From Rhodamnia argentea (lineage: Eukaryota > Streptophyta > Magnoliopsida > Myrtales > Myrtaceae), in assembly GCF_020921035.1 (NCBI RefSeq), contig NC_063151.1:29208934-29272933 (forward strand): a stretch of DNA of 64,000 nt. Reading direction: 5' to 3'. The notes under the pieces were generated by a model. It made no database searches, was not told the origin of the DNA, and saw only the letters and a list, made by a program, of their open reading frames with translations. The position numbers and the translations under genes are program-made. Of this stretch, positions 1 through 64,000 are shown piece by piece. Positions within the stretch are counted from its first letter, which is position 1, and the number at the start of each line of letters is the position of its first letter.

Positions 1-327
1 ACAATCTCGATAGTGACAAACATTGAAGAAACTACTATCATGGGACATAGGATTCTAGACTGACCCGTGCCAATAAAGTAGCAAGGAATAAGAATGTACC
101 TTATTGCTCTGTCAAGTATGTGCATATTGACAATGCTCCGAGGTCTCCCATACATCATATCTAGGATTTCGAGATAGTGATTCTACAGAACATGTCGTCT
201 TAGATAAGACCACAAGAAAAAAAATTCCAAGGAATAGTTTCACAGTAGCATGGTGAATTCTTGTTGAATACATGTAATGCACAGTAATGAAATCGAATAT
301 AGCTACAGGTAGTCACAAGGAGCATAC

Positions 328-3300
328 CAAAGCAAATAATTCTTCTAGATCCTCAAAATGAGAAACAAACTTCACCAAGATGGATTGCAAACTTCCGAGT
401 TCCTCTTCAGTAAATGCTTTATCACGTGCTTGCATTGCAATACCTTCTAAAACGTTCAAGATATGGTTGCCCTGATGTTGACGAGAGAGAAAGAGAGAGA
501 GAGATAAGTAATCGGATGCCTAAAGCTCAAGGGTTTATAGGGCAAAGACTCAACTCAACATGACAAAACAAAGTCATGCACCCAACTAGTCCATTGCAAC
601 TTTTCATTCAGAGCCTTTTGTCATTTGCTTTTCACATTGGACTAAATAAGTCAATCGCAACTTTATGATTAACCAGATTGCACCAGAGTCAATTGAACAT
701 GACAAAACAAAGTCATGCACCCAACCAGTCTACTGCAACTTTTCATTCCATTCAGTACCTTGTGACCGTCATTTCAGATTGGGCTAAAGGACTGCATTGC
801 AAGTTTATGAACAACCAGATTGCATAAAGCTCAGACCAAAGATACTGAGCATTTATTACAGATTTACTTATTCCCAACCCAAAGTCATAGAAAACATGTT
901 TGGAAGAAACAGGAACCAACTAAGCGAAGGCTCCTTGTCTCAACCTCCTGTCCAGGAATTCAGCACCCAGATTTACGTCACGCATTATTAAGATAAATAA
1001 ACCTCACCCTAAAATTTAAGGCATCAAAGCACAATACAGGAAGCAATAGTAAGCCTCTTATGGAAAGGATCACCAACTTCGACACATGTTGCTGGCCAGA
1101 CAAGGAGATTCAATGCAAAACCAAACATAGTCTCTCCCACAGCAATTAAATGAATTCACATTGTATTTGCCATAACTAAAAAATTTTGATGCTATTTATT
1201 CGTCAGCTTACAAGAAATTAATGCATTAAGAGTTGTATGAGTGAAGTACACACCACAAAAGGCACATTACCATAAAGCTTAACACACTTAACTGACACTT
1301 ACCATTTGATTTTGTAAGACAAGATCCAGAAATGCATCCATGACCCTCAGGTACTCATCAAGTTTTCCCCACAGAAGAACAACCTGATATGGGGATGGTG
1401 ATTAGAATATGTAAGCCAAATGGAAAATAAGTCGACTGATAAGTCCCTGAAGTAAAGCCCACCCAACAGTATTGACTTTTTCAGCACAACGAGAAGAACA
1501 AAAACTTAAACCAATCTTCCAAATCAAAGTACAGAGAACGCAGCGATTAGTAGGAAAATAGATATAACAAGAATGATGCCAACGTTGGTTTCAGACTAGA
1601 CTTAAGAATGTTCCATACTGCAGCTACTGGGAATGTTGCAGAGTCGCAAATTATGTCAAACGATTTATAAGCTGTGACAAATAGTTCCAGCATATGAACA
1701 ACAAAATCAGTGATGCAGAAATCCGTTTTCAATTCCCATCTAACAAAGAACCAAAAGGATTGACTTTGTAAGATATTTACTTGTCAGTGGAGTAATTGTC
1801 TTCTCTATCCACAGTTACCAATACTGTGTTCCGCAAAATATTGGAAATACGGGAGCTTCCCTTATCTATCTAGTTAAGAATTGGTAGCTGCTGCAGTCTT
1901 TACCCATGCAGAAAGTACATGCTCAGAAGAGAATTGCATCGCTCTATATTCGGTCTAACATGTGCTAGCCAAGAAATATACCACTTCCAACAAATAATAA
2001 GAGTTTGGGAACAATTACTAAATCAGAAAATTTCCATCAGTCTATTGTATTGCATATATGGGTAACTAGATAGCAATTTCCATCAATCTTTTGAATAACA
2101 TATATGTGTGACTAGATGTCTTTTCAAAGAAATGGAATAGGAACTTGCAGATACAATTACATCATCAATTCTGGTTATTTTCTTTCCCCAACATGGTACA
2201 GTCATTATTGTACCCCATGACTAATGTTTCGTTTGCATGTTTCATTTCTATAATCCTTGAACATGATATTTGTTTAAGTACAGCTTTATTTGTTCACGGG
2301 GTTTATGTAAATAACCTCCTCCACTTAATAGATCAAACTTTTGGGTTGGAATCTTTAATGTGGTATTGGTATCAGAGCCATGTTTTGATTATTCATGCCT
2401 TTCATTTTTCATTTCGCTTGTGCATTCTTGTTCATAGTATTCCTCATTCTTCACTCCACATGAGTTCTTCATATGGTTTCACCTTGTTTTGCGCATGAGA
2501 AAGGTTAAAGTTATCCCACAATGCATGTTCACAGGTTTTGACCTGCCGTTCTATGCATGCAGCTTCCTCCGCAAAATCCTTAAAACTTTTGGGTTCGAAT
2601 CTTCAATAACATTGAACATTAAGGACATCTTTGGCTCTGCCTCCTCCATCAGGATGAAGAACAGGCTAGTATTGTCAATTTCCTAGATGTCATCGCATAT
2701 TTCAGCTCATTTCAAGAAAGCCATATCCTTCTTAAAAACAGACATGTTATCAGGTCCTTGACATTTAAGGCATCATAAGAACAGAAAACAAGTAGTCAAG
2801 TACCTGGATGACATGATCCACCACATCAACCATGTCCTGCGGAGATGTAGTCTCCGACAGCCTGAATCCAAGTAACCTGTAATTTAAGCTCTGCACATGC
2901 AACGTTGAAAAGGAAGTAAGTTCAAACAATCAAAGCATCTACTGAAGCAGCAACATTTCCTTTCCAAGTAGGTTTGTACTATCAAAGCAATACCTTATCT
3001 AAGCTACAATCATTGCAGCATTCAATAAGGTTGATGATCTCCTTTGACTTAGACCTCACCATGTCAGCTGGAAGCTCCTTAATATAACAATGAGCAACAA
3101 TTGACAAGCAGGAGACAACTTTATTATCCCCTTTCCCTCCAATTCCAAGATTCACAAGCGCATTTGCTAGTTGCTCCTTCAGACAAAATCGAAAGTGGTA
3201 TGCACTCAGTTGCAGAGAAATTGGTTGCTTAAGATCTCATGCAAACCTTTGCGTTGCTCCAGTCTTAACAAAAAAATAAGCATTTCGTGCGAGCTAATTT

Positions 3301-6300
3301 GCGAGGATTACTGGAGCAGTTAAAACAAAAGACTAGAAGTGAGTCAATATTTATAGCTAATGCACCCCAATAGATAATTAGATAGTACAATATCCTCTGT
3401 TCTTTCATTAAGTAGTAGCTGATGCTTTTTAATGAAGTCCTGATTGAGCACAACCATTTTTGAAGTAAAGAATTTATACCGTTGCTAAACGTAACATCAC
3501 TATTTTGGGAATTTGCTGAAAGATTGACATCCAAATCGAAGATTCTTAATGATAGAGAAGTGACGAACAACGGCACAGCTAACCTTTGGTGTATCCTCAA
3601 AGATGTGATGCACAATATATTCAATAGTTGGCTCAATCAAACTGATGAGCAATCTTCTCTTCTCTACACAGGTTTTTGAAACGTCCCTCTTTAATGACAA
3701 AGCATCCATGAGTAGAATATTCATGTCATTCATGCAGGTGATCAAATATGCTGCAAAAACCACAACTTAAGCTTCAGACCAGAAATGTTACAGTAACTGC
3801 TACATTAGTAAGAAGGAAGCGGCAGTTAGACAACTTGCAAGTTTATGTACGAGAATATGTTTGAGATTTATCATGAGCGTGTACCATGGCCTTTGAAAAG
3901 ATGGTCATCTAACTTAAAATTGGAGTTCAACCCCTAATTTCAAATCCTGGCACCCTCTCAGGTTATTCCTCTCCTTTTTCACTTGTCATCAGGTGGTTCA
4001 TTCAATAGAAATATGCTTCCATCATTTTGTTTTACATGTATCTCACAGCTAACCCACATGGAGCAGTGTTAATGAGTGTATTAGAATGTATTGAAGGCCA
4101 TTGTTTGAAGCTTAAGTTTTCTAGAGAAAAAGTGGTCCAACAATATGCATTCAAATGAGGTAAAAGAAAAATGAAGGGCCATAACATTACAAAAGCTTTG
4201 CTCAAATACACATTATTTTAATAATTGAGATGTCAACCTTTAAACGTTACAAGGCAGCAAAAAATAGAGTTCAAAATTCCACCCCAAAGTATTGCTTGGG
4301 TACAAATGTATGAAGTACAAAAAAATTCTTAAGCACTTCAAAATCAGAAAGTGAATATGCAGTACAGCTATATGATCACAAGAATTCCGAGGCTCATTCT
4401 AAATATTTAATCTCTGTTCTAACACTAGTTTTTCCTAACATTATTCTTTAACCAGAGGAAGAACCCACGTCCAGCCTCCTTCGTTATTCGATGCCTTATA
4501 CTTTACTTCAACATTTATATGAGCATAAGAGAAATGATGCATGCCTGTATCTCGTGATAGCAGCTTTCTTGCACGATGGACCATGTAGAGACAACAATAA
4601 GCAGATGAAAGTGGATCTGCTAACCCTCTTATCATCTTGACTAGCCGGTGAAGACAGTCAGCAGGTTGAATGAGAAGAAAGCGCCAGCAAGGCAAGATTG
4701 CCAGCTCCAAATAACTGAAAAATCATCATGATTTGTTCATAAGTCATACTTAAAAAGTTTCAGTGACACAATTTGAGTTGCCTATCTCCAAGCTGGAAAA
4801 ACAAAACCTCTTCTATGGATGCACTTGAAAATTTAACCCAAATTACACACAATGCCTGCCACGTCTGCAGTGGTTTTGAGAATTGGCATACTTAATTGAA
4901 GCATAAAGATAATAACATAAATACCACACAAACACTTATCTAGTTTCAACAGAGAGTTGGCACAGAGAGAACTGCTAAGTAAGGATGTAATTTCACCAGT
5001 ACTGTGATACAAACAAACGTGTGTACTGTGATGCAAATGATCATCCTAATGCTAACACGGCTGCATGAATCACTAGCATACAGAAGCTCCCATGCTACTT
5101 TTACCAAGTCAGCGTTATCATAAAAATAGCCAATGCAGTGACAAATCTGCTTTAAACTGCTCCAAAAAAGTATTGTCGGTACAAGATATAGTGAATTGCA
5201 GCCAAATGTTAAGCCTTTGAGGATGTCGGAGGATGAAACAATTGCAGCAGGATAGTGTCTAGTATGATACTGGATGATTTAATAAGCCAAAGAATTCGGA
5301 CTATACACGCGTGGTAGCAGGTCCTCTATGGAACCGACTTTGTAAAACCAGTTATTGCAAGTTTCTTTGGCATCCACGCACACCCCATTCGCGTCAAAAT
5401 TTTCTGCAGATAATACCACAAAGTTTCTTAAAAGAAGGACAAAAGTTTCATAGGTTACCAAAAAGATTTGGAAAAAAGTGAAATGGACCTGCCAAGAAGC
5501 AAAGTTTGTTCCCATCCACTGTAAATTCAGCCTTTTGCTTTATGCGTTCCCATACCATATCTCCAAGCATGTCCATCACATCTGTAGCAAGAACAAATAA
5601 TGTAGGATAAAATTGTCTTACTGATGTATCCATTAGAAGCCGAGCAACCTGCATAAGAATGGAGATGCAACCTTGTTAGCTGTAAGTTTTTCCATGAAGA
5701 GATTTGCTTGCAAAGCTATTTGTTTGCTCAGGAGTCCTACAATCCAAGAAAAAGAAAAAACCAGTCCAAGGATCATATTTTCTGAAACTTCGAACTAAAG
5801 AAAAAATCCATGTTTCATATAAAAGATACACCATCCATCAAATAGTGATCATGGTAGCATAGAGTTATTTCTTAATATGAAAAAGACAGAAGTACAGATA
5901 TAGAGAAAGAAATAAACAAGGACAAGAATCTAAATTGACTCCATCCACCTTAATTGTGAACTTCAAAGCGGTCACCCGGTCCTCCGAATGCCAAGCTTGG
6001 ACAATCTTTTCCTTAAAATCGTTTAATCGGAAAACATACTCCTGGCGAGTGATTGATGCATTTCCCTCTTTAGCAGATTTTTGTGGATCATCCAGTTCTT
6101 CCAGACGTGAACTTGTGGAAGATATCTCATCAACTATAATTTGTCGGCAAAAGTAAGTACACTGAAATTCTCTTTGTTTATTTATAAGCAACAGAAAATA
6201 ACCATAAGTTGTTATGACAACTTCAATTTATTCAAGAAAGGAAAAGGAAGAAAATGGATTATGAAAATGGTTGACATACCCTTGTTACTTTTCATTATTC

Positions 6301-7768
6301 CATCAGATATCTGCAACAAAGGGCTTGATCACAACGAAGCGGCAACAGACAGCAATAGAAGTGGCTTCTTGTAATGAAGAATGCCGTTTGAAAGATGAGA
6401 TGACAAGATTTCCAAGAGCCACTTCCAGTGGGAAATTTTTTTTTTTAACAAGGGTTTTCAAAGATACATATGTCATACAATTGAATCAACAACTTCAACG
6501 TGCATGCATGAGAGAATAATCAGAAAGAAACTGATCATGATGTCTTCAAATGTCAATATTAGACCATTGTTCCTTAACAAAGCAAAAGAATAACACCAGG
6601 ACATAGAGACCCAGTTTTCAGACTATCAAAATCTGTCAACAGTCCATTGAATATCAAGTATATAGTTTCGCCGTATTGATATGAACATACGTAGAACCTC
6701 CTTAGATGGAAACTGACAACTTTCTAAATTTCTGAGTAGTGCTCACCGTCACCATATATATATGAAGGACATATGTAGAACATCCTTAGAAGGAGACCAA
6801 AACTACCCAATTTTCTGAATAGTCCAAGTAAATTGTAATGTAGTGCCTCACAAACTCAAAATAGAAGTATCTGGCACCTGTATAAAAAACTTCTGAAGCA
6901 CATTATTCTTAAACCAAGGTCAACGGCCCCAACATTACCGAACACTCACAGAGGTAATATAGAGCTCTAGACACCTTTGAAGTCTCACCCAACAACATTC
7001 AGCAGGAGATTATTAGTTCTTAGATATCTTAGAGATCCAAAAACAGTCGGATGGATATACATACAGGAGGTCAGAATCCAAACTGCTCTTGTTGAAAACT
7101 GCCCAAACACACAATTACATACTTGATATCATTAACTTTGGTAGCTGTCGCATGATTTAAGCTTTTTCCAACAGTCCACAGTCAAGCAACAAATGATGAC
7201 GCAGAAAGACATACTTACCGATGAGATAGATATCATCTTGGAGATAGGAAACCTCTGCATCAACAATCTCTTGAATGAATTCCAGTCCCTTGTGTGCTGA
7301 TTATCACGTTCAGTACAGAAACCTCCGGAAGTACGCTCCTCATCCGGTAAATTGTGAAAAGCCTCTCCAACGTTAGTGTTTGGCCCTCTTAGAGGATCGA
7401 AAAAGTTCTCGGTGTGATGTTCCCCGACAACCTAAGCACAATGCAGATCTCTCATATAGCAGAATACCTCTTTGGAGGAAACAATGCGCCAAAAAAATTG
7501 AGCCCAACCTAAACTAGATTTCCTACTTCTAAAACTCCAGGAAAAAACTGTGATAGTTCAGTCGGGTTCAATGAACTGAACTCTATAAGATTGGCGTCAT
7601 CTGAAGAGCCCTAAGATGTGATAAAAAGAGGTTGATGATTCAGTCAAGAGTTCAGCACACCTGACGGTGCGATGTCGACGGAGTGCACAGAGGATGATCG
7701 TCCACGCGCGTCCGATGAAGCGCGTGCGACTCCTTCTCTTGCTTGTAGTTTCGAGGTCTGAACTCCAT
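328..7768 (-). CDS. VPS35L: VPS35L-like retriever complex subunit (3' end off window)
   Basis: VPS35L is the large subunit of the retriever complex, a retromer-like endosomal recycling coat. Twelve coding exons join in frame on the minus strand: 7661-7768, 7219-7431, 6280-6310, 5949-6133, 5489-5648, 5307-5403, 4545-4714, 3584-3750, 2994-3176, 2804-2890, 1303-1383 and 328-471, about 542 codons. The joined protein contains LLMDTSVRQFYPTLFVLATD and AKETCNNWFYKVGSIEDLLP. These match the human C16orf62/VPS35L segments around '[20 protein letters not shown]' and '[20 protein letters not shown]' as I recall them. The start MEFRPRNY at 7768 opens the first exon, which joins exon 2 in phase 0. Exon 3 is only 31 nt. 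The intron after exon 7 has a GC donor. The C-terminus is missing because the window ends. The family call is firm; small exons could still be missing in the larger introns. Confidence 0.85.
2260..2615 (+). mobile_element. Fossil LTR-type fragment (TRIM-like), in VPS35L intron
   Basis: A primer-binding-site-like motif TGGTATCAGAGC (complementary to initiator tRNA-Met, as in many plant LTR elements) lies at 2367-2378. It directly follows an AAACTTTTGGGTT motif at about 2336, and the same end motif recurs at about 2584. This layout resembles a very small LTR element (TRIM). It is old and degraded, and its outer borders are not clear. No coding capacity is seen. Confidence 0.35.
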
Positions 7769-8734
7769 TGGAGCGAAAACTGTCGCAGCTTTCTTCGATC
7801 TCCTTCCCGCTCTCGTTTCACCGTGCTCTTCTCTTTCGCGAGGGAGTGGGACGCAACGCAGTCGAGATTCGGGTCTGAGTTTGCAAGGCCCGGCTGGCTT
7901 TTTCACAGTTGAGTAGCTGTGAAGAGAGATGCGAATTTATATTTCCCGGAAAAAGGGAAATTATGTTTTAATTTTGAATAATGTTACAAGATTTGAAATT
8001 CTCAATTAGTATGTTTATCGAGAATTGAGCATGGTTCACTCATTCAAGGCCAGTTCGTTACGACCTAATAACAGATCTTTATTCTCTAGCTTAGGGCAAA
8101 CTATTTTACAGGCTTAACTTATACAGATTGAAATACTTTATTATTTAATCCTATCATAAAATCGTGATTTCGGAATTGATAAAAATCATCAATTGGTAAA
8201 TTCATTGGCAATCATACTTAATTTTTATATTACTTTATCAAAATATGGTTATGAACAGAAAAAATGATAAAGCAAAGAAATCGATCCTGTGAGGTTCGAT
8301 GATTGTCGTTTACCTTCGATCGGTAATAAGACGATGTCAATAGCCAAGCTTGGGAACAATATTTGAACATGTCTGAATTCACTTTGCTTATTATTTTTCT
8401 GCTTAAAATGTTCGTCGATCTCCGTTGGACTTCAAACTTCTTAATGAAATTGAAAAGTATATAGAATTTAGGTAGGAAATTTAAGAAAAAAAAACAGTTT
8501 TCTATGAAAGTATAATCAGACCCGCTGGGTTGGAAGGCCCGATCCGCTCATCCTCAATCCGGCCCGCCCATTTGTAAGTTGGGCCCGACCCTACCGCGAA
8601 AAACCCGCCCGCCGATTCAACTCCAACACATAAACCCCGACTCAGCAAGCGTAGGGAAGGAGGGAGCGACCTTCCTCTTATCTAAAACCCTTCCCGCGTC
8701 GGGGGACTTCCATTTCTTCACCCCCATCCAAAGC
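7769..8734. promoter_or_regulatory. Shared divergent promoter region of VPS35L and SBE3-like genes
   Basis: These 966 bp separate two head-to-head start codons, so both promoters must lie here. Near the plus-strand gene there are TGGGCC/GGCCCG-type motifs (about 8520-8590) and an AAACCCT telo-box-like motif near 8685. Both are common in plant housekeeping promoters. No clear TATA box is placed for either gene. The middle part (about 7950-8480) is AT-rich with no coding signal. Confidence 0.5.
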
Positions 8735-11700
8735 ATGTCTTCGCTCTCTCTCCAATTCAAATTCCTCCATCTCTCTCCGAATCTCACCTCTCCTCACTTC
8801 CAATCTCCACTCGCCCCTCACCAGTCCATCAACTTCAGCAACCGAACCAAGCTCGAGCTCAAAGCTTCGTCGTCCTCGTCCTCTTCCTCTTCCTCTTCCT
8901 CGTCCCCTAGCTCGAAGCAACCGCAGCAACGACCGAAGAAGAGGCAAAGCGCGAGCGACGCGGAGAGAGGGATTGATCCGACGGGATTCCTCACCAAGTC
9001 GGGCATCTCCCACAAAGGCTTCGCTCAGTTCCTTCGCGAGAGGTAAGTGAGTTTGGATATCCCAAGTGAGTTCGAGTAGAAGCAGGAGTGTGATCCATTT
9101 CGTCCGTTATGTTACCGAGGAAGTATATAGGTAAACGTTTCTTGCAATGCGGTGTCACTGGGCTACTAATCATGTTTTTGCGGAGCTTCAAAACCCGAAG
9201 AAGAGTTAGCGACGGATTGAAGCTATATCGTGAGTACAGCATACATTAATTTGGCCTGGGACATTACATCGCCGATGACGTTTGATGTTACTGTTGCATA
9301 AGTGACTAGCTCGAGGTTTTGCGGCCTTTTAACTGAAGCAGTTTGTGCGTTGCTTTTTGTGGGTATGCTGGTTAGTGTGAAATGAAGGTGGAGAATAGAT
9401 TCTCCCGAGAATTGATTGCCGGTTCTTTCCTTGGTGCATCTGGAAATTGTTCTTCATTTTGTTTATTGTCACCGTATTTTTTCAGGCATAAAGCACTGAA
9501 GGACCTCAAGGATGAGATTTTCAATCGTCACCTCAATCTTAAGGAAATGGCCTCTGGGTTAGTGTTACCTTGCTATATTTAAGTTTGCTTACTTTCTTGC
9601 TTCATATACTGAACTGTGTCTCCGATGTGTAAAGAAAAGATCTTTTCGACTAGCTATTGCATACGTTGTCAATCTTCTTCCTTTTATCATGTTCTTTTAC
9701 CTATTCTTATGGGCTCTGGCACTATATCAGTTTGACGAGAGACGCAAGGTCTTTTTTCTTGAGGCTGTTCAATGAATTCAGTCACGGAGGGCACACAATT
9801 CATAGTGTTTTGCTAGCAATTATGCGGTTTCACCAAATCACATGGGTTGCAATAGCATGCTTTTATTTGATTAAGGTTTCCCATTTTTCTTTTCTAGCAA
9901 AGGAAATCAACTCACATGTTCATTGGAGAATCCATTCAGAAAAATACAATGGTTCCTATGTACTTTCGCTCTCATATGATAGCTTAATGTTTTTCTCTTT
10001 TTGATTGGCTGGCTTATTTATTTGGTGGCTGAATTTGAGTGAAATTTCATTTCTCTAGATCTTAACAATTCTTTTAACTTCAGATTTGAGATATTGGGTA
10101 TGCATCGTCATGTGGAACATCGGGTAGATTATATGGAATGGGCTCCAGGTTTGACATAACACTCAAGTCTGATTATAGTTTCAATCTATTTGTTGAACTG
10201 GACTTTGTTATATTGAAATATTTGTCGACATGCTCTGTATCTGGATTTGCCAACTTTTTGGGGCACAGACTTGTCCATCTCTTTTTCTCCCTCTTGCTCT
10301 AGCAATTATCTTATCTTTGTGTCACCTTTCACTTGTGGCGTGTTAACTCTAGGTGCTCGCTATTGTGCCCTTGTTGGTGACTTCAATGGCTGGTCACCTA
10401 CTGAAAATTGTGCTAGAGAAGGTCACTTTGGCCACGATGACTATGGTTATTGGTTTATCATTCTTGAAGATAAGCTAAGGGAAGGAGAAAAGCCTGATGA
10501 GCTTTACTTTCAGCAGTATAACTATGTAGACGACTATGACAAAGGTGACAGCGGTCTTACAATAGAAGAGATTTTCAAGAAAGCAAATGATGAATACTGG
10601 GAACCTGGAGAGGATCGTTTTGTGAAAAATCGATTTGAATTACCAGCAAAGTTATATGAGCAGTTATTTGGGCCAAATGGGCCTCAATCGATAGAGGAAT
10701 TGGGGGAAATACCGGATGCTGAGACGAGATATAGAGCTTTCAAAGAAGAGCATAAGGACGATCCACCTGGCAGCCGACCTCCATTTGACGTTATTGACAA
10801 TGATAAAACTTATGACATCTATAACATAGCGGGTGATCCTGTTTCCTGGGAAAATTTTAAAGCTAAGATGCCACCGATAGCATATTGGTTGGAGACGCGT
10901 AAAGGGAGGAAAGCATGGCTAAAAAAGTATACTCCTGGTATTCCTCATGGAAGCAAATATAGGGTTTACTTTAATACTCCCAGCGGGCCATTGGAACGAG
11001 TTCCTGCTTGGGCTACCTATGTACAGCCAGGTATACTTGCTTTTCAACTATCAGCATTAGTCAACTTGCCTCATCTTCCATCCAAACAATAGTTTTTGTG
11101 TTCTGTTATTGTGGCGTGAACTAGAATGTCAAGTATTTTGTTTCAACAACCACCACCACCAAGCCTTTCCTCACTAAGGGGAGTCATCTAAATGGATCTT
11201 TCGACAATCGTGCTCTATCCTGGACTAAATCTTTGTTATATTGAATGTCTGATTTTAAATCAAAGTATCCAATTTATCTTTTTTAGGCCTTCTCCTCCCC
11301 CTTTTGCCCTGCATTTTCCACTGTAGTGTGACATATTTTGACTGAAGCATCTAAAATCTGTTGTTTTACATATCCGAACCAACTTAATAGGTTTCTCCTA
11401 GTCTTATCTTCAATTGGAGCTCCTCTAGTTTTTCTAATAAAGATTTAGCTAATATCCAATATCTTGTTAGATGTGATTAATCTACAAATTCTGATAGGTT
11501 TCTGCAACTTTAAGAGAATGCCCTCTAGTGGTTATTGTAGTTAAATGTCAAAACAATCTGTTCGAGAGGGTGCTGTCAAATCAAATCAACTACTATAAGC
11601 TCTTGTACAGACTTTTGGTGGGAATCGGATGCTTAAAAGTCCAATTAACTGGAAGTATGCCGTAGGAATGAAAAGTTTATTGCAAGTTCAGAAGCTCCCC

Positions 11701-14700
11701 TCTATTTTCAACATAAGCCAGTAGTGTTTTTGGCGCATATTTGCCTGGTTCGTGACAATGGTGTACTTCTGATCATTTCTGTTTAATTCTATTTGCGTGG
11801 GTGTGCGAGTATTCTAAGAAACTCGCGTTTGCAATTTATAGATACATTGATATGGCGTCACAGAGATTCTGTATGATGTTAAATAGTCAATGACAGATGC
11901 AGAAGGAAAGCAAGCTTTTGCTATTCACTGGGAACCACCACCTGAATGTGCCTACAAATGGAAAAACCCTAGCCCGAAGGTGCCACTGTCTCTGCGTATA
12001 TATGAAGGCCACATTGGAATTAGTGGATCCAAGGCAAAAGTATCTTCCTTTAATGAATTCAGTGAGAAGGTTGCGCCCTAAATGTACCTTCTATTCTGAT
12101 TCAGGGATGTTGTAACATCCTAACCATTACTTTCCTACACTGTAGGTTCTTCCTCATATCAAGGATGCTGGTTATAATGCAATACAATTGATTGGGGTAG
12201 TTGAGCACAAGGATTATTATACCGTCGGTTATAGAGTGAGTTACAAAAAATTAACCCTCTCTTTCTAACCTATAACGCCATCTTTTAGATAGGGCTGAGT
12301 TCTCTATCCCTTCTAGATAAAAATTTTGCTAATCGTTCATAGCTTAAGTACAATTGCTGCATTGGGTGCGAGATATATGTGATGTTTTCTAGCATCAATC
12401 GGCAATGCAGGTGACAAATTTTTATGCCGTGAGCAGCCGATTTGGTACTCCTGATGACTTCAAGCACTTGGTTGATGAAGCACATGGTATTTTCTCTAGG
12501 ACTTACAAATGACTTGTTACGAATTAATTTCTTAATTAGGAGAGGCTAGTAAAAAAATCTGTGACGTTTGGACCATACATGCGAACCACTTTCACACGTG
12601 TCTTGATTGCGTTGAATTCTAATGCGCTATATAATTCAATGTATGTTACTCAAAAAGGAAAATAGCTGGCATTTACTGTTATGACGCCCTGATCTCAATA
12701 CTTTGGTGAAATTAGTGTTACCCTTTCCAATTACATGGTGAGCCTAAGAGCAAAAAAAGCAAAGTACATTCATGAGCCAGGTTTTTACCGGTTTGTAAAG
12801 AATTAAGTAATTGTCAAAAATAGTCAGACACAGTTCTATTCAAGTTTTCCATGAGACATTCTTAGAACATTGTATCAAGCGTCTACTGCTAAATTGTTTT
12901 TGATCATCAAGAAAGGAAGTATATAGTTAATATACCTCGTATTGCAATTCATGTTGTGCTCAAGATATTTTCTTGTTGAGCAGTTTGGTTGGGCATCACG
13001 GTCCACTTACATCCTAAAGCCACCTCTCTCTGTTCCATGCCTATACCCTTAAATGAGGTCATGCTTGTCAATTAGTGTTCCTTATTATCTATTTCTTATC
13101 ACAGGTCTTGGATTGTTGGTCTTTTTAGATATTGTCCATTCCTATTCAGCTGCAGATGAGATGGTCGGTCTCTCACTATTTGATGGATCAAACGACTGTT
13201 ACTTTCATACAGGTACAAGCTTGTTAGAGGCTTTTGTCCCCAATTTCCAGGAGGAACTTGTTTATGTATATCCTTGTTTTTCTTTTATCATGGTCCCGAA
13301 ATTGTTTTCTCAATTGAATTTGTTCAGGATTGATGATGCTTTAGTTCCAGTCTTTGATTATTTTGAACCACCATTTTCGCACTAAAAATGATGATGGAGG
13401 GTTGCCTCTGAATGTGTAATGAACCTCTGCTTGAAAATATAATGCTTCTTGTTTTTGTGAAGATGTAACGGCATGATATGCTCAAGCTATTGATCTTCTA
13501 TACTTGGTTCACATTTTATCTGATTCACACACACACATATATTGATCAACGTAATAATTTTTTCAATTTATTTTCACTTTTCATTCTGTTGCTCTTGTCT
13601 TATTCCAGTCACCTTTCTCTGTTGAATGCTGTGGCTCGGCTGAAATTACTTTCCGATGCAGTATTTGAGTGTAATGGCTAACATCTAAATATTCCCTTTC
13701 AAAGTTTCCTGAACTGTCCTTAACCTTGGCACTTAATAATTTGGTGCATTCAGGAGCTGTAACTGCATATGGGTTTTAATTAATTTTTGCCATTGGCTTT
13801 GATGCTGTTGTGTCATGGCTTCTGTATTCCATCTGTTATGTGGAAAATCATCTGATGGTTACATGAAGATGGTGGATACCAATCTGATCAAGTAGCTATG
13901 TCTGTTATATGAAAAACTGCTTGCTTGTGTAGGTAAGCGAGGACAACACAAATACTGGGGTACCCGAATGTTCAGATATGGAGACCCTGATGTCCTGCAT
14001 TTCCTTCTATCTAATCTAAATTGGTAAATGTACGATACAGCTGATATTTTTCTTTCTAATCTGTGGGATCAATGGACTTATGACCTTCAGACTCCCCGTC
14101 TACCTAAAGGGGCAGCTGTGCTTTTTTGGGTTGATGTTTGGCGACCTGTGATGCGGTGTTTCTTTGGGCATGTACTCAAGTTAATAATGTTGCATGGCTC
14201 ATAGATGGTGTTTTGGCAGGTGGGTTGTTGAGTATCATGTGGACGGTTTCCACTTCCATTCTCTCTCATCAATGATGTACACGCACAATGGTTTTGCCTC
14301 TTTTACCGGAGACTTTGAAGAGTAAGATCATCTCAGCTAGAGTTTTTCCATCATCCACACTTGTGGTCTTGAATGCAGTGTAGATCCCTGTGAAAGGATT
14401 CTCTGTTTGGTTTGCTCTCGTGATTTCTGAGGAACTTAGTTGGCAATTCATCTGTTGCAGGTACTGCAACCAATATGTGGACAGGGATGCATTGATGTAC
14501 CTCATTTTGGCAAATGAAATACTCCATGCCCTTCATCCAAATATAGTAACAATTGCTGAAGATGTGAGTCTCAAGTCTGAAGTTCTCCCAGTCAAGTGGC
14601 CGATTAGAGTTTCAATATATGCATAGAATCTCAATTAGTCGGCTTCTTTCACTTTAAATGGAAGTAACAGAATAGTTGGTGACTCATAAGTCATAAGTAA

Positions 14701-17277
14701 AGGAAGAAAATTTTTCCCATGACAATTTTTTTAGCATGATGCCCTTGGAGTCACAAGTGATTAAAAGCATCTTGCAGATAGAATTGTTGTCAAGTAAATT
14801 TTTACAGTCATCAATTAATGTCTTTGGACCCTATGTACAGGCGACATCTTATCCAGGCCTGTGTGAGCCAACTTCTCAGGGTGGATTGGGATTTGATTAC
14901 CATGTCAATTTAGCTGTATCAGAGATGTGGCTGTCTTTACTAGAAAATACTCCAGATCACGAGTGGAGCATGAGTAAGGTCATCTTCTGTGATTAGTGAG
15001 ATTATAATTACTCCGCAATAGAATATTATTCGTCCTAATTGTACTTAGAAATCTTCAATGCACCTCTGCAGTATTCAAGCTGACTTGAAATATTACTGCA
15101 GATTGTCAACACACTAATTGGTAACCAACGCTACGCTGATAAGATGCTTATTTATGCGGAAAACCACAATCAGGTAACTGATTTTTTTATTGCGTAGAAG
15201 CTTCTGTCATATTTCTAGATCGTCATCTTCATTGTCCTCACTAATTATTTCATTTCTTGCTTGTTTAATGTCGTCATTGTGACCCTTCAGTCCATATCTG
15301 GAGGACAGTCATTTGCTGAGATACTTTTTGGTAAAATCAGGGAGCATTCTTCTGGCTCAAAAGATCTACTGCTTCGAGGCTGTTCATTGCACAAGGTAGG
15401 TGAAGTTCTCCTTAAAGATCTAGTTAGTGTTTCGCTCTTCTTTTACCGCCTGTGTTATTTTTCTCTCTGATATCTCGTTAAGGTAGCCATTGCAAAGTTG
15501 TTGTAACTGATATACCGTTAATGGTAGCCATTGCAAAGAAGTTATAACTATCTTCTCTTTATCTGTGCTGCATTGAAATTCATTTCACATCCCAATGATT
15601 TTGGAGTAAATATATTGAGATACCATTTGCAATACCTCATGAAGGATTGGTTTGATGAACAAACTTAAGCTCGGTACCTTCAATCTTTTGTTGTATTTTT
15701 GACTGCTGAGCTCCTTGGGACATCACATCTCCTACTTTAGCGACTGGATTTTCTGTACACAACAAGTTATCTAATGACTTTGAGTGTTTCTATTCCTTTG
15801 CGTGGTTTGTAGCGGCGTCAAGTTAGAGTTGTGGGTGCTTCTGTAATAATCTTTTAGCCCTCATATTTGGCATGTTTATGTTGAAGTTTACTGTGCAAGA
15901 TGGGGATAGGTGCTAGATTTTGGGACTGTATCTATGATGCCTTGAGAAGGATCAAAGACTTTGTAAGCCTTGAAAGTCGAAGCAATGACATATGTTCTTT
16001 GGTTATGAGATCACTAAGGCGATTGATCATTGTCGTTGTTGTTGACATCACGTTTGATTTCGATTTATTTATCATTGTTGCTAACCAGTAATTACTTTAA
16101 ACTCACTCTTTCGGTTTTTAAAACTGGTGTAGTTTATCTAAATTTTATCCTCTTTTCTTGAGTCAGATGATCCGACTAATAACGTTCACAATATGTGGCC
16201 ATGCTTTCCTCAACTTCATGGGTAATGAATTTGGTCATCCGGAGGTAAGGATGCTTCCCTCGACCTGTCTGTAGGACCTCATATCATATGAATAATAAAT
16301 CTTTTATACTGTTAGAGGGTCGAATTTCCTATGCCAAGCAACAACTTCACCTATTCTCTGGCCAACCGGCGTTGGGATCTGTTGGGGACTGGAGTGTATC
16401 AAAATCTATTTTCCTTTGACAAGGTATGGGTGCTGACAATAACTTACTTATGAACCAGAGATGAAGAGGATTTCAATAGCATTTTATCCCTAGTATAGGA
16501 AGATCTTTCTGCCCTACATCTGCATACATGAACTGTTCCTTCCTTTTGTTGAAAAGTCTGATGTTCTGAGCAAGTTCCACTTGACCTTTTACCTCTCTCT
16601 GTCGAAAATAACTTTTGCAGTTCAGTAAGCAACCTTCGGTTCTTTGATGCTACTGCATTTATTCTGCTCTTGAAATGGGAGTATATCATTGGCGTGCGCT
16701 TATAATTTATGTGCAAACAATTGCAATTGAACTTTGTGCAATATGCTAAGGGCGAAATTTTGCAATTTTTTTTTCTTCTTTGTAGGACATGATGATGTTG
16801 GACGAGAATGAGAGGGTGCTTTCTAGAAGTTTTCCAAATATCCATCATGTGAATGACTCCAGCATGGTATGAAGATTATTAGTTGTTACTTGTTATGTCA
16901 GCATTAATGTTTCTTTGTGATGGGAGCTTGGTAATGGGTCTATGGATCTTCTGGCTTATGTACCTTTGTGTGTGCACGCTATCGGCAGCATGCTTTATTG
17001 AAACCAGTTCCAGATTTTTGGATCTATGAGCAGCTTTTTTTCTTTGGGTGGGTTGGGGTTTGCCTGTATTCTTTGCATTTTTGAGCATGCATAACCACTT
17101 GAGCTTCAATGTTGGGCAAGTAAGATCTGAGTGATTAGCTGAAAGGTTGGTGTGACAGAAGTCAACAGATGAATACAGAAACCTAAAAGAATTTTGAATA
17201 TGCTAGTGAGTCATCTTCTTTAATGTCAATGGACGGACAAGTCTATGTTGGTCCACTATGAAGGGGTCCTCTCTCTA

Positions 17278-17316
<39 letters not shown>

Positions 17317-18819
17317 AACACTCTCTCTAGTGTGCAGGCATGCGTTCAGATTTGTTGGTTCCTAGTGGTATGTGATTGAGAATGGAAGCTCCCATTAGGA
17401 CATAAGTACATGCACTTCTGAAAGCCATCTTCAAGGAGCTATCACCGAACCTCATAAGTATCATATAATATTGTTATTACAGTTTGTGCAACAAGCAACA
17501 AGATTGATCTCCCTTCTGAAAGTACTCTGAAACCATGTGACACGCTTATTGTTAGGTGTGGTTTGTGATTTGCAGGTGATATCTTTTATACGAGGTCCTC
17601 TTCTCTTCATATTTAACTTTCATCCAACTGCTTCCTATGAAAGATATGTGATAGGCGTGGAAGAGGCTGGAGAGTACCAAGTAAGTGAATGCTTCATATC
17701 CAGAACAAATCTAGATATAGGGATTTTTCCGTAGCACGTAGCTCCAGTACAGCTTGGAAGTGCTTGGCATGAGAATATGAGGCCTGCATGCAGATCCCAC
17801 AAATGCAATCTTTGAATATGTGAGTGCATGCAGATACCACGTAGCTCATGTTTTTTGAATGGTGTTCACATGATGGCCAGGCGATACTAAATACAGATGA
17901 AAAGGACTATGGAGGACAAGGGGTTATAGAGGAAAGCCAGTATCTCCAGAGAACCATTAGCCGACGGTAATATTCTCTTTTCCAGTGCATTGCCTACTTA
18001 TTGAGTTCTGCGATCCTTCTCCTCCAACTCATGATCCTTAACTCTGTAGAGCTGATGGCTTACGGAATTGCTTGGAAGTGGCTCTACCAAGTAGGACTGC
18101 CCAGGTGTGTGAATGGACTGGACTGTTATTGGCATCTCTCTCTCTCTCTCTCTCTGCCTGGGCGTGTGCTTGTGTGTGTGGCTATGCTATAGAATGTTTT
18201 CAGATGTTGGCGCAACCAAACATTATACTGTTGGGCCAATCTTTCTTGGAACCAGATGGACAACAGTAAGTTGATGCTTTTGAAAATGAACTTGGTACTG
18301 GTTGACAAAAAATGTCTCTCACTTAAGAGAAGCTGACTTTTCAGCATCTGACTTGCTCAATTTTTGGTTATAGATTTTAAGTAGATGGAAATTTCTTTCC
18401 TATTCAAGTCCAGTAGAAGCAGTTTTGCATGCTTTCTCGTTGTTGAAATTGTACTCTCAGTATCGCTCAACCATTCTCATAAGAATGTATGATTTTCCTG
18501 TTCTAAGTCTTCAAGTTTTTAAGTTAAGCATTGAGGATTCATTTAAGAATGTTGATTTCCTTTTTCACAATTGTGATATATACAATGACTTTCTACTGGC
18601 AAGGTTGGTAGTCGCATTTAATACTGAGAAAGTTCGGAAGTGATGACCATGTTCCATCTTTTGCCCTGCTGTGACTCGCTTGAGGATATAGGAGGCTATA
18701 ATGATCATAATTTTCTTTCGTCAAGCAAAGAAAAATTCTCCATTTCATTTAAGATATGTGCTGAGTAGCTTATCACATTTCTGCAGGTGTACAAATTGAA
18801 ACGGATCTTGAGGATTTGA
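8735..18819 (+). CDS. SBE3: Plastid 1,4-alpha-glucan-branching enzyme 3-like protein (BE1/SBE3 clade)
   Basis: Twenty-one exons join in frame to 908 codons: 8735-9042, 9486-9557, 10084-10148, 10353-11030, 11897-12069, 12146-12235, 12411-12486, 13105-13212, 13933-14023, 14220-14321, 14461-14563, 14841-14978, 15102-15173, 15291-15395, 16167-16244, 16316-16423, 16786-16866, 17576-17680, 17881-17966, 18050-18104 and 18787-18819. The start [15 protein letters not shown] and a Ser-rich stretch look like a plastid transit peptide. A CBM48-type segment ([13 protein letters not shown]) is followed by a GH13 barrel with [19 protein letters not shown] and [10 protein letters not shown]. The end [10 protein letters not shown] matches the Arabidopsis EMB2729/BE1 type. 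The usual nucleophile motif GFRFDG reads GFHFHS, and the usual SHDQ reads NHNQ, so two catalytic Asp positions are replaced. Real branching activity is therefore doubtful. The same frame is open upstream to an ATG at 8579, but 8735 gives the better leader. Confidence 0.93.
17275..17329. repeat. Microsatellite (CT)n/(CA)n in SBE3-like intron
   Basis: A compound dinucleotide tract of TCTC repeats followed by ACAC repeats lies within the intron between exons 17 and 18. A second CT tract lies near 18138-18160 in the last intron. Confidence 0.85.
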
Positions 18820-19617
18820 ATGTTATTTAACTTTCTCAAGGAGACTTCATTTGGAGGCTGGAGAGGACAAAGAAATTATATTTTGCAGAGCTAATTTTGA
18901 AACGCAAGAAGCGAACGAGAGAAAACACTGCTTGGCATGTCAGCTCCAAAAGATTACTTGCCCTTTTGACTAGCATAAATCAATGCTAGTTGCTGGAGCA
19001 TTTTTCTGTGACAGAAAAATTAATTCCAATTGAGGTATTAGGTGGAATTTCAGTCTATTCACCCTTAGCTGCCTGGAGTAGTGAAAGTTTCAGCTCTCAC
19101 CGCACGTGGAATCAATATAAATCAGAGTTGTATCAGGGCTGATCTTTCAGAATCCTAAAGCACTTGCTCCCGTTTGGTGTCCTGGAGAGGAACGTTTGTG
19201 GTTGGTCTAAACTTCTCTGACAGGACGCCGGAATTCGAAATGGGTGAGAGGCAAGCAAAGATCATGCCCATCCATCGTCTTCTTTTTGGCTTCTCCATTT
19301 GATGATGTATGTCCATTGCCTTTTACACAACCGTATTGTCAAAGATAAAAATTGATTCAACAGGAAGTTTGTATTGTAATTAGTGGACCATCCAAAAGGC
19401 GCATGAGATCATTTTTTTAGGTCGTCCTCAATGCTGTAAGGGATTGCGTCTCTATGTGAGTATTAGGGGCATGGTGATTTGATTGAGCTGGTGGGATCCA
19501 TCTCCTGCGAATCCACCCGATCTAATGGTGGCTCACTAGTCCAAGATTTGTTGGATGGTATGTGAAAGGTGGGCCACACGATCTGCCATTTAAGATCCTC
19601 ACTTCTCCCAAGGAGAA
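18820..19617. other. 3' flank of SBE3-like gene
   Basis: This stretch should hold the 3' untranslated region and terminator of the upstream gene. I see no open frame with coding character and no tRNA. Confidence 0.4.
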
Positions 19618-20142
19618 AATATTAGGAGCTCCTGGAGTAGCCACGTCATCTCTAAGCCAGATCATAAAAAATTTGACACATGTCATGTGGGTTTGCTTTT
19701 CAAATTTTCAGAATCTCTCTTTTCGCCCCACTTTTCTTTTCCCTAAACACCCCTCCCCTCCCCTCCTTTCAACCAAAAAAATAATAATAATAAAATAAAA
19801 CCCTCCATTCGATCTTCCCGTCTTCAATAAAATCACCATAGTAGAGTCGCGGCTGAGGCAGCCTCGCACCAATCTGCAGCTGATGGCGAGGGAGCCACGG
19901 GTTGAGCCGCCGAGATCGCAGGCGGTGGCATCGTAGGTGCGCGCGGCCTCCTGGGCGGTGTTGAAGATGGAAGGTGAGGGGTATTTAGCCAAAAGAATAG
20001 GTGAGTGAGGAGAGAAAATCTGGGAAAATTGAAAAGCGACACCCTCGCCGCCCAACCCCCCCCCCCCCACACAATGACACATGTCAAATTTTCTGTGGTC
20101 TGGCACAGAGATGACGTGGCTGCTCAAGGAGCACCTAATATT
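19618..20142. mobile_element. Foldback / long-TIR non-autonomous DNA element
   Basis: The two ends are inverted copies. The left reads ATATTAGGAGCTCCTGGAG and the right, reversed, ATATTAGGTGCTCCTTGAG. Both continue with GCCACGTCATCTCT and, further in, AAATTTGACA...TGTCA. Similarity runs inward about 150 bp on each side, leaving a loop of about 200 bp. Ordinary ORFs in it on both strands are by-products of the GC-rich centre. A target-site duplication is not clear, so the superfamily is not assigned. Confidence 0.65.
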
Positions 20143-21077
20143 TGATCCAATCACAAGTGGCAGGGGCCAGATCATGTCAGAGTTTTGGTCCGAGTAGCGT
20201 GAAACCTGGTAGTCTTCTTGGAAGATCTGTCAAATCTACGCCGTCAATCTTTCTGCCATTCGTTCTGCGCCTCCAATTTGGTGCTTCATTTGTCCCTTCA
20301 AAGGCTGAAATTCGAATTATCAGAGTCATGTCCATTAGAAGCATAAAATTCATCTGGTGGAGATACTCGTCAAATATAACTAGAGAAATGGACTCGCATG
20401 ACAGGGACTAGAAGTGCAGCTATGACGAGAAAACAATGGTCGAGCTTTCGCGACGTGGGGCACATTTTGGTTCTTGTTCCCTGTCGATTCAATTAGCCAC
20501 GCTCAACGCTTAAACTTAACAGAAATGCAAAGACCAGGATGTCATCTTGTCTCATTCCTTTTCAAAAATCTCCGGCATTTATCTGGCATCTAGCCTCTCT
20601 GCTTATTCAATTAAGGACTTCGACGGCTCTCACTAGGGTGTTTTTTCCATTTTTTAAGGAAGTTTTAGCTGGATTGATGGCTTCGATAAACAAAATAATG
20701 TTAATTTATGAGAATGGAGTTAGTAACTTAGAACAGTGGGTAACTAATGCAAATGAAAGCCGGTAATTTTATGCGAATGAGGGGCGATTTCGAATCGATC
20801 ATCTAAATATTGATAATTAAAATAAGTATTTTCAACTTATCGAGAGATCACCTAGCAAATAATTAACCGGTCACATTTTACTTATCAACAATACTTGCGA
20901 TTCGCAAACCTCATTTGCAACAAACCAATACCGAAAATGGTTCCCTTTTTTAGCACACAAAGCAATAGAATTTTACTGCAATAATGTATAAAAGTTCAGA
21001 TGCATATCCAGAAACAGATGACAGAAAGCCAAGCCAACAGTGTCGCCTCCTGTTATGTAATGACGGTGAACTCATCC
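20143..21077. other. 3' flank of GT61 copy A, part of the repeated array unit
   Basis: Part of this stretch (about 20480-20760) resembles 25300-25640 and 29215-29540, which flank the other long GT61 copies on the same side. It is therefore the end of the duplicated unit rather than a gene. No other coding signal is seen. Confidence 0.55.
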
Positions 21078-22724
21078 CTAAGTCGTGGAGTGTCCAACCA
21101 GTCTCATTGCTTCCTCCAGTGTGGCCTTAAATCTATCCAAGTTGATCTTCACATCCTGGCCATCGACATACACAGCCCTCACTGCCATGTACCCCTTGGC
21201 AAAGACCGATAAAGGGTCGACAATCACCGGATGATCGAGCCCGTATACTTCGGCGAGAGAGCTCTCCTGGGGCTCTATCTTGTACTCCAGATATTGCAGA
21301 CCCATTGCGGTAGCCGGACTTCCGTAATAGTTGGTCGAACCCCACTCTAGTCCTAGAAGAACCACCTGAATTACCACTGCGCCGTCCGGCAAAAAGATCT
21401 CGTTGGTGAGACCTGCGCCGTGGACTCCGATGAAGACGCTGCACGAACTGACCATCTTTGCAAACAGCTCTAGGTTCGACATCATACTAGGCCCTGCCGT
21501 CACTACTTGAAAGCCCAACTCCTGCGCCAGTTCCACGATGGCATCCTCGTTCAGAATTTTTCTCGAGTTGGTCCTGGAAATGAGGATCAGGACCGGCTTA
21601 TGTAGCTTATCAATCTCGTGCACGTTCTTGGTCTTCAAATTGTAAGATTCTCTGAGGAATTGCCTGAATTCAGGCATGGAGTGGCCTAAGGGGACGTTGC
21701 TGGCGTTCAAAGCTAAATTGCCGTGGTACCTAAGTCCCACAACTGCCGCTGGAAAGCAGTGAACACCCCCATCGGATAAATCTAGAGCCTCGTAATCAGA
21801 TAAGCGGTTCAAAACCGTCGAGTATTTCCGAATCCACCATTCATTGTAATCAGTAGCGACGAACTTCAGCTGCGATCGGAAGTGCCGGCAGGCAAGGAAC
21901 AAGGGAATGATGATTTCGCTGAGCTCGTGGTAGGCGTTTCCCGTAACACCTGTTGAGAAGATCACCGCTGGGATGCTGTGCGTGAAATTGCAAGCTGGTA
22001 AATTAGCCATGTCCCTGTGAAGTATTTGGACCGGAGTGGTCAGTTTCATGGCCAGTTCGTCTCCTATTCTCGCGTAGGGTCGAACTGAGCGCGTGAACCC
22101 AGATCCATCGGACGGCACATGAACAGTCAAACCGCCATTCGAGATCCTAACGGGTTTAGCCGAGAGACACATTTCGGCGTCTAGGTCAAAGTGGCATGTG
22201 AACCCTCCAACCTCAAGCTGGTATCTCTCTTCTCCTGCATTAGAGAGAGACCTCAATGTACTGTAAGCTAAACTAGGACAAATAGCCAAGCAAGCAAAGG
22301 TCGAACATGCAGTCTTTTGCTTCTGAAACTGCTGTTTGACTCCATTGCTAGTCTTCTTAGTAAGCACAGAAATGCAGAAGCTGAAAATGTAACCTCTTAC
22401 TAGCCTTCTTAGTAGATCCTTGAGAGCGTCCCCCTCTCCAGCGACTTCACCGACCTCTCCGGCATCACTAGCGCCCCTCCAATTTGGAATCTGATTCCTC
22501 CCTGAAATTTATACTATGGGTTAGGTGTTATCTATCGATGATCAGTGCACAACATGATATACGGCGGGAAAAAGAAGTCCAGGTGAAGTCTAACTAGGAA
22601 GCGAAGCTACGTGATAGGATGGCGTGTTCTCCAACATGAGAAGCGCGATACTTAGAGAAATCGCGATAAGCAAACATGCCGTCCATGGTGCTCCGAGCAC
22701 CGGGCACTTCAACTCCTTGCCCAT
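21078..22724 (-). CDS. GT61 glycosyltransferase, array copy A (possible phase defect)
   Basis: This is a Golgi type II glycosyltransferase of family GT61. The family includes plant xylan beta-1,2-xylosyltransferases and arabinosyltransferases (XYXT1, MUCI21, XAT); the exact substrate cannot be read here. Exons follow the family plan: 22611-22724 (short cytoplasmic tail MGKELKCPVLG plus the membrane anchor CLLIAISLSIALLML), 22394-22501 (linker, RNQIPN) and 21078-22234 (catalytic part). The last exon holds GGFTCHFD, the TGNAYHELSEI segment, RHFRSQLKF, VFIGVHGAGLTNEIFLPDGA and the end VGHSTT. Unlike copies C and D, exon 1 ends one base too early for exon 2: the three exons total 1379 nt, not a multiple of three. 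An internal GTATCG donor would restore phase but shorten the membrane anchor. The sister motif QVVPLG reads QVVLLG. It may be a damaged or differently spliced copy. Confidence 0.7.
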
Positions 22725-24374
22725 AATCTGTCGAACTGAAGCACACGGCCAAGTCTGCAAATTTTTATAGACTAAAACCTGAAATGAGCAATTCATTATG
22801 GTTGAGGGGTCTCAATCTTTCCTAAACATTCTTGCGTGCATCTTCATCTGCAACTAGGTAGCTCGGTCTAATTGGTACATTTAATTAATTTCGTAAGACT
22901 TCCTGGGCATGATGGAGAAGCGTTAGCTGGAGTATCGTAGTTTTTTACTTGTCAAGTCTCCCAAGGAGACCAATCGCTAAGCCGACTTTCGTCCTTGCTC
23001 GGATATAATTGCTAGAGTGTTGAGATGTGGTTCATATTATCAATAGAAAAGCCAGGGAAGCCGCCCCAGCTGGGTCTCAAGAGTAGTGCCCCCTGAACGT
23101 CACATGGCTTTTATAGTTTGAATCCGTATTTATTTGGTAACTTGGGCTTCGGCCCATAAATAGCTAATCTTAGATATAATCTATTTCTCTTGTAATTGAG
23201 AGTTATAATAAAAATGTGAGAGTTACTATCTATAGTGAAATTCACTGTTGGATATAGCCATAATTTAAGGGTAAACCTAGACAGACCTTCGTGTCTCGAT
23301 TCTTTTTGCATTGTACTCTTTATTTTATTGTGATTGTGCATCTAATCCTAACATAGAGCATTTCCAGTGAAGGGAAGATCTTCTATCTAGGCAGTTTTGT
23401 TACTTTGTTACTCTATGGCTCGTTAACTTCATTACCTCTTAAAATCCTGGATTTTTCGAATTGAGAGAGATCAAGAATCCTCACTTTTACCAAAAAAAAA
23501 AAAAAAAAGAATCCTCACTCTTTCTTAGATTCATGAACCTAATTCAATTCTGTGGGACCTTTCATTCACATTTTTTCCACCAACAACATTTCATAAACCT
23601 TGACTCCTTGCTCAGCACAATTTTAGCTGAACGGTCTTGATAATCTTAATTAACGGTGCCGAGCAAGCTTTTGTTTGCTTTCATGTGCTCAATCCCCATT
23701 CAAGTGTCTGCTCAATCTAGTAGAAGTGGCTCGAGTCATATGCACCAGCACCAAAACCTCATGACCTTTTTATATGACCGGTCAAATCATTAATTTATTG
23801 GGAAAGTATTAAAAAAGTTCTAAACCTATTATATTGGTTCCAATTTAGTCATAAATCTTTTAATTGTGCCAATTTAATCTTAAACATTTTCATTTTTTTT
23901 AATTGAATTCATCCGGTCGATTTAGGCGGGAAGTCGTCGATGTAGATACCGACAGTCCTACATGGCACAGCCGGAACTAGATCTTTTTTATTTATTTTTT
24001 CTACCTTCGTTCCAACTCTCGCCTATATAAGATGTGTCTTCTCGTGAATATCCGCTTTGTGAATTACAAGCTAATAAAATCTAGTGGGTAAGACTTGTGT
24101 AACTCTTTTTGTGATAGTGAGATATTATTTCTTGAATAACTATAAGGGTAGTCTTGATATGACTCAAGTGTGGTTATAATGCGGCTTGATCTCATGTGCA
24201 ATTATGTCTGCAGGCCGATCGAACCACGTAAATTTACTGTCCAATTTATTTACTTGTTCTGCTCATTTTATTGTTACTCGCTTGTTTCTGCAACAGATGC
24301 AAATACAAATCCCAGGAATATTCCGAGAGGAAACCGCAGAAATCCAACAGTGTTTGCCCTCCTGTTTTGCAATC
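22725..24374. other. 5' flank of GT61 copy A and spacer
   Basis: About 22900-23000 resembles the 5' flanks of copies C (near 27620-27690) and D (near 31445-31520), so it is the copied promoter-proximal region. From about 23800 to 24010 there is a dispersed repeat of the 'AAGTTCTAAACCTATTATAT' style with poly-pyrimidine stretches. No gene is seen. Confidence 0.45.
23486..23506 (+). mobile_element. 21-bp poly(A) micro-insertion with 13-bp TSD
   Basis: The bases TTTACC followed by a run of A sit between two perfect copies of AAGAATCCTCACT (23473-23485 and 23507-23519). Target-site duplication plus a poly(A) tail is the hallmark of LINE-driven retrotransposition, here truncated almost to nothing. 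Confidence 0.65.
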
Positions 24375-25290
24375 ACAATTAATTCAACCTCAAGTTGTGG
24401 GCTGTCCCATGAGTCTCATTGCTTCCCCAAGTGTCTCATTGAATCTAGCCAAGTTGATCTTCGCATCCTGACCATCCACATACACTGCCCTGACCGCCTT
24501 GTATTCTCCTTTCCTGTAGATCGACCCGGGACCGGCGACCACCGGGTGACAGAGAGCTCTCCTCTGGCTCTATCTTGTACTCCAGATATTGAACATCCCA
24601 TGGTGGTCGAGGGGACTCCGTAATAGGTTGCCGATTCCCAGTCCTCTCCCAGTGGCACCACCTGCGCCGCCACTGCACCGTCTGGCAATAAGATCTTGTT
24701 TGTGAGCCCTGCCCCGTGACAGGATCTTCATTCAAAAAGTTTTCTTGTGGTGGGCCGCGCAACTAGTATCAGGACCGGGTTTCCCTCCTTTTCTATCTCC
24801 TGCAGACTTTTTGTTTTCAGTCCGTAGGTTTCTCTGAGAAACTGCCTGAATTCGCGCATGGTGTATCCTTCAGGGACATCACTGGAATTTATTGCTAGAT
24901 CGCGGTGGTACCCAAGTCCCACAACTGCTCCAGGAAAGCAGTGAATGCTTCCATCCGCTAAATGGAGAGTCTCGTAGCCGGAAAAGTGGTTCAAATTCAC
25001 CTGTATTTGTTGATTTGATGACGATGACTTTGAGTTGCGACCGGAAGAGTCGGCACGCGAGAAACCAGGGGATGATGATGCGTTTCCTATGGATCCTGAT
25101 GAGAAGATCACGGTTTGGGGACATCGTGGGTGAAAATGCAGTTTCGTGGATCATCGGTGCTCCTGTGAAGTATCTGCATTCTGCACTGGAGTGACCTGTT
25201 ACAGTGGCAAATTTGGCTTCTCTTCTAGGATATGGTCGAACCGAGCCTGTTAAGTGAGATTCGTTGGACAGTACGTGAATATTCAAGCCT
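24375..25290 (-). pseudogene. GT61 pseudogene, array copy B
   Basis: GT61 fragments appear in several frames: DGAVAAQVVPLGEDW and the YLEYKIEPEESSL segment (24445-24690), VLILVARPTTRKLFE (about 24730-24790) and EFRQFLRETYGLKTKSL upstream. The stretch between the conserved NED position and HGAGL, about 130 bp in sister copies, is deleted. Further frame changes follow, and exons 1 and 2 are absent because homology stops near 25290. It cannot make a functional transferase. It lies between copies A and C and matches the other short copies more than the long ones. Confidence 0.85.
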
Positions 25291-25784
25291 GTTAACCGGT
25301 CGATTCAAATAGCCACACTAAAAACTCAACTTCCAGCAAATGCAAAGAGAAGAATGTTATCCCTCTCACTTTTTTCGAAGTCTGTGGCATTCATCTGGCT
25401 TCTAGCCTGTTTTCTCTTCTTATTCAATCAAAGGCAAAGGCTTCGACGACCGTCGCTAGGATCTTGTCAGGAAATTTTACCTGGACTTATGGCATTTTAT
25501 TCACAAGGAGTGCAGTAGTTTGCATAATACATCTTCTGTCAGCTCAGACTCGTGGCATTCTAATTAGAAGGAAAAGTTGCTAAATCACTTGCATTAAATT
25601 GGCAATCTCATATAAGAGTTTGTAACTTTGGAAAGTGAATAACCAATGCAAATTAAACTGCCTATTTATCAAAATAACGGTCGAGTTCGAACCAATCGAT
25701 AAAAGGTTGAGATGTATGTTGAAAAACAGATGACAGAAAGCCAACTGTGTTGCCCTCTGTTATGTCATGACAGTGAACTAAGCC
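25291..25784. other. 3' flank of GT61 copy C
   Basis: This stretch is similar to 29215-29575 and in part to 20480-20760, and it marks the junction between array units. Nothing else is visible. Confidence 0.55.
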
Positions 25785-27468
25785 CTAACTCAAGGAACGT
25801 CTAACAAGTCTCATTGCTTCCTCCAGTGTGTACTTAAATCTATCCAAATTGATCTTCAAATTCTGCCCATCGACATACAAAGCCCTCACTGCTTCATAAC
25901 CCTTTGCCGCATAGATGGATGCAGGGTCAGCAATCACCGGATCATCCGGCCCGTATACTTCGAACAGAGAGCTCTCCTTGGTCTCTGTCTTATACTCCAG
26001 ATAATGCAGATCCATTGCGATTGCCGGAACTGCAAAATAGTAGGTCGAAGCCCAGTCTAGTCCCAGCGGCACCACCTGAAGTACCACTGCACCGTCCGGC
26101 AGAAAGATCTCGTTAGAAAGACCCGCACCGTGGACTCCGACCAAAATGTTGCATGAACCACACATCTTCGCCAGCAGCTCTAGATTTGACACCGTATCAT
26201 ACCCCGCCCTCACTACTTGAAAGCCCAACTCTTGTGCCTGTTCCACGAGGGCGTCCTCATTCAGGAATTTTCTTGTGTGGTTCCTGGAAATGAGGATCAG
26301 GACTGGCTTCTGTAGCTTTTCAATCTCGTGCACGTTCTTTATCTTCACACCGTAAGATTCTCTGAGGAATTGCCTGAATTCGTGCATGATGTATCCTGCA
26401 GGGACGTCGCTGGGGTTCAGGGCTAAATTGTCGTGGTACCTAAGTCCCACAACTGCCCCTCGAAAGCAGTGAACACTCCCATGGTCTAAATTGAGAGCCT
26501 CGTAATCAGACAAGCGGTTCAAAATCCCTGAGTATTTCTGAATCCACGAGGCATTGCGATCGGTGGTTACAAACTTCAGCTGCGATCGGAAGTGCCGGCA
26601 TGTGAGGAACAAGGGAATGATGATCTCGCTGAACTCGTGGAAGGCGTTTCCTGTAACGGCTGTCGAGAAGATCACTGCCGGGGTGCTGTGCACGAAATCA
26701 CAGGGCGGTAAATTAGCCGCGTCCCCGTGAAGTATCTGCACTGGGGTGACTGGCTTCATCATTCTTTCGTCATCTCTCCTCGCGTAGGGTCGAATGGAGC
26801 GCTCGAACTTAGATCCATCGGACAACACATGAACAGTCAACCCACCATTGGAGATCCTAACGGGATTAGCCGAGAGACACGTTTCGAAATGCTGATCGAA
26901 GTGGCATGTGAACCCTCCACTCTGAAGCTGGTTTCTCTCTTCTCCTGCACAAAGATGTGAGCTCAACTTACTGCAAGCGAAACAAGTACAAATCGACGAG
27001 CGCGCAGAGGTCAAAGATGGAATCTTTGGATTCGGAAACTGTTGTTTAGTCCCATTAAGTTCGAGTAAAAATGATTCTTGCGGAAATATTGGGGCCTACT
27101 TATGTTAACACGTTGACTTCATTTGAGATGGGCAAAGAAATGCAGAAGCTGAAAATAACCTGTGACTAGTCTTCCGAGAAGATTCTTGAGAGCGTCTCTC
27201 TCTTCATTGACTTCATCTACCTCTCTGGCATCATTATCACCCCACCTATTTGGAAACTGATTCCCCCCTACGAATTCATAACCTGGGTTAGGAGTCATCT
27301 TTCAAAAATGATCGACTGCACAACATGATATGCGAAAGCGAAAAGAGAACCGAGGTTACACGAAAGGAATGGTGAGTCCTTCGATCCGAGAAGGGCGATG
27401 CAGAGCAAAACCCCAATAAGCAAACAAGCCACTACTCCGAGCACCGGGAGCTTCGACTCCTTCCACAT
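25785..27468 (-). CDS. GT61 glycosyltransferase, array copy C (intact)
   Basis: This is a complete family GT61 transferase, expected in the Golgi membrane and acting on cell-wall or mucilage polysaccharide, most likely xylan substitution by family analogy. Three exons join in frame: 27360-27468, 27160-27267 and 25785-26944, 458 codons. Exon 1 carries the start MWKESKLPVLG and the membrane anchor ACLLIGVLLCIALLG. Exon 2 is a charged linker (DNDAREVDEVNEERDALKN). Exon 3 carries GGFTCHFDQHFETCLSA, FSTAVTGNAFHEFSEI, RHFRSQLKFVTTDRN, GVHGAGLSNEIFLPDGAVV and LQVVPLGLDW. The start was chosen because M-x-K-E-x-K-x-P-V-L-G is shared by copies A and D. The nearest relative in the window is copy D, and the 5' flanks are also alike, so C and D come from a recent duplication. 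Confidence 0.85.
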
Positions 27469-28189
27469 GATCGTCAAACTAGAACACATAGCCAAGTCTG
27501 CGGATCTATATGGACCAGAAACCTGAAAAGAGAAATTCCATGGGGGTAAAGGGGTCTCGTTCTTTCACAAAGATTCGTGCACATGTCTTCATCTGCACCA
27601 AGGCATTTTTTTTGTAAAAACTTCCTGGGGGATGACAGAGGAACCTTAGCTGGAGTATCGTACTTTATTCATGGAGCAAGTCTCACGAGGAGGAAAGAGG
27701 AGATTAGTTTAATTCGTTTGTACAGTGATTAGCGTGAACATACTATATTGTGTCGTGTTCGAATTTGCTCTTGAGGAGAAGAAGTGGCTTTTTCAGCCAT
27801 GGGTTTTTTCTTCTTTCTTTCGTCAGGGATTTACGCTTTTTTTCTTTTTTTGCCTGGCTGGGTAGATTAATTTTAAAGTGGCTGGGTGTGACTTAAGTAC
27901 ATCATTTTGATCCCTAATTTATTGAAAATGCTTAAAAGATGCTGGACTCGCATGTAGATAGCGTGTCTAGAGCACTAACCATATGTCGATTGCATGTTGG
28001 AGAGTGCCAGAGTGTCAAAAAGTGTCGGACACGACACTAAGCCCCAGAGAGTGTCAACGTTTCATAGCATATACTGCCCTGGCTGCATTGGATCCTCCCT
28101 TGTCCCTTCCTATAGAGCGCTAACCACGTGTTAATCGCATGTTGGAGAGTGTCGGAGTGTCGGACACGACATGTAAGCCCCGGAGAGTG
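27469..28189. repeat. 5' flank of GT61 copy C with local tandem duplication
   Basis: About 27620-27780 matches the 5' flank of copy D (31445-31610). At about 27971-28255 a unit of roughly 145 bp is repeated in tandem (AGCGCTAACCACGTG... with GTGTCGGACACGACA). The unit includes the C-terminal coding end of the neighbouring GT61 pseudogene (CATAGCATACACTGCCCTG). The second copy runs into that pseudogene. Confidence 0.6.
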
Positions 28190-29210
28190 TGGGTGCTTCA
28201 TAGCATACACTGCCCTGACCGCCTTGGATTCTCCCTAGTCGCCTTCCTATAGACTGACCCCAAGCTCTCCTCTGGCTCTATCTTGTACTCCAGACATCGG
28301 ATATCCAGGGCAATCGGGGGGACTTCGTAATAGGTGGCCGATGCCCAGTCGTGTCCCAGAGGCACCACCTGCATTACCACTGTTCCATCCAGCGAGAAGA
28401 TCTCTTTAGTGAGCCCCGCCCCGTGAATTTCTACCATTATGCTGCATGAACTGACCAGCTTGATGAACCGGTCAAGGTCCGACATTGTATGGGGCAATGT
28501 CCTCTCTACTTTGAAATAATGAATCCCAAACTCCCTGCCAGTTCCGCCATGGCATCTTCATTAAAAAAAATTTCTTATCGTGCGTCGGGCAACTAGTATC
28601 AGGACTGGGTTCGCCCCTTTTCAATCTCCTGCACACTTTGTGTTTCCAAACAGTAGATTTTCTCTGAAAAACTGCCTGAATTCGCGCATAGTGTGTCTTC
28701 CGGGTTCGTCGCTGGAATTTATTGCTACATCACTGTGGTAGCAAAGTCCTACAACTGCTTTGGGAAAGCAGTGAATGCTTCCGTCGGCTAAATCGAGAGC
28801 CTCGTAGAAGGACAAGCGGTTCAAAATTCTCCTGTATTTGTTGATCCACCATTGGTTGCAATTGTTGACAACTAATTTGAGTTGTGACTGGATTAGTCGG
28901 CACGTGAGGAACAAGGGGATGATGATTTCACTGAACTCGTGGAATGTGTTTCCTGATGAGAAGATCACGGTTGGGACATTGTGGGGGATATTGCCGGTCC
29001 GTGGGTCATCGGTGTTCCCATGGAAGTATCTGCGCTGGGAGTGACCTGTTTCATGGAAAATTCGGCTTCTCTTCTAAGATATTGTCGAAACGAGCCTGTC
29101 AAGTGAGATTCATTGGACAGTTCGTGAATGGTCAAGCCGAAACCGAAGATCCGAACTGGTGTAGATGAGAGACACTGTCTTGGCGTGTAGGTCAAATTGG
29201 CGTGTGAACC
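28190..29210 (-). pseudogene. GT61 pseudogene, array copy D-prime
   Basis: Pieces of a GT61 catalytic exon lie in different frames: EFSEIIIPLFLTCRLIQSQ with NQWWINKYRRILNRLS (28621-28968) and VEIHGAGLTKEIFSLDGTVV with MQVVPLGHDW (28198-28497). There is a frame change between them, and exons 1 and 2 are missing. The C-terminal end runs into the local duplication on the left. Homology stops near 29210, where the 3' flank of copy D begins, as at the 25290 junction. Confidence 0.85.
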
Positions 29211-29574
29211 CTTTAGTTACAAGCTAAAAACTCAAACTTTGCAGCAGTGCAAAGAGAAGAATGTTACCCGTCTTACTCTTTTTCAAAGTCTCCGGCATGT
29301 ATCTGGCTTCTAGCCTGTTTTCTCTTCTTATCTATTCATAGACTTCGACGACACTCGCTAGGATCTTGTCGGGAAATTTTAGCTGGACTTATGGCATTTT
29401 ATTCACAAGGAATACACAGCAGTTGTGAAATATATCTTCTGTTAGCTTAGACTAATGTCATTTTAATTAGAAAAGAAAGTTGTTAAATCACTTGTATTAA
29501 GATTGGTAATCTCGTATGACAGTTTCTAACTTTGGAAAGTGGATAAGCAATGCAAATGAAAAACTAGTTATTTG

Positions 29575-31297
29575 TCAAAATAATGGTGGAGTTCGAACCA
29601 CGTCCTTAATTGCCGAATGTCTAACAAGTCTCATTGCTTCCTCCAGCATGTCCTTAAATCTATCCAAGTTGATCTTCACATTCTGGCCGTCAACATACAC
29701 ATCCCTTACTGTTTGGTATCCCTTCGCAAAGATGGATGCAGGGTCAGCAATCACCGGATCATCCATCCCATACACTTCGGACAGAGAGCTCTCGTTGGCC
29801 TCTATCTTATATTCCAGATAACGCAGATCCATTGCGGTCGACGGAATTTGGAAATAGTTGGTCGAAGCCCAGTCTAGGCCTAGTGGCACCACCTGAAGTA
29901 CCACTGCGCCGTCTGGCAAAAAGATCTCGTTAGTAAGACCCGCACCGTGGACTCCAACCAAAATGTTGCATGAACTGACCATCTTCGCCAGCAGCTCTAG
30001 ATTCGACACTGTATCAGGCCCTGCCCTCACTACTTGAAAGCCCAACTCCTGTGCCAGTTTCACCATGGCGTCCTCGTTCAGGAATTTTCTTGTGTGGTTC
30101 CTGCAAATGAGGATCAGGACCGGCTTCTGTAGCTTTTCGAGCTCATTCTTTATCTTCACATCGTAAGATTCTCTGAGGAATTGCCTGAATTCACGCATGG
30201 AGTATCCTGCGGGGACGTCGCTGGTGTTCAGGGCTAAATTGTCATGGTACCGAAGTCCCACAACTGCCCCTGGAAAGCAGTGAACACTCCCATCGTCCAA
30301 ATTGAGAGCCTCGTGATCAGACAAGCGGTTCAAAATCCCCGAGTATTTCTGAATCCACAAGGCATTGCGATCGGTGGTTACGAACTTCAGCTGCAATCGG
30401 AAGTGCTGGCATGTGAGGAACAACGGAATGATGATCTCGCTGAACTCATGGAAAGCGTTTCCTGTAACAGCCGTTGAGAAGATCACCGCCGGGGTGCTAT
30501 GCACGAAATCACAGGGCGGTAAATTAGCCGCATCCCCGTGAAGTATCTGCACCGGGGTGACTGGCTTCATCATTCTTTCGTCATCTCTCCTCGCATAGGG
30601 TCGAATGGAGCGCTCGAACTTAGATCCATCGGACAGCACATGAACAGTCGACCCACCATTGGAGATCCTAACGGGATTAGCCGAGAGACACGTTTCAAAA
30701 TGCTGATCGAAGTGGCATGTGAACCCTCCAACCTGAAGCTGGTTTCTCTCTTCTCCTGCACAAAGATGTGAGCTCAACTTACTGTAAGCGAAGCAAGTAC
30801 AAATATAAGAGCGCACAGAGGTCAAAGATGGAGTCTTTTGATTCGGAAACTGTTGTTCAATCCCATTAAGTTCTAGTAAACCCGATTCTTGCAGAAATGT
30901 TGAGGCATACTTATGTTAATGCGTTGACTTCATTTGAGATAAGCAGAGAAATGCAGAAGCTGAAAATAACCTATGACTAGTCTTCCGAGAAGACTCTTGA
31001 GAGCGTCTCTGTCTTCAGTGACTCCATCTACCTCTCTGGCATCATTATCATCCCTCCTATTTGGAATCTGATTCCTCCCTGCAAATTCATAATCCGGGTA
31101 ATCCGGTTTAGGAGTCATAGCTTTCAAATGATCAATTGCAAAACATGATATACGATAGTGAAAAGTGAACCGAGATTACACGAAAGAAATGGCGAGTCCT
31201 TCGACGCGAGAAGGACGACGATGCAGAGCGAAACCACAACAAGCAAACAAGCCATTGATGCTGCTCCGAGCACCGGGCGCTTTGACTCCTTCCCCAT
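29575..31297 (-). CDS. GT61 glycosyltransferase, array copy D (intact, extended C-terminus)
   Basis: This complete GT61 transferase is close to copy C. Exons 31180-31297, 30971-31078 and 29575-30755 join in frame to 468 codons. The start MGKESKRPVLG is followed by the anchor ACLLVVVSLCIVVLLA, the linker RNQIPNRRDDNDAREVD and a catalytic exon with ILVGVHGAGLTNEIFLPDGA and QVVPLGLDW. Compared with copy C, about 85 bp holding the usual stop and start of the 3' UTR are deleted. The frame therefore runs on into former downstream DNA and ends ...SAIKDVVRTPPLF, a tail absent from A and C. The catalytic core looks intact, so the protein is probably functional if the tail is tolerated. Golgi location and polysaccharide substrate are inferred from the family. 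Confidence 0.85.
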
Positions 31298-32164
31298 AAT
31301 CTGTTGAACCAGAAAACATAGCCAAGTTTGCGGACCTATATGGACCAAAAACCTGAAAGGAGCAATTCAATGTGGTAAAGGGGTCTCGTTCTTTCTTAAG
31401 GATTCTTGCACATGTCTTCATCTGCACCCAGGCTTTCTTTTGTGAAGACTTCCTGGGGGATGACAGAGAAACGTTAGCTGGAGTATCGTATTTTATTCAC
31501 GGAGCAAGTCTCACAAGGAGGAAAGAGGAGATTAGTTTAATTCGTTTGTACAGTGATTAGCGTGAACATACTATATCGTGTCATGTTTGAATTTTCTCTA
31601 GAGTAGAAGAAGTGACTTTGTCAAGACAGATCAGACCTTGGAGAACGTGATCAATAATAAATTACCAAAAGAAACAATGGAGACCAAATCTACGTTGATA
31701 TAGACTTGGGCGTTGTTATGATAATATCACGGTGGAATGCTAAGTATAAGATCAGAGGTGGGTTCCGTCACGATTGCTACATATTTTTTGCCATTCATAA
31801 CACTTGTGGTTGAGATTACACCGTTATACTGTTATACTATCAGCTTTTCAAATCTCATGAAAAAGATAAGTCAGATCTTCTCATTTTACCCATCAACATA
31901 CATAGTCCTAGCTTCACAATGTGCCTTTTTGAAACATTATCTAAGATGATCTTGTGTCAAGATTATAAAAGTTCCTCACACGTTGCAGTCTCCAGTACCG
32001 AGCTGGTTTGTTTCGCACATGAACTTGTGTTGTCCGATCCATATCATATAGAACATCTGCAAAACGTTGTATATCTTTTATACATTGATTCAGTGGCAAG
32101 TCCCAGGTTTATCCCAAGAAAAAACCACAGAAATCCGACTATGTTGCCCTTCTGTTCTGCAATG
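31298..32164. other. 5' flank of GT61 copy D
   Basis: The first 300 bp match the 5' flank of copy C, so the copied promoter region is present. The rest (31620-32160) has no coding character. Confidence 0.45.
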
Positions 32165-33465
32165 GCAGTTATTTCAAACCTGACGTTATGGAGTGTCCAA
32201 TGAGTCTCATTGCTTCCGCAAGTGTGTCGTCAAATCTAGCCAAGTTGATCTTCACATCCTGACCATCCACATAAGCTGCCCTGACCGCCTTGTATCCCCC
32301 ATTCATGTAGATCGACCCGGTGATCCGTGATCGGCAATCACCGGGTGATTGAGACTGTATATTTCTGGCAGTGGGCTCTCCTCTGGCTCTATCTTGTACT
32401 CCAGATATTGGATATCCATGGCAGTTGAGGGGACTCCGTAATAGGTGGCCGAGGCCCAGTCCTGTCCCAGAGGCACCACCTGCATCACCAGCACTTCGTC
32501 TGGCAAGAAGATCTCATTCTTGAGCACCGCCTCAAAGACTCCTACCATGACACTGCATGAACTCGGCACATTGGTGAACCGGTCAAGGTCTGACATTGTA
32601 TCAGGCAATGTCATGACTACTTTGAATCCCAACCTTTGTGCCAGTTCCGCAAAGACATCCTTAAAATTTTCCTTGTTGTGCACGGCGTATCAGTACCAGG
32701 TTTTAATGCTTTTCTATCTTCTGCCAAGTTTATGATTTTCAGCCGTAGGCCCTCTGAGGAGACTGCCTGAATTCGCGCATGGTGCGTCCTTCGGGGACAT
32801 CGCTGAAATTTATTGCTAGATCGCTGTGGTACCTAAGTCCCACAACTGCTCCAGGAGAGCAGTGAAGGCTCCTGTTGGCTAAATTGAGAGCCTCGTGGTC
32901 GGACAAGTGGTTCAAAATTCTCCTGTTTTTGTTGATCCACCAATTGTTGTAATCAGTCGCGGCGAATTTGAGTTGCGAACAGAAGAGTCGGCACATGTGG
33001 AACAAGGGGTTAGTGATTTCACTGAACTCGTGGAAAGTGTTTCCTGTGCATTCTGATGAGAAGATCTCTTTTTGGGACATCCTGGGTGACATTGCAGGTC
33101 AGGTAGATCATCAACGTTCCCATGAATTATCTGCACTGGGGTGGCGTGACCTGTTTCATGGAAAAATCGGCTTCTCTTCTAGGATATGGTGGAACCGATC
33201 CCCGTTAAGTGAGATTCGTTGGACAGTACGCGAATGGTCAAGCCGGAACAGGATAATCCAAATGGGTTTAGTTGAGAGATACATCTCGGTGTGTCGGTCG
33301 AAGCGACGTAGGAACTTCGATTTCAGAAGAGGGGATAAAGTTAGATTCGGTCTTCTTCTGATACCGTTTGTTGCGTCCATTAATTTGACTACATTAGAAT
33401 CAAACAAAGTAGTGTAGAAGCTCGAAATGTGACCTTTTACTAGTCTTCTTAGTAGATTCAGCAGA

Positions 33466-33508
<43 letters not shown>

Positions 33509-33531
33509 GTGCCTTCATCTACCTTGCTGGC
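32165..33531 (-). pseudogene. GT61 pseudogene, array copy E
   Basis: This is the last GT61 remnant of the array. Catalytic-exon pieces include ECTGNTFHEFSEI and RRILNHLSDHEALNLANRS (32739-33092), and FAELAQRLGFKVV with FLPDEVLVMQVVPLGQDW (32303-32683), in different frames. The usual GVHGAGL reads GVFEAVL. An exon 2 remnant remains at about 33440-33531, interrupted by a long CT microsatellite. The membrane-anchor exon is not found. It is non-functional. Confidence 0.8.
33468..33507. repeat. (CT)20 microsatellite in GT61 exon 2 remnant
   Basis: A pure CT run of about 40 bases expands the short GAAGAGAGAGACGCTCTC stretch that sister copies carry at the same place in exon 2. Confidence 0.9.
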
Positions 33532-33713
33532 ATGCATGGCGTCCAAACTAGGGACAGAAATTACATGAAACCGGTGCGTCTTTCAACGCTGAAAGGACGA
33601 TACATAACGAAACGACAGTCAACAAACAAATGGTGGAAGGTGCGCCGGCTGTCGGCCGCTTCAGACTCTTTCCTCGTTGTCTTTCGATCCGAAGAACATT
33701 GCCAAATAGAAGA

Positions 33714-33741
33714 TTTTTTTATTTTTTTATTTTTCGTAAGG
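33714..33741 (-). mobile_element. 28-bp poly(A) micro-insertion with 13-bp TSD
   Basis: Read on the minus strand, CTTACG followed by an A-rich tail lies between GCCAAATAGAAGA (33701-33713) and GCCAAATGGAAGA (33742-33754), which differ at one base. It is the same kind of event as at 23486 and 60546. Confidence 0.5.
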
Positions 33742-34271
33742 GCCAAATGGAAGAGTTTGATAGCTACAATTTTATTAAGATGACCATTTGATTGTGGTTA
33801 AGGTGTCCCGTTCTTCTTAAGAATTTTGGTATTTATTCCATATCAATCTTGGCTGTCAGCTCTAATTGAGTCATGAATTCTGTCGGCTAGACTACAATAA
33901 CACGTCAACTCAGCAAGTCTCCGCAGGAGCGTATTCGTGAATTTTCAGTTCTTTCCCTGGTGCAAAATTTAGTTGAACAGTACGATCATCTCATTATTTA
34001 ATGTGTAAGTTTACTTTTGTTTTGATTTCATGTGTACATTAGCTGATATTTTCTCGTTCTAACACTCATGTGCATCGCTGGATCCACTGCGTAAAACTGG
34101 CTTAACTAGCCGCGCTTTTCTTCTCGGGCTTTTTCGTCTAAATGAGGCCGTGCATAAGATCTGACCCTGCAAAACATTAACTCAAACGGTGCAATGAGCA
34201 ACAGAACATGACAAGCCGAATTAGATAACGTAATTGAGTTCAATCAAACTTGCATTCATATAGATAAAGTA

Positions 34272-35066
34272 CGGCAAAAGGACGCCCGTAGTGTCAATAT
34301 TTGCGTACAGCGCTCCATTTAACGCCAATATTTTTTTTTTATCACTTAAGTGCCAATTTTTTGGAAAAACGATTAGGTGAGCTTCGCGAGAAATCTGACA
34401 TGGCATCTACGTGGCTCGCCGAAGCATCCAAGTTAGCAATAACAAAACGAAAGTTAAAAAAATTAAAAAACTAAAACATAAGCTAAAAAATTTAATTAAA
34501 AAAGCAAAATATTTTGTTGCAGCGGTGAGGGCTTAGAAGCCCTCGCTGCTATCACCCACCATCACCGGCCATTGCTGGCAAGGGTGGTTGATGGCTAGCG
34601 AGGCCTTGCCATTGCAAATCTTGGCGAAGCTAAACCTCACCGAGCCACAACGAGGCTGCGAGGCAAGGCCTCACCGGCCATCCCCACCCATTGCCAGCGA
34701 TGGTGGGCAACGGCGGCAAGGACTCCAAGCCCTTGGAGCTGCAACCTAACAATTTTCCTTTTTTAAAATTTTTTTTTAGTTGTTTAGCTTATTTTTTAAA
34801 TTAATTTAATATTAGAAAAATAATTCCACGAGACGTCCACACGGACTGACTTTTAAAAAAAAATCCATATAATATTAAAAATTAATTAAAAAAATGCCAC
34901 ATGTACTATTTGGCCAAAATGAGCACTTAAATGATCATTTTTTACCAAAATTGGCACTTAAGTAATCATTTTTTCTCCGATTTGACAGTTAAATGATAAA
35001 AAAAAAAATATTGACATCAAAGCAAGTGCCGTACACAAATATCGACATTCCAGCTATCCTTTTACT
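34272..35066. mobile_element. Non-autonomous Mutator-like element (MULE), copy 1
   Basis: The ends are inverted repeats. The left starts GGCAAAAGGACGCC and the right, reversed, GTAAAAGGATAGC; both continue with TGTCAATATTTG-type sequence, a poly(T) block and ATCACTTAAGTGCC. Flanks GATAAAGTA (34263-34271) and GATAAAGCA (35067-35075) form a 9-bp target-site duplication with one mismatch, as expected for Mutator. The centre (about 34520-34740) is GC-rich against AT-rich arms. No transposase frame is present. It is the same family as 35959-36938. Confidence 0.75.
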
Positions 35067-35758
35067 GATAAAGCACCATGAATTTCCGTACAAGCTCAAT
35101 TTTAGGTTAAAACATCGACTTTCGACAAACTAAGAAACCATAAATAACTCTGCATCAGTCATTTCTCGTGTATGACCATATAAATGCATTCATAGTCTGA
35201 AGCATTTTTTTCAATGTCTCATAACTAGGCAGGCAATATAGCTCCACTCAGATACCCGAGCATCTCAAACATAACAAGAACAAAGCGAAGTTCAACTAGC
35301 CACGACTTCGAGCTCAACTGACAAAGAAAGATTAAGGAAAAGGGCAATCGGTTGCAAGATTAGTCCTTCAAGAGATTCAGCAATCATTCAATATTGGAGT
35401 GCATTCCACGCATCTAATCCAATTGTCTTTGCACCAAGTTCTCAAGTGCAAAATATTTACACTCCTTCAGATAGAAAGGAGCTCAAAGCTACGTTGGTCC
35501 GCTTAGATTGTGATTAGAAGAGCAAATAGGAAATGAGAAGACTAACAAAAGCATATTGCCACCAAATTTACATGTAACTAGCCCATGCCTTGGGATTTCA
35601 CAAATTAAGAAGCTAAACAATCACAATAATTAGATCTTTGCATTCACAAATTTCTTTCATCTGACTATATGTTGGCGACTGATGTCAAAATTTCAGAGCC
35701 TTCGTTGAAGAAGGCCGTCAACTTCCAACAAAGGTTTATCCAGTATCAGGCCAATTCT

Positions 35759-38700
35759 TCAGCTAGAACTTCTCATTAGATATGCAACAACACATCCCAA
35801 CAAGGCACCTGAAACAACCTGTTGGCAAACAAAGCAAAGTATAGAAATAATTTGTCTCGTGTTTCAAGACCCAGCTTTTACTTCTGGGCGTAAACAATAT
35901 ATAGACCTTCTCAATTCTAAAGCGGTTACATGGACGAAGGGCTCTAATACATATATTAAGGCAAAAGGACACCTGAAGTATCAATATTTGTGTAAGACGC
36001 TCACTTTGGTGTCAATATATTTTTTTTTAATCACTTAAGTGCCAAATCGGAGAAAAAACAACCACTTTAGTGCCAACGGCGAGAAATTCCAGCCAAAATA
36101 TATACGTGGCATTTCTATTTAAAACGTTGTAGTGCCACGTCATTTATAAGTCCACATGACCATTTTTTTTCTAAAAATCAGTCCACATGGAAATTTTATT
36201 TAAAAAAAGGTCCATGTGGTAATTTTTATTCAAAATTTCACTCTTAAAATTTATAATTAAAAAAAAGTAAAAACTCAACGGCAGTGGCAAGGGCTGGTCG
36301 GCCGGGGGTCACCGGCCACAACCTAGCTGCAACCGGAGGGATCCGGGCGAGGGCTACTGGCCATTGATAGGGCGACCCCTAGCCAACCAGCCCCCACACG
36401 TCGCCGACCATTGCTGGCAACGGTGGGCCGGTGGCGGCGAGGCTGTGCAAGCCCCTCGCTGCTGCCAGCTTTTCCTTAATTTTTTTTTTTTTAATTTTTT
36501 TGTTATTTAGTTATTTTTAGCTTAATTTCTAATTTTTAATTTTTTCAGTACAAATTAAGGAGTAAATTTTGATTTTGTGCAAATAAAAGTGATGGAGATT
36601 GCATTATAATTTTTCAGATACAAATGCTGAAGTCCTGATGCTTTTTTAGAGACTTTTTTAACTGTTTTTATTTTTTAATTTATTTTTTAGTTTTTAGATT
36701 ATTTTTTATTTTTTTAATGTTAGGTGGAATTTTTTAATTAATTTTTTGCTTTTTTTATTGCTGACTAGGATCCTCTGGTGAGCCATTAGACGCCACATAA
36801 GATTTCCAGCGACGCTCACCGAAGTTGACACTCAAATAATCATTTTTCAAAAAAATAGGCACTTAAGTGATAAAAAAAAAATATTAGTATAAAGTGAGCG
36901 TCGTACATAAATATTGGCACACCAAGTGTCCTTTTGCCCATATATTAAAATTGAGCGCAGCAAACAGACACAACTCAGACTGAAAACCAAGAGACCACTC
37001 CTAGTAAAAACAAAAATGCATCTACCACAGTCACAATGTTAGGGAGGAAAAATATCGTTTTACGAGAAAATGTAATTGATTGAAACATCAAAATTCGGGC
37101 ACAATGACACACATAAAGCCTCATAAAACAAATCTACTTCCTGAGAAGCCCTTTGTCCTATCTAAAAAGCATAGCTTCATTAATATTTACGTGATTTTAT
37201 ATGAAATCTTACACCTCCAAATAAGACTCCTAATTTTCTCATCAGTCAAAAAGTCTTCTGCTCTAACAGCCAAAGCTATTGGCATGCAGTCTGGAACAGC
37301 CTTTAATTCAATGTAATTGGAGGGTAATAGGAACCAAATTTATGTGCATAATTAGAAAATTAATTGCCACAATACCATCCTCTAAGTCAACCTTATTATG
37401 AAGCAGTTTGTCCCTGGAATTCTCCATAAAATATTCCAGAAAGAGACCCAGAATGAAAAGGAATGTCATTCACAATGAGGCATGACTAGACAAGTTCAAT
37501 GTTAGGTGAAATTGTCCCCTTAAACTTCCACATTCAAACAACAAGGTACTCTTGCCAAATGCAGTCTTGTCAAAGAACATGGGCTTTGAGAATACTATGG
37601 ATATAATCTCATCATTCACATGCTGAAAAATAGTGCAAAGCTCCAAAATCTCATGCCTCAGAGTCTTCAATATATTCACCAACAAATCAACTCAAATACC
37701 TACAAAAATGCAGATCACCCCATTTTTTAAACTATTTCCGCATGAAAAGAAGGTGCAGAACAGGCGTGTTCAATAATATTCACCAACAAATCGAGCACCA
37801 AAACAAATGCAAATGACCTTATTTTTTTGAACAATTTCTGCATGAAAAGAAAGCACGTCAAACCTGGACAGGCGTATGCCCCAGCGAGTCTCGTAAGGGT
37901 TTAAAGCTGGACACAGGGTGTTCCGGGGGTAGTTCACAAACAATTTGATTTAGCAACTGCAAGAACAATGACCCAGTTTGAATAAACGGCAAGAAAAGAG
38001 TGCAGGTAACCAAGATAATATGGTGGCCACGCCCATATAATGAGCAAATTGCACCACAGGTTCTAAACTTTGTGTACAGAATACAATCGAGTTCCAAAGC
38101 CTTCAATTGCTTCAATAAAGTCCCAAACCTTTACCAGAAAGTACAATCGCGTCATAACCTTTCATTTGATTCAATTAATTCCTAAATCTTTTATAAAATG
38201 TGCAATTAAGTCCTAAAATTATTGAAGCGAAATTTAAGGATGCCGCATAGGCAATGGTCAAGGCACATGTAGACAACTTTAGGTAATGCTCATTACAAGA
38301 GTTGATTGCACCTTTTGGGAAACATTAGCCAAATTGAATCAATTAATAGGTTTAGGACTTGAGTGCGCTCATACATAAGATTTAGGACTCCCAATGCACT
38401 TTTTCCCCCCACAGATCACACACAAGAGCTCTACATATAGCTAGTAATACTATAAAATTAGATTCAACTAGAGACAGTTAACACATGGTACTGGACTATG
38501 CTGATGGACATAGATCGGTGACTAAAGACTAAGAATCAAGAGCTTATCTCAACTTTTTTCCACAGAAGGTAAAAGTTATCACAGAAGAGAGGCTGAGAGT
38601 GGTGAAGAAAAGAAGAATCTACCATGAGAATTCCTACGAACAAAAGATGCATAGAAACATGCTCCAAACTCTATGACAAATAAGGCACTGTGAATGGGAT

Positions 38701-40004
38701 ACATTCTTACTTCTGCTTGGCGACCTGCATGAAGTCTTACACCAGAAGCATCGTACATAACCTGTGAAAAATTCTGGTGATAGTTAATATGGCTAATAAA
38801 TTGGAACTCACTATTGTTCAAAAAACTCAACTTCAAGGAAACGTGGAATGAATCCAACACTGACAAACAGAACCGACCCCCCCCCCACAAAACAAAAAAG
38901 ACCCACCAAGCGCCCCCCAACACCACCAAACAGACTTGCTTGGCAAACACACAATACTCTGTCAGCGGCAGGCTGAGGATGGGTAAACTATCAGGCTATG
39001 AGCCCCACAATTGAGCTAATTTTACATGAATTGACCAGAACATGTTTGACGGTAACAAATGCTTCCATCTTGGTCTCTTTTCCATGCATTGACATGATTA
39101 TTAATAGCCATGTCAAAAGCTAACATAATGTGAGCAAAAGTTGCGTAATGTAGAGCCTTGCGACTGAACAAGCAAACTGATGAATCCTGAAAGTAAGAAT
39201 TGTATAGCTTTGCTCTTTTAATGTGTCATAACTATAATAGAGGACTCAGCTATTAAAGCCCTCCATCAGCTGCTATGGCTACAATTGTTAAAGGAAAATA
39301 GCGCGACAAGTTAGATGCGAATTAAGCTTTCAATTGTTGATACTGTTAGAGCATGCATCACCAGAAACTGAACAAGACCTGGTTATTGAGTACATACAAC
39401 ACAAGCCAAGACCACCGCTATAGCAAATGCTGATCCTTGGGGTCCTTCTTGCAAACCAATAGCAACAGCAAGAGCCGTAACAGTAGCCGAATGTGATGAT
39501 GGCATTCCACCAGAACCAAGCATTTTTCTGGAGTCCCATCTCTTCTCCTTGAGCCTGCACATTAAATGGTATTATGGAATTCTAGAAATGAGAAAGAGAA
39601 ACAAAGCCCAAAAACTTCTTTAACAAAAAAAACAAAGCCCAAAAGTTCTCTTAATGTGACAAAACCTATAATGTTTGCCCAACATATGAAAAAGTTGATA
39701 AAATAGAAGAGGAGATTAAACAAAAATCACGGGCATTGTCAAAGTTAAACTCATCATATTCTAGAGGCTATCCTGTCGACGACTCTTTACCTCACCTTCT
39801 AATCACAGAAGAAACCAACTCAATGAGGCTAAGAGAACAGAATGCCAAAGGCTATTACCAGCCGGTGAATGGCTTGAGGAACTGAGCGAGAGCTAGCGAG
39901 AACAGAGCGGAGAGGAGAGGCGGGTTCAGAGGGACGAGCGACGGCTGAGACGAAGCGGATCGGAAAGTCGACGAAGCGTCGGAGGCCGTGATCACCTCGT
40001 TCAT
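35759..40004 (-). CDS. DUF212 acid phosphatase/vanadium-haloperoxidase-related membrane protein
   Basis: Five exons join in frame to 168 codons: 39859-40004, 39398-39554, 38711-38761, 37864-37956 and 35759-35818. The protein starts MNEVITASDASS, has a hydrophobic segment (PLLSALFSLALAQFLKPF), then KEKRWDSRKMLGSGGMPSSH, where PSSHSA is the PAP2/haloperoxidase-like signature. Next come the hydrophobic AVAIGLQEGPQGSAFAIAVV, VMYDASGVRLHAGRQAE and the end GALLGCVVAYLMRSSS. The length and motif order match the plant DUF212 (YuiD-like) family such as Arabidopsis At1g67600. The biochemical function of the family is not established to my knowledge. Intron 4 (35819-37863) carries a 980-bp Mutator-like insertion, and intron 3 carries another TIR element. 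All junctions are GT-AG. Confidence 0.88.
35959..36938. mobile_element. Non-autonomous Mutator-like element (MULE), copy 2, in DUF212 intron 4
   Basis: It begins AGGCAAAAGGACAC and ends GTGTCCTTTTGCC, with inverted repeats of about 100 bp. It is flanked by a perfect 9-bp duplication CATATATTA (35950-35958 and 36939-36947). The GC-rich core (36280-36475) resembles that of the copy at 34272. The element has no transposase. The perfect duplication suggests a fairly recent insertion. Confidence 0.85.
38042..38403. mobile_element. MITE-like TIR repeat in DUF212 intron 3
   Basis: The left arm, with GGTTCTAAACTTTGTGTACA followed by CAATCGAGTTCC, is similar to the reverse complement of the right arm (AGTCCTAAATCTTATGTATG followed by CACTCAAGTCC). 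Several 'AAGTCCYAAA' blocks lie between. A target-site duplication was not resolved. Confidence 0.45.
39620..39629 (+). mobile_element. Diverged poly(A) micro-insertion with ~20-bp TSD
   Basis: TTAACAAAAA is flanked by AAACAAAGCCCAAAAACTTCT and AAACAAAGCCCAAAAGTTCT, which differ slightly. It is probably an older member of the micro-insertion class, in the first intron of the DUF212 gene. Confidence 0.35.
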
Positions 40005-40749
40005 TGCGACCTCGATGGGTCAAACTATGCACAGTGTCTACCAAACGGAAGGAGAAAGAGAGAGTTGCAGAGAGGAGCACCTAATATTTTCTCGGAGGAG
40101 GAGGACGAGGAGAAGAAGAAGAAGAAGACGAAGATTGGTGGATCGGAGACAGTGGGCGGCGTCAGTTGGATTCCGATGCTTCCCCCACTCGTTCTCTTTC
40201 CTCGTCGTCGTCCTCCTCCTCCCAATCTCTGTCTGCCGTTCATCGCACGTTTTCATTTGTTTTAAGGAATAAAGAGCCCGTGGGATTAACCGACTAAGCA
40301 GTTTTTTTAAGAAATCTCATTTTACCCCCAGATTTTGACACTCGTTACAAATTGCTCCCCGAGACTCTTAATTTTTCCAATATACCCTTGCGTCTTGAAA
40401 TCATTTGTAGTGTCTCGCTGTCCTTTTTTTTTTTTTTTTTTTTGGTTGCCCTTTTTCAAATAGATGAGCTTGTCACGTGACTAATTAGCTCCTCTTGCAA
40501 AAGGTAATCCTTCCGACGGTAAAAGCGAATTACATTTTGCCTACTAAGTTTTGGCACTTTCCATCAGTTGACGCGTGATTTTTTTGAGTTTTACGGTTCT
40601 CTCCTTCGACTCTTGAGATCAGTTGCAATGTCCCGCTTAGTGTTGACTCTGGACAATTTCATAGAAGGGCCTATAAATTTTAGTAGTTTTCCAAATCTAG
40701 CCCATACTTTAGACATGATTAGTCAAATGCCTAAACAATTCATTTCGAT
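40005..40749. other. DUF212 5' UTR/promoter and spacer
   Basis: The 5' UTR of the minus-strand gene should start about 40100-40260, where CT/GA-rich sequence lies. A poly(T) run of about 20 followed by GG at 40424-40446 may be another truncated poly(A) insertion (flanks TGTCCTTTTT and TGCCCTTTTT). No gene is seen in the rest. Confidence 0.4.
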
Positions 40750-43700
40750 AGTGATGGCCACGAGTCGGGGACCACCGGTTCCAGTTCATGAACCGGCGGT
40801 TATGGGCCGATTTCGAGCCTTGTTCCGGTTCAAAATCGAAAATGGAACCCTCGATTTCTATTGCAGTTTTTGAGTTGAAAAATTAAATTGTAATGAATTT
40901 GTAATAAAATTGCAATCAAATGTCAAATAATGAATTATGAAATAAAAGAAAATAATGGCTTATCAAATTATGTAATAATTAATTATCAAATACAAATTGT
41001 AATGAGAATACAATTTGTTGGAAAAAAATTTATCAAATACAAATTGTAATTTACAAGTTGTAATTAGGGAAAAAATTATCAAATACGAATTGTAATCAAA
41101 TTGTAAATTATAATCAAATTTGGAGAGAAAAAAGGGAGGGGAAGGGGCCACGAACTTGATGAATTATCATTAAGTGCCTACATATCTTTATGAAGATAGA
41201 AAAATCAAAACCCATGTAGTTCTCTTACCTTTGATAACTCCATACTTACCTCATCTTCAATCGTCGCTACTCGTTCTCGTATCGATGCCGGTATCTCCGT
41301 CATCAAAGAATTCGGCTTCATTATTGCGATATATCTCTTGTTGTTTATATTGAACCTTTATTCAATCATCAACACAAGCTTGAGCCTCCACCAAATCGGG
41401 AGCTAATCTTGAATATTGGTCGTCTAAAAGATTGCCTTCGGCGCTAAATGCTTGTTCTACCACAATTGTCGAAAAAGGGGTTGCTAAAAGTTATTTTGCA
41501 ATTAGAGCAAGAATTAAGTATTGGGTGGAATGCCTATTCTACCAATCCAATATTGTGAAATTTGTGCTACCTTCAGATTCATCAAATTCAAAAGAAACGG
41601 TTAAATAGCTCTCCATTTTTTTTTTTTTTTTTGCCTATGCAACACAAGTTGCTACCCTCTACTAATTTTAGCTATGTTCCCACTTTATATGTCACTAGAT
41701 TGAGAAGATCCACTATCACCTAGATTATATGTACTACAAAATTCATTATATAATTCTATTATTACGTTTTTAACCCTTGTTTGTATAGTTAAAATATTTA
41801 TCTCATCAATTAAATGTAAACATCCATAATGTGTATTCAAATAACCACATACACCATATAATTTACAACGTGGATAAAAAACACAAGCAACTAAATAAAT
41901 AATAGGAATTTCCCTATAATAATATAGCTATTTTGTCCGCATTGCTCTAATTGTGTCACTTAATTCTAAATCATTTTCATTTTCCTCAAAAACTCCAACA
42001 ATATTAATACATTCTGTTAAAAATAAATGCGTAGTAGGATAATAAACACCGGACAAAGTATAAGTTGCATCATTAAAAACTTTAAAATATCTATAAAAAA
42101 ATTGCAAATATCTCATTCTTGTGGATATAAATTAATTTGAGTTATATTATCTAAAATAGATGTACATAATAAATTTTTATATGCAAGAGATTCATTAAGC
42201 AACTCGTAAGTAGAATTTCAAAAATTTGGAACATCTCTTGGAAATATTTTTAATTTTTTTCCATTTTGCTCTACAAAATTTTAACCATTCTTTCATTTTT
42301 TGGGAATGTTTCCATAAAAATTGAATTGCTAGTTTTATTGATTCGAGAAAAATATCAAGAGTTTTTAAACCATCTCGTACACATAAATTTAAAACATGAC
42401 AAACACATCTAACGTGAAAAAAATTATCTACCAAAAATGGGTTTATAAATCTTTTGTAGTTCAACAATTGAAGCGGTATTTGCCGTGACATTATCAAAAT
42501 CAATTGAAAAAATTTTATTAAGCAAATAATATTATTTTAAAATTTGCCTAATTAATCTATAAATATTATTTGCCGTATGCCTATCATCGAACACTCTAAA
42601 TGCAATAACTCTTTTTTGAATATTCCAATTATCATCTATCCAATGACATGTTATACTCATATAAGAATGAACTTACCAATTATCACTCCAAATATCGTTA
42701 CCTATATGCACACATCCATTAAAATTCATAAAAAAAAATTGTAAATCTTTTTTTCCGTTTTTATAAAGATCTTTAATTATGCATTTAAGTGTATTTCTAG
42801 GAACACGTTTTGCTTGTGGAACACATGCATTTTGTATAAATTGATTAAAACCAAGTCTTTCACCAAAACTAAATGATAAATGTTCAATTAAAACAAATTT
42901 ACCTTATTATTCTTTATAAGCTTTTTCATTATAACGAAATAAAGGAGGAGTATTAGGATTGGTATACTAGGAAATTTGTTGTTGCTTGGTGTGACTTCCC
43001 GCTTCGGTTGGATATTTCACCTTAAAATACCATTTAAATGTTCCATATCCGCCTCCACCGATATATTTGTAATTCAATTTATCCCACAGTGTTTACAAAT
43101 TACATCATACCTTTTTGGAGCTATATCAAATCTTTCAATCTTCATGAAGTGGTCCCATGCGTCAAATGTAAACTCCCGCTCCTTTGTTGTTGAGATTTTT
43201 TCGATAACAATAGGAGTATGGAGACTATCTTGTGTTTCGACTTGCTCCATATTAAGAATAATGTTGATTTCATCATCTACATCAGCTTCGAGTCCCCAAT
43301 CCTCATAATCACGAGGACTAGGAGGGTAATCGGATTCCCTCACCTTGTTCTTGCCTTTGCCACTAGTCCTACCTTCGCTTGCCCTTTTTTTAATATATAA
43401 AAAATATATGGTATAATGCAAATAATATAGAGTATGAAAAAGGAATTTGAAATAGGGAGTTATTAAAGGAGATAATAAATAAAGAAAATAAGGAATTAGA
43501 GAATAAGAAAAATTGGACGAGTTGGTGTGAAAATAATGGATTAAGAAAAATTAAAAGAGAGAATGAGAATAATTGAAATATTGAATAATAAATGAAAAAA
43601 AAATAGTGTGATTGAATAATTAAAGAAAAGAAAATAATAAATTGGATGTTGTGAATAATTGAGAGTTAGAGAGAATTTGAAAGAATTGAGATGAAAAGAG

Positions 43701-44074
43701 AATTTGGGTGGCAAAAAGAGAGATGGAAAGTGGTATTTATAGGTTAGAAATTAATAAAGTAAAAAGAAAAAAAAAAGAAAATTAGGTGGGGAGTGGTGAC
43801 CAACGGTCACCAAAAAGAAAGAGCCATTGTCAACGGCTCTTTCTTTGCTTTTAATTTTTTAATTTTTTATCCCCATTTTTTCATGATTCAAAATCGGCAC
43901 GGAATTGCCGATTTCGGGCTTGGTTCAAAATTTGAAGAAACCTTAATTGGGCCCTTATACCACGGGTCAGTTTTGGGTTGGAACCACGAGCCCGATTAAC
44001 GGGCTGGTTTCGGGTTTGACCCGAGCTGGGTCCGAGTTGATTCCGTTCTCAACTCGGCCCATGGCCATGACCAC
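40750..44074 (-). mobile_element. hAT-family DNA transposon with decayed transposase
   Basis: The 8-bp flank ATTTCGAT occurs on both sides (40742-40749 and 44075-44082), the size expected for hAT. The left end AGTGATGGCCACGAGTCGG pairs with the reversed right end TGGTCATGGCCATGGGCCGA. Subterminal DNA on both sides is rich in ACCGG/GGTTC. On the minus strand, a BED-type zinc-finger region (AWDHFMKIERFD with CKHCG at about 43080-43150) and hAT core pieces such as FFHVRCVCHVLNLCVRDGLK (42195-42503) remain. The second half of the finger has lost its usual His pair, reading GTFKWYFK. Several stops interrupt the frame, so it is not autonomous. Confidence 0.85.
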
Positions 44075-44229
44075 ATTTCGATGGTGGCCTTCAGACTTCA
44101 TCCAAACTTCAAAAGTTAGCATGACGTCAACCAAATCGCAGGTTATTTTGAAAAAAATTGACCTCTTAGTGCTTGCAATAGAAGGGTAAGTTAGAACACA
44201 AATTAAGAAATTCAGAGAAAATATTTAAC

Positions 44230-44690
44230 ATTACAAGATATAATATAATACGCACAATATGCTTACGAGGACAAATGAACGTATTTACAATATAAGTCAA
44301 TTGATATGTTTGTTACATAAAAGATACGATACTTTAGTGCTAATTTCAACTTATAAGAATAATAATATGAGTATTAGATGCTAATGTGACGTGACAGCAT
44401 GAGTATTAGACGCTAATACCACATTAGCTTTCCGGTTGCCACGTCAATATGACACTCAAGTGAATAATTTTTGAAAGTTATGGCACTTAAGTGAATGTTT
44501 TGAAAGTTATGACACTTCTAGTGTACTTTTCCCCGATATAATAAACACGATATGCTTACGAGGACAAACGAATGTATTTACAAATATGGAACATAAAAGA
44601 TACGATCTTTAGTGCTAATTTCAAATGATAAGAATGATAATATGAGTATTAGACGCTAATGTGACGTGACGGCATGCCAAGTTTTATTAT
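44230..44690. repeat. Diverged direct repeat (two ~160-bp units)
   Basis: The block with ATATGCTTACGAGGACAAA, AAAGATACGATACTTTAGTG and ATATGAGTATTAGAYGCTAATGT occurs near 44250-44400 and again near 44550-44680. The spacer holds 'GACACTTAAGTGAAT' style sequence, so it may be a rearranged MITE. Confidence 0.6.
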
Positions 44691-47600
44691 TAAAAGTACC
44701 AAATTCTTATAGATACTTGAATTCTAAGAGTTCTCGTACGAACAAAATGTCTAGAGAACAGAACAAGTGGCTTTTCTAAATTATATTATTAACAAATATG
44801 GAAATCAATATTTAAAATTAAAGAGAAAGGACAGAGAGACAAGAAGGACAATCTAACGAGACGTACGCGCAGCCACTAATAGAGACTACACCATAGCCAC
44901 GCGGATGTACCGGGCAAGGACGGGACAACATTGTCTAGGTGCCCTAAGCCAATCTACGATGCAGATTATATAAAGAACAATTAAGATTGATGTCTAAGTA
45001 AGTTTAGAACCCACTTCAACATTCCAGGGGGAATATCGAAAAAAATTGGAAAGTAACAAGGGGACTTGCCAGATTTGAGTCAAAACTCGGGGCAGAAGAT
45101 GTAATTCGTCATTTGTTGTTGGACAGATTTGCCCTATAAGAGAACAATTTGTTCATGAGACAAATGATCCAATTCAATACTAGGGGAAATTGCGACTGAT
45201 TTCAACGGGATAGTGAGAAAATCTAACAACAATGGGGGGCAGTGCAATTCACCCCAACAAAAGGATTATTTGCTGCTAATTTCATTTCCTCCTAACAAAT
45301 TTTGAGACTGGACTCAAAATTCTCATTCATGTTTTTATTAACGTTTCGTTTGTTTTGCGAGAAGCTAAAAATTATATTTTTAAAACGATCGTTTGCATCA
45401 CTTAAAATAATTAATGAATGAAAAACATTTCCACGATCAACAATAATTTACATTCAAATATTTTCGTAGACGATGAAAATTTTATCATTTATTTTTTTTA
45501 AACACGAGCAATTATTTTTAAAAAATATATTTGAATTATTTATTTTTTGTAAAATAAATGGAGCCTTATTCTAATAAAATATTCCATGATCCGTAAATCT
45601 AAAACGTGAGTTTCACGAGACCTCACGATTGGATGGCAAGATTTTTGTTGCTGGAAAGCAGCCCTGAGATTTTAGGCTGCATATGGTAATGCTCAGGAAA
45701 AAGTGTTTCTGTTCCCCAAATATTCTCGGAATACTTTGGGAACGTAAACGCGTATGAAAAAAAAGTGTTTCGAAAATACTTTTGAGAAATAAAAACACTT
45801 TAGAAGTAGAAATAAGAAGCAAAAGAAACTTGCTTTTGTATTTCTGAAACACATCGAACAGATTTAAACGAGCCATTAGGGCCATCGAGCAGATCGTGTG
45901 TTGACCATTGATCGGACCTAATGATTTTTGGAGAGCGAATCTCAATCCCTCGATGATATTCAGGTAAAAAAGGAGAGAAAACCTCATCTGGTCATACGTA
46001 AAACCTTCAAATGTCTGTTTATCGTTCATTTGGACACGACTTACAGTCTGTTGCAAATTCCGAGGTGTCCCATCTGTCGGTAGACCCAATAACTGCTGCT
46101 CAAGGAACACCAAAGGCCTAAGGACAGGCATCCATGTGAGCTCTGCACCAGCGACCGTCTTGGTGCTTGTCTTTCAGTACTGAGTTGTCCCTTTCCTAAT
46201 TTTCATGGGCCTGACTCCACGCGAGAAGAAATGATTGCGGATAAGGCTATCCTTTCAGATGAGATAACATGGCCCCGTCGGTCCGGCCAGCGCGAATTCG
46301 TGCACGCATATCTCGTTTTTCCTGCTTCTACCAGCTTTGGTAGAAGCAACTTCGAGACTTTGGTTTTCATCCTTTCGGCCGGGCGAGACCTCACGAGGCA
46401 TCTCGATGTTCGTTCAGTGACAAAGTCCGATTGCCGATTTGGACTGATCCGCGTAATCTCGAGGCACTTGAAGGTTCTTTCTCGAGAATCGGAGGGTTTC
46501 TTATTTCAATTTCCTCGGTCACCAAAGGCGCATCCCCGCTTCCGGCACGCTCGTTCGATTTCATCGCGAATTCTGCGGCGACCTCAGGCGTGAGGACAGC
46601 CAAGGCGGAGGAGCCCTGGTTACGAGACGGCGACTGCATATCTACTGCCGTTGAGGTCGCAACAGCAAGTTTCAAGCCCCTCCACCCAAAGGCAAAAGGG
46701 AAAGGGGACCGGATCGGATTGGATCGGACGGTGAGCAGCGAAGCGGGTGGTCCAACTCCAAGCACATGTGGAGGTGGAGCGGGCAAAAGGACGAGCGAGT
46801 ACTCCACGAGCACATGACATGATGGATTGATGCCCCAGCAAGATTCCGAATCCACCCGCCTTTTTCCAGTCCAAACAAACCAACCACGTTGCTTCCAACT
46901 TCCTATGCACCACTTATTTGATAAAGGCAAGCGATTATATAAAATTATAATAATGTCGAAAGTGCTCCAATTGTCGGACCGATGCTTCCAACGGATGTCA
47001 TCAATGCCACTTTCAATGACAATGACTAGTATCATGATGAATTATAAGATTATGACATCTAAAATCATTTCAAGACAAATCATACACCCTTTCTAGTTTC
47101 TGGGTTTTTGGTTGTGCGTAATTTTTTATGTTTCACTTTAAAATTGATTAAAAAGAACTTGTTTGAAAATTACTTTATTAATGGATAAGGCATTATTTTT
47201 TGAGAGATTTCAAGCCATCCATTTGAGATGAGTGAAAGAATACCTCACGTCTGGCTTGTACACAAATATACCCTATCTAATTTTTCTATATGGTCGCTAT
47301 ATATATGAGCACGGTGACACGCTGTACAGTCCGCGCAATGAGCTATAGAAATAGGCACGTGTCTCGTCGCCGGACTGGATTATACATATTTCGACCTCCC
47401 GAGACGGTCACGGTGGGGGTGCCACACCAGGGCATTGTAGTTCACTCGCACAACGCCCGACAAAATTTCCTGCGTCTTGCTAAGCTCGGGATGTCGGAGC
47501 TGCACCGAGCCTCTTGCTCAGGGAGAAAGCTTCCGAGCAACGAGTGAAAATCCCCTCTGGCCCTCATATATTTTCTACTTTTCGGACGTAAGATGGACGA

Positions 47601-50250
47601 AATTTCCTAAGGTGGACTGGACTCTTCTTGAGCCGGCTCCGAGCTTCGCTCCAAAATTCCAGACCGTAGGAAGCCACGTATTGATTGTTGCCAAACGACT
47701 GTTCTGTCTTATTCATTGATTGAGTGGTTTCCGTTTGTAATTCGTGGATGTCTTTTCCTTAACTCGTAAGTTTGTGGAAAAGTATTTATTATTCCCTTAG
47801 AAAATTTCGCCAAAATGTATCTTACGTAGCTTGCTCTCTACCATTAATCTTTGAATGGCACTAGCTTTTCGGGAAAATAAGCGATGCTTTGATAATAATG
47901 AAGATACGTATCGATGGTGGCGATTCGCGATCAATAAAAATCGACATGTATCGCGGTTCCCACGCAATAAGCCACTTGAGGAACATGCCGATTGACAACA
48001 CTAGCGGGAAGAAATGCGTTGCTCAATTTTATCGGCTTAGAGAATTCTCATGCGGTTACTTGGGTTTGAATGAACGAAACACGCTTTATCCTATCCAAAG
48101 CTTTTAACGCCTTTGAATGACAACGGGTCTTTTGGTACCTATATAAGCTGATTCAATCTATGTTTCTTACTTCCGACATGATGTCCGTAACAACTCGTGC
48201 GAGAGAGTGAAAAAGATATATACCTACCAACAGAAAGGTCCGCTCCAAGAATCTAAATTTATGGGTGCGAAGAGACAGTACGAATATAGAAACCCCACAG
48301 TCAACGAACGTAAGATAATTCCGGCTTTAAGCTAATCATGGAGAAAGCAATCGTCGATCCGACCCAATAAAATAAAAGAGACCGATTGAAGGGGATCAAG
48401 GGAAGCGAGGCGTGACATCACCAGTTGATGACATGATGTGGCGATTCAATTCAATTCAATTCCATTCTTTTGCAAATTCCATGATAATGATTTTGCTTTG
48501 TTGGACATTGGAGGGGACGGTGGGTGGAAAAGAGTCGCCCCTTTTTTCTTATGGCGAGATTCTCCCACGCGGTCCAACCCCAAAAGAACGTACAAAATAA
48601 GTTACTCATTAGTCATTAGCTCCTCCCACGTGCGGCCTCCACTGATATTCACATTAAGAAAGAACTTAGAGTCATCGGAATCCGAATATTTGCCCACATG
48701 CAGTGCGACAGCGAGATATAATCTTGTATCCTATTAAGATATAGGGGCCAGCAACACAGACCGATTGAATATGAAATCACTTGGAACAGATCGAATAGGT
48801 CGGTTCAGTCGGGTTCCGAAGGATGTCCGATTCAATAAAATTGGAACTGTTGATTTTCGATCCGATTCTTGATTTTAGGAAAAAAGCGAACGGTCCAAAT
48901 TAGATCTATTATTATTTATTTATTTCTTAAAAGTAAATTTAACAATTCACTGGTTGATTTTTTTATTTTTTTTTGAATGCAAACATGACTTTAATTATTA
49001 TATTAATATTAAAATATATGTTCCTTACTTTTACTAATAATTTATCGATTTTATTGAACCACTCAAGAGGTGGGTCAGCCAGTCCACGACCATCTGATCT
49101 GGCTTCTGATTTTCAGGTGAGACCGGACCGATCGAAAAGAGTTCACTCTTAATATAAAATAATGACGCGCGTGCACTCGGAAGTTCCAGATGCGCGTGGG
49201 CAATGCATGGAGATGGACCCCACCTCGCCCCTTGTTATCCAAGCCTAAAAATAGGTGGTTGGAAATAGAGCAGCACCTTCGGAGTATATGCGCCTTCCTT
49301 CAAACAAATAAATCAAGAAATGATGAACTTCCGTACCGTACTATTAACCTTCGACCGGATGATTGATTTTTCTCTTTGCTTTACGAGTGATGCTTTGGAT
49401 TAATTTTCGATCATTCATAGAAGGTTTAGATATAATGTTGTGCAAAATTTTTTTTCAATTCATTGAGACGAGTTATAAAAAAAAAATTATGCAGAATTAC
49501 AGGTGCGTTTATTTCGCGAAAAATGACCGATCTTAAAAGTATTTTCTTAAAAATGATTATTTATATCGCTTATAAAAATGAGCGAGCGAATGATATTATT
49601 ATTGTCCGCGGAAATAGTTAAACCTAAATTATCATCGGAAATGGCGATGCTTTTCATTATCTAAATACTTCAAGCGGTCATATTTAACAATTGGCGATCT
49701 ACTTTCAAAGTATACGCATACCTTATCCATCGAAAATGTATATTTTCCGAATTGCACTTTTTTGATATTTCCCATGTAATTAAAAATTGGGTTTTAACAT
49801 ATTCATTACGTCGCAAGGAGAGTAGTTTCTTCGCAATTCTTCAAATACTAACATATATGAGTTTTTTTTTTTTAAGAAATAGATATGTGAACTTAACACA
49901 GCATGTTTAAATTGGTCAATCGCATTATCGTCATTTGAGGTATGATGAAAATGATAATTCAGTATATAGAAATTCAAGCGCACGTTTGGAGAAAAAGGTT
50001 TAAACGTCACGTGCATGCATCAATCCATAACATAAAATCGCAAAGACAAATCCTCAGACTGAAGGGAGATTAGTTCATCGTTTGTGTAATGTTTTGTCTT
50101 TACGGTTTTATATCGCATGCCGTAATTTTCTTTTAATCTATAAAGTACCCTGGCAAATATTTATTAATTTAATAATAAAAAAAAGGGAGATATTCGCTTA
50201 GGAAAACGGGGAAAATAATCCCCGGCTGTCGGTCCATCCGTACGGTTTCT
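44691..50250. other. Long gene-poor spacer upstream of VTC2
   Basis: I see no gene with support. Open frames of 172 codons (45613-46131, minus) and 214 codons (46391-47035, minus) lack recognisable domains and splice context. About 46200-46800 is distinctly GC-richer than its surroundings and may be the remnant of a gene's first exon. About 48740-49130 resembles a dispersed repeat with GGTTCAGTCGGGTTC-type motifs. Confidence 0.35.
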
Positions 50251-50330
50251 GCGGTGCATCTTCTTCCTCGCGATCCACCAATCGCACTCGCACGAGTAAG
50301 CGAGAGCACGCAGGGACGCACAATACAAAG

Positions 50331-50365
<35 letters not shown>

Positions 50366-50372
50366 CTCTCTC
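50331..50372. repeat. (CT)n tract in VTC2 promoter
   Basis: A long TC/CT run lies upstream of the TATA box. Further CT runs lie at about 50453-50473, just before TATA, and at about 50563-50590 in the expected 5' UTR. Confidence 0.9.
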
Positions 50373-50483
50373 TACAGAGTCACAGTTTCACCAGGTCCAC
50401 TCGAACACAGTACACACAACCTCAACCGCAACCATAACAACCACAGCTACCCCTCTCTCTCTCTCTCTCTCTCCTCATGCCAT

Positions 50484-50491
50484 CTATATAA
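50484..50491 (+). promoter_or_regulatory. TATA box of VTC2
   Basis: CTATATAA lies about 650 nt before the main ATG and about 260 nt before the upstream ORF. Transcription would then begin near 50515 and give a long leader, as expected for this gene family. Confidence 0.5.
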
Positions 50492-50745
50492 CGCCACCTC
50501 CACTTCTCAACCTCGCACCACCACACACAACCAGAGCCTGAAGATATCACCTCGCGGCAATCTCGCTCTCTCTCTCTCTCTCTCTCCCTCCCTCCCTCCG
50601 AACGTAGCCTGGACGGCCTCTCCGTTCCCCGGGCCTCTCCGATCGTCTTCCTCCTCTCCGGCGAGCCTCGATCACCGGCGTAGCAAGGTAGGTAGGCAGG
50701 TAGGTAGGCGGGGGTAATACCCGGGACAGTCAAGTTGCGGACATC

Positions 50746-50946
50746 ACGGCTATACACGGAGCAACGCCGCCTCTACTCATACATGTCCGGGCCGCGCGTG
50801 GCAAGGGTTGTCATTGCTTGATCGTGAACGTCGGCAACCCTTCGCCGCACGGCGGGCGCGGCGCTCTCCCCTCCGAAGGCGGCAGCCCCTCCGATCTCCT
50901 CTTCCTCGCCGGCGGCGGTCCCCTCTCCCCCTCTTCCCTCTACTAA
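50746..50946 (+). CDS. Non-AUG (ACG) upstream ORF of VTC2, ascorbate-sensing type
   Basis: A 66-codon frame runs from ACG at 50746 to TAA at 50944-50946. It has no ATG in frame, and the nearest upstream in-frame stop is TAG at 50701. The encoded C-terminal half includes NVGNPSPHGGRGALPSEGG, then SDLLFLAGGGPLSPSSLY. Plant GGP/VTC2 mRNAs are known to carry a conserved upstream ORF of 60-65 codons starting at a non-canonical codon, often ACG. It represses translation of the main ORF when ascorbate is high. Length, start codon and position about 190 nt before the main start all fit. A second in-frame ACG lies at 50764. It overlaps no other gene. Confidence 0.85.
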   Translation, partial: TAIHGATPPLLIHVRAARGKGCHCLIVNVGNPSPHGGRGALPSEGGSPSDLLFLAGGGPLSPSSLY

Positions 50947-51136
50947 AGCTATTAACATAGAGGTTAAGTTTTTAGGTATTACCTCCGTCCAGTTTCGCTG
51001 TGATTCGTGGGAAACAAGTGTCGAGGGGGGATTAGATCTGTCTGGTTCCAGTTGCTTGAGAATCGCTAGGGTCTGTTTGGGGCTTTTGGTTCATCACCGT
51101 TGGAGAAAGGGACTTAGCTAGAAAGAGTAGGAAAAG

Positions 51137-53115
51137 ATGACGCTCAGGATTAAGAGGGTTCCGACTGTAGTTTCCAACTACCAGAAAGAGGAAGGTGAGG
51201 AGGGTGCTCGCCGCGGCGGGGGTTGCGGCCGGAATTGCCTCAACAAATGCTGCATTGCAGGTAAACTTGAGCAAATTTCCGTTTGGTCATGAGAGCTCCA
51301 GTGTTTCGTGAATTGGGAGTTGGTTGTGCATGTGGGGTCAGCGGATAGAGGTTTTGACTGTCTGGTGTATGGTATGGGCAGGGGCAAAGATCCCTTTGTA
51401 TGCTTTCAAGAGGGCGAACTTTGTTGCTGATGAGAAGGCTCTGATTGTGGGTGAGACTCCGGAACCGCCCGTTGCCTTTCTAGACTCGCTCCTTCTGGGG
51501 GAGGTAAAATTTGTTTAGCTGCATGACAAATTGATGGATCTGGAATGATGGTCATATTTATGCTGTCCTAGTCTTGAATTAGATGAGCTGAACTCGTTTA
51601 CAACTTCACTGTAGTGGGAGGACCGCATGCAGAGGGGCCTATTTCGCTACGACGTAACTGCCTGCGAAACTAAGGTCCCTTACTTAGCTCTCTATTTTAA
51701 TGGATTCGCATCCAACATGCTGTATTTCAAGAACTTTATGGAGATTATGAGTTCCCTCTCAATTAACGTTGTGATTTTGGTGCAGATCATACCTGGTGGG
51801 TATGGATTTATTGCCCAGCTGAACGAGGGTCGCCATCTCAAGAAGAGGCCAACTGAATTCCGTGTCGATAAGGTCCTCCAGCCCTTTGATGGAAGCAAGT
51901 TCAACTTCACTAAAGTTGGGCAGGAAGAGATCCTCTTCCAGTTTGAAGCAAGTGAAGATGGTGAAGTGCAATTCTTCCCAAAAGCTCCAATTGATGCAGA
52001 CAACTCCCCTAGTGTCGTGGCTATAAATGTAAGAATTCCTTTACCTGCACTGAAATCTTTTGTAAATTACTCGAAGTTGCCTGAGCTAGCTTAATGAAAT
52101 ACACAATCATTGTCCCTACAGGTTAGTCCCATTGAATATGGGCATGTGCTGTTGATTCCTCGTGTCCTCGAATGCTTGCCTCAGAGGATTGACCGCGAAA
52201 GCTTCTCTCTTGCACTTTATATGGCTGCAGAAGCTGGGAATCCATACTTCCGTCTTGGTTACAACAGCTTGGGTGCCTTTGCCACCATCAATCATCTTCA
52301 TTTTCAGGTTTATCACCTTAATCTTATCAATTTAGTTTGGATCGAGTTCATTTATGCCACCGCAATGTCTGTATTAATCAGATAAGTGGAATTGTTACAG
52401 GCATACTACTTGGCAGTTCCCTTTCCGATAGAGAAGGCTCCTACCCAGAAATCAACTGCTTTAAAATCTGGAGTTACAATCTTTGAACTTGTCAATTATC
52501 CAGTGAGAGGTCTTGTTTTTGAGGGTGGAGACACCGTGCAAGATTTATCCAATGCAGTTTCTGACTCCTGCATATGCCTCCAAGATAACAACATCCCCTA
52601 CAATGTCCTGATCTCTGATTGTGGGAAGCGAATTTTTCTCTTACCCCAGGTAATCAAATCGGGCCTGCCTTTTCTTCTAGTTACCTTGTTTCATGCCTTT
52701 ATGTTCTTATTTGAAGCTGACCTTGTCTGTGTTGATCTCTTAACAGTGCTACGCCGAGAAGCAAGCTCTAGGGGAAGTGAATCCAGAACTTCTGGACACC
52801 CAGGTGAACCCAGCTGTCTGGGAAATCAGTGGGCATATTGTCCTGAAGAGGAAGGAGGACTTTGAGGAGGCATCCGAAGAAAATGCTTGGCGCCTTCTTG
52901 CAGAGGTTTCTCTTTCCGAGGAGAGATTCCAAGAAGTGAATGCTCTGATATTTGAAGCCATTGCATCTGTCGGAAATGGTGGGCAGGCCATCACTCCTAG
53001 CACGACCGACAAGCCCGATGTGGAACCTCAAGCACTGGAAGAGGCTGATGTCATGAAGCAGAGCTCCCACCCTGCAATGGTGGCTGGATCATCAGGGTGC
53101 CTGGTCCTGCAGTGA
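51137..53115 (+). CDS. VTC2: GDP-L-galactose phosphorylase (ascorbate synthesis)
   Basis: The enzyme converts GDP-L-galactose and phosphate to L-galactose-1-phosphate and GDP, the first committed and main control step of the plant ascorbate (Smirnoff-Wheeler) pathway. Seven exons join in frame to 450 codons: 51137-51260, 51382-51503, 51615-51674, 51786-52028, 52122-52307, 52401-52649 and 52747-53115. The protein starts MTLRIKRVPTVVSNYQ, has PLYAFKRA and DSLLLGEWEDRMQRGLFRYD, IIPGGYGFIAQLNEGRHLKK, the HIT-like catalytic site NHLHFQAYYLAVPFPIE, LISDCGKRIFLLPQ and a late CYAEKQALGEV block. Exon 7 ends at the TGA at 53113-53115. All junctions are GT-AG. The upstream ORF at 50746 predicts feedback by ascorbate at translation. 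Cytosol and nucleus are the known locations of the family. Confidence 0.96.
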
Positions 53116-53380
53116 CAACTGGGTATATGAGGGAGTGGAACAGGTACTTTTTGTATCTACAAGCCGACCGTCGTGGTTTGGCATAGTGCAGTATTGGTAC
53201 CCCCCTGTCGATGCTACTAATTGATAGAATAAGCGAACCATGTTTTGCACGGTACGTCATGTATTAGCAGTGTAGCTGCTTGTGTATGCTGTGTACTATT
53301 TCCTCTTCATGTAGTCCGGGGCGTGTTCTATGGATGTCCACTGTTGATTATGTGAACTACTGTGTCATATATGCTTGGTA

Positions 53381-53396
53381 TTCGACCCAAAAAAAA
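53381..53396 (+). mobile_element. 16-bp poly(A) micro-insertion with 14-bp TSD
   Basis: TTCGACCC followed by eight A lies between perfect copies of ATATATGCTTGGTA (53367-53380 and 53397-53410), just downstream of VTC2 and possibly in its 3' UTR. Confidence 0.7.
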
Positions 53397-55082
53397 ATAT
53401 ATGCTTGGTAGATGATGATCACTTGGTCCCAATGTTGCTTGTGAAGGGGTTCCTACACCTGTAAAAATTGGCTGCACTTCTATCCGCCATTGATATATCA
53501 GCCGTGCGAGTTTATACCCACTCGAGAATGCTTCAGATTCTCGCTCAAGTCCGCGCGAATTAGGAGTTCACAGGTTTCTCGAAATATAAAATGATCGGCT
53601 TCATCCTTCCTATGAGCGTCGATGTAAATTACAAACCTAGGTCAAGTCTTCCTGTCGTCGTGTAGGGAATTTGGAATGTTAAAAAGTGTACTCGATTCCT
53701 CTCCCCCTCATGCCGAGGGCGCGAATGACAACGGTGGACCCGGTCATTCTGGATCATGTGAACTGATCAATGCAGATCTTCCTTAGATGGGTAACAATCT
53801 GCATTGAGCATCATCTGGCTACTTTGTTCGGTTTTATTTGAGTAGGAATGCATGGTATCATATGCGATCTGCCTTCACACTAAAACTAGGAAAAGCTGGG
53901 AATCAAAATCCAAACAGAATAGAACCGCACCCAAAATTTTGGACCTTTCCGAGTCGGGTTCTCTGTCTGTCTGTCTGACTGACTCTTTCCGGGGTCTTCT
54001 TGTCAAGCAACTTGTTTAGGGTGGTTTCGATCGTTGATGCTGTTGCTTATTATGTTCGCAAAAAATAATCTTGGTCGGGTTTTCTTCTGGTCGTTAGATG
54101 AGAGATTTCATCATGAATTATTTCTTTTGGTGGAACAGAAGTTGAGCCTGAAATCTCGTGTTCTTTTAGACCAAAGACGCAACTTTTTTGTCTGGCCATT
54201 CGAGGAAAATAGATTAGTAAGTATAGTTTTGTAAAGGCTATATTTCGAAAATTTCAAAACAACTCTCAAAACATGATTCTACTATTTATCGGTATATCCA
54301 TTTTATTAAGGTAATTGCTTATATCATACATTTATAGTCCATGCGTGATGACGTACAAACAATATCAGGAGATTATCAATCTAGGGATGTCGTTTAGTTT
54401 CATTACAAAGTAAATCGTCCGCTTACACTGTAATTCCTTGTTGGCATGGCTTTATATTTTGTTAGAGCATAGTAACCTTCGCTCAGCAGTGACCGGCTTT
54501 GGTTTATTTCGCTTGTTGTAGCCACGCCGGTCGTATCGGTTGCGTTTTGTGGAGTTACTGTCCCGACAACAAATTGGACCGCAAATAACGCATGTTGGTC
54601 GGCTCAATTGCCTCCAATTCTCGACTTTTCACTTCTCGTTTCGAGAAGCCGATACCATCATCAGGCTTGCCATCCTTGGACGACCCAAATCCGGTAGACG
54701 TCGCCTCACACATTGCCCCGTTGCAGATCCACCAAGCTTGATGCTTCGCGGCATGCCGGAGCACTGTTCGACATTAGTTCCCACGCGATTTTTAGGGAGG
54801 ATGTTAGAAATATTTTAGATATCTTCTATAGACATTTAAGATATTTCTTTTGATTTTCCATATCTAGTTTGATTATGCACATCTGATTTGATTTTTTTTT
54901 TATTTGCTTGGATAGTCAGGCAACAAAAGCCTTCTATGCACTCCTCTTCATATACCTCGAAATGCGGTGAAATTTAGTCAACTATCTTCTTCTCGAGTTA
55001 GAAGATATTTGGGATATTTCTAACATATTTGATGCAAAAACACAAGTATTGTTTTATGCTAACGGGATGAACACACGACTTA

Positions 55083-55185
55083 ACCCACCACGGGCATAGT
55101 GTGTTTGATGAGAATCAAACTCTTTGGCGCCGGCGTAAGCCACAGTTAGGGGTTCGAAACTCTCTCAACGCGTAAAAAAAAAAAA
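55083..55185 (+). mobile_element. Short tRNA-type SINE with 16-bp TSD
   Basis: A 103-bp insertion ends in a poly(A) tract and is flanked by perfect 16-bp copies of ATGAACACACGACTTA (55067-55082 and 55186-55201). Inside, GGGGTTCGAAACTC at about 55149 fits a Pol III B box, as in tRNA-derived SINEs. The A box is less clear. The perfect duplication points to a recent insertion. Confidence 0.75.
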
Positions 55186-55465
55186 ATGAACACACGACTT
55201 ACGTATGTCTTGTTTTTCGTGATCGAAACTTGTTGAGGTCTACATCATACGGAATTAGTTTTTAAAGTATAAAGGTTCTATCCTTTTGGCATATTTTGAT
55301 TTCTCTATTCGGAGTTTCCACGCCGGTTTGTCTTGGGAGAACTTTTTTATGAGCCAAATTGGTAACTTTTATCCAAAAACTTTGCTTTAAATAATGGGTT
55401 GCGTTTCCCCTCAATCACGCTTGATTTAAACTTAAGAAAATACTCATCTTCAAATCAGGTTTTCC

Positions 55466-55482
55466 ATTGGACCAAAAAAAAA
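55466..55482 (+). mobile_element. 17-bp poly(A) micro-insertion with 14-bp TSD
   Basis: ATTGGACC plus nine A lies between perfect copies of AAATCAGGTTTTCC (55452-55465 and 55483-55496). It sits in the promoter-proximal region of PYRB. Confidence 0.7.
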
Positions 55483-56649
55483 AAATCAGGTTTTCCGACC
55501 ATATGTATATCACGCTTGGTTCTTTCAGCCAAGCCGGCGTCTCTTTTCCCTCTCCTGCTCTGGATCTCTCTCTCTCTCTTCCAAGTTCCAACTCTCCAGT
55601 GGCACTGCTCCGTCGTGGACGGGCCGGGGAGGTACGCCGTTCAGGCTTCGCGTCTGCACATAGCTTTTGCTTCTTGATTTTGCTGCCGTTTCTTGTTTTT
55701 TTGGCCACCAATAGCTCCGACTCTTATGTGAAGTCCGAGACAGCACTGGCTTTGTCCCCATTTGCTCGTGCTGGTTTCTCTCTTGTCCTTCCATTGGTTT
55801 GGGTTCTTGGTTTATCGTCTGTACGCATTTTACTGGTTTTTTTTTTTTTTTTTGTGCTTGAAACGTGATTCTTTCACGATTGCGGTTGGGCGGAGATGGT
55901 TGAAGTTGATGTTTTGTTTTGATCCTCGATGCCCTTAGAGTGTTTGATCAAATGCCTATGCCAGTTGTTTCACCATTGAAGCGGTTATCTCTCTCTCATT
56001 TGGTCATTGGAGTGAGCAGACACTTCGTTTTTCACGTGAATTATGTCGGTATGCTTTTTCTTTGGTTACTGGGTACCGCCTTAATCTGGGAATGTCTTTC
56101 TATTGCTGAGAAAGTTACGGTCTTTATTTGAGAGCGCTGAAAAGTTTTCTCAATTTTTTGAATTTTGTTTGGCACAACTGAGCAGATGAGTGTTAATACT
56201 TAATTGGACTCTTCTGGACATTGGCAAGATATTCAGATGCTTTAAGCTATAGATTACTTTGTTTTGAAAATTTGAGCAAATACTGAGCACCCAGAAACAG
56301 AGGGACGCAACCGCAAAAGCTTGGGTTTTCCTGGAGTGATTTGATTTGCTGTCTTTGCTTAGTCTTTGAATTTGATTTTATTCGTTATTTTCACAGCTTG
56401 TTATCTGTGATCATGTTAAGGTGTCAAGTACAAGGAATTTGTCAATGTGCTTCCTTCCATTTGAGACCTTAGAGCAATGTGAGGCCTTCACGTTTGTGTA
56501 AAAGCAATTGGGCAAAATTGTGGAGTGCATATAATTTGTTGTGATCCCATTGTTTACCCCTACCATGCTAGAGTTCTTGTTTCAAGTGTCCAATGTATAA
56601 TGTCTTGTTTAATCTGACTTATATTGTGATTCAATTTTTGTAGATTGCA

Positions 56650-58743
56650 ATGGCTACTTCTTCCTCGTTCTCTGCATACACAGTACAAGGGCAAATGTCC
56701 AGTGCTGAAGCTAGAAAATCCCTCCACTACCTCTTCAATATATCCACCTCTTCATGCAAACAGTCCATTCAATGTAATGCGTTTTCTTCTCATGCTTATA
56801 TGAAAAAGATGAGGTTGTCATCCTTTGGAAATCAGCTGAAGTTGGGTATAGCTGAAAGATCTTCTCAGAGAAAAGGAGTCTATTGCTCGGCCATGGATGT
56901 CGACAATTCAAGGGCTTCGTTTTCGCCTGGAAAAAAGTTTCAACTTGACGATGTGATTGAAGCTCAACAGTTCGACAGAGATACTCTAAGTGCTATTTTT
57001 GAAGTTGCACGTGATATGGAGAAGGTAGAAAAGAATTCACCGGGAAGTCAAATTCTCAAGGGTTTTCTGATGGCTACTCTGTTTTACGAGCCCTCTACCA
57101 GGACTAGGCTTTCATTCGAGTCTGCCATGAAAAGGTTAGGTGGTGAGGTTTTAACCACTGAAAATGCACGTGAGTTCTCATCAGCGGCAAAGGGCGAAAC
57201 ATTGGAAGGTAAATTTGACGTGTGCTTTTGCATGACTACTTAGGATGTTTCTATGCAATTAAACATCTGATTTCGTTGCTTGGTTTGCAGATACAATAAG
57301 AACCGTTGAGGGCTATTCGGATATTATTGTGATGCGGCATTTTGAAAGTGGCGCTGCGAGAAGAGCAGCAGCTACAGCTGGAATCCCAGTCATTAACGCA
57401 GGGGATGGTCCAGGACAGCATCCGACTCAGGCATGCTTCACAGTTCTTTGTCATAAGCGTCTAGATGACAATGCAGTTAGCATTGACCAAGTTCTTGGTT
57501 ACTGTAGCATCGATTAGGCGAATGTCCTACATTATGTCCTACTGTGTACTCTACATACGGAGTATGTCGAGCATTCTTGAAGTTTCATTGCTTGGTGATG
57601 ATTGGCTCCATAATCCCCTTAAGTGTGTTATTGATTTTGACGTCTTTATTTGTTTTTTGGATGAAGATTGTTGTTAGCCATGCCTGACATGTCATTATTT
57701 GGCTCTGGGTCTGGCTCTTTTAGATGTGTGTATCGGGAATGGATGTTGATCATTCTTGAAGTTTCATTGCTTGGCGATGATTGGTTTCATAATCCCTGTA
57801 TACGTGTCGTTGATTACTACATCTGTATTTGTTAGATGAAGATTGGTATTAGGCATGCCTGACATGTCAATATTTTGGCTATGGGTCAGGCTCTTTTAGA
57901 TGTGTATACGATTGAAAGGGAGGTTGGGAAGTTGGATGGCATTAAATTAGCGCTTGTAGGAGACCTTGCTAATGGAAGGACAGTTCGTTCACTTGCATAT
58001 TTGCTCTCCAAGTACCAAGGCGTGAAGATTTATTTCGTATCTCCTGATGTTGTCAAGATGAAGGTAGGCTCTGATCTTCTTTGCATGCTTATCTTCATTG
58101 GGCCTCTTGTTCTCTCCAGATTTACAGAAATCGATTCATAAGAAGTTCTGCTATGTATTTTGACCCAGCCAAATGAATTCGTACTTTTTTGCTCTCCTTA
58201 ACTATACGGAAATATAGGGTGAAAAATACTTTTCTCACTTCGTGTTTGAGCTATTGGGAAAAAGGATATGAGTTTTTAGTTCCATAGCTTACGCGTTTTA
58301 TTTGTTTCATCAGGACGACATTAAAGGGTACCTGACTTCGAAGGGGGTAGAATGGGAAGAGAGTGCTGATCTAATGGAAGTGGCTTCTAAGTGCGATGTG
58401 GTGTACCAAACTCGCATCCAACGCGAGCGTTTTGGGGAGAGAGTTGACCTCTATGAAGAAGCGCGAGGCAAGTACATTGTCGACAAAGACGTGATGAACG
58501 CGATGCAGAAGCATGCTGTGGTGATGCACCCTCTTCCTAGGCTTGACGAGGTAAGTTCCCGGCCGCCCTCCATGAAATCGAAGCTTCTGATATGCGGTAA
58601 CTGATCACTTGGTTCCTTTTCTCATTGCTGCATAGATTACGGTGGGTGTCGATGACGATCCCAGGGCCGCCTATTTTCGTCAAGCGAAGAACGGTCTATA
58701 CATAAGGATGGCTCTACTGAAGCTTTTGCTCGTCGGATGGTGA
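56650..58743 (+). CDS. PYRB: Aspartate carbamoyltransferase, plastid (pyrimidine synthesis)
   Basis: The enzyme makes N-carbamoyl-aspartate from carbamoyl phosphate and aspartate, the second step of de novo UMP synthesis, in the plastid. Five exons give 405 codons: 56650-57208, 57291-57430, 57890-58063, 58314-58550 and 58636-58743. A Ser-rich leader ([15 protein letters not shown], to about residue 80) looks like a transit peptide. Then follow the carbamoyl-phosphate motif [65 protein letters not shown] and [10 protein letters not shown], and the protein ends LLKLLLVGW. All catalytic motifs of the family are intact. The intron after HPTQ needs a GC donor (CAG|GCATGC at 57431). It also contains a tandem copy of its own 3' end plus the first bases of exon 3. 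A non-coding 5' exon ending near 55631 with acceptor at 56643 is likely. Confidence 0.96.
57562..57909 (+). repeat. PYRB: Tandem duplication across PYRB intron 2 / exon 3 boundary
   Basis: Copy 1 (about 57562-57732) and copy 2 (about 57741-57909) share CATTCTTGAAGTTTCATTGC, then GATGATTGG, GCATGCCTGACATGTCA and GGCTCTTTTAGATGTGT. The unit includes the 3' splice site and the first about 20 bases of exon 3. The functional acceptor in copy 2 reads GGGTCAG|GCTC; the same site in copy 1 reads GGGTCTG|GCTC, so its AG is gone. Confidence 0.9.
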
Positions 58744-59085
58744 AGCGCGAATGTTTGATTTGATCTTCCAACAGTTTTGTTCTTGACGTGCGAACTTACT
58801 GAGTTTTTCTCGGTTGTTTCGGGAAACAAATTCAATCACATGATTAATGTCAAGTTTTGAGACTACTGATTGATGATAAAGTATAATCTATCAAGCTTTT
58901 CTCGTTCAACTAGTAAGTGTACGTTAGTCCTCCAATTTGATTTTAGGACCCTAATCTGAGGACTTCGTGAGCAGATAATCCGTCGTCCCGACCCTTCAGG
59001 TCTGTTTGGAATAACATTTTTTCTTTTTGTTTTATTTAAATTTCACGGTTCACGTACTTTTTTAAGATTTAATTATTCTTAAATT

Positions 59086-59100
59086 CTTTTTTTTGGGTCA
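59086..59100 (-). mobile_element. 15-bp poly(A) micro-insertion with 16-bp TSD
   Basis: Read on the minus strand, TGACCC plus A8 lies between perfect copies of TAATTATTCTTAAATT (59070-59085 and 59101-59116). Confidence 0.65.
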
Positions 59101-59368
59101 TAATTATTCTTAAATTGAGAAATTGCAAATCCTAAGTTTGCATGGAAGCATGACCTGTCAAACAGAAAATGCGACAACGTAGCAGTCTCAAGAAGCTACG
59201 TGTCGTTGCCCCTCTGCCCCTGCATCTTAGGATGCCTTCGAACTGAATGTAAATGCTGTAAGAAAAAAAAGCCAAAAAAACAAGGGGGACATTAAAAGAG
59301 AGAGAGAGAAGAAGAAGTAGAAGAAAGCCTGTGTTTCTTTTGAAGCGCGCGTACCAACTTGCACAAAA

Positions 59369-60218
59369 ATGGCAGTGGGCAACCATCTCCGTCTCTACGC
59401 ATCGTCTCGGCCATGGAAGAAGATCTTCAACCCTCTAGCGCCGTCTCTGGCGTACTTGTGCCACACCAAGGTATACTTTACTTCTTCATTCTTTGGCTGG
59501 TCGGACGTCCTTACGGAGAAAACAGATTCTCAAATCGCTTCCTAAATTTCTGATGGCGTTACGATTTTTCATGTTGGATCTGTTGAATTCGGAGTGATGA
59601 TGGTCACGCCGGGAAAATGAAATCGTGAGCCAACTCCATCATATGGGAAAAAGCTTGGTGGAGCTGGGTGGGAGCACCCTTCAATTCGTGTACTCGATTC
59701 CAGTATTTATACACACGTATACCATGTACAATACACGTACATACTCGCGTAGATGGTGGAGACCAGACCTTCATTTGTTGCACAATCTGACAAGATTCTA
59801 GGCAAATAGTGGGGAATTTCCGGGAACGACGATATTCTAATTGAACATAGTTCTGGTTTCTCTCTTTCGGCGTATCTGGGCAAGTCCTTGTTAGATGCTG
59901 CGTGGGATGATGATTGATGAACGTCGTCTTGTTATCTTGACGTGGCCTCCTGATTGACAATGTTTTAAGTAGAAATATACCCAACATCGTGACTCGGACG
60001 AGAGAGAGAGAGCGCCATCTACGGCGGAAGAGTTCAGGCGAGTGGCGGAGGACAAGTTGAAGGAGGCGGAGGAGGACAAGTTGAAGGAGGCCGAGCAAGG
60101 GGTCGCGAGCCAGGTGTTCAATAAGACGTACGACGGCACGGAAGAAGCGGTTCCAGGGGGTGGTGACCTCGAATCGGTCAAGAAGAGGTATGAGCAACAG
60201 GAAGAGAACGCTGACTAG
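59369..60218 (+). CDS. Small LEA-like protein, two exons (tentative)
   Basis: Exon 1 (59369-59470, 34 codons) starts MAVGNHLRLYASSRPWKKIF, an Arg/Lys-containing leader that could be organellar. A good donor CACACCAAG|GTATAC follows. Exon 2 (59973-60218) reads in the same phase and gives a charged, Glu/Lys-rich region: STAEEFRRVAEDKLKEAEED, then KTYDGTEEAV and GGGDLESVKKRYEQQ before TAG, 115 codons in all. The block DKLKEAEE is repeated in tandem. Composition and the KTYDG...EA pattern recall small plant LEA-type proteins, but I cannot name the family for certain. The acceptor has a weak pyrimidine tract. Function would be inferred only (stress or desiccation protection). Confidence 0.5.
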
Positions 60219-63200
60219 AGCCGGAGAGGGAAGACCCGAGTCTTGTTCCCTATACTTAAATGTGGATCAAGTGGTATTTTGTTATTTTATTTAAAAAGTT
60301 TTGGATGCACTAAGCTCGCTTACTTGTGATTTTTGTTGTCAAATCGGTCTTCTGTAGAATGTGGATGATTAAAAAAAAAATTATCTATTATGCTTGGGCA
60401 ATTCAGTCATAAAATCTTTTAAATCAACTTGGCCAATTTTTCAATTAAAAAAAATTTACGTAGTTCATCCGAATTTACATAGTTCATCTGGTTAATTGTA
60501 ATTGGAATTCACCGAAATATCAAACGTCCTACAACTTAGTTATTATTATGTTTTTGTTTTTGGTAAATCCTACAACTTAGTTATTCATTTCTTTGTTTTT
60601 CTATTTTTCCTGTTTTTCATTCTTTCTTCGCCGAACGCCCAACGATCGCAATGGCCAGCGACTAGCCAAAGGAGATAACCGGCGTGTGTCCCCTCGCCGG
60701 ATCGAGCGAGACCCTCGTCGAAACTCGCCCGAGGTGGGCGAGGGCCGACCTCCCCAACTTGTGGGACTTCGACGGCGTCGGGTGATCTTGTTTGATCCCA
60801 ATGAGGGTATCATCGGCCATTGTCATTTGATCCCAATGAGGGTATCATCGGCCATCGTCGAGGCCTGACGATCAATGAAGAAGGAATGAAAAAAGAAAGA
60901 AAGAAAGAAAAGATATTTAAATTTTTTAGAAGAACTTGCAAAAAATTATCTATGTCGGTGTTGATCATGTCACGTCGACTAATAGATGTCTATGTTAGCG
61001 ATTTTCGGTGAAAAGTGGCTGGGTGGAATATATTGACAGATTTTCAAAAGGTTATGGCTCAGTTGGAATGATTTATGACTAAGTGCAATAAATTAAGATT
61101 TTTTTTTTTTATTGTTTCAAGTAATTTCTCCCAAAGCAGTTTAAGATGTATATATTTAGCTTCGTAAGTAATCAATAACAGTAGTCATTTACTCTAATAA
61201 GCCCGTTAAAGAGTATGGAGCAATAATGTGGTGGGCACGAGACGTCACATAATGTCACATAGTTTCATTTTTCTGCCAATAAAGTCAGGTCGACATGATG
61301 CGTTTAAACGTAGCCGTGGACTTTTGGTCCAGAGATATTATCTTCAGACGGCGCATTACGGTCCAGAGATGCCATCTTCAGACAACCCATTACGGTGTTT
61401 TGACTTCTTGCCAGTTACGTGCCTGCTTTCTCCTCCGAACGACCACCTTCCTAACAAAACACACCAAAAACATTCTCTCTTTCCTTTCAATTAAAATATT
61501 CAATTTGACGCTGAGAAACCCTAATCCAATCCCTAGACCACGCCCCGATCTCGCGTTGAGGAAGAAGTCAACGTGAAGTTGGACCGACCTTCTTTGGATT
61601 TTAGGGTTTGGTAGATTCAATGCTCGAACTTTTCCCAACCATACCCACCAGCTTCATCCTCTGCGGCCACACTCACCATCAAAACTGGGCAGGTCGACGG
61701 AAAGCGCTGAGCGCGTAGCTGGTTTTGGCCCATCTACTTTCGGAGGTTAACTTTCCATGAACTCGCGATCAAGATTCTCTAAATGAAAGGAAGAAAGCAA
61801 CTTAAGATTAAGATATCCAAAGAGCCCATTTTCCGCTCCCCGTCGTATGATTTGATCGCGACGGCGTATCATGGAATTCAGACGTGCGATCTCATCAATG
61901 CTCATTTCGTTTTCCTTCTCTCGTTGAGCCTATAGCAATGTTTCTTGAAGCCAAAGGGCCTCCTCCAATTGGGAATGTGAAACGATCGACTTATCTCGCT
62001 GAGCTGAACATGCCGACGACGGAAGAAACAATTGATGCAGGATGCTACGAGTGGTCCCAAACACAACAGGACGGTTTGATTACTCCTGACCTGACAGGGA
62101 CAGCATATCGAGCTCCCTCCCTCATCCTTACATCCTCAACAAAAGTCGTCTCTTGCGGCACCTGCTTCATACTTTCCCCACATTCGATGCCCCGACATAG
62201 CCACTCCATGGAAAATTAACCGCTCCTCTTACCTCAGTAATCGATTCACGATCCGGCAATTGGGTACAACCCGAAGGCTACATAGAAACGAGAATCTTCT
62301 CTTTTACTTACTTACAGAGAAGCAGATCCGCGAGGTTTTCGGGAAGTCAATGTAATGGAGCCGCTTGTTGCTATTATGTATTTGCGAGCATTGTTCTTCT
62401 AGGTTTTTACGAACGTTAGTGACGAGAGAGAGAGGGATTAATGACAGAAAATTTTTGATGGAGCCGTTGATTACGAACCATTTTTACTGGGGGGGAATAA
62501 GGCACGGATTGCAGAGAGAATTACCAGATTTGAAAGCAGTCAAGGAAGCAATTAATGTAAAACCCGCCAAGTAGGAAACAAATGTAACGGATAGTCAGCA
62601 CTGTCGGCGGGATCGTCGCCCATTAAATTCCAAGGCATTGCCCCTCAAGTTCAACCCTGCAAAAGAAACACCAGTGACCCGGCCCGACCCGAGTACTGGA
62701 ATTGCTCGGTGGCCCCTCTCAATCATGCGTGACCCATCAAATCTCCTTTACTGGGCCAAACCCAACGTTCACATTTATATTGTCGTCCCCACCAAAAGTT
62801 AGGGTTAAATGTCTTTCACCACCAAGAGAGAAAAGGCTGTCCCTGTTCGGGGACAATTCAGTGTGGTCGATGAAGTTAACGTTCATGCTATGCTAGACCT
62901 AAGACTCGCTTATCCTCGATGCGTGGTTGCTTTGGGTATAATAGTTCGAGTATATAGCGCAATTATTCTCCGAAGAAAAATGCCAGCCAAGTGATGTGAT
63001 TTATTAGTGGCGCGGTCATGCTTGATCACCGCAACAAATTCACATAATTTAAGTGATACATGAGTTAAAAAAAAGGATGGACATGGACTATCGGTGCTAG
63101 GTAGGGACTCCATTTAGGCGTTACTACAAGGGTTCCAAATCACGTTATAGAATATTCGATTTGAGACATAACTATTCGAAAATCACCCCAATTTGAAACG

Positions 63201-63780
63201 TGAATCGAATTGTTAAGTTAAGTCTTAACCTTGTGGGCCAACGACAATGGAAGCAACAAGTTAGTTAAACGGTCGTAACGCTTATACTAATAGTAGGACG
63301 CCCAACAAAGCCTGCACACGTGGCTGTCGTCCGAGGGTCCTGATTGAGGAGGGAAAAATCAGAAACGTGTACGGCTGTAGAGATCCCCGACGGATCAGGA
63401 GGTGAGGAAAGGAGGGAGAGAAAGGTTTTCTCGGGGAGGGGGAGAAGAAAGTTTCCAAATGGAGGACGGAGGAGGGCGAAAGAAAACCGGAAACGGTCGA
63501 GTGGAGAGGGAGTGGTGGGTGGCGTTGGTTACGCCATGAACGAGCCTAAAAAACATGCAACGAAGCATTCCCAGATTCACGTTACGCTCCGAATTTGCAA
63601 ATCAAGTACGTGCATCATAAATAATAAAATAAAAGAGGAAAAAGGAAAGAGAAAGCTGATAAGCTCCCTCCCTCCCTCGCCTCGATCGGAAGACGTGGCT
63701 CCACGTTGGGCCCCACTTCGAACCGGCCGGCCATTCCACAGTACCCTCTTTTACCCACTCCCACTCCCACTCCTCTCCTT
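60219..63780. other. Gene-poor stretch left of the last gene
   Basis: No supported gene. There are short tandem repeats: a 35-bp unit with GATCCCAATGAGGGTATCAT twice at 60790-60859, and a 36-bp unit with GGTCCAGAGAT...CTTCAGAC twice at about 61325-61397. A 111-codon frame (61884-62219, plus) has no recognisable domain. AT-rich parts carry no clear transposon ends. Confidence 0.35.
60546..60568 (-). mobile_element. 23-bp poly(A) micro-insertion with 18-bp TSD
   Basis: Read on the minus strand, TTTACC plus an A-rich tail lies between perfect copies of TCCTACAACTTAGTTATT (60528-60545 and 60569-60586). TTTACC is the same 3' end as in the insertion at 23486. Confidence 0.7.
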
Positions 63781-63801
63781 CTTCTTCATCCCCCTCGAGC
63801 C

Positions 63802-63807
63802 TATAAA
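63802..63807 (+). promoter_or_regulatory. TATA box of the last gene
   Basis: TATAAA lies about 100 nt before the ATG at 63905, with a CT-rich leader (63838-63867) between, a normal plant core promoter layout. Confidence 0.7.
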
Positions 63808-63904
63808 TCCACTCCATTCCTTCGCCCCTCGGAAATCCCTCTCTCTCTCTCTCTCTCTCCCTCTCTACAGGCTCATGCTCTGTTTCTGCCGTCCTGAACA
63901 GAGC

Positions 63905-64000
63905 ATGGCGAGTCCTGCATTTTCTTGCTTCCTCCTCCTCATGTCCACCTTTGCTCTTGCAGGTAACCTCCCTCTCGCATTCCCATTCAATGGAAGTCTC
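63905..64000 (+). CDS. Secreted protein, first exon only (cut by window end)
   Basis: The ATG at 63905 opens MASPAFSCFLLLMSTFALA, a typical signal peptide with a hydrophobic core and an ALA cleavage motif. The coding exon ends at 63962 before GTAACC, a good donor. The rest of the gene lies beyond the window, so the product cannot be named. A TATA box and CT-rich leader precede it. Confidence 0.6.
   Translation, partial: MASPAFSCFLLLMSTFALAGNLPLAFPFNGSL

Follow-up and report, generated by a model that had tools for sequence, protein, structure and literature searches.

The window, a 64,000-nucleotide stretch of the Rhodamnia argentea genome, contains a gene that we take to encode GDP-L-galactose phosphorylase (GGP/VTC2). 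Spliced alignment placed its main open reading frame (ORF) at positions 51137 to 53115 (features are given on the + strand), in seven exons (51137-51260, 51382-51503, 51615-51674, 51786-52028, 52122-52307, 52401-52649, and 52747-53115) encoding 450 amino acids. The protein includes KKRP as well as HLHFQ, the latter fitting the HIT superfamily motif H-phi-H-phi-Q. Because comparisons of the main ORF with Pfam-A and with PDB sequences gave zero matches, the name GGP rests on these motifs and the exon structure, together with what is known of Arabidopsis VTC2. A TATA-like box (TATATAA, 50485-50491) lies upstream, and transcription is predicted to start at approximately position 50515. GTAGGT repeats with donor-like sites occur at 50688-50706 and could allow alternative splicing of the leader. 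The HIT motif and KKRP are both given as GGP features in published work (PMC6878703), and seven exons are reported as the commonest structure (73.6%) among the GGP genes of eudicots I (PMC7640755).

The predicted 5' leader of this gene (its extent is likewise a prediction) contains an upstream ORF (uORF) at 50746-50946. Translation of this interval gave 66 residues followed by TAA, with zero Met. The frame is bounded upstream by an in-frame stop codon (TAG, 50701-50703), its GC content is 67%, and its end lies 190 bases from the main ATG at 51137. Three possible non-AUG start codons are found near its 5' end, namely ACG at 50746, the directly adjacent ATC at 50743-50745 (a published alternative start), and a second in-frame ACG at 50764-50766. 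The Met-less frame of 66 codons, the upstream stop, the two ACG codons, and the position in a GGP leader had all been described in a first-pass annotation of this DNA, and each was reproduced here.

A search of the genome (346.7 Mb) revealed two GGP genes in addition to the window gene. Copy B (L011; matched span C2:4757718-4759718, - strand) has seven exons and is identical to the window gene at 80% of residues in the aligned codons. Copy C (L012; matched span C8:11288740-11291338, within the locus C8:11285000-11291800, with the main ATG at L012:3738) has five exons, an intact frame, and 66% residue identity to the window gene. Published eudicots II GGP genes have five to six exons (PMC7640755), a range that includes copy C. 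When the uORF frame was searched against the genome at E values up to 10, two matches were obtained, the window itself and copy B. In the 3.7 kb upstream of copy C, a uORF-like stretch was not found; the best tblastn match to the conserved core described below covered 11 residues (E = 0.014) approximately 2.5 kb from the ATG and was taken as chance. If copy C is expressed, it would escape feedback through the uORF, a natural escape; a search of open-licence papers gave nothing on point about a uORF-less GGP paralogue. Relatives were not confirmed in prokaryote genome contigs or viral contigs.

Conservation of the uORF was evaluated by comparing the window gene with one paralogue from the same genome, copy B. 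The DNA alignment placed two 3-base gaps within the uORF, and the reading frame was kept across both. A chance ORF was ruled out by the persistence of the frame before a second GGP gene. The peptide conservation expected by the first-pass annotation was borne out against this paralogue, with 48 of 65 residues identical in the two-gap DNA alignment and an invariant core of 31 residues (VGNPSPHGGRGALPSEGGSPSDLLFLAGGGP; 50830-50922; 31/31 identical) that is the presumed arrest region. That annotation had also singled out a conserved-looking peptide at the end of the frame; its conservation held, and its boundary did not, as the conserved block runs past ...PSEGG to ...LAGGGP. A text search of open-licence papers for GGRGALPSEGG did not find the peptide.

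The pattern of substitution in the core argues for purifying selection on the peptide. The 93 nucleotides of the core contain four differences between the two copies, with 4 synonymous and 0 non-synonymous (Fisher P = 0.006). The main ORFs of the same pair have a dS of 1.25. Read in the two alternative frames, these changes would be non-synonymous in 4/4 and 3/4 cases, so coding in another frame of the core was rejected. The result for the core is independent of alignment choices. For the whole uORF, dN/dS was 0.69 (P = 0.19) in the two-gap DNA alignment, 0.46 (P = 0.033; 50/63 residues identical) in a hand alignment with five gaps, and 0.755 in a further estimate, and a MAFFT alignment of the peptides (45/66 identical) gave a dN of 0.307 and a dS of 0.367. 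Because the whole-uORF ratio varies with the alignment, codon-level purifying selection, which the first-pass annotation had named as a supporting sign, was recovered for the core and not firmly for the sequence outside it.

The start codon is most likely ACG 50746, judging from sequence context and conservation. This codon has A at -3 and G at +4, both it and ATC 50743 are in frame and kept in copy B, and the bases across the ATC-ACG pair (GACATCACGGCTATACACGG) are identical at 20 of 20 positions between the two genes. Numbered from the ATC, the uORF peptide would have 67 residues in the window gene and 66 in copy B (one fewer from the ACG). Initiation at ACG 50764 or at another near-cognate codon, instead of 50746 or 50743, was also considered; ACG 50764 shares the uORF frame and is flanked by G at -3 and C at +4, and further near-cognate codons occur in that frame. 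However, copy B has ACT at the 50764 site, whereas the ATC-ACG pair and its flanking 20 bases are identical, and the conserved peptide begins with ITAIHG. A start at 50764 was judged unlikely on account of the ACT in copy B, and initiation at any of these other codons is hardly to be expected. For the same reason, the earlier suggestion that the two ACG codons compete is unsupported: they are not equal rivals.

These features correspond to those of a known class of plant uORF, in agreement with the first-pass assignment. The founding description of an ACG- or AUC-initiated GGP uORF is reportedly that of Laing et al. in 2015. In wheat, a GGP uORF with an AUC or ACG start is described for all six GGP genes, with lengths of 56 and 47 residues; according to the same source, GGP uORF peptides begin with Ile (rice being the exception) and, in species other than grasses, carry Glu at residue 45 (PMC6878703). 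The rice GGP uORF is reported to start at ACG and to encode 60 residues (PMC12559526), and ribosome profiling in rice gave a large peak on it (PMC11440899). A length of 60 to 65 residues has been stated for GGP uORFs (PMC10069634), and further descriptions are available (PMC11066804, PMC7640755, and PMC11062462). Numbered from the ATC, Ile 1 and Glu 45 are present in both R. argentea copies, with the reservation that the published consensus numbering may include gaps. The R. argentea uORF thus shares with the non-canonical GGP/VTC2 uORF its place in a long leader, the ACG/AUC start, Ile at the first position, Glu 45, and a length of about 60 to 65 residues, and no essential difference was found in a comparison with published text descriptions.

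Metabolite-dependent repression of a main ORF through a uORF with a conserved peptide is also described for SAMDC (polyamines) and the S1 bZIP genes (sucrose) (PMC6878703). Those uORFs differ from the GGP uORF in having unrelated sequences, and the query peptides that we used for them begin with Met. Elsewhere in the genome, peptide matches identified candidate uORF sequences of the SAMDC type (L013-L015) and the S1 bZIP type (L016-L020).

We conclude, with a probability of about 95%, that 50746-50946 is the conserved non-AUG uORF of GGP/VTC2, which would act as an ascorbate-responsive brake on translation. The uORF is real and conserved here, and its kind is already well described. What was observed here is the frame, its retention in the paralogue, a core that evolves under purifying selection, and the context of the start site. 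Initiation at ACG, repression, and ascorbate dependence are carried over from published work in other plants, and by analogy we infer that the uORF works the same way in R. argentea. Scanning ribosomes would initiate with moderate efficiency at ACG 50746, perhaps at the neighbouring ATC as well, and would translate the 66-residue peptide. When ascorbate is high, the invariant core, the putative arrest region, would detain the ribosome on the uORF; fewer ribosomes would then arrive at the GGP start codon (51137), and less ascorbate would be made. According to a review, ascorbate-dependent stalling is a proposal, for which the peptide is undetected and a role of ascorbate itself is without direct evidence, and the regulatory mechanism of the GGP uORF needs clarification (PMC11066809).

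The uORF might instead be removed as a leader intron in at least some transcripts, yielding a uORF-free mRNA. Donor-like sequences are found at 50688 (AAG|GTAGGT) and 50700 (CAG|GTAGGT), and acceptor-like sites are found at 50991 and 51050. Nevertheless, purifying selection acts on the core peptide, GTAGGT is absent from the leader of copy B, and the GC content of 67% is unlike that of typical dicot introns. We regard leader splicing of this sort as very improbable.

As a presumed translation brake, the uORF has practical interest. A vitamin C feedback element was located in another plant from sequence alone, and its likely start codon was indicated. Editing of the GGP uORF is an established way to raise ascorbate in Arabidopsis, lettuce, and tomato (PMC6878703 and PMC11066809). 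In rice, the uORF has likewise been edited to raise ascorbate, and reporter output increased 1.48- and 1.83-fold upon mutation of the uORF (PMC12559526).

The core also shows little synonymous change. The proportion of synonymous differences was 0.147 in the core (4/27.2 sites) versus 0.609 when the main ORFs of the two genes were compared (180.7/296.8 sites; Fisher P = 3e-6). None of 409 overlapping 31-codon windows of the main ORF had as few changes as the core (minimum, 12). In a simulation that accounted for codon bias and used the C-rich third positions of the core, the P value was 0.0007. Copies of the SAMDC-type and bZIP-type uORFs served as controls: in 18 paralogue pairs from the same genome, synonymous divergence was 0.36 to 0.66, in every pair above that of the GGP core, although these pairs were not age matched to the GGP pair. 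For the bZIP type, 13 matches corresponded to 12 loci, of which 6 were compared (L016-L021); L022-L027 were left out as weaker matches, some partial or with internal stops. All three SAMDC loci were used.

One explanation is that the RNA sequence of the core (a binding site, codon identity, or structure) is conserved in addition to the peptide. The deficit relative to the main ORF, the 409 windows, and the 18 control pairs, as well as the simulation, point in this direction. Set against it, the peptide clearly matters, given that every change in the core is synonymous, and the pattern could also arise from strong codon bias or a short tract of gene conversion. The control pairs are unmatched in age, and the contrast with the pre-core part of the uORF was weak (4/27 versus 9/22 synonymous in the hand alignment; P = 0.04). 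Compared with synonymous permutations, the folding energy of the two cores was ordinary (z = 0.21 and 0.01). A search of 50200-51300 against Rfam at E values up to 1 returned two sub-threshold matches, taken as chance, and a known structured RNA was rejected on that result. Conservation of the RNA sequence in addition to the peptide is possible but somewhat unlikely. A search of open-licence papers gave nothing on point about synonymous constraint in conserved peptide uORFs. If the low synonymous change holds in other plants, recoded mutants that keep the peptide could test whether regulation is through the peptide only.

A short out-of-frame ORF that begins with AUG is nested within the uORF. 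This mini-ORF (MSGPRVARVVIA; 50783-50821) has 12 codons and ends just before the core. ATG 50783 is the only ATG between the predicted transcription start and the main ATG, and copy B has an ATG at the homologous site (mini-ORF MPAPFDAARVA) that is also the only AUG in its predicted leader. This uniqueness depends on the predicted starts, because further ATGs lie upstream of them (one, at 50477, in the window gene and three in copy B). The predicted leader before the ACG is free of ATG over 223 bases in the window gene and 195 in copy B. Depletion of ATG in the predicted leaders was not significant in the window gene (1 versus 3.0 expected; P = 0.17) or in copy B (1 versus 3.8 expected; P = 0.07). 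The nested AUG may result incidentally from a CAT codon with G as the next base, and two related sequences are too few to show selection for it.

A joint reading would combine a second, nucleotide-level constraint on the core with use of the nested AUG as a by-pass. Any ribosome that failed to initiate at the ACG would translate the 12-codon mini-ORF, stop before the presumed arrest core, and then be able to resume scanning to the main ATG. We consider this combination doubtful. A possible hairpin of 10 bp (50803-50842; arms 50803-50812 and 50833-50842), which copy B could form too, arose in 1,842 of 200,000 synonymous draws; it was picked after the fact and is weak evidence. Three CT microsatellite tracts were also seen by eye in the promoter and leader (50334-50590).
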